Below, in pieces: positions 1 through 64,000 of a DNA stretch of 64,000 nucleotides. Position 1 is the stretch's first letter. Each line of letters starts with the position of its first letter. A model generated the notes under the pieces. It had not been told where the DNA came from. It ran no database searches and saw nothing but the letters and a program-made list of their open reading frames with translations. The stretch covers positions 2,728,001 through 2,792,000 of the forward strand of contig OX637797.1 of the NCBI GenBank assembly GCA_951802425.1. Reading direction: 5' to 3'. The DNA is from Clavaria fumosa. Its lineage: Eukaryota; Basidiomycota; Agaricomycetes; Agaricales; Clavariaceae. A program made the position numbers and the translations under genes.

Positions 1-162
1 TATCCGGTATGGCGCGTGTTCTCCTCTGACTCGACGGTCAATGAATAGCAAGGGCAATATCGGGTGCCGTATGTATGGCGGTTCAGCGGGAACAGGTGTA
101 CTACAGCAGTAAAGCCAAACAAGCAACCTCGCAGCATCACTTGGTCCCACTGCGCAAGTCGT

Positions 163-1318
163 ATGCAGTATCCCAAAGGCGACGCGCTCGACTTTGGCTC
201 TTCGGTATGGGACTCACCTACCGACGAAATACCCTTACCTACTGCTCCAACAACGCTGAGCTTGCCTCCCCGGAACAGCCTTTTCGGCGGCTTCGGCGAT
301 GTTCCATCCAACGATTCCAACCACGAGGACGATGGCGATGACGATGAATTCGGGGACTTTGGGGATGGCGACGGAGCGCCTGGCAGCTCTGGGTTTGAAG
401 AAGGCGCGTTCGGCCAGGAGATTCCAACGCCTGGTCCACCTCCGACTGAGGTCGAGTGGGAACCTCTGAAGTTGCATCCTATGCCTTCACCATCGGAGCT
501 ACACAAGCAAGTGAACGATATCCTTGGACCCATATGGTCGAATGATGACGAGGACATTTTACAAGTCACGGTAGAGCGGGGTGCGGAAAATATATTGGCC
601 ACGCCAGGAAGGTATGTATCTTCTGGACATATTTCGGTGGTGTCCCTGAGAGCCCCTCCGTACCGTATTGGCAGTCGCGCAGTGTATAAGACCGTCACCC
701 AATCCCCTCCACCGATCAAACCACCTAACTGGACACGCTCTCAGATTCGACGAGAGCACCTTATTGCGCTTGGGATACCCGTGAACCTCGACGAAGTCCT
801 TCCACAAGCGAACGGGAAAGCTCTTCCGCCTCTCCAAATCACCACAAGGCCCATGTCTGCTCCTCCAGGTCCGCAACCGGCATTGGCATCGGCGCACGTA
901 TCCACCAACGGCTCGCGTGGCGCGAGTCCCTCTGCGTCTAGCAGCCGAACGGGTCCATCTGCGGCTCAACTGGGTCTAGGGCCCAAGCCTCAGCTAGATA
1001 TGACTACAATCACAGAGCTTCTAAGTGTTGACCCAGGTTGGTCATTGAGGCTTCCCAAGCTGTTGTGTATTGCTCACTCTGTCCGTGGTAGCCGAACTCT
1101 CACTAAAACCTCTACCCGTTCTTGAAAAGCATCTTGCTGATTTACGCGCGCAAACCGCAAACACGTCCGCTCTCTTGAGTCATTTACTACAGACACGAGA
1201 AGCTCTACAACACGATGCCGAGACTTACAACGGATTAATAGCTGAGTTGGTAAATGAAGCGCAGAAGATTAAGACAGGAAAAGGACGGCCCATATCTAAG
1301 CGGGGTAGTGTAACATGA
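163..1318 (+). CDS. FGDFG-motif protein, possible AP-1 accessory (Laa2/aftiphilin-like)
   Basis: I assign three exons, 163-611, 675-1036 and 1092-1318, which add up to 346 codons including the stop. The N-terminal half is acidic and disordered and contains the repeated motif FGDFG near residue 60, the kind of short motif found in clathrin-adaptor accessory proteins. The middle holds a conserved-looking block (W-E-P-L-K-L then PSPSELHKQV, and later HLIALGIPVNLDEVLP). The last exon is a helix rich in Leu, Gln and Glu, likely coiled coil. Known: yeast Laa2 and animal aftiphilin bind adaptor AP-1 through such motifs. Inferred: a role in Golgi-endosome clathrin traffic. The start at 163 is uncertain, because ATG 75 joined to an exon beginning at 169 is also possible. 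Identity is tentative. Confidence 0.55.
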
Positions 1319-1465
1319 ATGAGTAGCACAACGAGCATATCACTTGTACTGTACAGTACTGTATTCCAAAATTTTTGTCCGCACGTGCCCTCGATCATGT
1401 GCTCAAATTCTCTGGCGCGGCGCGAATAAATTGTGGCATCGTCTCTATCGTGTCCCGCGTGTCGG

Positions 1466-4400
1466 ATGAACATCGCCCATTCCTTGCCCTCGACCGTAAC
1501 CGGGGTCTCGTTCTCGCTACTCTCTGCCCAAGATGTACGCAGAATCTCGGTAAAGCAAATCGTCAATCCTATCTTGCTCGACAATTTAAATAGACCGAAC
1601 GTCGGAGGCCTCTACGACCCTGCTCTTGGTCCAAGTGACAAGCAAGACCTGTAAGACTATCGAACTACTATCTTTGTATTTCTCTTTTGTCTGACGTTGC
1701 CTTGCAGATGCGCGACATGCAAACTCACGTACTTCACTTGTCCTGGCCATTTCGGCCATATCGAGCTACCATCGCCTGTTTTTCACCCGCTCTTCATCCC
1801 GAACATGTACAACGTCCTCCGAGGGACTTGTCTGTTCTGTCACAGATTCAAGATCAGCCGTTTAGCAGTGGGTTCTTCCTCTAAATGAGAGCACCACTAT
1901 TCCTCTAATTCTTTCATAGCTTTGCACATACGTAGCTAAGTTCAGACTGTTGGAGCGCGGCCTCCTAGATGCTTCCCACGGTGTCGATGACATTCACAGA
2001 ATACAACCACTAAAGACTCAAAACAGCAAGGACGAGAGTTCGGAGACAATCGCTGACAAATCCAATGACGCTTCAGAGGAATTTCAGGCACGCATAGCTT
2101 TATTCGTACATATTCATATCTCGCGGGCACCCGAAAGCAAACGAGACCATTACAAGGACGGACGGGTATACCAAGCCCGCAAGGAACTAATCAACAGCTT
2201 TTTGAAGGCAACTATCCTGAAAAAATGTCAGAATGCGGACTGTGGCTCGTACGTAAACATCTGTCTCATTAACCGTACCAATTATGCAAGACTTGGTCAC
2301 AGGCCCGCTTACACCTTCCGAAAAGAAGGATATACGAAGATCATTGAATATGATCTAACTAGCAAGCAGAAAAAACATCTTGGAGGGTCGAAACGGCCGA
2401 ATGTCTTGCTTGTCCAACGAGAAGACCATTTCAAGTGGGAAGCCCCAGTAGGAATTCGTAAAAATCCTGATGCTGACATGCTAGAAGAAGGCGGATCTGA
2501 GAATATCTCTGACTACGAGACCGACGACGACAGCGCAGCTGAACTATCCGACCCGGACAAGCCGCTTCCCCGAGCGGCCGACGGAAGGCTCAAAACGAAA
2601 CGTGGACGTAACGAACGCGTTATGGCTCCCGAAGAATGTCGAGCTCATCTTCGACGGCTGTTCAACAACGAGGCTGTAATGTGTTCTCTGCTATTTGGGC
2701 GTCACGGTCCATTAGTCTCCGTATCTCTGGAGGGCCTCTGCCCTGTGTCGGCCGACATGTTTTTCCTCGATGTGATCCCTGTGTCCCCTACTCGTTTCAG
2801 GCCTCCAGCAAAAATTGGGGAGGCTCTGTTTGAGCACCCACAAAACGAGTTGCTAGCCAAAGTGTTGCGAACTTCTTATCGCCTCAGAGACCTCCATCTC
2901 GATTTGAGAGCCGCCTCACACAAAGCCTCTGGTGCTGATGCCACAACTTTGAAAGTCTTGCAAACAAGATTACTTGCGGAGCTCATCCAGTTGCAAGTCG
3001 ACGTGAATAGTTTCATGGACAGTAGCAAAAACCCGACCCCTATGAAACAAGCAAAACTGCCGCCTGCTGGTGTCAAGCAAGTGCTTGAAAAGAAAGAGGG
3101 ACTCTTCCGCAAGCATATGATGGTGTGCTCTAGTCAACGCGGTGTCTCCCGCGCGTTATGGAAGCTAACATATAAAACGACAGGGCAAGCGGGTAAATTA
3201 CGCTGCGCGCTCGGTAATCTCTCCTGACGTGAATATTGAGCCGAATGAAATCGGCATACCTCCTGTCTTTGCGAAAAAGTTGACATATGCGGAACCAGTC
3301 ACCCCCGCGAACTTCCACGAACTTCGGCAATACGTCATCACTGGCCCGAGGGGATATCCTGGCGCGACTATGATCGAATACGAGAATGGCAATCAACAAT
3401 CGCTTGTGCGTTCGTGTCCCTCATTCAGTGCTAGACCTCACACCACCCCTTCACATGCAGGACAAACTCACCATTGAACAGCGCACTGCCATCGCAAACC
3501 AACTGTTGACACCTCAAGAAGGTCATTATGCGACTGCATCTGTTCGTCCTGGCATGTTCACTAGGACTCCATCTGTGAATAAGAAGGTCTATCGACACCT
3601 GCTCGATGGGGATCTCTTGATCTTGAACCGACAACCAACTCTTCACAAGCCGAGCATGATGGCTCACAAAGCTCGAATTCTTCAAGGAGAGAAGACAATA
3701 CGCTTACATTACTCTAATTGGTAGGTGCTGGCCGATCTTGCTGCATATGAGACGAGTGGCTTACGCGCTTGATTAGTCAATCGTACAATGGTATGTTCCA
3801 ACTTTCAGCGCCTCTAATGAGCCACCCTAATGATTTCTTTGGTAATCGGCCAGCTGATTTTGATGGAGATGGTACGCTACCCCATTGACTTGGTTTTCTC
3901 CTTTAATTTTGACGTCTACCACAGAGATGAACATTCACTTCCCTCGTGAGACTGTTGTGCAATACCCGTCGACTTACCCCTCAATTCCATTCAATTAGAA
4001 AATCAAGTCGCCAGAGCAGAGGCAATGTTCATTGCCAACACTGATAATCAATATCTAGTTCCAACGTCTGGAAGCCCATTGCGCGGCCTTATCCAGGACC
4101 ACGTAGTCGCAGGCGTCTGGATGACCAATCAGGACTCTTTCTTCACCAGGGAAGAGTACTTCCAGTTACTGTATGGCGCTCTGAGACCGGAGGAAGATTT
4201 TTACCACGGTGGCCGGTTAGTCACTCTTCCGCCTTCGATTTGGAAACCTAAACCATTATGGACTGGCAAACAAATCGTGTGTAATCCGTTTTGGCTATCT
4301 GCCATTCTTCGACGCTCACCATGTCAAAGATATCAACGGTTCTGAAAAACATTACTCCGAACAATGCTGAAGGTCTCTATCTTACTGCGAGGTCGAAAGC

Positions 4401-7400
4401 GCCTGGCCACGTTTGGGGCCCAGATTCGAGCGAGGAGCATGTGATCGTAATGGACGGCGAACTCTTGTGTGGCATTTTGGACAAGTCCGCGTTTGGCGCT
4501 TCTGACTTTGGCCTTGTGCATTCCGTCTACGAGATTTATGGCGCAGAATCTGCAGACAGACTTCTTGGCATCTTGAGCCGCCTTTTCACCAAATTTCTAC
4601 AGCATCGCGCATTCACTTGTCGTATGGATGATCTTGTATTGACTTCGGATGGTAACGCAAAACGTGCCGAACTCTTGCGGAAGGGTCGAAATCTTGGAAC
4701 TGAAGGCGCCACTGAGAACTTCCCTTCACTTGCCACTACCCCCAAGTCTAACATTCCTGGGGCATTGACGTCCTTACTAGCGGATGTATTACACGATGAC
4801 ATGAAGATGGCGGGCCTTGATGCTACAGTGAAAATGAAGCTTGCTAAGCTGACCAGATCGATTGCAGACGCCTGCATACCTCACGGTCTCTTGCGCAAGT
4901 TTCCCCACAACCATATGCAGATGATGACCGTATCTGGTGCGAAAGGAAGTGGGGTCAATGCCCAACAAATCTCGTGCGCGTTGGGTCAACAGGAGCTCGA
5001 AGGTCGTCGCGTGCCTGTTATGGTTAGCGGGAAAACTCTTCCTTCCTTCAAAGCGTTCGAGACACGGGCTATTGCTGGAGGTTATGTAGCGAGCCGGTTC
5101 TTGACCGGAGTCAAACCCCAGGAGTATTACTTTCATTGCATGGCAGGCCGCGAAGGATTGATTGATACGGCAGTCAAGACCTCACGATCAGGCTATCTTC
5201 AACGGTGCCTCATCAAGCACCTTGAAGGTATCCGGGTCCATTATGACCTGACGGTTCGAGGAAGCGATTCTTCAGTGTATCAATTTCACTATGGCGGCGA
5301 CGCGGTGGATGTAACCAAATCGAAGCATCTTCACCAATTCGAATTCGCTGCGCGGAATCAATTATCCATCGTTAATCGGTATCGACCTAAAAGTATCGAC
5401 GGAGTGGTTGATGATCGAGTCGCAATTGATTACATGAAGAAGGTCCTGAAACGACCCTCGGCACGCCGTGACAAACGCAGCCTAGCCAAACGTGACAAGT
5501 ATCCTCCGGCCTTGTGTCTTTATGATCCTAGTCGTTTCCTGGGTAGTACTTCAGAGAAATTTGCTGAAGAAGTCGACAAGTATATCAAATCAAACCCTGA
5601 TAAGCTCCTGGAATCGAAAGGAGATCATGAAATCCGGATCAAGAGACGGCGTCCCTTAGTCCCTACCAAACGATTTCGTCTCCTCATGAATTTCAAGTAC
5701 ATGCGAAGCCTAGTTGATCCTGGTGAGGCTGTTGGGCTACTCGCTTCGCAAGGGTACGTCCTCACGCCGTCTGCACTGTTACCCCTTCATGCTAAGGGGC
5801 TTGTAGCGTCGGTGAGCCGTCGACGCAGATGACTCTCAATACCTTCCATTTCGCAGGTATTTCGGTATCAAGCAATCGTTGATGTGATACTTATAACTCC
5901 TCTCCAGGTCATGGTGCTGCCAACGTCACACTCGGCATTCCCCGACTCCGCGAAATTGTGATGACCGCCTCTCAAAAACTTAAGACTCCTTCTATGACAT
6001 TGGTTGTGCAAGAAGGTGTAGACCGAGCAAGCGTGGATAACTTCTGCAAGAGGGCCAACCGGCTGACGTTATCTCAAGTCATCGAGAACATAACGGTCAA
6101 GGAAACAAGATCAATCTCCATGGAGGGACTTCGTCGGACGCAATTCAGAGTGGACATCGCTTTCTATCCTGAGGATGAATATCGCGAAGAATACGGTGTT
6201 GAGCCAGAGGAAATTTTGGCCTGCTTCGGTGTTCGTTTCCCCCTGCTACTGAAAAAAGAATTGAGGCAGGAATTAAAGAAGACTGAGGTCGCTCTGCGAG
6301 GTTCAATCGCCGAATTGGGCAAGGGGAAAAGGGCAACGACAGCAGGAGACGAGGCTGACGGACAGAGGGATGAAGACGCTGAAGCTTCTGGTAGAGGCAG
6401 AGGCAACGATGATGACAGTGAAGTTGGCGATGGTGACGCTGACGACGCAAAGCGTGCCAGGCAAAGGCAGCAGCAGGCTACGTATGAGTCCGATGAAGAA
6501 CAAGGTCAGGATGAGGATGAATATGCTGCCAGAAACGACGATGACGAAGACGAGGCTCCCTTCGCATCGGAAGGTGGAGCAACAACGGCGGCAGATGCCG
6601 GTAAGAAACAGAGAATACGTCCTAGAGACTCGGAATCACATGTGGAGGATATTGCGGCACTATTCGAGAAGAATTTCGTTCCCGGTGAAGCCTTTAACTT
6701 CACACCGTCTGGCTGTAGCTTCACAATCGTGGTATGTTTTGTCTTCGACTCTGGTGCTGGCGTTGCTCAACATTCGTTCCATTAGTTCACTGGTGACACG
6801 CCGAAGATTTTGATTATAGGCATTCTCGAGCGAGCATGTCGCAGCACCGTTGTTCGCGAGATTCCTGGGATTACGGCTTGTTTTTCCACCAGAGAGACCA
6901 TCAGAGGAGAAAATGGCAAGACTGGGGAGGCAATTGTCAAGGTAAACTTGTCCTATTTCTCCGTTATTGTTTGGCTTTCATGATTTCTAGATATCCACGA
7001 ACGGATCGAACTTCTCTGGAATGTGGAATTTTACCTGCACCCGCGAAGGAGGCATCATTGACCTTGATGAGATATATTCTAATGACATTCACGCCATATT
7101 AAAAACGTATGGCGTCGAGATGGCTCGGGCGGCCATAGTAAAGGAGATCAGAGATGTCTTCAAGGTCTACAGCATTGATATTGATCAGAGACATCTTGAG
7201 CTCATTGCCGACTACATGGTGAGCTCTTTTGTGCGCGCCAGCAGATCTACACGCTAAACTGTTGCTAGACATTTGACGGCGGATACAAACCATTCAATCG
7301 CAAGGGCATCTCAACGAATTCGTCACCGTTGCTCAAAGCCTCTTTCGAGACCACAGCTGCGTTCTTGACAGATGCGGCATTGTATGGCGATTTCGACGAC

Positions 7401-7490
7401 CTGATGTCGCCCTCTGGGAGGATTGTTATGGGACAACCAAGCCTTACTGGCACAGGCGCATTTGACGTGTTAATGGCAGTTTCACCTTGA
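1466..7490 (+). CDS. RPA190: DNA-directed RNA polymerase I largest subunit (A190)
   Basis: This is the catalytic clamp-bearing subunit of nucleolar RNA polymerase I, which makes the large rRNA precursor. Fifteen exons (1466-1650, 1708-1867, 1920-3122, 3184-3405, 3461-3720, 3777-3790, 3854-3871, 3925-3945, 3999-4276, 4330-5753, 5807-5856, 5908-6731, 6786-6941, 6991-7218, 7269-7490) sum to exactly 1755 codons. Visible marks are the N-terminus MNIAHS and ISVKQIVNP, the clamp zinc site (CATC then CPGHFGHI), the active-site loop NADFDGDEMN that binds catalytic Mg, the bridge/trigger region with [17 protein letters not shown], and the acidic Pol I-specific insertion around exon 12. The C-terminus ends in the conserved jaw and [11 protein letters not shown]. 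The ATG at 1466 matches the family start. The length (1754 aa) fits the family. No frame break seen. Confidence 0.97.
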
Positions 7491-7717
7491 GTGGATCATT
7501 ACATGTCATGTGACTTTGTTGAGAGATAACGTGATGCGTGAGAAAATAACGCGACTTGTCACAGCACGTGAGCTTGTTTGTGTTGCGTGGCAAAGTCCAT
7601 TGTCCTCTTCCTCTTTCAACCGTCTCGCGCGAGCCACCATCACATTGTCCTCCTCCTGCGGTCGCACATTGCTCCACATCCTATTCACGTCTCAAGCGCT
7701 TCGCGGTACACAAGCCT

Positions 7718-8775
7718 ATGCCTCGCCAAGCTCTTTGCGAGCTTCCTTTGGAACGCTTTCTGCCTCCAAAGTCAGCATTCGACAACCCGCTCAAGCATGC
7801 CTCGAAACGCACGCTATCCCCTATCCCTCCTACGCTCTACAGCCCCGCAAAACGTCGGATTCTGTGTCAGGAGGGTGTTTTCTCCCCAGAGAAGACGATG
7901 AAGGACCCGATCTCTGGCCGTACACGATTGCGACTTGCTAAAGCATTGCATGGCCCAAACAGCCCAGCCAAGAAGCTCGATTTCGGAGAAACCATGACTC
8001 CTAAAGGAAAAAGAACTGACGAGTGAGACGCAATATCATCTCCACGTAACAGTATATTGACATGGATCCCAGCGATCGACTTCCTTACTTACTGGCGCCT
8101 TCTCCGGAGCTCACTCCGAAGGCCAACAGGAAGTCGCCACCCTCTCCTATCTCGCCACTAATCCAAGTTGATTCGGATGAGGAAATCGTTATCAAGACCT
8201 CAACGCGATGTCAGCTCGTCGTTTCGTCGCCTATACTCGTCCCACGGGAACCCCCCTCTCAACCTGATCGCCAATCTACCCATTATCCTGGCTTCGACAT
8301 CTACCAAGACCCACATATTGTTTTCTTCCGTACAAAATCTGTCTCTCCTGGGCCCGCATCATCTACCATAGAACCAGAACTGGAAGACAAAGAGAATATG
8401 CCTCCACGACTCACAGCGCGACGACTCGCAGCGTTTTCTGGCGCCGAGGGCAAATCCCACGTCCTTTGTTCTTTGCCAAAGAACAAGATGGTCCTCGAGG
8501 AGGACAGATTGAAGTCGAGCTTCATGCCCTTCAGCAAACCCCATTTTGGTGTTGCCAATTGCGATCCAGATGTGTTGCAAACTCCCCATCGATCAAGAAC
8601 TATATCTGATGTTGGATTTGAGATGAGGCTTGCTCTCTCCTCATTTGATCTCCACTCCCCGGGCAGGACCCCCGCAGGGACACGCCTCCAAAGGCGAGAA
8701 GCTCGGCGGAGGCTCATAGATGAAGCGGACGGTTCTGGAGCCGACGATGATGAGGAATTCGACCCTTTCCTGTAA
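7718..8775 (+). CDS. Orphan protein with clustered CDK sites and a KEN box
   Basis: Two exons (7718-8022, 8073-8775) give 335 aa. I do not recognise a family. The protein looks largely disordered. It has five full CDK consensus sites (S/T-P-x-K/R): SPAK twice and SPEK in exon 1, TPHR and SPGR in exon 2, plus further SP/TP pairs. It has a KEN box in the context EDKENMPPR, a basic patch (RRREARRRL-like, near the C-terminus) and an acidic tail ending DDDEEFDPFL. Known: multisite CDK targets that carry KEN boxes are often destroyed by APC/C. Inferred only: a cell-cycle-regulated nuclear protein. It lies 227 bp downstream of RPA190 on the same strand and is likely an independent gene. Confidence 0.75.
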
Positions 8776-9057
8776 ATCAAGGACACGCGGGCGACGGCAG
8801 GAAGTTTTGTTTGGCTGCTTTGGTTCATTGTTGCAATCTGCTCATCACGCACATATCTATTGAACTTCAGCCATCTTGCTTATATTTACGACCCCTTCAT
8901 GCCCGTTTCCCATACATCTCATCAGACGTATCTAATCTTCTGCACTTGTACGTACCATTCTCTATGAATATGGCACATGTCCATATGTTCATGAATATAT
9001 TCTGGATCGCCCAATCGTACACGTGACTGAAGACTTTAGTGGACACGTACTATCATC

Positions 9058-9512
9058 ATGATGGTATTACGAGGCATAATGTTGGTCGCCGTATTGCTTG
9101 GCCTTTCGTCGCTCGTCTTCGCGCAATTCCACTTCTTCGACCACATGTTTGGCCACCACCAACAGCAACAACAACAACAGCAGCAGCGTCCTTCTGGCTC
9201 TTCGCAATGGCAAGCTTACGTTGACGCTGGTACGCCGCACCTCTTGTATATAACTTTAGCAACTGACACCGACCGATGACGCTGGTTTTCGCCCATGCTG
9301 AGATAGTGCAATGTCCCAACTACCTCTGTCCAGCTACTTCCGAATGTGTCGTGAATCCTGTAGATTGTCCATGTCCTTCCGTGGAGGACATCAAGTGCAC
9401 CATCCCGGATAAGGCGTCGCGAGACGGCGCGACAGTGGTCTGCGTCAGAGGCAAAGACGGCTGCGCGCAAGTAGACACGTTGTTGAATGTTTGGGTTGGG
9501 ACCGGATGGTGA
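9058..9512 (+). CDS. LCL2: Lcl2-like secreted protein (ERAD/lifespan-associated)
   Basis: Two exons, 9058-9229 and 9307-9512, code for 125 aa. Residues 1 to about 22 form a clear signal peptide ending in SLVFA before QFHFFDHMFG. A glutamine run of nine follows. After the intron comes the family signature: CPNYLCP, CVVNPVDCPCP, a KC-IPD motif and a last CVRGKDGC. This order and length match the fungal Lcl2 family. In yeast, LCL2 was named from a long chronological lifespan phenotype and it interacts genetically with ER-associated degradation genes; the biochemical role is unknown. The 3' splice site at 9306 (GATAG) is the one that preserves frame and places VQC directly after the first exon. 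Confidence 0.88.
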
Positions 9513-9596
9513 AGTGGTGGTCGCAAGAAACACCAACTGGTTGGCAGTGGTGATTGAAGGGAGAAGGAATATTACTCTAAAGGCCAGGGTGCGAAG

Positions 9597-11089
9597 CCAG
9601 AAGCACACTGGCCATGATCTGTTGTGCTAATTATTCACTGCTTACACTTGATGCAGAGTGCTATTCTATATAAGATGGAGGTCTGTGTGGCTTTTCTACA
9701 TCAAAAATTCCTTCAATGCAACAGAATGGTTGTGGTCCAAAAGCTATTGTAATACTGCACTTATCCTTCAGGTGAACTGGACTCAACGTATATATTGAGT
9801 ATATAGTTCAAAGTAGAGGGATTGCCCTCTTGTACAGTTGCTGCACTGCATATATGGGCAAGTGATGGCCTCCACCATCTCATGGGTCAGTTCATTAAGG
9901 AACTGCCTCTTCATTGTTCCCACATCAGGAGGGATGAGCATCCACTCAGCTGCCTGGACCAGTTTGTTCCAGAATCCCAAGGTGTGATTGCCTTTGTAAA
10001 CATCACTTGATAGAAGGCATCCACTGCCTTCTGCATCACCTCTGTGAGAACTGCTTAAACATAACAGTTATTACCTCCTTGAAGGCAGACCTTCAAGGAG
10101 CATGGGATAATCCTGTAACTTCTTGGGTATACCAAGTAGTGGCTATTCTGCTCAGGTGTCTTCCTGCCAGCATGACTGTACTACCAGGACCTAGCACCTC
10201 CAACAGTATCAGCACCCTTTGGCCCACAGGGGGAATGGAGAGGACATCTGCTGAGATGGTAGTACCAGGAGCTGGTACTCCCATAGGTCTTGGCACCCCC
10301 TGGCCCACAAGGGGGGCCAGGGCAAGCTCCAAGTCTGACCCAGAAGTCTGTTTTCCAAAATCCTGAATCCTGAATTTCTAGATTTCTGCAACTCCAGTCC
10401 TCCACACCATGACACTGTCACATGGGTGAAAGTCATAAATCATCTGACCAGATGGTGATATCAATACTATTGGGTCCATAGTGCTGGGCCTACTCCTCCT
10501 ACCACAGAATCAGCAGGAGGTAAGGATGTATTATGAGTCATAACCATAGGAGCCAGCTACCCTGCAGGAACACAAACAGAAAGGTGATATACCAATACCA
10601 AATACCAAAACAGGTTTTGCTGATGCAGTAGTATGCATCAGAGGGAAAAATCAGTACTGTAGTATTGTTTTGTTTGATCAGGTTTGGGCTTGGTTCCCAT
10701 GTTATTTTGAAGACATAGAATCCTCAATCCTTGAGTCAAGGCTTTCTTTGTCTGTGTTTTAGTTTGTTGTAAATTTGGGTCATTGATCAACTAGGAAAAG
10801 CTGACTATCATCAGCAGAACCCTTGCTTGAATAATAGACATGAATGAGGCATAAGACTGCATTATACAGCACAACCAATTAACATTAGCATTAGATATCA
10901 AATATCAAATCAGTGGTTTAATTATTATGTCTCACAGTCACACATAGACTTGCACAAGAAGTATGTTACTAATACTATGGGAGCCCTTCAAAAACAGATT
11001 AAATAATTATTTGCATATATTTGTGATATGAGTTAGGGGCACAAGGACAAGAACCCTTGCAAGCAAGGGAACAGCATCTTCCTTCCAAA
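9597..11089 (-). mobile_element. CpG-free decayed retroelement relic
   Basis: About 1.5 kb contains a single CpG (near 9,787), although flanking genes are CpG-rich. The minus strand keeps short peptide-like runs such as TMKRQFLNELTHEMVEAI (9,783-9,980) that resemble a retrotransposon Gag core, but every frame is broken. No LTR ends or target duplication can be placed. An 11-bp perfect hairpin lies at 10,075-10,100. The block stops within about 20 bp of the SF3B6 start codon. The CpG loss is seen directly; the retroelement origin is inferred and only moderately sure. Confidence 0.5.
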
Positions 11090-11579
11090 ATGGCCATGGC
11101 AAGACCAACGGTACGTTGACAGTCCGTCTCATCCCATTCAATATATCGTGACAGAAGTTGGTTTAGGCAAAGCTGCCTCCAGGTGCAAATCGCATCTTGT
11201 TCGTCAAGAACCTCAACTACCAAATCACAGGCGAAGACTTGTACGATCTCTTTGGCCGCTATGGCAGCATACGGCAAATCAGAATTGGCAATGAGCAGAA
11301 GACAAAAGGCACGGCATTCGTTGTCTTCGAAGATGTTATGGACGTGCGTATATCTGGCACCAGCTTAGGCGTCGTCTGACCGATGCGCTCCACTTCGTGG
11401 CAGAATAGGCAAAGAACGCTCTGGATCACTTGAATGGATTCCATCTACAGGAACGGTACATCGTTGTTCTATACCACATGCCTGCTAAGCAGGACGCCGC
11501 CGCCGCCAAGGCCGATTTAGCGCGAAGAGAGGAGGAATTAGCGCAATTGAAGAAGAAGCATGATATAGTGGACGAATGA
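11090..11579 (+). CDS. SF3B6: SF3b subunit p14 (SF3B6), branch-site RRM protein
   Basis: Three exons (11090-11110, 11167-11343, 11409-11579) encode 122 aa. The first exon is only 21 nt, MAMARPT. The rest is one RRM: RNP2-like ILFVKNLN near residue 17, then RNP1-like GTAFVVFED near residue 56, followed by AKNALDHLNGF, and a short charged C-terminal helix ending KKKHDIVDE. The N-terminal KLPPGANRIL is the family hallmark. SF3B6 sits in the SF3b part of U2 snRNP and can be crosslinked to the branch-point adenosine. Length matches the family (about 120-125 aa). Its upstream sequence is the CpG-free relic described separately, which may act as its promoter. Confidence 0.95.
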
Positions 11580-14290
11580 CATTCTCTGGCATACATGTGA
11601 GCTACTACTTGGAGGCCTATTGTTCACAATCCAACGAAATTTCGGTTCCTTGCGTTAACTCCACGTTGGAGCCTGAGACATTCGGGACAAGAGTTGTCGA
11701 TGTGGAGCACTGCGCGGCGGATGAGAATCACGCTGAACGGAGCCCGCAATTGCTCGTACCGTACTGTTGAGGAAACTGGCGGCTGAGTCCAGGGAGACGA
11801 AGTTCGTTCAGTGAACAAGTCATGGAAGCAAGAATCGATATGCTTACTACTGCCAACACGTCTGCGTGCATCTTGGAGGAACACAGTTCGGTGGATGAGC
11901 AGGACTAAACCTGCAAGTGGTGAAGTCACACTGGACCTGCGAATCTTCCAAAGGTTTGGCTGTGGGAAAAGACAAACTGCATACCTCAACGTCAGGCTGA
12001 AGACACATGGGTTCTTTTAAGCCCATTTACATGACAAGAAAGGCGAGCTGACCTCTCGGACAAGGTGACCACACCTACGCAAGCCATTGTGAGCGCCTTA
12101 GGAAGCGACGAAAAGCACGGGACTCACGTGTATATACTCTTGACCCTAGAGTGTGTGTAGCATGTCAGAATCGATTTCTGGTTTTCAAAAACAACTTCTT
12201 ACATGCGCCAGCAACACATATTGGCGGAAGAGTGGGAGACATCTGAGGAAGCAGCTGCGCAATTTATATCACGGCGTCTGTTCAGGACCATCGTAGACAC
12301 TCTGTGATAAGATGGTGCATTGTTACAACAGCACGATGACTCATGGCAGCGTATCCCTTGTTGGAATGCCCAATGGTCATATGAGAAAGCGCTTCAAGAC
12401 CTCGTGTGATCCGCAGGCTGACGCGGAGACATTGTGGGCGCCCTGCGGGCCGGATAATGTCCCACGTAAATCAATGCAAGATAACGTTATTATGTTCTTG
12501 ACTAGATGAGGGGATAATCGCGCACCGCTGTCTGACCGTCACTGACGGGCCTTGAATTGATACGTCCCAGCGGACTTGGGAGCTGGAGACATCGAAAGTC
12601 GTACTGCATCCTCTGACCACGGTGTATCTATATTAAAAAATCGATAGTGGGTCCAGGCAAGTACATCACGGTTGCATTCAAAGATTGGGCGCTGTGTGAT
12701 GCTTGGGCGCTGTGTAATGCGTGAAGGTTTGACACAATGGTAGTCAGTGATAGGCGCGTTAGAGAATTCCCAGTCGAGAATGATTTACCTTTCCCTGATC
12801 GTTGAACGCTGATCCCCTGGGTACCCACAAAACGAAATACCTGCCAAATGGGAAACACTCAAAATCGCGCCGAGGATCATTTGATTCGTTATTTTACATG
12901 GGCCATCAGTGGATCCCTCCAGATTGGGTGCACTCTTCCCCTTCAATTGTTAGTTGTTAGTTACCTGTGGACTCATGCGGGTCAGCGTGGCAGAGAACTG
13001 GCCTTCTTTGATACTGTGATTGGTGATGAACCTGTGCGTCGGGTGGCGGAGAAAGTGGTTCAATCTCACGAACAGAGCGAGAGATAAGTGGCCCGAATAC
13101 TTGCTATCCACTTTCGGACTCGCCATTTTAGCAGTGGGTGTCACTAGCAGTTTTCTCTGTCTTCCTCCTCTGAGTTGATTTGAACGGGGTTTTGCCTCTG
13201 AGTCGTATCTAGGCCACCTTTGTTAAAGTGTTACAGCAATTGGCATTTAGGCAATCCCACTGCCGATTAATTCGAGGTACCAACGGCGATCACCCTTTGC
13301 TGTTGTTCGAGTCGCAACTGAAGCCACATGGGACACGATCCTCGCATCCAAATGCAATACGACGCCGACCGTTTGGTTGTGTGTTTCCTGAACCACCATT
13401 ATAGCCTCGAATCAGCCATATGCTTTCCTTGTCACCAAGATAATTGTGGTTGCTGGCCATCACTCGGATTCAAGGTTTGATCAAAATTTGTCAATGTGAC
13501 GGCGCCACAGGTGCATGAGAGGCTAGGAACTCCCCCATGCCATACGGAAAGGCCATCTGCATCAATGCCTCCTCTGGAAAGGAAGTATCGTTGCAGGCAC
13601 CATGACAAGGCCCCACGGCGGCAAGAATGTTGTATGATGCCTGTCAAACAGACAACAGCAGTCCTGCAGCGAGTGCGTGAGCGAAGGCTGTAACTCATGA
13701 TAATGATCTCCTTCCCCGAACACCAAGAGATTCGACTCTGAGCGGACAGCATGCCTGGAGTATTCGCTTTGCTGCTCTCTGCCGGATGCACACGAGTGCT
13801 TCGACCTCATGCCCCAGCACTCGACGAGTCCTATTCTCCGGCGGTTTCACGTTCTTATGGCACGAGGACAGGAGAAAGCCACAAAAGGAACGTGTATAGG
13901 TCAGCTGGTACCTTTGGGACACACAAACTGCCATGCGCCCGACGCTGATTGGCCTGATTGTTCCTGCGCAGTTGGCATGCATGATGCTGAGTCTGTTGGC
14001 AACAAGCGATCCTGAATTCTCGACATAGTGTAGAAATGGGCTTAGCACATTTGAAGGCTCAGTTACAATCAAGCACAGAACTGAGACATCGACGACGTTG
14101 CTTTGATGCTTACATACGTAAGTGAGCGGTGCATCAAAGTCTCTAGGATCATTGATGAACGGTGTTGCAACGACGGCTTCTGCTTGTTCCGCACGAGGCG
14201 CTTCATCGACTGGGGGCATGCAGACACGGTGAGAAAGCATGCGGTCAGAAAGCGAGTATGCCTGGACGAGGGGCCGTCTGTGGATGTTCC
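11580..14290. other. Intergenic stretch without a supported gene
   Basis: About 2.7 kb. Several unlinked short open frames exist on both strands, the longest being a 181-codon minus-strand frame at 13,695-14,240, but none has a recognisable motif, good splice neighbours or a family-like start. I see no tRNA, LTR or terminal inverted repeat. It may hold UTRs of the two flanking genes or a decayed insertion. Confidence 0.5.
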
Positions 14291-17200
14291 CTACTGCATA
14301 GCCGGCTTCGTGCTGACGGGAGGACGAGGAGGTGGTCGCCTAGTGCTTTGCATTGGTGTGATAGGCGATTGCAGCGAGGCATGTGTCCAAAGCTCTTCGT
14401 CAGAGGTGGTAGGCGATGATGAGAGGGGAGAGTCGTCGAGTATATCGTCGAACGGGTTGATGGTTGACGATGATTGTAGGTTTTGGAGGGTCGCAACGGT
14501 AAGTACGCCATTTGGATGACCTATATGATCTCACTTGGTACGCGGAGACGGAAACGTTCAGGCTCGGCGCAACTGACCTGGTGTATCCCACCAAGCTGTA
14601 TCATCGGAGCTAGGAGGCGGCACTAGTGTGGGCGGCTGAGTCTATGCACACATGCCGATGTTGTGAGAAAGACTGACCGCCAAAAAGGTCCGAAGGAATA
14701 ACCATAGACGCCAATTTATTGTCCAATTTCTCGCCGGGTGCACTAGACTTGACGCTGTCTAACAACATTCTAGAGAGCACGGCTCGCTTCACCGGGTCCA
14801 CGATTCTTACGACAGCGCGGAGAATTGTAAATACTAGACGTCCGTCTGCGTCTGGCAATGCCTTACGAAGCAAGAGGGATGGCTCACTTGGTCTATGATC
14901 GGATCCCTTGAGCTCGGCACGAGAATAGGCAGATAATTCAAGGGCATCACCGCGGTAGAGTATGCGGTCTATAGCGTTGACGTCAGTGTGTATCAATGAG
15001 TGAAAACCAGCCTCTGACCCGTCCATGCAGGTATGCGCATCTTCTCGCTTGTGTCATAGTCGTCGGTCCCGACGTCGTATCGGTAGGTCGGTCGAAATTG
15101 AAGAGGGCCTTCTTTATATCCAACGAATGCCAATCCAGCGTCCATGACTTGCCTGAGCTGCAGGTGCCAATCATTCATCAATTCAAGACGGAGCCACCTA
15201 TCCTACCTGATCATGAGCAAATAGAAGGTCGAACTCGTCATCTGACACAAGCCCTCTAACAGTCTCGTTCTCAAGGTCAATGCGATAATTATTGTCAGCT
15301 AACCAGACCACATTCCTGTCGCATATTCGGGAGAAAATCCAAGGGCACGATTCAACAGATACGTACTCATGGCTTGCGATGTTCTTGCCCTTTAGGAAGT
15401 GCAGTCCTTCCACGATGGTGCGATAATCAGTGTTTCGCTCTTCAATATTGGCGTGACCAGCAGCGAGGTGGGCCGTCAGGAAGCAGAAGCTAGAATCATG
15501 GTACTCTAGTCGAATTGCCACTGCTCCTTTGTTCCCTGATATCCCCCTAAGACCTGTCTGATAAATAGTTCACGGTCGGTGTATTCGTTAGTTGCGGAAA
15601 CTCACTTTTAGTGTTGTCGCTTCTACGTTTCGGATAATGCCTGTCAGCTCTGCTTTGACTAGTAGCACTAATGCAGTTCCGACGAGCTAATGCATAATTA
15701 TCAACGATATCGCCTCAAACGTGTGCATCTCGATCTGACCTGCTCGCTGCGTAGAAGCACATAGTCGCACTTTTTGTCTGGTCGTCTATCGAGTGCCTCC
15801 AGGATGCGTGCTTCCCAAATTTGCCTGAACAGTGAATAGGTCCGTGAGGACTCCGAAGAACATGCACTATGTCAACGAACCGCTTTTCCGGATCTGTTTG
15901 CACAATCTGCTGCGCAGTAAGGGGAACAATTTCCTGGAACCCGAGGACAAACATATCCGGGCTGGAAATATGTGAGTACTGGTCAAGACTGGGCTATTTA
16001 CTGACTCGTTAACGTCTGCCATGAATTGCGGTCAGGGCATCATTTATTCAACCAGCAGTCATCACTAACCTTTTCGTGGATAAAGCCAGGGCAATAGGGC
16101 CTCGGATGGGGCCTGGCAGAAAAGTTTGATGAGAAGGCTGCTCTAAATGTTTATCACAGACAAACTTACCCGGCCGCTCACATTCCATGTTCCAACGAAG
16201 ACGGTACTTTCTTTGGTGCTTGAGTACTCTGCCGATCTTGAGTAATGTATCAGGCTAAGAGCATAGATCCACTAAATTGCCACGGCTACTTGCCTTCGTT
16301 CAAGCGCAGTGCGAACAGCATCATGTATTGGGTTGAATATCGTAACAGGTCGTTGACTATTCATATTGCCCTGCGCGAATTCTTCCTCAGAGAGCGTAGC
16401 AAAGACGCAAGACGCAACCTACGAGGAACAAGTCGATGGCAGTTTGTTTCCCTTTATCCTGGAAATTGTTGATATACGCTCTCGACACACTCTTTGTTGC
16501 GTCAGAGAGGACTCCTAAATACGAATCATTAGCGTTGGTGTTTTGGGATGTGTGAAGATAGACGTGCCTGCAAAAGTGCGCTTTCCACTTCTTGTAAAGC
16601 TGGTATTGAGTGCACCCGTGCCGGCATAAATCTTACTGAGGGCGTCGCCGTTCTCCGCCCACAATTCTCGATGCTTTGACCATAGTGTAGGGGACTGTAT
16701 CCATTCTCTGTGAGCGAGGAGGAGATATTGCTCCAGAGTTGTGCGGGAGAGTATATCCTGAACGAAATTGGTGCGGTCCAAACTGGGATAATACAATGTT
16801 GGGGTGCGAGGAGATGCAGAACAATAAAGACATACCAGTCCAAACAGTTTGTCCGGAAGACGCCTTTTTGCTGGGTGATAATCTCCTCCGATGCTGTATC
16901 AATCATTGTGAACCCAAACTGATCTACATTTCTGACAATACTGTCCAACCGTCTTAAAGCAATCGATCACTTTCAGCGAGGGGAGAAAAGAAGACCGAGG
17001 CTAACGCAGTAGTACCTTAGATCGTGGAAGACACTTTCATGGCCACCGATGCGCACCACGTTGTGGAAATCGAAGTTCACAATGCCAAGGTCATCGCCCA
17101 ATACGCTCTTCGCGATCTGGAGGTGGCGCGTATAAGCAGCTGTGAGGCTCGCTTCATTCTCCTTCGAGCCGAGGAGATTGATGGCGTGAACAGGACCGTA

Positions 17201-18515
17201 TTCTTCCATCAGCTGTGCGAAATGACGCTCAAATGCTGGCTGAGAGGCGTGGGGGCGCGTGATTTGTATACGCTGTCCAAACGTTTGCAACCCTTGCTGT
17301 TCCCAGAACACTGATCCGGAATGGGTTAAAAGGCGGTATGTTTTGCGTCAAATCCGAGATACATACATGGAACGCTTCCGCGAACTTGAACGTAGCTTAC
17401 AATATGCTGATCGGTGCTGAAGACGGTCTCCGTCTACGCAATAACAAAGTAAACGAGGAATCATTGAAAACGAAATGCATTTGGCAAAGACTAGACGTAC
17501 TTCAACAAAATTGGCACAATTGCCGTCGTCATCGACTCCCCGAGTGTTGAACCGTGTTCCGGCGCGCTTCCATCCAAGGCGTGAGATTAGCGACAACGTC
17601 GCGACGGTCGGCGCGCCATTGGTAGGAGGAGCCGGGAGACCCATCGAAGATATGCCGACATAACCCTGTATCGCCAGTATCTGCACACCACGTCAGCCGA
17701 CCAACTCACCGAGATGGTGAAAGAGACACGCTCGACACGTACAATGAACTGACATCGGTCGAGGTCTACTCGCTCAAGGACGTCAAGTCGCTCTCGGAAG
17801 TCCAGCAGGCTGCGTACGATGTACTCGTTCCATACAAACCGCTCTTCGAACGTGGCAAGGTCTGCCGCCCCGTGATCGCCTCTGGCGACACGCACGGACA
17901 GTCGAGAAGAAAGGTCCCAATGAGGCTCCAGAGCATAGTAGAAACTGCCTGAACCCAATATCTTGGTCAATGGCAGACAAGGGTGATCGAATATTTGAGG
18001 TTGCGGAGCCATTCTATTGAAAGCGTCTCTGGCAGCATCGTCTGGAAACGCAGGGCTCGGCAGTGAATCCGAGGGTAATGGAAGGTCCCACGTCGAAGAA
18101 GTGAGACAGAAGAAAGCGGCTTCGTGAATTCTCGCTACAGATTCTTTTCTTGGGAAAGAATCCTGCCTTGTACCCAGAGGCAAGGTGTCTTCTACTTTTG
18201 TGGCAGAGGTGACGACTGCCAGGAAGATATCTTATGCAGGGAATGGTAAACGGCAAAGAAGATGGAACGAGGCTCTAAGTATGCACCATTGTCAATAGAG
18301 ATCAGCCCGAGACAACCTTTGACGACTCTGCTCGTGAGCCTGGTGAAATTTGAGAGGTCCACATCGTCCTTGTGCAGAAACTCGACAACGACCTGCGCCG
18401 AGTTTTCTATAGCAGCACGAAATACGAGAGCTCTAGGTGGTCTGCCCAACTTATGGTCATGGGAGCCAGTGATCAGGTAGAGTACCCGTGGGCTGTTTGA
18501 AAGGTATAAGTGCAT
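14291..18515 (-). CDS. Synaptojanin-like phosphoinositide phosphatase (Sac1 + 5-phosphatase)
   Basis: A multi-exon minus-strand gene starting [12 protein letters not shown] at 18,515. Domains in order: a Sac1 domain, with [26 protein letters not shown] and the catalytic CX5R motif CLDCLDRTN formed across an intron near 16,800-16,850; then an inositol polyphosphate 5-phosphatase domain with [33 protein letters not shown], the substrate strand [17 protein letters not shown] and IPAWTDRILYRG. The tail, after [15 protein letters not shown], carries an EH-domain ligand NPF (INPFDDI) and a proline-rich SH3-type segment RRPPPRPP before the TAG at 14,291. Known: yeast Inp51-53 and animal synaptojanin remove PI(4,5)P2 and PI4P during endocytosis and TGN-endosome traffic. 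Both catalytic centres look intact. Exact exon list not fully resolved. Confidence 0.93.
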
Positions 18516-18646
18516 ACCGCAAGGCGCGATGTGGCAATGGAGCGTGCTGTCGAACTTCAACTCGCATGCGCGTATAGTGTATTATTTTATGGTGACGTGT
18601 AATCTACGCTGTACAATGTTTTAAGAATCAGAGATACAGTTCACGG

Positions 18647-19692
18647 TTAATCGTCTCTGGTCGATGGACTCAAGGACCTTTGCGACCCCGACTCAGTCTC
18701 ATCCGTCCCGCCCGAGGTCACCCTTCGCTGGATCTGGGATCTAGCGTGTTTTGGCGGCGAGTTGAGCTGAAAACCGGGTCCTCTGGAGAAGGTCGGAGAA
18801 AACGAAGTCTGGGGTAATGTTGTAGAGAGATTTAGCGGGGACGACGGAGTGACGGGGGACACCGGACGGCGATTCAGCGGTGTTCGAGGCGCGATTATGC
18901 CCTCCGAGTTTCGTCGATACGCCTTTGGGCGTAGACGGGGCAAGATATCAGGCATGTAGTCGAAGAAGCTCTTGAACAGGGATGCGCGGGATCCAGCGCT
19001 GGGATAGTGGGCTAGTCCAAAGAATTCAGTCAAATGAGCAGTCGTAGTAACCAATGATATTTTCACCAGAGGTAGGGAGTGCATGATCGTTGGCACTGAG
19101 GCTGAGGAACAGGAATAGTGGCGCCAGCCACACGCAGATGGCAAAAAACGTTGTTACGTCCGCGAAGGTATAAGAAGGACGCTTTGGAAGACGTGTATCA
19201 TACAACCTGTGGCTGTAGCGCGTTTCCTGAGCGATCCGAGAGAAGTGGAAGAACCAAAGGAAATGGTCGACGATGACGAGTAGACAAGAGCTAATGAAGG
19301 TTACGGATGACAGGGATATGAGAGGCCAAGTGCTCGAAAAATTTTGAAGATACACGAGGTGACACAAGACGGAGAAGGAGACGTGGAGGAAGGGAAGGGT
19401 GTCGGTGAAGAATAATATGCCATGAAGTAGGACGATAATCTGAAGAAAGGGGTCGGCGGAGAGCGAGGGTTCAAGACAAAGTGAACTGACATAGATTCCC
19501 CTTTGACCGATTATTTTGGAAGTGCGTGAATTCTCTTCAATAAGGTCTGAGATGTAGAGCAGACCGCTTGCTAGGGAGAGCGTAACAAATGCACCGGCAG
19601 CCAGAAGAGCTACATAACTGTTATATGTGGTCAGCGGAGAGCGCAAAACTTAAGAGCGAGACAGCGCACCTGAGCACATGCAACAGCGGCAT
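18647..19692 (-). CDS. SVP26: Svp26/Tex261 family ER-Golgi cargo receptor
   Basis: Four exons on the minus strand (19692-19670, 19617-19491, 19439-19067, 19011-18647) give 295 aa. The first exon is 23 nt and supplies MPLLHVLS; the acceptor at 19,618 restores SYVALLAAGAFVTLSLASG. Family signatures are GLLYISDLIEENS, GQRGIY, CHLVYLQNFSSTWP, DHFLWFFHFSRIAQE and FFAICVWLAPLFLFLSLSAND. About four membrane segments are visible. Known: Svp26 exports type II glycosyltransferases from the ER in COPII vesicles. The final exon adds a roughly 120-residue Ser/Pro-rich cytosolic tail that is longer than in yeast. The donor of the last intron (GTGAAA) is weak, so the tail could be alternatively spliced. It is divergent from DID2, with only 144 bp between start codons. 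Confidence 0.93.
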
Positions 19693-19836
19693 AACTATTC
19701 AACGACGAATATTCAACGCTGGAAGCCTTGCTCCAAGGCCAGAGTCGCGGGGAGGGGCCAAGTCGCACCTGGTCACGTGACTGTGAGCTCAGCGATGGCA
19801 TTGGCAGTGCAGACTCAGTACTTCAGCTGGACGATC

Positions 19837-20657
19837 ATGAGCAACCTAGAGAGTGAGTGCAATGTCATTGTCAAGCTTTCCAACCATTATCTGAAACGGA
19901 TCAGAGACTTTATTCCAGCTTAAAGTTTGTAGCGTTTTACGCATCTCTGTCAACGTTTGGTCATTTTTTACGATTACCGTCAGTTCACAGCAAAGACATT
20001 GAGCCGTCAAGCTAAGAAGGCACAGAAAGATGAAAACGCCGAGAAGCTGCGGCTGAAGAAGGTGTGCTCCGTCTCTTCCATACCGGACTAATTACTGACT
20101 TGCTCGACAGGCCCTTCAGCAAGGTAACCACGACGGTGCCCGAATATACGCATCGAATGCCATTCGCAAGAAGAGCGAAGCCTTGAACCTGCTTCGGCTC
20201 TCTAGTCGTATAGACGCAGTGGCTAGTCGAGTTGAGACGGCTGTCACAATGCGGCAGGTCACCGGGAACATGACGAGTGTTGTAAGGGGAATGGACAAAG
20301 CCATGGATTCCATGAACCTTGAGCGGGTACAGGGAAAGCTCGTTTACTCTGGTCGAGGTTCTCACATGAAACTGCTTCTAGATTTCTCTCGTCATGGACA
20401 AGTTTGAGTCCCAATTTGCAGACCTAGAGGTCCAAACTTCGTACATGGAGGACGCCATGAACTCAACTACGGCAGTCTCAACGCCTCAAGACCAGATCGA
20501 TCAGCTCATGCGACAGACGGCTGAAGAGGCTAACATTGAACTCGAGCACGACCTTGCCACCAAAACCCCCGATGCTTTGCCAGATCTAGGTGTTCAAGTC
20601 AGAGAAGAGGATGGACAGCTGGCAGGAAGGCTGAAGGCGCTGAGGCCAACGTCGTAG
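19837..20657 (+). CDS. DID2: ESCRT-III-associated protein Did2/Vps46 (CHMP1)
   Basis: Five exons: 19837-19852 (16 nt), 19905-19924 (20 nt), 19984-20061, 20111-20326 and 20382-20657, totalling 201 aa. The two micro-exons join to give MSNLEKTLFQLKF, the expected CHMP1 N-terminus. The body is a helical Snf7 fold: [29 protein letters not shown], the [16 protein letters not shown] segment (here [12 protein letters not shown]) and [14 protein letters not shown]. The C-terminus ends in a MIM1-like amphipathic helix ([11 protein letters not shown]) that binds the Vps4 MIT domain in homologues. Known: Did2 regulates Vps4 and ESCRT-III disassembly during multivesicular body sorting. Length agrees with yeast (about 200 aa). 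Confidence 0.95.
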
Positions 20658-20841
20658 CGGAAGTCCATCTCATTTGAATTTCATGGACGAGTTGATTGTC
20701 TCTCGTGTACAAGTAGTACGGTACCCCCTGTAGATCTGGTAATAATGCTCTGTGCCGAAATATTCCTCGGGCCCGCGACTACCATTGCCACAGCATGGTA
20801 TTGACTCGTATTTGCACGCTTGACATCCTTGCCATCTCCCT

Positions 20842-22458
20842 ATGTCTGGCATCAATCCTGGCGATGAAGTACGTTGCATTGTCGTCGGATAGCGAGCGAG
20901 CTCACTGAAACCTATTCGTTTTTCAGAAACTCGTTTTCGAATCCTCCGAGGCCGTCTCGGTGATATCGACCTTTGATGACCTTGGCCTAAAGGAGGACCT
21001 CATTCGAGGTATCTATGCATACAGTGCGTATGAGTCTCTTATCGTGCGAGGTGATGTATAACACACTCCGCAGATTTTGAAAAGCCGTCCGCTATCCAGC
21101 AACGCGCAATTCTACCTATAACTCAAGGAAGGGATGTCATAGCCCAAGCCCAATCTGGCACTGGTAAAACCGCCACATTCTCGATAGCCATCCTCCAGTC
21201 TATCGACATCGCCGTACGAGAGACCCAAGCCCTCGTCCTTTCGCCGACGCGCGAACTGGCGACACAAATTCAGTCTGTCGTTCTTGCCCTGGGCGACTAC
21301 ATGAACGTGCAATGCCACGCATGCATTGGGGGTACCTCCATCGGTGAAGACATCCGTAAATTGGAATATGGCCAGCATGTCGTTTCCGGTACGCCAGGTC
21401 GCGTCTTTGACATGATCCGGAGACGGAGTCTCCGCACGCGAAACATCAAAATGCTCGTCCTGGACGAGGCAGACGAACTACTCAACAAAGGCTTCAAAGA
21501 TCAAATATACGACGTATACCGGTATCTGCCCCCTGCAACGCAAGTTGTCCTCTTGAGCGCTACACTCCCATACGATGTGCTTGAAATGACTACAAAATTC
21601 ATGACGGACCCCATCCGTATCCTTGTGAAACGTGACGAGTTGACTCTGGAAGGAATCAAGCAATTCTTCGTTGCCGTAGAAAAAGAAGACTGGAAATTTG
21701 ATACGCTATGTGATCTTTATGATACGCTCACCATCACTCAAGCTGTCATATTTTGCAATACAAGGCGCAAGGTCGGTCCTTCCCTTCTACGCTTTTGGAC
21801 CTGCCTCTGACATGAACGCAGGTCGACTGGCTGACAGAGAAGATGAGGGCGTCTAATTTCACGGTGTCTTCCATGCATGGAGAAATGGTCCAAAAAGAGC
21901 GAGACGCAATCATGGCAGAGTTCCGTGGGGGTACTTCGTGAGCGCTCACATATCGTTACCAATTCCGCACTGATTATGAGCAGCCGCGTCCTCATCACAA
22001 CGGATGTTTGGGCTCGTGGTATTGACGTGCAACAAGTCTCTCTCGTAATAAACTATGATTTACCTGCGTATGTATTATCCCTCGTCCTGACGACTTCCTT
22101 CTTATCACTCTTCTCATGCAGAAATCGTGAAAATTACATACATCGTATTGGTCGCTCAGGGCGATTCGGGCGCAAAGGTGTTGCTATCAATGTACGACTT
22201 GCCTTCCTAATGTTTCATGCTAGTCTCAAATCATTTTTGTGCGGCGATTTTCTATCTAGTTCGTGACCGTCGATGATGTGCGCATTCTTCGGGATATCGG
22301 TTCGTAAGCAACATTATTACTGATTTCTTAGCTCATTGCCTCTTCCAGAACAATTCTATGGCACCCAAATTGTGAATTTCATCATCTGCCGTGCCTGACA
22401 CAAGACTTACTGACTCTTCCAGGACGAGATGCCCGTCAATGCAGCGGAGCTTATTTAA
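20842..22458 (+). CDS. FAL1: DEAD-box RNA helicase, Fal1/eIF4A3 type
   Basis: Nine exons (20842-20868, 20927-21023, 21074-21771, 21822-21937, 21984-22067, 22122-22191, 22260-22299, 22349-22371, 22423-22458) give 396 aa, the size of the eIF4A subfamily. Motifs in order: Q motif near [21 protein letters not shown]; Ia PTRELATQ; Ib [58 protein letters not shown]. The start MSGINPGDE, the VSGTPGRV and DVWARGIDV variants and the ending [10 protein letters not shown] point to the eIF4A3/Fal1 branch rather than translation factor eIF4A. Known roles: exon-junction complex core and 18S rRNA processing. The start codon lies 184 bp after the DID2 stop. Confidence 0.95.
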
Positions 22459-22946
22459 AATTTATCCTTGTGCTCTATCATATTCAAGGGTGTTCGTGTG
22501 TATGTATCTTGTTCGCTCCGTGAATGTCAGTCATTCAGAAATATGTTAAAGTGCCCTTTACATGTGGTCTTGAATTTTAAAAGGCAATAAAGCATTCGTT
22601 AGAACAGTCGTGCTGCGGCGCTCTGGCCGAAGAAATTCCTGAGATCGTAGTATAAACCTGCAGTGAAATGTAAGGATTGTGACGGCTAGGGTATCGATCA
22701 TGTGCGTAATTATACGTGAAGATTGATGCAGACGTGCTTGAGTAAAATGCGACTAAAGGTTGTTGCGGTTGAATGAATAGGTCGTTATCGCCCGCGCGAA
22801 TATGAAGCGCGAAAACCGTCTGGTAATATGTCATGAAGACGTGAAGGCCTATTCGTGCGTTGTTTTTGACTGGTATCCGGCTTGACGTTGAACAGAGACC
22901 GAGTTGTCATGATCTTTCACCGAATCGTGGCAGATGACCTGCAGCA
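22459..22946. other. Convergent 3' intergenic region
   Basis: About 490 bp between the 3' ends of FAL1 (+) and the next gene (-). I see no coding signal or structured repeat; it probably holds both 3' UTRs. Confidence 0.6.
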
Positions 22947-25391
22947 TCAAGCATTTCGCAAGATGACACGGGTAAAGGCCGCCATCAGGTCTCGCCTATC
23001 TTTCTCATCAAGTCCGACGGCATGTACGGCTAGTAAGCGCTCTACCCGCGCGACGATTCCGGTCGGGCCGTCGAATGGGATCGTTTGCGCATCAAATTGT
23101 CTGACGTCTGCGTCGAAGGTAGCGTGTCCAACTTTTTTAAAAACGGTACGTAGGGTGATGAGAAGAAACGCACATTTCTTGAAGGCAGAGAAACCAGCCT
23201 CCCCGAGAGCTCCACGAAATGTCTCAGCCACCTCGGTGCCTATCCTGGGCTTTCCCTCTCTTTCTCGGCACTCTGAGGAAGCTCTCGGAACCTGTCCTCG
23301 CGCAAAGCCTGGTTTGAGCAACGCCTCTTCCTTGACTTTGTTAGGCGCCCACGCAAGCCCGAGTCCAAGGTCCAGACTCCGACCCTTCCCGACTCGTTTT
23401 CCTTGTTCTCTATCAGAAACTGACGCAGGCCCGCGAACAGGAACCGGAGGTTCAAACGCAAACGATCCGTGACCCTGGGCGGCCGTGCCAACGAGATTGG
23501 CCGTCTTGCCCTTCGTCTTGCTTGGACTCCTCGATAGTGCCGGCTTCGGTTCGGCCTCAGCTTCCTTGGCCCCATTCTTCCCGCTCATCCCCGTATGCGT
23601 TGTGCTCGGCGACTGCCCATTAGACGACCCGCCAGTGGAGGCGTGGGGTGTCAACGGCCTCGATGAGTTCGGCGTTCCGAGGGACCGCTGCTTGTGTGCG
23701 GGCACAGGCGGCGGAAGCATGTCGCGGTTCTGCGCGTGTCGACGCGAGGACGTCGTCGTGCTTTGCCAGGCCGCACCCTCAAAATCGAAACTGCCGTGTT
23801 TGGCACGCACTGCTGTGGCGCTGTTCTTCGCAGCGTCCTCGATAATCTTCTGATCCACCCTCCTTGTCACCTTCTCTTCTTTTTCTTGCCTAGACTCCAT
23901 AGCAGCCCTTGCGGACTGGGAGGGCATGATCTGGCCGTCATCGGCGACCGCTTCGTCTCTGTCTCGAATAACATCCTTCCTCCCAAAAAGCTTGGGGGAC
24001 CACCTGCCTAGCCGACTGCTCGTACTCGTGCTCCGATCATGCCGCTGTCCCTCAAATGACCTCTTTTCGCTTGTGTGCAGCTTCTCATGCTCCGCTGCTG
24101 CTGCTTCGACTGGCACCCTTGCGCTGGATTGAGATGGGGATCTGGAAACGGTTTTTGGGATGGGTATTTGCGGACGGGAAATTTGGTCTTTGGTCAGACC
24201 CGCCTTGCGCGTGCTCAAAGGCGTCGTCTGGGTAGGTTTGCTAGGCCTCGGTAGCATAGTACTATAGGTATGTGGCTTTTGGGTAGACGAAGAGTGTGAG
24301 ACGGACTTGGGCTGAGAACTATCTGATGGTCGCATTGACGGTGAATTGGAGACTGCGGAACGTTGTGAGAATGAAGATTGTTCAGACGAAATCTGCCGCT
24401 TCGAGATGACTGGCGAAGGTCGAGGTATGGAAGACTTTATCGCGGACTCTGGCGCGCGGGTTTGCTCCACAGACCGAAGCGGCATAAGCGGAGGGGCGTC
24501 TGCCGCAGTCGCAGCCGATGGGAGCTCGACCGGCTGTGTACGAGGCGTAGGGAACAATTTAGCGGGGATCCAGGATCTCCGACCCCGGGAGGGTGTTTGG
24601 GGACGCGACGCAGCAGGCGTAGGCTGCGGCTCGGGACTCTGAGGTCGAGACATGACGGAAGAAATGGATTTGCGAGAGTTCGGGAGCGATATGCCAAGGA
24701 AAGTGTGCATTCGGCGACGCGTGGGGGTATGGCCGGTGGCGGACGAAGCCGCACTCGTGGACTCTGCGGCCTTGGTGAGGTCAGACTCGTTCTCTGTCTC
24801 AAACGGCTCCTGCGGCAGCTGCGGGTCGTACCCAAACCGACGTTCGGAAGAGCCGGAATAGCGATCGTATCGCGAGCGCCCGCGCGACCTTGTGCGGGTG
24901 ATGATGGGTGTAAGTGGGCCGATAGTAGAGTGTGTCGTATTTGTGGTAGCAGATAAGGGACGAGAGGGGATAAGCGCTGGTGGCTTCGAGGATGGTCCTG
25001 CAGCGTACAACGATAGGGCGTCAAACTCGGGTCCAGAATCTGCGTCTTCTGTGGGACGAGTATGTGAGGCGCTATCTGACGGCGGTTGCTGTGGTAGTCG
25101 GGAGTCAAGATTTCCCAAGGTTGGACGGGAGTGGGGTTGTGGAAATACGTCGACGGAAGTCGAGCGACCACTATCTTTGCGTGATCGAGAGCGTGATCGG
25201 TGGAGAAACGAGTAAAGCTGTAGAAAGGGATCCGCACATCAATATGCTGTGAACAAGATGTGGCACAAAGAACGACTACTCACTCGGCTTTCTTTCCGCT
25301 TGTCTGTGTCCATGTGATCCTGGGTATAACTGTCATACTCTTTATCCTGCGGTATGAGTGCAGATGTAAGTCGATGGCGGAGTCCGAGCAT
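22947..25391 (-). CDS. Large disordered Ser/Pro-rich orphan with conserved-looking C-terminal block
   Basis: The main exon runs about 25,200 to 22,947. An upstream exon ends ...DTDKRKESR and joins at LYSFLHRSRSRSRKDSG after an intron with acceptor CTACAG. The ATG at 25,391 (MLGLRHRL) is one possible start. A second model places the start at ATG 25,782, giving a Ser-rich exon ending LLQRIPRD that could splice in frame onto DKEYDSYTQD at an acceptor within 25,340-25,350. The protein is dominated by Ser, Pro, Arg and Thr with many SP/TP sites. The only ordered-looking part is the end: FRGALGEAGFSAFKK, an intron-like stretch, then RQFDAQTIPFDGPTGIVARV and a helical tail. I do not recognise a named domain. 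Function unknown. Confidence 0.65.
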
Positions 25392-25906
25392 GTCAAGACG
25401 GACCGGTATGAGAATTCTTGGCCGGGTACTTGTGCTGTGAGACCGTATGAGGGATGAAAACTGTGAAAACGGCAAGAAACACGTGGTGATGGTGAGGGGC
25501 ACAGACAATGGGAGGAGGACCAAATCGGTCAGACCAGAAAGGCAAGAAGAAGGGGAGAGAAAGGGGGAAACGTACGTCTCTAGGTATGCGCTGCAGCAAC
25601 GTGAAGCTGTTACGCTTGGTATGCGAGTGAGTGGTCGAAACGATGCTCGGGGTAAAATGGGCGTTGGTCGTAACAGGTGTGTTAGGCGCTAATGATGAGG
25701 ACGCAGAGGAGTCGAAGCACGAGGTCGACGCTGCTCTCGATGCCAAAGGATCGGAGGGCAACGAGCTGACTGTAGCGTCCATGCAAGGCAGCAGCAGCAC
25801 CTTCCCGCAGCCCGCTCGTTACTGTTAGCAAAAAGGCGGTCACCATCGAAATTCCGATCAAAATTATTATTATGATGAAATGGCAAATCCGGGTTAGGGT
25901 TTTCAT

Positions 25907-27899
25907 CTACATGAGTCTCTGGGTCTCTACACCATCACCACTGGGTACACGTGAATACCACTTTGATCTTGACCTCAGCTCAATGTTATCCGGTGCCAGA
26001 CTAGTAGAAGCGTAACGACCAGTCGTACTTGCCATGTGTATCAGGGCGAGAATCCAGACATAGAAGATAAAGGCCAAACTTGGTGTGACGTTTCATATCA
26101 TTATAATTGAGAAGAAAATGGGGAAAGACGGACCTGTACATGATCAAGATATACGTTACATGATCCATTCCATTGTCGTGGGCAAATTTGAGTTCTTCAT
26201 CTGTTGCCGACATAAATAACAACCTAGTTGAACTGTCACACGAGCGTCTGGTCTACGAAAGCATACATGTCTTACCCCGCTGCTACAAGCAACTAGTGCA
26301 GGACAGTGTCATTAAAGACTCTGAGCAAAGTTTGGCGGACTTACAAAAGGCGGAAGGTGTCGAAAGGCTTTTCCAACACTATTGGACGAAGCTCCCGCAA
26401 AAGAAACCCCATTCTCGCCAATCGTATGATCACTATGGTTGTCTTCGGAGCTTTCACCCTCCGTGGCGGGTATGAAGCAGACCTCAATGATCCGGGTCGC
26501 GCCAGCTAACATCAAAGTGCGGCCGAACATTGCATGGACCTAACAGAGGGTTCAACCTCAAGAAAAAGACAGATACAAATTCTAAAATCGTACCTTGGTT
26601 GAGAGCATGAGACTTTGTGCGTGCTCTGACATCGCCCAACCAGTCAGTATGATTCTAAGGAAAGCTTAGTGCGTGATTCTGTCGGAAAAAAAATCAAGTC
26701 AACTAACATGACACCCGGTACTACACTTCGCTATGAAGCACAGCGGTTACTGAACAACCGGTATTCCAAGCAGCATTAAAAACAAGAATTACCTGATTCT
26801 TGCGAGACAAGAAGATTCCAAGGAGCCCGCCAGTCCACCCTACAGTTGTGGTCAGAAGAAGAAAGGTTGTATCTGAGAACGGCATACAGAGCACTCCCAA
26901 AATACTATCAAAAATACGTCAGAACGCTGGCAAAATTAGATTGAGCTGGAAGCGCTCACGTATGCTGCATGTCCTCAACTGACCAGGCCCCCCCAAAGTG
27001 CTCGGTGAACGTGTTCACTTTGGGCTAATCATGTAGCACCGCCCAGAATAATGTAAGGACACACACTCACCGATACCCTAGAAAATAAGAGTTATAACAC
27101 ACCATTGACGAGACAGAACCTTTGCACTAACCCAGAGCAAGATCACCCAAGAATCCCACCATTCTGGACTGCGTCCACTACGCCTGACCCACACTTCGCC
27201 AGACACCAATAAAATTGCCATGATTATACCGTAGGCAATGAAACCGCTTCCCTGAATCCGAATTCAACAAACGTGCTATATCGTTCCCAGGGGAACATGC
27301 GAACCATAATATGATGAGCGAGACACTGCCCAAGCCAGTCGCCTCGGCAATAGCCTCTCAATGTGATGGCGCCGAACACCATCTGCGTCCAACCTAGGAT
27401 GGGATAGATCCTCCCGAGCCATCCATGCACGCGAACTGCCTTTGGTCGAAGGGATTCTTCGTGTATATGCAATTTCAAATATATTCCAAGCGCCAATTGA
27501 GCGACAATAGGAACGAGAAGAATGGACGCGAACGCTGAGTGTGCCCCAGTCAAAAACCGACGTCCACCATGAGTGTGACCGAGAAGATATCCAGCGGCTG
27601 TTAGCACGAATCCGGTGCTCTACGTTGTGGGTACATGAGTGACGGGTAGAGCGGCAGATAAAGCGACATGATGAAAAGCGTTTCACCTGGAGTGGGACAT
27701 GCCAACGACTTCTGGTGATACCCAAGACCATGCCAGCGGGAAATAGGAAGCCCCATACGCTGACCTGGACGGCTATGTGAAGCCAGAGCAGAGTGTCGAC
27801 TGGTACACTGAGGTCCTCCTCAGACAGCTTCTCAGAATTCTCATGGGCGCGAGCAGATATAAGAAAGGATAACAGGAGAAAGACAGTGAGAGGTCTCAT
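25907..27899 (-). CDS. Ytp1-like multispanning membrane protein (DUF2427 + Ytp1 domain)
   Basis: Start ATG 27,899 opens with a signal peptide ([18 protein letters not shown]) followed by [17 protein letters not shown]. Downstream exons carry the family signatures [57 protein letters not shown] with [39 protein letters not shown] (26,990-27,030), [20 protein letters not shown] and [24 protein letters not shown]. The last intron joins MY to [16 protein letters not shown], giving a final membrane helix and a short tail ending at TAG 25,907. Six to ten small introns interrupt it. Histidines within membrane helices resemble cytochrome b561-type heme sites, but heme binding is not established for this family. 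Divergent from the O-acetyltransferase gene, 167 bp between starts. Confidence 0.85.
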
Positions 27900-28066
27900 C
27901 GTACACCTCAGCGTCAGATGGCAAAGTGGAAGCATCACGTGGCTGCGGCGGTCACTACCTCGATCACATGATCTCAACGATGACGAGCTTTGATCGAAAT
28001 AGCGCTCAATGACTGCGACGACGACCTTTTCACTGCGCATTGCTTGCTCGTTGTTCGGCTTTGGTA

Positions 28067-29655
28067 ATGGTGCATTTCAGTCGGTCTTCGGCGTTTGCTA
28101 GGCTGTTGCTCGCTCAGCGGCGGTGTTGGTCCTCGACATATCGTCGCCCCCTTTCCACACCGACGTTTCCTTGCGTCGACGCGCATGCCGCCCGCGAACA
28201 GCAGATCGCTCGGACGGCCCAAGGTTCCGACTCGGAGCCACCATACATGCGGCCTGACCCCTCTACCTACCAAACCTTTCGCTCTACGCATCCTCTCCCG
28301 CTCACGTACTCTGATCCTCTTCCGTCCTTTGAGATCGCCTATGAAACATGGGGCACCCTTTCTCCCTCGAGGGACAACGTGATACTCCTCCACACCGGTC
28401 TTTCTGCCAGCTCTCACGCCGCGTCCACTTTAAGTAACCCATCTCCTGGCTGGTGGGAACAATTCATCGGGTCTCGCAAAGCCATTGATACGGACCAGTT
28501 CTTCGTGATATGCACGAATGTGCTGGGAGGGTGTTATGGCTCTACCGGCCCATCCTCTGTTTCCCCCTTCACCGGGAAGCCATACGCCACAACGTTCCCG
28601 ATCGTGTCCATATTCGATATGGTCAGAGCGCAGTTCCAACTGCTTGATCATCTCGGGATCAATGAGTTGTATGCCAGTGTGGGCTGCTCGATGGGAGGAA
28701 TGCAGAGTTTGGTTGCCGGTTGGATGCATCCAAATCGCGTAGGCAGAGTCATCAGTATCAGTGGCACCGCCAGAAGCACACCAGGAAGCATTGCCATGCG
28801 TTATGCCCAACGGAGCGGTGCGTGTTATACCATTTGTGACCTCTGAGACGTTCCAAATTTAAAGACGGCAGTCCTGATGGCTGACCCAAATTGGAGAAAC
28901 GGGTTCTACTACGATTCATCACCGCCACATACTGGCATGAAGCTTGCACGTCGTATGTCTCAGCCTCGACTTCTGTTCCCTTTTATATATTCATACCCAC
29001 CACAGAAATAGCTACCATTACCTACCGGTCTGGCCCAGAGTGGGATGTCCGGTTTGGACGTAAGTTCAAAACAATCGGGTTGGGTGACACGCACAAACCA
29101 ACATTGTGTCCTGAATTTCTCATTGAGACGTACCTTGACCGACAGGCAAGATTAATTTCGCTCACTGCCTTGCAATGGACGCAAACATTGATACGTGTCC
29201 CGCAGGGTGAAGAGTTTTGCCTCAAATACGATCCCAATTCCCTCCTCTACATCTCCAAAGCTATGGACTTGTTCGACCTCACCCTTCCCGCTCTCCACTC
29301 CATTTCGCTCACCCCTCCACCACCACGCTCGCAACAGTCATGGAATGCGACGCCCGAGTCCGCCACTTCGAGTAGGTCTCACTCTAAGTCGCATCCGCCC
29401 CCGGCCCACCCACCCACCCACCTGCCGCTCCTTGTGGAGGGCCTGTCCCCCCTCGCGAAAACGCCGATGCTCGTGCTTGGTGTCCAGAGCGATATCCTGT
29501 TCACCGTGGAGCAGCAGCGGGAGATTGTCGACGCCCTGCGATTGGCGGGGAATGAGCAGGTGAGGTACTATGAGTTGGGCGGTGTGTGGGGACACGATAC
29601 GTTCCTGTTGGATGTGATCAACGTTGGCGGCGCCATTAGAGGCTTCCTGTCTTGA
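28067..29655 (+). CDS. MetX/CysA family O-acetyltransferase, probably mitochondrial serine O-acetyltransferase
   Basis: Four exons (28067-28817, 28872-28952, 29006-29145, 29206-29655) make 473 aa. It is an alpha/beta-hydrolase acyltransferase that uses acetyl-CoA. Visible: [24 protein letters not shown], the oxyanion/[17 protein letters not shown] segment (here [14 protein letters not shown]), nucleophile elbow GCSMGGMQS, catalytic Asp in VQSDILFT and His in WGHDTFL. The N-terminus ([20 protein letters not shown]) is basic with Ser/Leu and no acids, like a mitochondrial presequence. SIAMRYAQR and [14 protein letters not shown] resemble fungal CysA/Cys2 serine acetyltransferases more than Met2 homoserine acetyltransferases, so I favour O-acetylserine synthesis, with homoserine as the alternative. 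The third intron is GC-AG. Confidence 0.85.
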
Positions 29656-29817
29656 GGAGATTCGTTACAGTCCTTGAAGCGAGGCGTTCTCTGTACAGGC
29701 TAGAGCATGTTGAATCTACAAACTTGCCAAATGCGTGCAAGCAAAGTTAGCAAACACTTAGCCAACCAACACTTGCCCCCCCGTTGCACTGTGCGGGATC
29801 ACCAGACCGCCTTCGCT

Positions 29818-31759
29818 ATGGACTCAACCATCGAAATTCAGCGTCAGACGCACGAAGAACTCGACCGCTTCGAACGCGCGCTGTTCACCATCCTCTCGCG
29901 GCCTCTCCCGACCCACGAGGCCCAGCTCAAAAACGCCCATACTGCCGCACAGGTCCTCTCGCGCATAGAATCGCGCGTCGCCAGCCTGAACGCCCTCTAC
30001 CTCGACGAGGACGCCCGCAAGGCGGAGCTTGAGCTACTCACGGGCAAGGGTGCGGTGGCAGGAGGAAGCGCCGTTGATGACGACTTGGCGGAATTTTATA
30101 AGAGGTTGGGCAGGATACAGGATCATTATGCCAAGTATCCTGAGGCAACAATAGGCAGAGGGTTCGACTTGGAGCTCAGCGCTCTCATCGACGATGGAAA
30201 CGAGGTGGGGGAGGACTATGACGGTTTCGAGGAGGAAGATCGTGCGTCTTCCTCAGTCCTCGCTCGAAAACTTTCTTATGGTGCATGCGATCATAGCTGT
30301 GTCCCTGCTATTTTCTGGGGAAGAAGCGTATGGCAAATACCTAGATCTGTACGTGAACCACGCTGCATACAGCAACATCAAGGGTGTCGGCAAAAGACCG
30401 GGTTACCTACAATACCTAGACCTCTTGCTCCGAGCACAAGAGGGTCTACTTCATCAAGAGCTTTCGAAGGACACACGATCTTCGAGAGACTACGAGACGT
30501 GCGTGGCTGGGATTTAATCAGAGTTTGATAAAGTCGAGCTTCATCCTCTCATATGGACAACAGGTACATCAAAACGCTGCACACGTATGTTCTATCGTTC
30601 ATGAAACGTACTCAGCCACTTATCGACGTGGACACGCAACAACGGGAGGCTGAGGCTGAATTCAATACTAAGTGGGAGGTAGGAGAAATACCAGGATGGG
30701 AACAGACTACGAAGAACGGCAAATCGAACGAACAGGGAAACCAGGGTATCTGGTGCTCTGCATGTGAGTCCCTCAATTTCTTTCGGACCTCGTCATCACT
30801 CAGGGTATTATAGGCCAGAAGCACTACGCCAAGCAAACTGTCTATGATGCTCACCTTACCTCCAAAAAACACATCAAAGCCACCAACAGACAAGCGACTG
30901 CCCAGCCACCACCGCCGAACCCGAACGGCGACTCGCACGACGCCTCGCGCGCCGCCGCAGCAGTGCACGCGAAGGCCGCCTCCGACTCTCGCCTGCGAAC
31001 GTCCGCGCTGTATACATATCTGTGCACGTCCCTCTTTGCGCGCCTGATCTCTGTTTTGAGCGACACCAAGTCGAACGTAGAGCGGCGCTTCTCGCTGACA
31101 GCCCGCGAGCGCGAGCAGGAGCTGCTCGAACAGCAGCAGACGAAATCGGCGGTGGCGTCGGCGACCAAGGCTGCGGACGGTACGGGCGCGGACGAGGACG
31201 AAGAGGAGGAGAGGATTTACAACCCACTGAAGCTGCCGCTTGGGTGGGACGGGAAGCCTATACCTTATTGGCTGTACAAACTGCATGGTCTAGGGGTTGA
31301 GTATCGGTGCGAGATTTGCTCGGATCATGTTTACATGGGAAGGTGAGTTTGAAAAGTTTCACTGTCGTCGCACACGGACGCAGCAGAAGCTCACTCTCCA
31401 ACGCAGGAAAAACTTCGACAGGCACTTCCAAGTGAGCTTTCGCCTCCTCTGTTCGAAACGGCGTGTGACCGTTTTTTGAAAAGGAATCACGTCATGCCTT
31501 TGGTATGCGTGCCCTCGGGCTCCCGAACACCAAACATTTCCACGAAATTACTCGGATTGATGATGCGCTGTCACGTGAGTCTTTTCTCCCTTCTGCAGGT
31601 GGACTGGGGAATGATCGCATTGTAGTGGCCGAAAAGTTGAAGCGTGAGGGGCGGCACGAAATATTTGAGCAGGAGACAATGGAGGAGCTTGAAGACGATG
31701 AAGGGAACGTGTACAACAGGAAGACGTACGAGGACCTGAAGAAACAAGGCCTGATCTAG
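29818..31759 (+). CDS. PRP9: Splicing factor SF3a subunit 3 (Prp9/SF3a60)
   Basis: A multi-exon gene from ATG 29,818 to TAG 31,759. The N-terminus has [19 protein letters not shown], the family opening that contacts U2 sn[17 protein letters not shown] follows after the first intron, then [10 protein letters not shown] matrin-type C2H2 zinc finger appears as [20 protein letters not shown] with TSKKHIK. The C-terminal domain has [31 protein letters not shown] and [18 protein letters not shown], and ends in [22 protein letters not shown]. Known: with Prp11 and Prp21 it forms SF3a, required to build the mature 17S U2 snRNP and prespliceosome. A long Ala/Glu-rich linker sits between the two conserved parts. 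Together with SF3B6 at 11 kb this window holds two U2 subunits, though not adjacent. Confidence 0.95.
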
Positions 31760-31972
31760 TCTCTCGTAACTTAGTCGCCGATTGCCATCCGTCGCACGGT
31801 CATTAGTGCTTCACAGATTGGGCTCAAAAAGATCTTGAAAAAATAACGTTTATTCCGGAAGATCGAAACATTGCAAACACCAGCTAAATTACTGCTGTCC
31901 ATTCCAAATGCTCATTTTCTACATCAACTGTCTGGCGAAGCACAGCCGGCCCGCCACCCGCTACCGTTACGT

Positions 31973-32687
31973 TTAGTCGCAAATGGCAAGGAGTTGCTCG
32001 AACCAGAACTCGAGGTCATCATGGCACTTGTGGACTCTGTCCTTGAATCCATCTTCGACGATCTGTAACACCAGAATGAATTGTTATTCCCGGCGTGAGG
32101 GCAACAAGCGTGACGTACAATAACGATGACTTCGACCAAGTCCTTGAAATGACAGCGGAACACCTTGATCCACTCAATGAGCGTGACCCTGAAGATAGGG
32201 AACCACTTGAAGTTGACGAAGATGATGACCAAGACCCGGATAAATGACTTCTGGGCGTGCTCGAACGCCTCAACGATAACGATGCTGTCGACTTCGTTCT
32301 TCTGACCCAAGACCTAGGAAAAGAAACGATGAGAACGCCTACGAAACCAAAACTAAAGATAAGGCTAACCTTAATTTCCTCGATGATCTCGACGAAGACC
32401 TTGGTCAGGCCATCGGAGTTGTCCTTCCATCCGTGCGAGAAGTTATCGAACCAAGGGTCTTCCTTGTCGTGAATCTCCTTATTGTCATGGAAATGGCTGC
32501 CGAACAAGTCGTGGCACTTGTCGTCGAAGATGATGATTTCCTTGAAGCGGTCGCCGCACTTCTTGACGTCGTCGCCGGGTTCTGGGCGTTTCTCGCACTT
32601 GTCTTTTTCGTGATCGTTGTTCCAGGGCGCACAGAGGCCTGCGATTGCGAGGGATGCGAGGACGAAGAAGGAGGCGAGGCGAACCAT
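31973..32687 (-). CDS. Small secreted protein of unknown function
   Basis: Three exons (32687-32370, 32313-32119, 32062-31973) encode 200 aa. Residues 1-19 are a signal peptide (MVRLASFFVLASLAIAGLC). The mature part is acidic to neutral, rich in Asp, Lys, His and Phe, with several Cys in contexts such as DKCEK, KKCGD, DKCHD, FRCHF and HKCHDD. The second exon encodes an amphipathic or hydrophobic helical stretch (SFIRVLVIIFVNFKWF). I recognise no family. Size and signal peptide fit a secreted cysteine-containing effector-like or cell-wall protein, but that is inference from form only. Its upstream region contains two long near-perfect palindromes. Confidence 0.75.
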
Positions 32688-32789
32688 TGTTGTTAGAAGA
32701 TGATTCGGGTTATGGGAGGTCGAGATGCAAGGGCCTGACCTTTATACCACAATCCGCGGAACAACCATGGAGGTATCTGAGAAATCCAA

Positions 32790-32850
32790 GTATGTGATCC
32801 AGAAGAGAAACCGTCCGAGTCTCGGAGGGTTTCTCTTCTGGTTCACATAC
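32790..32850. repeat. 61-bp near-perfect palindrome
   Basis: Arms of 30 nt are centred on T at 32,820, with about two mismatched pairs (one at 32,813/32,827, one in the outer arm). RNA from either strand would fold into a long hairpin. Confidence 0.85.
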
Positions 32851-33039
32851 CTGAGGAAGTCTTGCTTGGGATTGCGGACCGAACTGTCTTTGCTTTGGTC
32901 AGACATCGCTCAATCCCGCAATCCTCCCATGTCTTGGGCGCCGCTGACGTGACTCTGGAGCTATGTCTTGTACGCCATTAGTGTCGGTCTGCCGGTTTCA
33001 GCACAACCAAATGTGAGTCACCCAGCGGATCGGCGCGGA

Positions 33040-33104
33040 TGTCTTGTCAAGGAACGTCGTCAGATCACTCAGTGAGTGATCCGACGACTTTCCTTGACAA
33101 GACA
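33040..33104. repeat. 65-bp near-perfect palindrome
   Basis: Arms of 32 nt are centred on G at 33,072; 30 of 32 pairs are complementary (mismatches at 33,055/33,089 and 33,062/33,082). The innermost part reads GATCACTCA-G-TGAGTGATC. Confidence 0.9.
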
Positions 33105-33940
33105 CTCTCGCAGTGGGCGCGTCGGACGGCGGGGGAAGACGAGATCGACGGGGGTTTGTTATGTAAGCAGACCACCTTGGGATAACTTCACCGCGACGCA
33201 GCACGTGATCGAGCATTCAGCAGCAGTAGATCAAACCTCAGCGGAGCATTTATCAATACCAGGAGTAGTTGAAGCATCCTTTCTTCGTTATTCAGTAAGT
33301 AGATTACACATTCAGTGCAGACTTTGATTTTTTGAAGAGGCGAGGAAGAGGTCCCACTGTTAAATGGCGGGGCAAAAGCAGTGATATTGTATCCCGTGAG
33401 TGAGCACGCAAACGCCTAAGACTCAGCATTTGGTGACCCTTTGGATATACATAGACAACACAAGAAAGTGCGCCGCCATCAGATTGCCTTTCGCCACTCT
33501 GTCGCAGAGTTTGCCCTGCACTATTATTTGACATCTGAATTCCAATTTGATTTCTTGCTACCCTGGTGTGCGCCGCCTTTTGAAGGCGTTCTTCAGCTAT
33601 CAGCGGTCGCTACCGTTCAGTTGTGGTACAGACGCATCGTGTAGTATCGCTTGTAAGATGTGCCAGTCGTTTGCAGTACGACTGGATTCGTCTTGAAGTC
33701 CTTGGACAGAGATTGCCGAGATGTGGCGTCGGACTTGCTCGTCCTCATTCACACGAAACGTCTGCAGTTCTCACAGGCGTTTCTTTGCCTCCTGTCCATG
33801 TCTGCGCATATCGCCTATCACGGGGCAATGTGGAGTTCGCAAGGACTCGAAAAGGCTCTGCAGTATTTGCCCGCACAGGCACATTCCATTCAACCCCGAT
33901 CCAGCCGATCACCTCCGAGTCATCGGCCGACATGATCAGC

Positions 33941-34029
33941 GGACCTTTGGTGGTACAGTACAGTCAGTAACAACGTTGCAACAGGCAATATTATTATAAA
34001 TAGGTAGGAGGATAAACCACCAAAGGTCC
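33941..34029. repeat. 14-bp perfect inverted repeat flanking 61 bp, upstream of LEU1
   Basis: GGACCTTTGGTGGT at 33,941-33,954 is repeated inverted as ACCACCAAAGGTCC at 34,016-34,029. The loop contains a TATAAATA box, so the pair brackets the probable LEU1 core promoter. Confidence 0.8.
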
Positions 34030-34072
34030 TTCCCCTGAATCCCCTCGACCGCAATTACGTTCATACACCACA

Positions 34073-36805
34073 ATGCCTGGCTTCGTCGCTAGTCCTCGCA
34101 CTTTATACGATAAAATCTTCGACGACCACGTCGTGTCGGTGGCCTCTTTCACTTCGCTGTCTTCCCTGCTATTCCTCACGCGTGCATCCCAGAGATATCA
34201 ACGAGAATGAACTGGCTCTGATTTATATCGATCGGTACGTCTCATACCTTAACGCCCAGCGCGAATTGCTCTTAAATACTGTGACTTCATCCCTGTAAAG
34301 ACACCTCGTTCATGAAGTGACCAGTCCTCAAGCTTTTGAGGGATTGTGAGAGGCACTCATCTTCGGCACTCGCTTTGAGCTCATGCTTTCCAAGGCGATC
34401 CGCACATCGTCCAGTCCGCCGACCAGACTGCACCTTGGCTACAGTGGATCACAACATTCCGTCAGTTTCCCCTGGGAGTGTCAAAGCCTACCTGTTGATT
34501 TGGATTTCAGAACTGCTTCGAGAAAAAATTTCAAGTCGATTGGCTCTTTCATTGAAGAGCCTGATTCTAGAGCGCAGTGTATAGCACTCGAGGACAACGT
34601 CAAGGAGTTCGGATTGACCTATTTTGGAATCAAAGACCGAAGGCAGGGTGCGTGGCGAGCCACGTCTGTTTTGTCTCTATTCGGCTGAAGTCGTGGGCAA
34701 AGGTATCGTCCATATTATTGGGCCCGAGCAAGGATTCACGGTCAGCATTGATCGCGATTCGACGAACGCTCCTAAACTGATGTGGACTCGCAGCTGCCCG
34801 GGATCACTTGTGTCTGCGGCGATTCCCACACATCCAGTAATCATTCCTGCTTTCTATTGTGTCTCGCTCCTTACTTAATATCTTTTTGAAGCACATGGCG
34901 CGTTCGGCTCTTTAGCTTTTGGTATCGGGACTTCTGAAGTCGAGCACGTCCTCGCCACACAAACTTTGCTGCAGAAAAAGGCCAAGAACATGCGGATCAC
35001 CGTGGACGGCAAACTCTCCGAAGGGGTGACGTCCAAAGATGTCATCCTTCACATTATTTCCAAAATCGGCACAGCCGGAGGCACGGGCTGTGTCATCGAA
35101 TATGCCGGGTCGGTGTTCCGCAGATTTAGTATGGAGGCTCGAATGAGCGTCTGCAACATGAGCATTGAAGCCGGCGCCCGTGCTGGGATGATCGCGCCTG
35201 ATGATGTCACGTTCGACTATCTCCGCAATCGGCCGCTCGCGCCTAAGGGTGAACTCTGGGACCGCGCCGAAGCCTATTGGCGTACCCTCACAAGCGATGA
35301 AGGCGCCAAGTTTGATATAGAGATTGACATTCCCGCGTCGGACATCGTCCCCTGCGTCACGTGGGGCACGTCTCCCCAAGATGTCGTGCCCATCACTGGC
35401 GCCGTTCCCGACCCCGCTACCATGACGGACTTGACCAAACGCGCGTCGGCCGAGCGAGCGCTGGCCTATATGGGCCTTGAGCCGGGCACTCGCATGCAAG
35501 ACATCAAGGTTGACAAGGTCTTTGTGGGCTCGTGCACGAACAGCCGCATCGAGGACCTCCGTTCGGCGGCCAAGGTCGTGCTGGCAGCCGGCCCTGACGC
35601 GAGGGTCGCGCCTGGCGTGCACGCGATGATCGTCCCCGGTTCCGGGCTGATCAAGGAGCAGGCCGAAGCGGAGGGCTTGGATGCCGTCTTCAGCCGCGCC
35701 GGGTTCGACTGGCGCGAGGCCGGGTGCTCGATGTGCCTCGGGATGAATCCGGACCAACTTGCCCCAGGCCAGCGCTGCGCGAGCACGAGCAATAGGAACT
35801 TCGAAGGTCGTCAGGGCGCGGGGGGACGGACGCACTTGCTCAGTCCCGCCATGGCCGCGGCGGCCGCATTGACGGGCAAGCTGACAGACGTTCGCACGCT
35901 GGTTGGCGCTGCTGACGCAAACAGAAACACTGAGTCAAAGTTGAAGCTCACAAACGCTTTCGACTTCTTGAACGATCCAGTTATGCCGAGCCCTGCGCCC
36001 ATAACTGTGGCTCAAAATCCTCACATTTCTGGGAGTTCGGAAGTAGGCCTTCCTCCTTCGCCGAATGCTTCCTCAGGCATGGAGAAGTTTGTGGTTTTGA
36101 AGGGCATCGCCGCGCCTTTGCACATGGCCAATGTCGATACGGACATGATCATTCCCAAGCAATTCTTGAAAACGCTGAAGCGGACGGGTCTCGCTGACGC
36201 CTTGTTCTACCCTCTCCGCAAGGATCCGAAGACGGGCAAGGACACCGATTTTGTTCTCAATCGTGCCCCGTATACCCAAGCCAAATTCCTGGTCTGCACT
36301 GGCAAGAATTTTGGATGTGGTAGCTCGCGCGAGCATGCACCGTGGAGTCTGTACGTGATCATATCTGTGGTCCGAAATCTGCTAATCTGATTGCATCATC
36401 AGCAAGGACTTCGGCATCCGATGCATCATTGCTCCCAGTTTCGCAGACATATTTCGCAACAACGCAATGCAGAATGGCATGCTCCCCATCAGCCTTCCTG
36501 AAGCTGATTGCCTTGCTTTGGCCGAGGATGCTGAGGCTGGTCAGGAACTGGAGGTCAACCTGGAGACGCAGGAAATTCGGCGCCCTAGCGGCAAGTCCGT
36601 GATTACGTTCACTACAGATCCATTCAGGAGGCATTGCCTACTTAACGGACTGGATGACGTCGGTCTCACGATGCAGAAGGCAGAAACGATTGAGACGTTC
36701 GAACAGAGAAGGAGCGCGATGTGGCCTTGGTTGGATGGGTTCGGGTACAAGGGTGGCAAGATACCCGTTTCAACTGGGAGGTCGGTTACGAAAACAGATT
36801 GGTGA
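34073..36805 (+). CDS. LEU1: 3-isopropylmalate dehydratase (isopropylmalate isomerase)
   Basis: Nine exons (34073-34134, 34193-34234, 34301-34345, 34395-34460, 34511-34647, 34703-34740, 34794-34836, 34892-36350, 36403-36805) encode 764 aa, a fused fungal enzyme equal to bacterial LeuC plus LeuD. It converts 2- to 3-isopropylmalate, the second step of leucine synthesis, in the cytosol. Visible: [30 protein letters not shown], and the three 4Fe-4S cysteines in [12 protein letters not shown] and [27 protein letters not shown] closes the large domain. After a linker comes the swivel domain with [14 protein letters not shown] and [12 protein letters not shown], then [15 protein letters not shown]. 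The six short 5' exons each restore conserved residues at their joins. Ends TDW at TGA 36,805. Confidence 0.97.
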
Positions 36806-36996
36806 TAGTTCCAACCAAAAACATCTGTCGTATGATTGAGGCAATGACAGCGTTGCTGTTCGCTGTAGCTATTTATCCCCGTGACCTTTTCTGTGGCGGC
36901 GGCCATCAGCACTGCTCGTGTTTCACCGCTCTCCATCAACAATTCAATCCACGCCCCGCAGCGGCAGTAGCTTTGGTCCAAGGTCTCTTTCTTTCA

Positions 36997-38679
36997 ATGC
37001 AGATGGCACCCAAGGCTCTGGAGCCTCGCAACGCGAAGCTGGCGCAAAAAGACCAACACGTCGATCCGCCTAAGAAAGTGATTCGACGCGGCAGCAAGCC
37101 TATTATCAACTGGTTCCAGCGCAAGCTCGCTGGTGGGAAGATAGCCAAGCGAAAGGCAGATGGCCACCAGAGCAGCCTTCATTCGTCCGTCGGGAAAGGC
37201 CGCGTGTCTACGACGTCCCTCGCCCGCGAACGGGTTGTTTCTAGTCCTACTACCGCTCCAAGCCCAGTTCCGAAGACGCATTCGAGATCCGAGTCGCTCA
37301 GTGCAGCCAGACGGAAAGCCATTTCGTTGAACGAACGGGACGATAATGGGGGTACTAGCGATGCAGAGCAGGAACGGAGGTCCACTATGTCTTCCATGGC
37401 ACTGGAATCTATCTGGGCACCCACGACCGCTTTGGAAGCAGATGACGATGCTTCAGTTCGTCCCATCCCACCGAGTACCCCACCTTCACCATCGCCGTCG
37501 CAATCTCATTCATCCTTGTCTTACCCTCGCACATTCCGGAGCATGACCGCGAGCACGAAACAGACCACCCTTCTCAGTATTGACCTCGCATCCAATGGCA
37601 TGGCTCACATCGCCCAAGTGCCTGCCTCGCACCCGATTCGCCCGCCTGCACACACCCGCGGCTCGTCCGCATCCAACGCGAGCGCATTGCTCGGCAGCGC
37701 AGCGTCATTCACATTCTCCGCCCTTCCGCCTCCTTCCCCACAACCGACGGGCGGTGCCTCGTCGTTGCACCGAGCAACGATAAACTCCGCGTATCCCAAC
37801 GCGACACAGATTGGTCGCCATATTGTGCAGGCCCCGCTCCACACCACCCACCATCCCCGCAACAACCCACGGCCCGCCTCCCCACCTCTGGATAACGCGT
37901 CGGTCTTGACTCTCGCATCATCTGCTTTTGCACTGTATGGCACACGTATGGGCGCCGGCCCTCTGCGATGGGGCTCCGCCACGCCGTCTGCCACGGCGGA
38001 GGATTCAACATCTCAGTTTGAACGTCTCACCGGGCAAGCCGACGGCGATGAAGAGAGCGTTTTGCTCGACGACGAGAGGGAAATCGATGCGAGCATGAGA
38101 GCTTTACGGCCAAGGAGCTCAAGGCGAGGAAGCTGGGACAGCGAAGTGAGCAGATGGAGTGCTAGGGTCGGTCAAGGCGGGCCGGGCACGCCGTCTTGGG
38201 TGCAAGACCGTGGTCTGGACACGGCGAATAGCGTGCGGACGGGCGGGAACGTCAGCACAGATCGCGATGACGAAGTGTCCGACGATGAGGAGTCTAGGCA
38301 GGTGATCAACGTCTTTCCCCGTGAGGTAGCCGCATACATCAACCCCATTGTCAAACCTGCAAGTGTCAAAAGTTCGCCCGAGAAGCCGCCCTCGACAGCC
38401 ATCATAAAAGGAAGCGAAAATGGGCACTCAAGAGCAAACCCACCTGCTCCGCAAGTCGATGAAGTGCTCACTCCGCCAAGGTCTTCCTCGCCGGAGAGTC
38501 GTGTGTGTATTGAACAACCTGTTGCTGAGCGTGACGACGAGATAGGATCATCCCAGCTGACGACACCGACAGAAAGACAGCTGGGTGATGGAGAACAGGC
38601 ATGCAACGCTGAAAGTTCTAATGCTGGCGAGTTCGAGGGGTTTCAGACGGCTCCTTCGACGCCTATAGTCGATGTTTGA
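36997..38679 (+). CDS. Ser/Pro-rich orphan with WFQRKLAG motif
   Basis: A single long frame. I take ATG 36,997 (MQMAPKALEP) or 37,003 as start; the frame is open further upstream, but that part overlaps LEU1 coding sequence and is unlikely to be used. About 560 aa. The N-terminus has a basic, ordered-looking block KPIINWFQRKLAGGKI. Two further islands look conserved, TTLLSIDLASNGMAHIAQVP and NASVLTLASSAFALYGTRMG, within otherwise disordered Ser/Pro/Thr-rich sequence. The C-terminus is acidic with many SP and TP pairs. I recall similar islands in basidiomycete hypothetical proteins but know no function. It starts about 190 bp after LEU1 and converges on the RhoGAP gene, 102 bp between stops. 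Confidence 0.75.
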   Translation: MQMAPKALEPRNAKLAQKDQHVDPPKKVIRRGSKPIINWFQRKLAGGKIAKRKADGHQSSLHSSVGKGRVSTTSLARERVVSSPTTAPSPVPKTHSRSESLSAARRKAISLNERDDNGGTSDAEQERRSTMSSMALESIWAPTTALEADDDASVRPIPPSTPPSPSPSQSHSSLSYPRTFRSMTASTKQTTLLSIDLASNGMAHIAQVPASHPIRPPAHTRGSSASNASALLGSAASFTFSALPPPSPQPTGGASSLHRATINSAYPNATQIGRHIVQAPLHTTHHPRNNPRPASPPLDNASVLTLASSAFALYGTRMGAGPLRWGSATPSATAEDSTSQFERLTGQADGDEESVLLDDEREIDASMRALRPRSSRRGSWDSEVSRWSARVGQGGPGTPSWVQDRGLDTANSVRTGGNVSTDRDDEVSDDEESRQVINVFPREVAAYINPIVKPASVKSSPEKPPSTAIIKGSENGHSRANPPAPQVDEVLTPPRSSSPESRVCIEQPVAERDDEIGSSQLTTPTERQLGDGEQACNAESSNAGEFEGFQTAPSTPIVDV

Positions 38680-38781
38680 TTAGCAATTGCTTGCACTATG
38701 TCCGTTTGTTCCTTGTAATTTATGTTTATGGCAATAACCGACGTATAGCTATCAACATAGTACATCGGCATGATTTATTCG

Positions 38782-40937
38782 TCATGTCTCACATACGACC
38801 TGGTCCTTGTGAAAAAGTCTCATCAACTGCTCGATTAATTGCTCTGCTTTATCCCTTTCATTCTTCATAGCTTGAACCTCTTTTCTCAGCAACGCATTAC
38901 TCCTTTCCATCCTAGACCTCCAATCCTCGGAAGAATCTGAACGCGCGATCTTGTCAAACGATTCATTCCCGCTTTTCTCCGGCGACTGGGGTTTTGGTTG
39001 TTCTTCGGCATCACTTTCTCGTTCGATTTCCAGCCGGAGCCGTAAGGCATGTATGTAGGCGCTGGCGGGTGGGGTGCTGGCACAAGGGGCCGGCTCGGGT
39101 TGGCGCTGCTGGCCCTCAACCACGATGTCATCGATGAGCGACGCAAGATCTGGAGTAGAGTCCCGGAGCATGGCTGCATAACGAGTTGTCAGAAAAGCCA
39201 CCAAATCTCAGTAATCTGACCAGGACGGACACCCCGTTGAATACCAGCTTTCACCCCTGCGTATTTCAGGCAACGGTGCGAGGACTATCTGGTCTGGAAA
39301 CTCAGGACTAGTCTTGGAATCTTGAGAAGATCTTGGCCCCTGCTCTGGATCACTGCATGATTCCGTTGAAAGCGACCGTTCGCCCATGCCCCACTCCCGC
39401 TTGTCATTGGAGTGGCAAGAGCCCGGTGAAGGATATTCCGACGGGCCGTGCGATTCTTCCGGAATCAAAGATAAGTCGTCAGAGGGGATGGCTGCAGCAT
39501 GAGCCTGGATCGGGATCGGGTCCCGTTGTGACCCTGGTTCGGCTTGACCTTCTCTCTTGCGCTTTAGCCGTTCTTTGTCGGCCTCTTCCTGCTCTTCGAA
39601 TGCGAGCGCCTCGGATACCCGAGGCCATCTCGTCAGCAACCACAACATCATTTTGGCGGCGACAGTGAGGCTCGGCCCTCCCATGATCTTGTGTCCATAC
39701 ATATTACTGATGTCGTCGAAATCGATACCATTCTCAGGGCTGAGCGGCACCTGAGTAAAGAAGGCGAAGATGTAGACGAGCAGAGAGTAATGGGCCGGTG
39801 GAAGAAGGCGAAGGAGAAGGGCGGCTATGATAATCTGTCGCCTCTCAGCCTCGACTTGTTCGTCGTCCCTGTCGATAAGCTGGAGTTGCCTGAGACTGTT
39901 CAGGCGTGCTCTTCTCCAAGCCACATGTTGGGATACTTTCTGATACTTCTCCTTTCGCCTCTGTTGATATTCCTGATCCTCGCGTTCGTCGCTCTCTCTC
40001 CGGTCGTTCTCGCGCTTTACTGTAGGCTTGACACACCAAGACCAGAACCCGTTGAAAATTGTTCTGTCGATGAGCGGTTCCGGGATTTGGGTCAAAAAAG
40101 TTGTCAGAACGGCGCAGATGTTGGGCATTGAGGTAGACCTGAGTGACAAGGATGCACCGTACGAGGAGGAGCGTGAGTCAAAAAGCCTAATCAGCTCAAT
40201 ATGGCGATCTCGATCGGGGAGTACGCGGAAGAGGCCAGGCTGATAGATACCTGTCGCGCCAGTGAGATCTATGCAGAGCCAATTTTTTTAGACGAACCTG
40301 TGCGGTATAGCTCTTCTATGCACGCAACTACAATGATGGGCAGGTCATGTTCAAAACCGCCTACAACTATTGGGGTAGAAGCGTGGATGTACACGTCTCG
40401 TAAGGACGCCCCGAATACCCCTAGAATAAGGCTGAATATTCTCTTCGTCATAGAGTCAAGCGTTGACTTACGACACTTGGTTTTTGCCGGGGTGCTCGTT
40501 TGGCCTAACCCGCCCTGCAAAGCTTCTTTCGTCTTGGTATCATACTTTGCACGTTCGAATACAGCTTCAATGTCCTCCATCTCTATTTGATCTTCAAATC
40601 TACATCCAATAAGCTTTATCATTCCTTTGAGTTTGCGAACGATGTGGCGCAGCTGAGCTGCGGGTAAACGAGGGACCCTGACCGCTAGAGGACGAGGAGT
40701 AGGGCTAAATGAACAAGGTCGGTGGGAATTTGCCAAAACCGACATAGAGAGTATTGGACTTGGCACTTGACCGCACGCTATGGCTGAGCGATCGCGCTCC
40801 CAATCATTAGCTGGAAGAGATTGGCGTGTACCAGGATCAATTGCGTGGGTTCCGGATCCAGGGGAGAGATCACGCGGGTGGCAACCGCGCAAAATGCCAC
40901 GATGGCGTGTGAGATGCGGTGAGCTGAAGTTGGACAT
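38782..40937 (-). CDS. RhoGAP-domain protein
   Basis: Starts at ATG 40,937 (MSNFSSPHLTRHRG). An N-terminal stretch with a helical segment (RHIVRKLKGMIKLI) is followed, after an intron, by VFGASLRDVYIHASTP. The RhoGAP domain then runs LPIIVVACIEELYRTG, GIYQPGLFRVLPD (candidate arginine finger in LFR), MPNICAVLTTFLTQIPEPLI, and LLPPAHYSLLVYIFAFFTQV with ISNMYGHKIMGG. These fit GTPase activation of a Rho/Cdc42-type protein. A final intron (donor GTCCGT at about 39,230, acceptor ATGCAG) removes the stop after WSDY and joins STGS to MLRDSTPDLASLID. The tail is a coiled coil (MERSNALLRKEVQAMKNERD). The unusual donor makes the last exon less certain; without it the protein would end at 39,208. Confidence 0.88.
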
Positions 40938-41042
40938 GACAAAAGCAGGCGTTCGTGAGTTGAGCAGCGCAGCTCGCTTATTACGAGAATCTCGATCGCG
41001 ACTGGTCAGCTATAAATCACGTGATATCAAAGTGTTACCACG

Positions 41043-41884
41043 TGATTGTGCCTTGCTTACATGCAATTGAAGAATTTTCTAAGTGTAAAGTACTGCACTA
41101 TCTCCAAAAAAAAGTCTGCAAGAAAATCCTCACAAGAGAATGACAGGAGCATTATCCAAATCTCATGCCTTGTTTGGAAGGTAAGATTACATAAGCTCAG
41201 CACAGTGTGCTCATTGGCAGGGATGCATGTCCTAGGAGACACCCTGCCCCCACTGCTCTCTTGACCCTAGTGTTGGAATTCCAGTCATTGGTGAGTCCAG
41301 ATATGATGAGACAATGCTTGAGATTAGCAGGGAACCTGGTATAAACACCAGGGAATCCAATCTACTGCCCTAGGCCTATATAGCTATATTAAAAGTCTGA
41401 CTAGGCTATGTGTGGGCAAGGGGTGTTTTCACCCAAATCCAATACTCCCCCATGAATGCATCCCCAAGCCATCTGATTAAAATGCATAAGGTCCACCAAG
41501 TGTAGCTGACATTGCCTGCAGGCTCCCATTGCCTTTCAACTTCCCCTTCACACCTCCCCCATGCTTGTAGCAGGCCTTTGCAAGGTGTCCCTCTGACCCA
41601 CATTTATTGCATTCAACATCATCTGGAACATTGCATTCTGACCTTAGGTGGTCTGCCCCACCACACCACCAGCATTTGTGTGTTTTTGGTGGATTCCAGG
41701 GGGTGACAATGGCCACTAGTGCCATGTTTGCAGGCATAGCCCCTCCAATTGCATGGTGTGCCTCCTCATTCAGCATGCCAGTGATGACATGCTTGACATT
41801 GAGCTCTTTTCCTGCAGTAGCATCTATTGAAGCCACAAAGTAGTCATATTCCATCCTGAGCCCCATAGTTAGCACCACAATGAG
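41043..41884 (-). mobile_element. CpG-free copia-like gag relic
   Basis: No CpG occurs between 41,043 and 41,892. The minus strand (41,477-41,878) has a 133-codon frame resembling a Ty1/copia Gag C-terminus: LRMEYDYFVASIDATAGKEL, then two CCHC zinc knuckles, CWWCGGADHLRSEC and CNKCGSEGHLAKAC. The sequence is cut off at 41,884 by the 5' LTR of element A, so A inserted into this older copy. Its other half would lie beyond the window end. Confidence 0.75.
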
Positions 41885-42426
41885 TGTCAGGATCGCTTAC
41901 ATAAGCCACTGCTATTGAACTCCAGAGAGCACAAGGAGCTAGCGTTGAGATGCAGACATGGAGTCACGTGACCACCCGCGACCTCTCACCAGCACCTACA
42001 GGACCCCAACAAGCGCCCATCACGTGCCCATGCCCACATTTCTCAAACTCTCCCACACCTTGGAATTCATGATGGAGGCGGATCCATGATAACAGAACTG
42101 ACAGGCCCCATCAGCTAATCTATCCTATTCGAGTCTAATTGAGATCTCCCCTCGGCCAGCTAAGCCTGCGCCAAGCATTCTCCCCGTCATCTTCCCTTTG
42201 CTCATGCCTTGCCGCCACCTTCCTTATTTAGTGTTCCTCTTTCCCTGCGCTGCCTCCCCTATCCTGCACAACCCGGTGCACATAGCCTCGTTTTAATCCT
42301 CATGACTCACACATACTGTGCAGCCCTCCTTCCTAGTATATATAGTGCCCTTGTAGTAGTGTCAGTCCCTTATGTTGAAATTGAGTTACTTCCCCTCTCG
42401 CTTTCTGTGAGGACCCTGGACTGACA
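41885..42426 (+). repeat. Element A 5' LTR (542 bp)
   Basis: Begins TGTCAG and ends CTGACA, a 6-bp inverted terminus. Contains TATATATA at 42,337-42,344 and CACGTG at 41,965-41,970 and 42,021-42,026. It repeats, with many C/T and G/A differences, at 63,498-64,000. Confidence 0.93.
42337..42383 (+). promoter_or_regulatory. Element A TATA box and predicted transcript start
   Basis: TATATATA lies 35 bp upstream of ATGTTGAAATTG (42,372-42,383). That 12-mer is the exact reverse complement of the bases right after the LTR, so it is the likely RNA 5' end. The start is inferred from this complementarity. Confidence 0.65.
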
Positions 42427-42438
42427 CAATTTCAACAT
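42427..42438 (+). other. Element A self-complementary primer-binding site
   Basis: CAATTTCAACAT directly follows the 5' LTR and is complementary over all 12 bases to 42,372-42,383. It does not begin with TGG as tRNA-type sites do. The layout matches the self-priming known for Tf1 of fission yeast. Confidence 0.7.
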
Positions 42439-42546
42439 CCACCCCTAGCTACCTCAACCCTGTCCACCCTGGTCGGCCTAGCGTCCCTCTTTCCCCCTGC
42501 CCATCATGTGTAACAGAATGATGAGAGAATCACCCTGGCGTACCTG

Positions 42547-44524
42547 ATGCATAATGAAGACATTACGGATGAGTGGCTCACCACAGTCCTAGATTTTGGA
42601 GAAGACAAGTACTGGGCAAGATACTTTGACACCCGCGTAAGAGCAGAGATCTACCTGGACACCCCTACGGAATCTGATGTTTCAGAGATGGAAACTGCGG
42701 TACTGAGACCACAAGAGCTATGTCCCTTTGAACTTTGGATTATCGAGGAGGAGAGAAGACTTGTGCCTTACTTTGGAAGGTTATATGCACAGGAGTGGAG
42801 CAGACGAGAGCAGAGATTGAGAGAGGCCTTAGCAGTTGCATTACCAGATTCTGCGACCTCAGGAGAGAGGTCACCAGCCCACAGCACCATCGACATTAAC
42901 CTCGATGACCTCGAGGACTACGTAAACTCTGACAACGATGAGCCAACGAACGAACCCATGCACGTTTCTGTGGCAATCCAGACAGAGCTTAGTCTCATCG
43001 GAATTGAACAGTTCATCATCCACAACTACCGCCCCCTCGCCTTCATCTGTCAACCCATCAACCCCATCCCACCCAGCACCGCCAGTTCATACCAAGCCCC
43101 CCGTAGACTTCGCGAGTTTAGACAAGCACCTAGCCCGACCAGCACCATCACCACCACCACCACAGTCACCTGCGACTCCGGAACTGCGACCCCAACCTGC
43201 GAATCCATCGCCACCCAAACACTCACCACTGCCCTCACCCACACCCGAAATGGCAGATGCTGTCCCCACAGCCCCAATGCCGAGGCTGGACCTAGCCGTC
43301 GCACCCTTTGATGGCAACAAGAAGAATTTCCGGACCTTCCTCAGGTCCCTCTGGCTACAGTTCCTGGGAAACCAGGGACTCTATGGCACTGACCTCAACA
43401 AGATTCTGTATGCGCTAAGCAAAATTACAGGAGAAGGGTTTGCTGTGGAGTGGGCGAACATGCGAGCTGATGAAATACTGAATGCAGGAGTAGCAGGGAC
43501 GTGGGAGGACTTCGTTACGGACTTGCGGAGGGCCTTTGATGACCCCAATATCACCGCAACCGCCCTGAATGACATCGCGAAGCTGAAGCAGGGAACACTG
43601 GAGGCCATGGAGTTCTTCACGTTATTCGAAACCCTGATGCACAAGGTGGAACTGGACCCGGTCGACGATTCTGATGTACTCATTCACTGGTTAGAGTCGA
43701 ACCTCAACTGGAGACTGACCACGCAGGTCTATAACGTAAACCTGATGCCAACCACCTATGCTCAGTGGAAGAGACTAGTAGAGACACTGGATGCCCAGCA
43801 GAGGAGGCTCAACGCAATCATCTGTGAACAGAATACCAGCCGCCCCGCTCCGCCCCAGTTCCAACAGTCGTGACCTCTCCCGATCCCTCCATGCTACCCG
43901 AATCTGAATTCCCCACGACCCGTGCCTCACTTCCCCTCCGCCCCGCAGCAGCAGCAACGCACCCCTGCTCCGCAGATCATGCCCCGTCCCTCTGGTGCTG
44001 GTGACAGGATGATCGTGGACCAGACACGAGCTCCCACGGCTGAGCGTCAATGCTTCCGCTGTGGCCAGGTAGGTCACATCGCACGAAACTGCCACCTCCC
44101 AGACATGCGACCCTATGTCCTGAGGCCGCAGGTTCGCACGATGGCTCCCGGCCCAGTGGAGGTGGAAGAATATGAGAACGAGCTGGCCTTACTCCACGAC
44201 AGGCTTGCGATCTATGAGAGGGAAAGGCAGATGGTCGGTGCCCAGGTAGCACAACAACAACAACAGCAACCACTCCCGCAGGCTCCCACTCAGGAGCAGG
44301 GTTTTGGAGAAGAGATGCAGTGGGTCCAAACTCGCATCTCTGTAACAGTACAAGCCATGTTCCCGCCCCCACCCCTTAACTGTAGCAAGTATACCCAAAT
44401 ACATGATCTTGTGACGGAGACATGCCCGGAGTGCAAACAAACTCAAGGACAGAGCCACAGTAAAGGTCATGGAAGAGAAACCAAAGAGGCAGAAGAGAGA
44501 GCTAACTCTGCCGGCGCACTTTGA
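42547..44524 (+). pseudogene. Element A gag (broken)
   Basis: An N-terminal frame (42,547-43,311, starting MHNEDITDEWL) passes in a proline-rich zone into a second frame carrying the Gag core: DLAVAPFDGNKKNFRTFLRS, ALSKITGEGFAVEWAN, and DVLIHWLESNLNWRL. A TGA at 43,871-43,873 interrupts it. The same frame then continues to a CCHC knuckle, CFRCGQVGHIARNC, and an acidic coiled tail. The homologous part of element B has the same order. Whether the N-terminal 254-codon frame is really part of Gag or a separate small ORF is unclear; the switch of frame may be a deletion. Confidence 0.75.
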
Positions 44525-45936
44525 GACCCTGACTACGGCCGAATGGGGAGGTGTTAAAGTCCTTATTGACTCAGGGTGCACCAATTGTTTCATGGACCTA
44601 ACCTGGTGCAAGGAACTTGGGCTGGAACCAGTCCTGCTACAAAACCCGATTAAAGTGTACAATGTGGACAGATCAGCAAACAAGAACAGACCTATTCACT
44701 ATGGCATTGATCTCTTGTTAATGATAGGGGACCACCAAGAGCAAATACACTTCTTGCTCGGAATGGCTAAGTCGCACAAGATCATTCTGGGACATGACTG
44801 GCTATTGAAACACAACCCCAAGATCGACTGGCCACTAGGGAAAGTCTCCTTCAAATGCTGTCCCCAGAGTTGCCACTTTGATCCGCTTCTTGCGAGCCCA
44901 TGGGCCTACCCAAAAAGTTCTGACTGGGACAATGTGCTGCAAACAACCATGGACATTCGTTCTTCGAACACAGGAGACATGCCCGATTGGCCATCACTAT
45001 ATCCAACGGTCTTCAGCGAAGCCAAATGGGACGAGTTGCCTAAACTGCAACCTGATTTTGACATCAAGATTGAGTTCCGCGAGGATCCGGGCCACTTGTC
45101 CTCCAAGCTATACTTGCTAACGAGAGAGGAGACACTCGAGATGAACCAGTGGATTGACAAGCAGCTAACTTCAGGAAGGATAAGACCCTCCAAGTTGCCC
45201 TATGTCAGCCCATTCTTCTTCAAGCGAGAGAAGGACAAACTCCAACTGATCATTGACTACTTGCGGCTCAATTCATATTTGATCAAAGACAAATTCCCAC
45301 TGCCACGTATTCGCGACTGCGTAGACAAATTATGGGGAGCAAAGATTTTCTCCAAGATTGATGCGAAAGGAGGTTTCCCATCAATGAGATTGTGGGAAGG
45401 TCACCAGGAAAGATGTGCCTTCTTGATGTCATGAGGTTTGTTCAAGCCGATGGTGATGTGGTTCGGGCTCCAGAACGCCCCTGCGACTTTCCAAAGGTTC
45501 ATGAATCACATCTTGAGAGAGGAAATCACTGGCGGACATGTACTTGCATACATCAATGATGTCATCATCTTCACAGACGACCTTGCAACCCACTGTCACT
45601 GGATGGACCGAGTCCTGCAGAGGTTCCGCGACAACGGGCTGTGCCTCCGACTGAGCAAATGTGAGTTCGAGAAGGCTGAGGTGTTCTACCTTGGACTCAG
45701 ACTCTCACACAATCGACTTGAGCATGACCCGGCCAAAGCAGAGGCTATTCGGAACTGGCCAGAACCCTGAAACGTCAAAGAACTCCAGCGCTTCCTGGGA
45801 ATGATCAACCACTTACAAAGGTTCATCCCTAGCTTGTCCTCGTGAGCCAAGCCCTTGTTTAAGCTCACTGGCAATATCCCCTGGTGCTGGCAGAGCAAAC
45901 AAGTCGCGGCTTTCCTAGACTTGAAAAGGACGCTTA
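44469..45936 (+). pseudogene. Element A pol, 5' part: protease and reverse transcriptase (broken)
   Basis: Retropepsin motif VLIDSGCTNCFMD and LGHDWLLKHNPKIDW come first. RT follows with GRIRPSKLPYVSPFFFKR, KIDAKGGFPSMR and MWFGLQNAPATFQRFMNHIL. A TGA at 45,432-45,434 interrupts the frame before GLFKPM, and more stops follow near 45,768 and 45,842. The catalytic YxDD box reads YIND (45,549-45,560), an Asp-to-Asn change at a CpG. The frame ends at the element B insertion in RT's end region, after LDLKRTL. Confidence 0.88.
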
Positions 45937-46241
45937 TGTCAGACTTAGTCTCACGGTTCACACAACTTAACGTAAGGTTGATGATGACGATACTAACATA
46001 AGGGGAAAAGGGTACAAGTAAGAAAACGACAAGGTATATATAGCGAACGGTTCGGGAGTTGCCGGCGTTCCCACGCTCGGACCCCGTGCGTCACGTGATG
46101 CGTCCAGGCCCGGGTCACGTGATTTTCCCATTATGTAATCCACCACCCATTCGGGTCACGTGACTCATCCGCAAACTTCCCGCAACTCTTTCGCGATCCT
46201 TTCTTGGCTTTTCCAACCTGTTTATGTAAGTGATCCTGACA
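45937..46241 (-). repeat. Element B 3' LTR (left copy, 305 bp)
   Basis: TGTCAG at one end and CTGACA at the other. Three TCACGTGA octamers lie at 46,091-46,098, 46,115-46,122 and 46,156-46,163. It differs from the right copy at seven bases, six of them in CpG or decayed CpG positions. Confidence 0.95.
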
Positions 46242-46266
46242 TCACCCCCCTCTTAAGGCTGGGCGT

Positions 46267-47184
46267 TGTAAGGACCATATGCGATCTAAACACGGAAACA
46301 TGACAGATACCGACTATCCAGATGTTTTGCGATCCAAAGAAATTACGTGCGATACGAACCGATAACGATCCGACACCGTCCGATAACGACCGATAGTATC
46401 CGATACATGTCCGATGTCGGACACTTCGGTCTTCAATCCCCCGTGACGATCACAGCCCACCGCTCTCACACACCGCCCACGCCTCTCTATTTCACCTCTC
46501 CAGCACGGTCAGCGCTCGACATACACACTATTCCATTCCCATTCCTTTATTTCATATACCATGCTGTAAATTTCATATTATGATCCCTTTCAACCATTCA
46601 ATCGTTTAAACGTTTCAAACCCTTTGCAGTACCTTGTCCATTGTTCTTAGTACCCCTTTGCTGTACCAGCCCCACTTTCCTTCAGTTTATGAGCGGTCCG
46701 GACATTTGCTAGTTATCGGACATTTCATTCCTCCGAGCTACTCATTTCCCTTGTGATATAACTCCTTCATGTAACCCTTCACGCGACATGGCGCTGTTCC
46801 ATGTGTTTTCCGGACATTTCCGTACATTCCAATTTGCTGTACTTACAGAACTGTACTTAAGTACACTCCGGACCTCTCTGAAATACAGCTTTCTGAACCC
46901 CTTCTCTCTGTTAGAAACCTCACCTAAGCTCACCCGTCGTCGCAACCTTCGATCCGCTGGCCTCCGTCGTTGCCGGCCCTTCGTCTTATCGCACCATCCT
47001 TATCGGATTTTATCGGACACATAGCAGAATATCCCGGACACCGTATATTTCTATTTCTCACACATTTTGAATTCATACTCCACATCCTCAAGGGTGTTTG
47101 GTGAATCTCTAACGCCTTACAGGAACCCCTGAAGGACTTGACTGTAATCAAGCAGTTGCAGCAAGAACCGTAATACCCACTACA
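46267..47184 (+). repeat. Element C 5' LTR (918 bp)
   Basis: Begins TGTAAGG, ends CACTACA. Contains six copies of CGGACA on one strand (46,418; 46,699; 46,717; 46,811; 47,014; 47,035) and a cluster of CCGATA-like hexamers at about 46,355-46,415. Short open frames in it recur identically in the other LTR and are not separate genes. Confidence 0.96.
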
Positions 47185-47210
47185 ATTCTGGAGCCCACCG
47201 CGAGGGGTTC
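47185..47210 (+). other. Element C probable tRNA-type primer-binding site
   Basis: Four bases after the LTR the sequence reads TGGAGCCCACCGCGAGG, the TGG start being the complement of a tRNA CCA end. I cannot name the tRNA. No self-complementary start is visible in the LTR, unlike A and B. Confidence 0.5.
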
Positions 47211-47573
47211 AACAAGACGTCTTCACTACCACCCTCAAGGATTCCCAGAGGCTCATCCGCTCCTCAGCCTCGACGCTCCGAACGCCTGAGAAGTCGAAAC
47301 CCGAATCCGATCACAGAACCACCGCCCTCCGAACCCCCCGGAGAAGTAATTGAAACTTCCCACCTTCTTCCATCGGACATTCCCAGTATCTCATCCATTG
47401 TCTACTCCCACACGAGTTTCACCACTCCGGATCCCTCACTACCACAGACCTTCGAACAACCACACTCACCGCTTACACCACTTCCCCTTGAACCAGACAT
47501 CCTTCATTTCCCGCCCGAAACACCTCAGAATTCACCAGACGAAGTTCACTCACCGCCCCACGCACCAATACAA

Positions 47574-49571
47574 ATGGCCAACCAACCGAGATATCCGCTC
47601 CGTGGCGCCCACGGGGCCCCTGCCTTTGACGGAGTACCGACACACCTCAACCGGTACTTCGAGGACATCGACATCGTGCTCACCGGCGTCAACCCGGACG
47701 TTCCAGAACCCGATTTAATTCGGTACGCCAAGCACTATCTCGACACCGATACGTGTCTCCTCTGGGAGACTCTTTCACCTGACCCGGACCCGGTATGGAC
47801 GTGGGATACCTTCAAAGCGGCCGTCCGACGACTTTATCCAGGATCTGATGGAGGTCGCTTATTTTCCGTCGCCGACCTGGACCGTTTCATATCGGACTCG
47901 GCCCAAAAGGGAGTTTACACGCGCGCAGAACACGGAGAATACTATCGGGACTTTCTCCGGATCACCTCGCACTTGATCACATCACAGCGTATGTCCACAA
48001 ATGACAGGAACCGACTTTACATCCTCGGATTTGGGGATCATACAAGGCGTCGGATCGAAAGCCGACTCGCTATCATACTACCAAACCACCATCCGGAGGA
48101 TCCTTACCCCATGAATGAAGTACATGGTGCAGCTGAATTTCTTCTCTCCTCGACGTCCCCCCACTCTGCGACAACCGATCAACTTTCCGGACCCGTCCGT
48201 CTCGCATCTTCAGCCCCCGGGAGAGAAACGAAACCGGTAGTCAAGAAGGAAGAATTTGATATGTCCGCAGCATGGGCAACATTCGCTTCCACAATGGCTC
48301 GCCTGGAATCGATTTTGACAGCCCAATCTCTCGAACCGGCAAGACACTCCGCTCCCCGGACAACGAACTCTCCCGCAGGCCGGACGTGTAATTTCTGTTC
48401 GGAAATAGGTCATTTTGTTAGTGCCTGTCCGAAGGCCCTCGAATACATTAAGTCCGGCAAATGTATACGGAACACAGAAGGCAGGATTTGTCTCCCCTCC
48501 GGACGATATTTGCCAGGCACTATCTCAGGGAACAACCTATCCGAGCGCTTCGACAAGTACTACGCTACATACCAATCCCAGAACACGCAACCGGCGACAA
48601 CCGCGGTATTTGAAGCACAGCCGATCGGACAATCCGCTCACCCCCCGGACATGGAAGACGATTCGGACGAGGAAGATGACGAGAATACCGTGTTGGAAAA
48701 CATGGTCCGCACCTTTGCAAACGATGTCGCGAAGAAAGTAGACAAGGGCAAAAGGAAAGCACCCACACCCAGGAATACCGATCCTCAGCCATCTAGGTTA
48801 CCGCCCCCACCCGCCGTTGTTATTACGCCGCCTCAGGTCACTCGTCCATCAAAGCCGGAGAAAATCGAACGACCCGACGTCCAGTACCATTACCAAGCTC
48901 CGATCGAAAATCCGGTAACCGTTCAACAAGTATTCGATCGCGCACTCGACATGCCAGTCCGCGTCACACCTCGCGAACTACTCGCCATTTCCGGAGACAT
49001 CCGCAAAAAGATGAAGGATGTGGTTACCGCTCGTCGCGTTCCGGTCACCGCGTCCGTCGTACAGGATACGCTCTATACAAACATTACGGTCCCGGACACC
49101 TCCGATCTTGTTGTCGCCGTCGACGCTGCTCCGCTCCGCATCGTAGAAGGGATATTGGACAACCGGATCGCCGCGGAGTGCCTGCTCGACCAAGGCAGCT
49201 CAATCGTGGCAATGCGAAGAGACGTTTGGGAGAAACTCGGCAACCCACTACACTCCGAGAACGTTATTCACATGGAATCCTCTCATGGCACCATCGCTCC
49301 GACCCTCGGACTCATCAAGAATTTCCCCCTACAGATCGGTCCGTGCACATTCCATGTTCAAATGCAAGTAGCAGACACGTTGCCCTGCGAGGTTCTTGTC
49401 GGACGACCGTTTTTCATGTTAACCGGTTCCCAAACGATTGACCATCCCCACGGGGCCCAGGACCTTATTCTCAACGATCCAAACACCGGAGAAAGAATCA
49501 TAGTGCCAACGAAGGAGCGAATCCCGATCCGCAAATCCTTGAAGAACAAGAAACCGCATCCGGATTTTTGA
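47574..49571 (+). CDS. Element C Gag with C-terminal retropepsin-like domain
   Basis: From ATG 47,574 (MANQPRYPLRG) 665 codons are open. The first 200 residues form a Gag core (HLNRYFEDIDIVLTG, TWDTFKAAVRRLYPG, RLYILGFGDHTRRRIE). A zinc knuckle-like CNFCSEIGHFVSAC lies near residue 270, then an acidic disordered stretch. The C-terminal 150 residues look like an aspartic protease: ECLLDQGSSIVAMRRDVWEK with the variant D-Q-G, and VLVGRPFF. The same frame is open about 130 codons upstream into the LTR but has no ATG. The stop TGA (49,569-49,571) overlaps the pol frame at a T5 run. Confidence 0.88.
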   Translation: MANQPRYPLRGAHGAPAFDGVPTHLNRYFEDIDIVLTGVNPDVPEPDLIRYAKHYLDTDTCLLWETLSPDPDPVWTWDTFKAAVRRLYPGSDGGRLFSVADLDRFISDSAQKGVYTRAEHGEYYRDFLRITSHLITSQRMSTNDRNRLYILGFGDHTRRRIESRLAIILPNHHPEDPYPMNEVHGAAEFLLSSTSPHSATTDQLSGPVRLASSAPGRETKPVVKKEEFDMSAAWATFASTMARLESILTAQSLEPARHSAPRTTNSPAGRTCNFCSEIGHFVSACPKALEYIKSGKCIRNTEGRICLPSGRYLPGTISGNNLSERFDKYYATYQSQNTQPATTAVFEAQPIGQSAHPPDMEDDSDEEDDENTVLENMVRTFANDVAKKVDKGKRKAPTPRNTDPQPSRLPPPPAVVITPPQVTRPSKPEKIERPDVQYHYQAPIENPVTVQQVFDRALDMPVRVTPRELLAISGDIRKKMKDVVTARRVPVTASVVQDTLYTNITVPDTSDLVVAVDAAPLRIVEGILDNRIAAECLLDQGSSIVAMRRDVWEKLGNPLHSENVIHMESSHGTIAPTLGLIKNFPLQIGPCTFHVQMQVADTLPCEVLVGRPFFMLTGSQTIDHPHGAQDLILNDPNTGERIIVPTKERIPIRKSLKNKKPHPDF

Positions 49572-52500
49572 GAGCTGGAGCCTCGAATGTCCGCAAACCA
49601 ACGGACTTACCTCCGATCAATGCGGACACGGAAGCTATACCCAGATACGAGACTCCAGCCATTTTTCCTACTTCCGTTCACGTTCCCTTATCGTTTTCCC
49701 TTATAAACCCAGTCTCTCTCGACCCCTTCCCCTGTATCAGTATCTCGGACGTTTCTCTCGATTCCGCTGATTCCCCAGTCGCTATCGGACGTGAACCGTC
49801 GCGTCCAAATGTTGCAACCCCCTTGTACAACAAAACCCCCGAAATAAATTCCCTGTCTACGGACGCCGTTCTTCCAGTTTACTTGGGAAAGAAATATAAG
49901 AAAGTCGCGAATCGCGTCAATCCGATCAAAGCGACAGTACCCAAAGAATTCCGGATTGTCCGACGCCGACACCCGGACCCCCTAGCCGATATGCCAACTC
50001 TTCCGACCCATCCCCCCGATTTCACCCCCGGTCTTCGATACACTCAAAACCGGAAAGACACGCACAACGCCAACCCCACCGGATTCTTATGGCCGGAGGA
50101 AGAAAAACTCGTTCACCATCTTATTAAAGCCCAGGAAGACGCCTTCGCTTGGAAAGAGACCGAAAAAGGACGATTCGACGCAAAATACTTCGATCCGATT
50201 ATTATCCCGACAGTCGAACATATCCCTTGGATCTTCAAAAATATACCGATTCCCCCCGGTATTTACGACGAAGTTCTCAAAGTAATCCGGGAAAAGATCG
50301 CAGCCGGCGTTTATGAAGAATCCAACTCTTCTTATCGGTCCCAGTGGTTTTGCGTGTTAAAGAAAGACGGAAAGTCTCTCCGACTCGTGCACAACCTCCA
50401 GCCGCTTAACAAAATCACTATCGGCGATTCCGCGGTCCCCCCGATAATGGAGGTTTTTGCGGAATCATTCGCCGGACGCGGATGTTACGGATCACTCGAC
50501 CTTTTCGTCTCCTTCGATCAGCGGTCTCTGGACGAACGAAGCCGAGACCTCACCACGTTTCAAACCCCTCTCGGAGCAAAACGGCTCACCTGCGTCCCCA
50601 TGGGATACACCAACGCGACGCAGATTATGCATGGAGACGTCACGCATGTTCTACAAGATGAAATTCCGCACGTAACCATCCCATTCGTAGACGATGTAGC
50701 GATCAAGGGCCCGGAAACCCGATACGAGCTTCCGGACGGCACCTACGAGACGATCCCTGAGAATCCGCAAATACGACGATTTGTTTGGGAGCATTTAAAT
50801 AACGTCAACCGGGTGCTCCAACGAATCAAGAAAGTCGGAGGAACCTTTAACGGCAAGAAAACGACAATTTGCGTACCCGAAGCAGTCGTTACCGGACATA
50901 CGTGCACATACGAAGGACGAGTTCCGGATGCCTCCAACGTTCAGCGTATCCGGGACTGGCCTCCTTGCAAAACCCTGACCGATGTCCGATCATTTTTAGG
51001 GGTTTGCGGACTACTCCGGATATTCATTAAAAACTACGCCGTACTTGCCCGACCTCTTGTCAGTCTAACTCGCAAGGACGTGCCATTCAGATTCGAAAAA
51101 GAAGAACAAAACTCGATGGACCGACTCAAACACGCGATTCTGAACTCATCCGCCATCCGACCAATCGACTACCGCTCCGGACAACCCGTAATCCTCGCCG
51201 TCGACTCATCAAATATCGCCGTTGGTTTCGCACTCTTCCAAATTGGAGAAGATGGAATACGATATCCCTCCCGCTTTGGCTCCATTACCTGGAACGAACG
51301 CGAGGCCCGATACTCACAAGCAAAAATCGAATTATACGGACTCTTCCGCGCACTTCGGTCGTACCGGATTTACCTTATAGGCCTTCCGAAATTTACTGTC
51401 GAAATGGACGCGAAGTTCATTAAGGGTATGCTAAACAATCCGGACATTCAACCCAACGCTGCCATGAATCGATGGATTGCCGGTATACTACTCTTCGATT
51501 TCGATCTTGTTCATATTCCCGCAGATAAGCACACCGGAGCCGACGGACTATCACGCCGACGTGCCGCAGATGGTGAAGAAGATACCGAGTCTGAAGATCA
51601 CGAAGAATGGATCGATCGGAGCTACGTATTCGCCATGGAACACATGAATCGAGCACCGGACGCTTCCTACACATCCGAGACACGACTCGCCGGCATCACC
51701 CATACTCGCTTCAAAGTTTACACAGGATCGACGCTACTCAATTCGACGGTACCACCCGAGGAATCACCGACCCCGAACGAATCTTCCGCCGTCCTTATAC
51801 CCCGATCCGATGCAGCAAACAAAAGAGAAGAACAGATTCGCAAAATTGAATCTTTCCTTCGAAACCCGATCCGTCCCTCCGGCATTGACGCAAACCAGTT
51901 CCGACGACTGGTCCGCTCCGCATCCGAGTTCTTCATCCTAGATGACAAATTATGGCGACGCCGACCTAACGGATACCACCAAGTAGTACCTCCGGACCAC
52001 AAACGTCTCGCAATTATCACAGAGGCACACGATTCACTCGGCCACAAAGGCGTTTACGTTATCCGGACACGTATTCTAAATCGGTTCTGGTGGCCGGTGC
52101 TGGATCAAGACGTAAAATGGTTTGTCAAAACTTGTCACCAATGCCAAACTCGGCAAATCCGGAAGATCTTCATTCCACCGACGGTCGCTACACCGGCCGG
52201 TCTTTTCCGTCGAGCGCACATTGATACTATGTTCCTACCAAGAGCCCGCGGTTTCCGACTTCTCGTCCACGCCCGATGCTCGTTATCCGCATATCCGGAA
52301 GCAAGACCGCTACGAAACGAGACCGCCCGACTTCTCGGAACCTTCATATTCGAAGATATACTATGCCGATGGGGAGCAGTAGAAGAGATTATCACGGATA
52401 ACGGAGCCCCATTTATCAAAGCCCTCGATTTCCTTAAGAAACGGTACGGAATCCATCACATCCGTATATCCGGATACAACTCCCGCGCTAACGGCGTCAT

Positions 52501-53305
52501 CGAACGTGCCCATCGATCGGTCCGTGAGTCGTTAATCAAAGCAGCAGATGGAGACGAATCGAAATGGCCGGACGTTTTACCCTCAGTCATTTGGGCAGAA
52601 CGAACCACGATCCAACGGTCCACCGGCCACTCCCCATTTTACATCGCACATGGCGTCGAACCGCTTTTCCCCTTCGACATATCCGAAGCAACATATTTAA
52701 TTCCGACCGCCGACGCCCCGATGACCACTCCGGAACTGATAGCCCTTCGTGCCCGCCAACTGCAAAAACGAGAAGAAGATCTAGCAACAATCGCCGATAA
52801 AGTGCTCGCTGCCCGCAAACAATCCGTCAAGCAGTTCATCGACGCACACCGGAAGTCTATTATCGACTACGACTTCCAACCCGGATCGTTGGTATTGATC
52901 CGCAATTCGGCCGTTGAAATGGAATTAAATCGAAAAACAAAACCGCGATTCTTCGGACCGATGATCGTCGTTCGCCGAACACAATATGGCGCCTATATTC
53001 TCTCGGAACTCGACGGCGCCGTTTCCAAAATCCACTACGCAGCTTTCCGCATCATTCCCTACTATCCGAGGTCGCAAACATCGATTCCGGTCACTTCTAT
53101 CATCGACCAAACGACGGAGATAAACGAGGACATCTCTCCCTATCAAATACACGAGGCGTCACCCAACTCTATCGACAGAGAAGATGAGCAAAACCAAGCG
53201 GCTGACCTATCCGATGAATCCGATAATGAAACCACCGACGACGACACTGCAGAAACTCGTCCGCAACGCTCCGGAGCAACCCGGAACCTTCGGCCTCGCC
53301 ATTAA
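49568..53305 (+). CDS. Element C Pol: reverse transcriptase, RNase H, integrase
   Basis: 1,245 codons in the -1 frame relative to gag, without an initial ATG, so probably made as Gag-Pol by frameshift at the T5 run before the gag stop. RT: GVYEESNSSYRSQWFCVLKK, CYGSLDLFVSFDQ, the box FVDD (intact) and FLGVCGLLRIFIKNYA. RNase H: LAVDSSNIAVGFALFQ, EMDAKFIKG and HTGADGLSRR. Integrase: zinc ligands HDSLGH and CHQC, and a D,D-35-E-type core in HIDTMF, ITDNGAPF and NGVIERAHRS. A GPF-like module (FFGPMIVVRRTQYGAYIL) and an acidic, Thr/Asp-rich tail ending NLRPRH follow. No chromodomain. Confidence 0.93.
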   Translation: MRAGASNVRKPTDLPPINADTEAIPRYETPAIFPTSVHVPLSFSLINPVSLDPFPCISISDVSLDSADSPVAIGREPSRPNVATPLYNKTPEINSLSTDAVLPVYLGKKYKKVANRVNPIKATVPKEFRIVRRRHPDPLADMPTLPTHPPDFTPGLRYTQNRKDTHNANPTGFLWPEEEKLVHHLIKAQEDAFAWKETEKGRFDAKYFDPIIIPTVEHIPWIFKNIPIPPGIYDEVLKVIREKIAAGVYEESNSSYRSQWFCVLKKDGKSLRLVHNLQPLNKITIGDSAVPPIMEVFAESFAGRGCYGSLDLFVSFDQRSLDERSRDLTTFQTPLGAKRLTCVPMGYTNATQIMHGDVTHVLQDEIPHVTIPFVDDVAIKGPETRYELPDGTYETIPENPQIRRFVWEHLNNVNRVLQRIKKVGGTFNGKKTTICVPEAVVTGHTCTYEGRVPDASNVQRIRDWPPCKTLTDVRSFLGVCGLLRIFIKNYAVLARPLVSLTRKDVPFRFEKEEQNSMDRLKHAILNSSAIRPIDYRSGQPVILAVDSSNIAVGFALFQIGEDGIRYPSRFGSITWNEREARYSQAKIELYGLFRALRSYRIYLIGLPKFTVEMDAKFIKGMLNNPDIQPNAAMNRWIAGILLFDFDLVHIPADKHTGADGLSRRRAADGEEDTESEDHEEWIDRSYVFAMEHMNRAPDASYTSETRLAGITHTRFKVYTGSTLLNSTVPPEESPTPNESSAVLIPRSDAANKREEQIRKIESFLRNPIRPSGIDANQFRRLVRSASEFFILDDKLWRRRPNGYHQVVPPDHKRLAIITEAHDSLGHKGVYVIRTRILNRFWWPVLDQDVKWFVKTCHQCQTRQIRKIFIPPTVATPAGLFRRAHIDTMFLPRARGFRLLVHARCSLSAYPEARPLRNETARLLGTFIFEDILCRWGAVEEIITDNGAPFIKALDFLKKRYGIHHIRISGYNSRANGVIERAHRSVRESLIKAADGDESKWPDVLPSVIWAERTTIQRSTGHSPFYIAHGVEPLFPFDISEATYLIPTADAPMTTPELIALRARQLQKREEDLATIADKVLAARKQSVKQFIDAHRKSIIDYDFQPGSLVLIRNSAVEMELNRKTKPRFFGPMIVVRRTQYGAYILSELDGAVSKIHYAAFRIIPYYPRSQTSIPVTSIIDQTTEINEDISPYQIHEASPNSIDREDEQNQAADLSDESDNETTDDDTAETRPQRSGATRNLRPRH

Positions 53306-53364
53306 GTATTTTTTCTCCATCATATCCTTCATTTTTCTATACTTCACATTGATTCGTCCCCCTT

Positions 53365-53365
<1 letters not shown>

Positions 53366-53401
<36 letters not shown>
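53366..53401 (+). repeat. 36-base adenine tract inside element C
   Basis: A pure A run begins about 60 bp after the pol stop codon, between pol (+) and the antisense gene (-). Its exact length may be affected by assembly slippage. Confidence 0.9.
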
Positions 53402-53403
<2 letters not shown>

Positions 53404-53543
53404 GAAATTTCGGACAAGTCCAAACTTTATACCCGACGTTCTTTCAACCATTTTCTCACATTCTCACATTCCTCACTTATCCCACACGACATACCATACC
53501 AAATAGAAAAAGAAAAACATATATAAAAACAAAAACAAAATAT

Positions 53544-54905
53544 TTACTTAGAGGACGACTCGCCAAGGAGGAGCATCCGGAGCAGCTCCGCTCCGGCCTT
53601 CACCTGGTCCGCCCCCCTCTCCATCATCTCCAGCGCCCTATCGAGCGCCTCCCTCCCGGACACCCCTCGCGCCACCTCCCGCTCCTTCCGACTTGGTCCC
53701 GCCTCCGCCTTCTTCTTCTTTGCCGGCGGCTCCTCCACCAGCTCCACACTGGTATCCTCCTCAATCTCGTCCTCCTCCTCCGGCGTCGTCTCCTCGCGAA
53801 CCGGTACCCGCGTCGCACCTCGCCTCGGCCTCTTACTTCCGCTCGCTCCCGCCGCCTTCGGACCTGTTCCGATACGTTAGCAAATGCGGACCCGATACCT
53901 TCTCGACATACCTTCCGTTCCGGACACCGCCGCTCTCTCTGTTTTCGCTCCTGAAACACACCTATCACTTGTCTCATCATGAAAAATAAAAAGAATACCA
54001 CTTACCTCGCACAGCCGACAGACTGCACGATACCTTATACGTCCGGCACCACCGGCACGCTATCCCCTCCACTCCGTAGCACGCCCGCCACTTCCGGGTG
54101 CACTCCTTGCACCCCGGAACGTGCTCCTAATCATTATATCAGACGTCGAAAAAGCCTCACATATCTTAATTAACCACTCACCTTATCTCCAGGCTGCCGC
54201 GCAGCCCGGGACTCTATGTCGCTCTTCGCCCCGCCTCTCCTCCCTCGCCCTCGCTCCGCTGCCTTCCGCCTCGCGATCTCCACCCACACCGGAGTCGCCA
54301 TCATCCGCGCACCGTCCCGGTGCACGAACATCGGCTCCTCCACCGACTGCTCGCCTCCCCCGGCCACCGCACTCACCGCCGCCGCCGCCTCGCCCTCGTC
54401 GTCGCTGTCACTTACGACAATTAAGCGCGCCCGGGCAAGGCGCGCCCTCTTCTCGGCAGCCCTCGCCGCCTCCGCCCGCCTCTCCTCCGCCTCCGCCTCT
54501 GCTGCGGCCCGCTCAGTAGCCGCCCTCTCCTCGCTCGTGCGCTGTTTCTCGGCCTCGACCTCCTCCCGCCTTCTCGTCCGCTCAGCGGACCACTCGTCCC
54601 CGCGGAGCTTCCGCCACTTCTTGAGCCTTCGCGCGACCCGGACGAGTCCCTCGTCCACCTCCACGTCGTCGTCGATCGCTGCCACATATCCGGCAAGAAA
54701 ATCGTCCTAAAAACGTTGTCAGTGCGATACAAAAAAGTACGAAAGATTCTCGTTCACGCACCGCGTCACCCGCATACGTCCCCACCCACTCCGCGCACTC
54801 TCCATCCTGCCCCCGATCCGGCAACTCCTCGCCCGGCGCCATGGCCTGCGCCTCGGTCATCGCCTGGACTGCGTTTCGAAAGATTGAAGAGTCGAAGTTT
54901 TCCAT
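53544..54905 (-). CDS. Antisense spliced gene in element C: Zn2Cys6-like, coiled-coil protein
   Basis: Five exons on the minus strand: 54905-54762, 54706-54182, 54126-54006, 53950-53912 and 53863-53544. All four introns are GT-AG, 48-55 nt long, and the exons total 383 codons including the stop. The protein (382 aa) starts MENFDSSIFRNAVQAMTEAQ. It has an acidic segment, then a long charged Ala/Glu/Arg helix (about residues 80-140), a serine/acid patch VVSDSDDEGE, and a cysteine domain in exon 3 with spacing C-x2-C-x6-C-x7-C-x2-C-x6-C (CKECTRKWRAC, then CRWCRTYKVSC). A basic, NLS-like PAKKKKAE and a helix ending LLRMLLLGESSSK close it. The spacing fits fungal zinc-cluster DNA-binding domains; DNA binding is inferred. 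I know no named family for the whole protein. Confidence 0.8.
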
Positions 54906-55062
54906 TGTCGGAGAGTTGACGTGTTGCTGTCGCTGGAGAAAACACAAGGGTGTGTTTGGACCTATGTGCACCCACACGACGCGTACTTCACGATCAACAA
55001 ACCGTTATTTGGCCTTGTTTGGTTGCAACCGAGGGCGGTTGCATTTTCAGCCCCCGGGAGAA

Positions 55063-55980
55063 TGTAAGGACCATATGCGATCTAAACACGGAAACATGAC
55101 AGATACCGACTATCCGGATGTTTTGCGATCCAAAGAAATTACGTGCGATACGAACCGATAACGATCCGACACCGTCCGATAACGACCGATAGTATCCGAT
55201 ACATGTCCGATGTCGGACACTTCGGTCTTCAATCCCCCGTGACGATCACAGCCCACCGCTCTCACACACCGCCCACGCCTCTCTATTTCACCTCTCCAGC
55301 ACGGTCAGCGCTCGACATACACACTATTCCATTCCCATTCCTTTATTTCATATACCATGCTGTAAATTTCATATTATGATCCCTTTCAACCATTCAATCG
55401 TTTAAACGTTTCAAACCCTTTGCAGTACCTTGTCCATTGTTCTTAGTACCCCTTTGCTGTACCAGCCCCACTTTCCTTCAGTTTATGAGCGGTCCGGACA
55501 TTTGCTAGTTATCGGACATTTCATTCCTCCGAGCTACTCATTTCCCTTGTGATATAACTCCTTCATGTAACCCTTCACGCGACATGGCGCTGTTCCATGT
55601 GTTTTCCGGACATTTCCGTACATTCCAATTTGCTGTACTTACAGAACTGTACTTAAGTACACTCCGGACCTCTCTGAAATACAGCTTTCTGAACCCCTTC
55701 TCTCTGTTAGAAACCTCACCTAAGCTCACCCGTCGTCGCAACCTTCGATCCGCTGGCCTCCGTCGTTGCCGGCCCTTCGTCTTATCGCACCATCCTTATC
55801 GGATTTTATCGGACACATAGCAGAATATCCCGGACACCGTATATTTCTATTTCTCACACATTTTGAATTCATACTCCACATCCTCAAGGGTGTTTGGTGA
55901 ATCTCTAACGCCTTACAGGAACCCCTGAAGGACTTGACTGTAATCAAGCAGTTGCAGCAAGAACCGTAATACCCACTACA
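55063..55980 (+). repeat. Element C 3' LTR (918 bp)
   Basis: Same length and almost the same sequence as 46,267-47,184. A short purine run, GGGAGAA, precedes it and may be the polypurine tract. Confidence 0.96.
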
Positions 55981-57122
55981 GCGTCTCGACCTGCCAACTT
56001 CGCCTTGTCAGGGTATTGCTGGAAGAAGTCCCGGAGCAACAGTGCAACATTAGTGAGGTTGCGACGAGGTTCCCAGGTGTTCTCCTCTGCAGGGTATCCT
56101 AACCACTTCACCAAATATTTCACTCCCCGTCCAACCTTCTTGACATCAAGAATTTCCTCCACCTCATACTCCAAGTGGTCGTCGTCAATCGTGGGGGGCG
56201 GGGGTGGAGGCAAGTTCTGGGAAGGGAAAGAGGGAGCAATATATGGGGTGAGTAGCAACTCATTGAAAACCCAGTGAATGCGCCATGCTTGGGGGAGCTT
56301 GAGTCGGTATGCTGCTGGTCCAACCTTCTCTTTGATAGTGAAGGGTCCAGCCCGCTTGTTGTCAAGCTTCTTGGATGGTTGATCCATTTTCAGGTTCCGG
56401 GTATCCAGCCAGACTAAGTCCCCCTTTGAGTATTCACAACTCGGGCACTTTCCTTTATCATAGCTAGCCTTCATCGCATCTGCCGCCTTCCCCATTGCAT
56501 CCCTGGCTGCTCTTCGGGATTCCATGAGCTTGGCCATCCACTCGTCTGCTGCAGGGTTCACTTCAGAAGGCGGCCGGATACCACCATTCCAAGGGTGCCA
56601 GCCATACTCCAGATAGAAAGGTGTGAATCCAGTGGCTGAGTGCTCACGGTTATTGAGCGCGAACTCGGCTGTGGATAGCCACTCTGCCCAATCATCCTGC
56701 AGATGGTCAACATAGGCCTGGAGATACACTTCAACCTCCTGATTGACCCACTCTGTCTGTCCATCTGTTTGTGGGTGGAAGGCAGTGCTCGGGTTTGCCT
56801 TAACTCCAATCATCCCATAGAACTCCCTCATGAATCTGGACACAAATTGGGTTCCCCGGTCACTCACAACTTTCTGCGGGACTCCATGGTCGCGGAAGAC
56901 CCGGTCTCGAAGGATCCAAGCAGCACCAAGTCCCGTGAGGTCAAGGCCAATAGCTTCGATGAGAGTTCGTTTTGTAAACTTGTCGACAATGACAAGGATC
57001 GCATTGTGACCATGTGAGAGGGGGAAAGGCCCAACAATGTCCCAAGAGATGACTGCCCAGGGGCTCTCAGAGACAGGGTGCGGATGGAGCAGAGCAGCGC
57101 GCCTGGTACAATCAGGCTTGAT
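55981..57122 (-). pseudogene. Element B pol, 3' part: integrase core and chromodomain
   Basis: It continues the pol frame after the single stop. The integrase core contains VVSDRGTQFVSRFMREFYG and PSTAFHPQTDGQTEWVNQE with the catalytic Asp and Glu regions present. The GPF module (KRAGPFTIKEKVGPAAYRLK) follows. The C-terminal chromodomain, YEVEEILDVKKVGRGVKYLV with WLGYPAEENTWEP, keeps its aromatic residues. Element C interrupts it after AGRDA; the last codons and TAA lie on the far side at 46,253-46,266. Chromodomains of this type guide integration to modified histones in other chromoviruses. Confidence 0.9.
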
Positions 57123-59594
57123 TCATTGGCATGTTTCGCATCCACCTGCATACCGATTGGAATCCTTCACCATGCCCACCCACCAGTAGGACCTCAGCAG
57201 AGCCGCCCTCAGTTTCCGTGGACCAGGGTGCCCTGTGATGGGGAGGTCATGCTCAAAGGTGAGCACTGCCTCACATGCTTCTGGGGGCACCCAAGTGATT
57301 TCTGCCTTCCGCCAGAGTCCCATCTGATCTCTCGTCCACTCATCATCAAGCTCCTCCGGCTTCTGCACATATACCGCGCTGTTTTTCTGGAGTAGCATCT
57401 CCATCTCTGATGTGAATGATGTGCAGGTCTCAGCCTCTGGGAAGACCTGTACTGGTGCATCCTCCTCCACCATCTCTCCATAATCTGGCCTCCGTGAGAG
57501 TGCATCAGCTTTTGTGTTTGACTTCCCAGTACAGTACTTGATCTCGAAGTCAAAGCACTGGAGCTCTCCAACCCAATGGACCTGCCTCGGTTTCAACTTC
57601 TGGGGCTTCCGGAAGTACTGGAGGTTAGCATGGTCCGTCCAGATTTCGATAGTCTCTTCCACCCCAATCAGGTAAGCCCGCCACTCGCGTAGTGCCCGGA
57701 TTACAGCCAGGAACTCCTTGTCGTACACATCGTAATTCTTCTCAGCTGCAGTGAGGGCTTTGGAGATGTAGTCTACAACTCTCCAAGTCCCATCCACCTG
57801 CTGCTGTGAGAGAACTCCTCCAGTGGCCAAGTTGCTCACATCCGTTTCTACCTTCCATCTCCCTTTGTCTTGTGGTAGAGCCAAGACTGGGGCTGATACT
57901 AGTGCCAGGCGGAGATCTTGGAAGGCTGCTTCCTCCTCCTCCTCCCATCTCCATGGGACTTTCCCTGTCAGCTGGAAGAGTGGTTTTGCCTGGGCAGAGA
58001 GGTTCGGGATGTGCCGGCGGAGGTAGTTCAGCATCCCGTTGAATCTCTGTACCTCTTTCACATTTTTCGGTCTGGGCCAGTTATGGATCGCCGCGCCTTT
58101 AGCTGGGTCATGCTCTAGACGGTTGTGGGAGATCTTCATCCCCAGGAAGAAAACCTCACTCTTCTTGAACTCGCACTTGCTGAGTCTGAGACACAGGCCA
58201 TTCTCCCCAAACTTCTTCAAGACCCGATCCATCCAATACCGATGTGTAGCCAAATCCTCTGCAAACACTATAACATCATTGACATAGGCTCGGACATGCC
58301 CCCCTGCAATCTCTTCTCTCAACACATGGTTCATGAAGTGCTGGAAGGTTGCAGGCGTGTTCTGCAGCCCAAACCACATAACTGCCAGTTTGAAGAGTCC
58401 ACGAGGCATTAGGAAAGCACAGCGGTGCTGATGTTCTGGCCAGACTTGCATCGATGGGAAACCTCCTTTCGCATCAATCTTGGAATAGATGGTTGCCCCC
58501 TTTAACACATCCACAGTGTCTTGTATGAGGGGGAGGGGGTACTTGTCTTTGATTAGATACGAGTTCAGCCTAGAGTAATCGATGATCGGCTGCAGCTTGT
58601 CCTTCTCACGTTTGAAGAAGAAGGGGCTCGCGTACGGGGACTTCAAAGGTCGGATTCGTCCAGAAGCTAGCTGCTCATCCACCCAGCGATTCATTTCCAC
58701 CATCTCTTCTTGCATCAGAGAGTATAGCTTAGAGGAGAGGTGTCCAGGGTCTGTTTTAAACTCGATTTTGATATCAAAGTCAGGGCAGGAGTGGGGGAGC
58801 TCATCCCACTTTGCTTCACTAAAAACCAAAGGGTAGCGGCTGGGCCAATCAGGGGTAGGGCCAGTGTTGGGAAAACGGGTGTCTGGGATACTGGCCGAGG
58901 CCAGGGTACTCACTTTTGGTGGAACTGAGGGTTGAACAGGAGACCGGTGGCTGTGTGGGGAGGAGGCACAGGTGTTGGGGCAGCGGGTGAGCCTTACTTC
59001 AGCTTTCACCCAGTCAATCTCTGGATTATGACACTTTAGCCAATCATGCCCAAAGATCGCCATGTGGGACTGGGTCTTCCCTAGCAGGAAGTGGATCCAC
59101 TCCTGGTGGTCGCCAACTGTCACAAGCAGCTCCATCCCATACCGGATCTTACCATCTCTGTTCTGTGTTCCATCCACATTATACATGGTGATTGGATTCA
59201 GCAAGGGAGATGGTTCCAATCCCACTTTTTTCACCCACTCCAAGTCCATAAAGCAGTTGGTGCAGCCTGAGTTGACAAGGGCTTTTGTAGTTGCCCCTTT
59301 GCCAGTGCTGAGAGCCTCCAGGTGCACCTGGATGGAGAGCTCTCGGGGCATGCACAATAGGGTGTCCTTCAGCACCTCTGCAAGGTGCTTTGTTGGCTTC
59401 ACTTGGCTGCTAGTCCCCTTTTCTCTTTTCAGTATTTCACTTTTAGCGGTTTCCGTTTCCGCTTTGTCCTTCACCTCAGCCCCAATCTGGGTGTGTCTCC
59501 ACTGCAAGATAGTGTATTTTGGGATACTAGCTGTGGGTACAGGGACGGGAGGGGGGCTGGGATATCTACTCCTGAGACTCCAGTTCGGACTCAC
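57123..59594 (-). pseudogene. Element B pol: protease, RT, RNase H, start of integrase
   Basis: An 823-codon open stretch. Retropepsin appears as ALVNSGCTNCFMD, where the catalytic Asp of D-S-G is Asn. RT has SGRIRPLKSPYASPFFFKR, KIDAKGGFPSM and MWFGLQNTPATFQHFMNHVL, and its YxDD box reads YVND (Asn codon 58,278-58,280). RNase H has ETDVSNLATGGVLS, DKEFLAVI and IWTDHANLQYFRK. The integrase zinc domain begins (LPITGHPGPRKLRAALLRSY) and the frame stops at TGA 57,125-57,123 directly after CETCQ, where Arg is expected. Confidence 0.9.
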
Positions 59595-60592
59595 TGGGCC
59601 TCGTCTCCAAAATCCGGCTCCTCAACAGGAGCCCTCTTCTCTCTCTCGAGCAAATCCAGGCGGTCTCGGAGCAGTGCAATCTCGTTCTCATAGTCCTCTG
59701 CACTACGTACCTGGCTTTCCACAGTGCGGACCTGCAGCCTTGGGATCTGTGGACATGTGTCCTGGAGCTGGCAATCTCTCACCATGTGACCAGCTTGGCC
59801 ACATCAGAAGCAGGTGCGCAACACTCCAGGGGCACGGGCACGATCCACCACCATGGCATCACCGGCATTGGTGGGACGCGGCATGGTGGGAGGGGCAGGG
59901 GTGTGGGCCAGAGGCTGGGCCAGGAAGGGACGGGGGGCTGGGGCGAAGCGGGTTTGTTGAGGGAGGGGGCGGCTGGTTGCAGGCAGAGCCAGATGCACAG
60001 AGTTCTGTTGTGCAATGACTCCATCAAGGCGACGCTGCTGAGCATCTAGCTTTTCGGCAAGTGCCTTCCACTGCACATAGGTCTCTGGCATTGGCGAAAC
60101 ACCATAGACCTTTCCCACTAGCCTCCTGCTCAGATTCGACTCCAGCCAATGGACCAGGATGTCCGAATCAGCCACTTCTGTCATCCCCGCTCTTCGGAAC
60201 ATCGTTTCGAACTTTGCGAAGAACTCAGGTGCCGTCATGACACCCTGTTTCAACCTCGCAATGTCTGCGAGGGCAGTCGCACGGTCGTTCGGGTCATCGA
60301 ACGCTCGCTTCATCTCTTCCACAAATTCTGCCCAGGTTCCAACCTTGTTGTTACCCAGGATTTCCTCTCCCTTCACATTTGCCCATTCTGCGGCAAACCC
60401 CTTGCCAGTAATTTTGCTGAGGGTGTAGAGGACCTTTGCCAGGTCCGTGGCATAGATTATCGGATTCGCCATAAACAGGAGGCGGAGCGACCGGAGGAAT
60501 GTACAGAAATTTCTTTTTTGCCCATCAAATGGGGCGACAACTAAATCCAGCCTCATGGCATGGACTTCAGGTGGGGCGATGTGGTCAGCCAT
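59591..60592 (-). pseudogene. Element B gag (one stop in the zinc knuckle)
   Basis: From ATG 60,592 (MADHIAPPEVHAMRLDL) the Gag core follows: LVVAPFDGQKRNFCTFLRSL, TLSKITGKGFAAEWAN and DILVHWLESNLSRRL. The frame is stopped by TGA at about 59,804-59,806, exactly inside the CCHC knuckle (CF-stop-CGQAGHMVRDC), where Arg (CGA) is the likely ancestral codon. It continues in frame to a coiled acidic end at 59,591. The frame is open above 60,592 without another ATG. Confidence 0.82.
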
Positions 60593-60595
60593 CAC

Positions 60596-61233
60596 AGACC
60601 CTGGTGGTGGTGATGGGGTTTCGGGGACGTCAGTAATGGGGGAATCGGGGGGGAGCTGGGCTCGACCCGGTCTCAGACGCAGATGCTGTAAATAGAATTC
60701 TGGGCCTTGGGCACTCAGGATTTCTTCGATCTCTTAGCAGTCCTGTCCTCTCAGGCTGCTCTCTATGTATCTAGGTACTTATAGAACTCTTATTCTATAA
60801 AACTTGTTGCTAGCATGGGGCCCAAATGGTGTCCCAGGTGGTCACTCCACAACTCCTAGTGAGTTGCCCGTGTGCCCTTCTGACAATGGTCACAGAGCAA
60901 GGGCCCTGTCCACTGGACCAGGAAACTACAGAAAAACTATGTATAGGGCCTTTCTGTGCCCTGTACACTACACGATTCACTGGTACGTAGCTGTAAAGCA
61001 AAGTTCCAGGCCTTTGGCACTCGGTGTCTCTTGGGGAGGGTCACAGTAGACTTCCTCCAGGTGTGGTCATGTGTATCTACACACAGTAAAAATTTCACAT
61101 GGTTCTGTTGCACACCATGGGCAGGGTAAAGAGAAAGAGGATGAGGGGGATAAGCTGTCACAGAGTGTGACAGTTTGAGATAGGGGTCCAGGCTAGCTGG
61201 GTTAGGACATGGGGCTAGGGCGGACAGGGGTTG
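60596..61233 (-). other. Element B leader between primer-binding site and gag
   Basis: About 640 bp of untranslated leader. Only short frames are seen. An open stretch without ATG leads into gag. Nothing else recognised. Confidence 0.55.
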
Positions 61234-61245
61234 ATGTTAGTATTG
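61234..61245 (-). other. Element B self-complementary primer-binding site
   Basis: On the minus strand CAATACTAACAT directly follows the 5' LTR. It pairs with the predicted RNA 5' end (61,308-61,297) at 11 of 12 bases, the one mismatch being at a CpG. Same layout as in element A, with a different sequence. Confidence 0.65.
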
Positions 61246-61550
61246 TGTCAGACTTAGTCTCACAGTTCACACAACTTAACGTAAGGTTGATGATGACGAT
61301 ACTAACATAAGGGGAAAAGGGTACAAGTAAGAAAACGACAAGGTATATATAGCGAACGGTTCGGGAGTTGCCGGCGTTCCCACGCTCGGACCCCGTGCGT
61401 CACGTGATGCGTCCAGGCCCGGGTCACGTGATTTTCCCATTATGTAATCCACCACCCATTTGGGTCACGTGACTCGTCCGCAAACTTCCCGCAACTCTTT
61501 CGCAATCCTTTCTTGGCTTTTCCAACCTGCTTATGTAAGCAATCCTGACA
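61246..61550 (-). repeat. Element B 5' LTR (right copy, 305 bp)
   Basis: It is the promoter LTR for the minus-strand element. TATATATA at 61,344-61,351 lies about 36 bp upstream (on the minus strand) of the predicted transcript start at 61,308. The three TCACGTGA octamers are conserved. Confidence 0.95.
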
Positions 61551-61555
61551 GCTTA

Positions 61556-63486
61556 TCTCGGCCCCGGTCCTTGCCCTTCCTCAGGACATGGGAAGATGGA
61601 AGGTAGAGACAGACGCAAGCAACCTCACAACAGGTGGAGTCCTCTCCCAGCTACAGGCCGATGGCACCTGGAGACCTGTCGACTACATCTCCAAGGCCCT
61701 CACAGCAGCTGAGAAGAACTACAACGTCTATGACAAAGAACTCCTAGCAGTTGTCAGAGCGTTGAGAGAATGGAGAGCATACCTCATGGGAGTGGATGAA
61801 ACTTTCAAAATCTGGACCAATCACGCCAACCTCCAGTACTTCAGAAAGCCCCAGAAACTGAAGCCACGACAAATACATTGGTACAGGGAACTCCAGGAAT
61901 TTGACTTCGAGATCAAGTATCGGACTGGTAAGAGCAACACCAAGGCTGACACTTTATCATGAAGACCAGACTATGGAGACGCTGCCGAAGAAGATGCCCC
62001 AGTTCAGATGTTCCCCTCCAAAATGGACGTGTGCACCAGTTTCACCTTCGAGATGGAGATCCTCCTCCAGAAAAAGAGCGTGGAACATGTCACTAAACCT
62101 GAGGAACTCGACAACAGCTGGACACGGGACTGTTTCGGACTATGGTGGAAGAGTAACACTGTGTGGATACCCCTGGCTGTACGTGAGGTGGTCCTCAATT
62201 ATGAACATGGCCTCCCTATCACAGGACACCCCAGAGCTAAGAAAATGAAAGCAGCAGTACTCAAAGCCTACTGGTGGCTGGAGATGGTGAAGGATGTGGA
62301 ACGTTATGTGGCAGGATGTGAAGGTTGTCAGAGAACCAAGCCAGACCGGACGAAGCACACAGCCCCCCTGCACCCGCACCCAGTACCAGATGGACCTTGG
62401 TGGGCTATCAGTTGGGATATAGTGGGACCACTACCCCAATCCTGTGGGTTTGATTCCATTCTTGTGATCATCGATAAATTTACCAAGCGTACCCTCATCG
62501 AGGTGATTGGGTTCGACCTAATGAGTCTGGGAGCAGCAAGAATCCTATGTGACCGAGTATTCCGCAACCATGGTATTCCCCAGAAAGTTGTTAGCGACCG
62601 TGGACCACAGTTCGTCTCAAAGTTTATGAAGGAATTCTACTGCATGATTGGGATAAAGGCCAACCCAAGTACCGCCTTCCACCCCCAAACCAATGGACAA
62701 ATGGAGTGAGTAAATCAGGAGATCGAAACCTATCTATGAGGGTACGTTGACCATCTCCAGGACGATTGGGCGGAGTGGCTGAGTACTGCAGAGTTCACGC
62801 TGAACAATCGGGAGCACTCCACGACCGGCTACACCCCCTTTTTCCTGGACTATGGCCAACATCCATGGAATGGAGGAATCCACCCCTGCACAGAGGTGAA
62901 TCCAGCAGCGGATGAGTGGATGGCGAAGCTGGAGGAATCGCGACGGGCTGCCAAAGAGGCTATGGAGAAAGCTGCATTGGCAATGAAAAGAAGCTATGAC
63001 AGTGGGAAGCGACCCAGCTGCGAGTATGAGAAAGGAAATCTTGTATGGCTCGACACACGCAACCTGAAAATGGACCGCCCAAACAAGAAGCTCAACAATA
63101 AGTGTGCTGGGCCTTTCAGCATTATTGAGAAAGTAGGACCAGTGGGATATTGCCTCAAGTTACCCCCGGCCTGGCGTATTCATGATGTGTTTAACGAGCT
63201 CCTCCTAACCCCATATGTTCCCCCCTCCTTTGCCTCACAGTCCCAACCACCCCCTCCACCCCCCACCATCGATGACGATCACCTAGAATATGATATTGAA
63301 GAGATCCTGGATGTGAAGAAGGTAGGAAGAGGAGTGAAGTACTTAGTGAAGTGGCAAGGATACCCTGTTGAGGAAAACACCCGGGAACCCTGCCAGAACC
63401 TTACAAATGTCATGCTACTCCTCCGCGACTTCTTCCACAAACATCTGGACAAAGCGAAACTTGCTGGTCGAGATGCCCAGCCTTGA
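61556..63486 (+). pseudogene. Element A pol, 3' part: RNase H, integrase, chromodomain (broken)
   Basis: The frame resumes with ISAPVLALPQD, then RNase H (ETDASNLTTGGVLS, FKIWTNHANLQYF). Integrase has a zinc-binding segment with CEGCQRTKPD and a core with SWDIVGP, VVSDRGPQFVS and PSTAFHPQTNG. The C-terminal chromodomain (YDIEEILDVKKVGRGVKYLV) has ENTREP where the related element B has ENTWEP, so one aromatic-cage residue is lost. Stops occur near 61,960 (TLS-stop), 62,707 and 62,738. It ends RDAQP at TGA 63,484-63,486, followed by a purine tract and the 3' LTR. Confidence 0.88.
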
Positions 63487-63497
63487 GGAGGGGGCCA

Positions 63498-64000
63498 TGT
63501 CAGGATCACTTATGTAAGCCACTGCTATTGAACTCCAGAGAGCACTAGGAGCTAGTGTTGAGATGCGGACATGGAGTCACGTGACCACCCGCGACCTCTC
63601 ACCAGCGCCTACAGGACCCCAACAAGCGCCCATCATGTGCCCATGCCCATGTTTCTCAAACTCTCCCACACTTTGGAATTTGTGATGGAGGCAGATCCAT
63701 GATAATGGAACTGACAGGCCCCATCAGCTAATCTATCCTATTTGAGTCTAATTGAGATCTCCCCTCGGCCAGCTAAGCCCATGCCAAGCATTCTCCCCAT
63801 CATCTTCCCTTTGCTTGTGCCTTGCCGCCACCTTCCTTATTTAGTGTTCCTCTTTCCCTGCGCTGCCTCCCCTATCCCGCGCGACCCGGTGCGCATAGCC
63901 TCGTTTTAATCCTCATGACTCACACATACTGTGCAGCCCTCCTTCCTAGTATATATAGTGCCCTTGTAGTAGTGTCAGTCCCTTACGTTGAAATCGAGTC
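63498..64000 (+). repeat. Element A 3' LTR (partial, cut by window end)
   Basis: Starts TGTCAGGATC after the purine-rich GAGGAGGGGGCCA, the likely polypurine tract. It aligns with 41,885 onward and is truncated at the window end, about 40 bp short of its expected end. Confidence 0.93.

Follow-up and report, generated by a model that had tools for sequence, protein, structure and literature searches.

The window (the whole stretch of 64,000 nucleotides analysed here) carries an LTR retrotransposon, referred to as element C, whose two LTRs of 918 bp each differ at a single position (LTR base 54), have the termini TGT...ACA, and are flanked on both outer sides of the element by GCGT (Table 1). 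Between the LTRs are overlapping gag and pol ORFs and, tail to tail with pol, a gene on the opposite strand. Since pol encodes reverse transcriptase (RT), RNase H, and then integrase, and the element has LTRs and a target duplication, element C belongs to the Ty3/gypsy type. The Pfam matches along pol are, in order, RT_RNaseH (55.5 bits), RT_RNaseH_2 (55.4 bits), and Integrase_H2C2 (62.8 bits), together with an RVT_1 match of 28.0 bits, just below its cut-off of 29.6, and a weak match to the integrase core (rve_3, 13.3 of 26.5 bits). The matches in gag, to a CCHC knuckle and an aspartyl protease, are all sub-threshold; gag residues 369-489 also give a sub-threshold match to DUF4100 (PF13352, 22.7 of 27.9 bits). 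At 49563-49571, by eye, gag ends in GAT TTT TGA and is overlapped by pol in the -1 frame, which suggests slippage on the T run at the stop codon.

Table 1. Features of element C in the window (positions are those of the window).
Feature	Position	Strand	Remarks
5' LTR	46267..47184	+	918 bp
CCGAY array, U3 of 5' LTR	46359..46415	+	as in 3' LTR
gag ORF	47574..49571	+	665 aa
pol ORF	49568..53305	+	RT, RNase H, integrase zinc-binding domain; overlaps gag end in another frame
Run of 36 A	53366..53401	+	directly after pol end, before antisense gene
Antisense gene, exon 5	53544..53863	-	acidic tract, basic tracts, conserved C-terminal end
Antisense gene, exon 4	53912..53950	-	39 nt
Antisense gene, exon 3	54006..54126	-	six-cysteine motif
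C-x2-C-x6-C-x7-C-x2-C-x6-C motif	54025..54111	-	
Antisense gene, exon 2	54182..54706	-	in-frame deletion, shorter than in other copies
Antisense gene, exon 1	54762..54905	-	begins with ATG
Stretch between antisense ATG and 3' LTR	54906..55062	-	157 bp, leader and possible promoter
3' LTR	55063..55980	+	
Six CCGAY units, U3 of 3' LTR	55155..55211	+	10/11-bp steps

The spacer between the end of pol and the antisense gene differs in length among copies of the element, and other low-complexity tracts occupy it in diverged copies. On the other side of the gene, the 157-bp leader, which has a purine-rich GGGAGAA at its LTR end, may serve as a promoter. Element C adjoins a minus-strand gypsy element (55981-59594) in a nested insertion; this neighbour has an ORF for RT, RNase H, and an integrase zinc-binding domain at 57123-59594, and an integrase ORF at 55944-56867 with a part that by eye resembles a chromodomain. 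No Rfam family was matched anywhere in the window at gathering thresholds.

Splicing of the minus strand from 54905 to 53544 removes four introns of 55, 55, 55, and 48 nt, all of them GT...AG, and leaves 1149 nt, i.e., 382 codons and a stop, confirming the unbroken minus-strand gene with four canonical introns described in the sequence-only reading. Exon 3 (CKECTRKWRACYGVEGIACRWCRTYKVSC) likewise bears out the six-cysteine spacing reported there, C-x2-C-x6-C-x7-C-x2-C-x6-C. The length of 382 codons is peculiar to the window copy, as the 19 open copies fetched from elsewhere in the genome encode 440 or 445 aa (18 copies) or 475 aa (L021). Compared with these 19, exon 2 of the window copy is shorter by 168-273 nt and its exon 5 by 6 nt; the window copy is an in-frame deletion form of the gene. 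In L021, exon 2 has 798 nt, the added length being a multiple of 3. A gene on the sense strand was also considered for this region, where stop-free sense stretches reach up to 320 codons, and is disfavoured by substitutions that fall at antisense third positions and by the frame-keeping of the spliced antisense gene.

The genome searched for further copies was the window's own (48.8 Mb, 17 contigs). DNA of the antisense gene matches at least 40 loci including the window (40 of 154 candidates were scored). Twenty stretches were selected by their gene match, so that the presence of the gene in all of them is by choice, and in all 20 it is located between pol (or a pol remnant) and the 3' LTR, with pol rearranged in four (L013, L023, L024, and L027). 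The frame is open with the same splice sites in 19 of the 20, while in the remaining copy (L029) a 35-nt insertion causes a frameshift. Apart from L029, exon length differences among the fetched copies are multiples of 3, whereas intron 1 drifts between 54 and 60 nt, a contrast that supports the frame and, at intron 1, splicing. In a test independent of the gene, a gene match was sought within 8 kb of the best 40 of 156 gag candidates, and an opposite-strand match (a match in sequence, open or not) was found beside 39 of them. In the fortieth (L055), the gene is internally deleted to ~600 nt and has lost the cysteine exon; three gene loci have no gag among the gag matches listed. Copies with a damaged gene (L029 and L055) have also spread, which we count against a regulatory function of the gene. 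Among 18 of the fetched copies, the two 918-bp LTRs differ at no position in nine, at one in eight, and at two in one (L013 and L021, each with one LTR cut at the fetched edge, are outside this count). The element C family is young, as had been claimed for the window copy, and open frames recur among its other copies within this one genome.

More than 50 diverged relatives of the gene were found among the matches listed (270 in total), and eight diverged loci were fetched, picked because both gene ends were among the matches listed. In all eight, the four introns occupy identical positions and retain their GT and AG termini, in line with the earlier claim that the introns survive retrotransposition, and the six cysteines are invariant in all nine aligned sequences. 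The gene lies tail to tail with the end of pol in seven of the eight; in L033, there was no pol match within the stretch fetched. As expected of old copies, four of the eight have internal stops and three have AAG in place of the start ATG, such that an open frame starting with ATG is present in L031 and L033 alone, the latter having an altered end. The three AAG codons (in L032, L037, and L038, two of which are sisters in the tree) lie inside an A-run. Each intron length in the diverged loci is divisible by 3 and intron 1 contains no stop, so that an open frame could be kept there without removing intron 1, and the case for introns in these loci rests on the conserved splice ends and on the stops in introns 2 and 4. 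Relative to the young family, L031-L038 appear to have many C-to-T and G-to-A changes at CpG (Arg to Trp/Gln), which suggests methylation-linked decay. No relative was confirmed by searching the spliced protein against viral contigs, or a 38-residue exon 3 profile against bacterial and archaeal genome contigs.

A second feature of the element is a set of CGG-type motifs in U3 and in gag-pol. In U3, CCGAY units (CCGG in some copies) occur at offsets of ~82, 92, 103, 113, 123, and 134 from the LTR start. The window LTR has six units at offsets 92 to 144, in steps of 10 or 11 bp (about one DNA turn), which in the 3' LTR lie ~250-306 bp upstream of the antisense ATG; the array is the same in the 5' LTR, as the LTRs differ only at base 54. 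At least three array positions are kept in all nine LTR heads (window and eight diverged), with gaps where units were lost, and single units are missing in several heads, often through C-to-T or G-to-A changes. No other 50 columns of the LTR head are as poorly conserved as those of the array (mean identity 0.66), which we also count against a regulatory function.

In gag-pol (47574-53305), CGGAC and CCGGA rank highest of all 5-mers when compared with synonymous shuffles (z of 6.7 and 6.6, respectively), with 68 CCGGA observed vs. 33 expected and 47 CGGAC vs. 21. Neither shows an excess in the neighbouring gypsy ORFs or in the one control set of 12.9 kb (CCGGA 17 vs. 21, CGGAC 30 vs. 27), which consisted of six window ORFs (four with Pfam host domains and two without) and, from each of four Hsp70 loci (three lie close together on a single contig), the longest stop-free stretch. 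The longer word TCCGGA was observed 6, 5, and 8 times in the three frames of gag-pol vs. 1.9, 1.7, and 2.4 expected, and this excess in every frame points to a nucleic-acid signal rather than a codon-pair effect. TCCGGA is also in excess in two diverged pol genes (9 vs. 2.9 and 8 vs. 2.3 expected). Of the CCGGA/TCCGG sites, 26 of 38 and 21 of 36 are shared with diverged pol, where CG-containing 5-mers give 0.589 and 0.405, respectively; over a further 64 codons of L054, the count is 0 of 3.

Proteins of the Zn2Cys6 type recognise CGG triplets. The CGG-type motif and the predicted protein would therefore fit each other; the argument is indirect, and the motif test was itself prompted by the sequence. 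The excess could instead come from a mutation or codon-context bias of the element, with no binding involved, an explanation that is compatible with the other readings and that we take as a serious, if not the favoured, possibility. Consistent with such a bias, the excess is roughly twofold, emerged from exploratory inspection, and was judged against a single control set, while GTCCGG shows no excess in gag-pol and CGGAC none in the pol of L054 (8 vs. 6.9). A bias fits less easily with two CGG words heading an unbiased list of all 5-mers, with the TCCGGA excess in all three frames, with the lack of any excess in the control set and the neighbouring gypsy ORFs, and with site sharing that, apart from the three sites in L054, is somewhat above that of other CG-containing 5-mers.

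As to the protein, no family other than Zn_clus (PF00172) gives a match in all nine members, and most of these matches are weak. That of the window copy reaches 10.3 bits, below the Pfam gathering cut-off of 21, a further point counted against a regulator, and one of the six members scanned singly passes this cut-off (L033, 22.2 bits, in two partial stretches). Scores above that of Zn_clus, each below the respective family's own cut-off, were obtained for zinc_ribbon_6 in three of the six members and, slightly, for PHD_P300 in the window copy. An AlphaFold2 model of exon 3 (single sequence, 40 residues) is of low confidence (pLDDT 62.4, pTM 0.30) and contains strands; GAL4-type clusters have helices. 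A profile search against solved structures (PDB) gave no convincing match (best E 3.7, next 4). Given the sub-cut-off scores, the poor exon 3 model, and the lack of a good structure match, we call the protein Zn2Cys6-like and do not assign it to the Zn2Cys6 family: the Zn2Cys6-like character proposed in the sequence-only reading holds for the cysteine spacing and not for the PF00172 cut-off, and membership is not established. Outside the cysteine motif, the sequence is charged over a long stretch and includes an acidic tract, basic tracts such as AKKKK and KRPRR, and an end that is strongly conserved; a nuclear role is predicted.

It is also conceivable, though we consider it unlikely, that the gene encodes a maintained accessory protein that does not bind DNA, with the six cysteines forming a zinc ribbon or another structural zinc site. 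Such a protein would act on RNA, on Gag particles, or on nuclear transport of the integration complex, and TCCGGA, present in the transcribed sense strand, would be an RNA signal or unrelated. The zinc_ribbon_6 scores and the strands in the low-confidence exon 3 model agree with this explanation, but Zn_clus alone is matched, if mostly weakly, by all members, the spacing of the cysteines is that of a Zn2Cys6 cluster, and related words are phased in U3, which may fall outside the RNA.

The substitution pattern bears on whether the gene is maintained at all. Between L022 and the eight diverged loci, dN/dS is 0.214-0.269 by NG86, at dS of 0.46-0.90, and 0.125-0.200 by YN00; closer pairs reach 0.47 (NG86) and 0.59 (YN00), values to be expected if many of their differences arose once the copies had inserted. 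Most changes are at third codon positions (e.g., 49, 52, and 119 at positions 1, 2, and 3). For comparison, the end of pol (last 133-158 codons, seven diverged loci) has dN/dS of 0.19-0.35, a range that omits one 27-codon fragment at 0.13, and the gene resembles it in dN/dS and has synonymous divergence of the same order. These dN/dS values are pairwise and all from within one genome, and the comparisons are non-independent, as the loci fall into a few clades of the tree (iqtree, codon model). Judged by these codon-level patterns, selection maintains the antisense gene as an accessory gene of a young Ty3/gypsy family with many copies. The earlier proposal of a maintained antisense cargo is thus upheld by a dN/dS of 0.21-0.27 across diverged loci of the same genome, not near 1, and by the gene matches beside 39 of the best 40 gag copies.

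Passive carriage of a recently captured host transcription-factor gene appears improbable. The host genome does have candidate sources, with 16 Zn_clus matches over the cut-off, and the introns would place any capture at the DNA rather than the mRNA level; however, the gene sits beside pol in subfamilies separated by the above dS and has a low dN/dS, it has diverged synonymously about as far as pol, and no host parent gene was seen among the matches listed (part of 270). Most improbable is that the antisense transcript rather than a protein does the work, tuning silencing as dsRNA with the genomic RNA, an option raised for antisense ORFs in the accessible part of a plant review (PMC7264820) and in keeping with the antisense layout, since the low dN/dS, the third-position substitutions, and the frame-keeping exon indels beside a drifting intron 1 amount to codon-level selection and frame-keeping that point to a protein.

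The reading we favour, with a probability of roughly one half, is that the gene encodes a regulator that would act on the element's own CGG sites. It builds on the observed anatomy, conservation, purifying selection, youth, and motif excess of the family. Leftward transcription of the antisense gene would probably start from a promoter located either in the 157-bp leader or in U3 of the 3' LTR. The short introns would be spliced out of this antisense transcript; in the genomic RNA they are in reverse orientation, and for that reason they would survive retrotransposition. The encoded protein would probably be nuclear and Zn2Cys6-like and recognise CGG-type half-sites of element C, with the phased U3 array as its chief target. 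It may govern transcription of the sense strand, transcription of its own gene, or the silencing of the element. Expression and splicing are predicted in this scheme, as are nuclear location, DNA binding, and the direction of the effect, and activation, repression, and counter-silencing are not separable from sequence. More doubtful is an extended form of the scheme, in which the target word of the zinc cluster (TCCGGA/TCCGAT) would be written throughout the element, synonymously in the three frames of gag and pol and helically phased in U3. Were that so, the element would be marked from end to end for the regulator it encodes, whether for self-activation or for a VANC-like hold-off of silencing.

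Antisense genes in LTR retrotransposons are known, and the comparisons below draw on the accessible parts of the sources cited. The sequence-only reading had been aware of no fungal element with this layout, and in this respect it does not hold, as Boty of Botrytis/Sclerotinia carries the antisense gene brtn (PMC7264820; Zhao et al., 2011, Virology, referenced in PMC8365987). Similar to element C, Boty is a fungal LTR retrotransposon with an extra antisense gene between pol and the 3' LTR, a likeness drawn from the described layout and not from sequence. The general layout is therefore already known, while the intron-bearing, zinc-cluster-like fungal form looks new: the literature searched, mostly outside subscription papers, yielded no fungal element whose antisense gene has several introns and a zinc-cluster-like motif. 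The word "antisense" does not occur in the accessible text of PMC3411680.

In plants, the aORF-3R elements, such as maize Grande (gene23), rice RIRE2, and Silene Retand, likewise have an antisense gene between pol and the 3' LTR that is kept in most copies (PMC7264820, PMC11963269), and element C shows the same combination of a coding antisense gene, its position between pol and the 3' LTR, and its presence in most copies. The antisense gene of Grande has its own promoter and a nuclear product, and the TRP28 domain (PF04195) of Retand is predicted to bind DNA (PMC7264820, PMC11963269). The plant genes differ from that of element C in their domains (TRP28 in Retand), and the word "intron" is absent from the accessible text of both PMC7264820 and PMC11963269. 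According to the former, a review of 2020, antisense ORFs located between pol and the 3' LTR have no known function. To this question the element C family brings at least 40 near-identical gene copies and diverged subfamilies in the same genome, evidence at the codon level that the protein matters, introns that would provide an antisense-specific splice signal, and a candidate word for binding. Should the fungus prove cultivable, a gene of this kind could be tested directly for its function.

VANDALs are DNA transposons rather than LTR elements. In VANDAL21 of Arabidopsis, the protein VANC21 reads a short motif that is enriched in its own element, in arrays that change by repeat gain and loss, and counters silencing (PMC5735166). 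Element C is likened to it by motif enrichment alone, the binding of motif by protein being putative here, and differs in that the element C words are dense in coding sequence as well, unlike the VANC21 motif, which mostly occupies non-coding regions. If the element C protein does read an element-wide motif, this would be a self-marking system of which we have seen none for LTR elements, in a literature search not aimed exactly at that point.

The closest functional model is hbz of HTLV-1, an antisense gene transcribed from the 3' LTR into a spliced transcript, whose nuclear product lowers expression from the 5' LTR (PMC10186651). The layout of element C and the conservation of its splice sites are consistent with this model, for which homology is not claimed: hbz encodes a bZIP protein of a retrovirus, whereas the element C gene encodes a putative zinc-cluster-like protein and has four introns inside its coding sequence.
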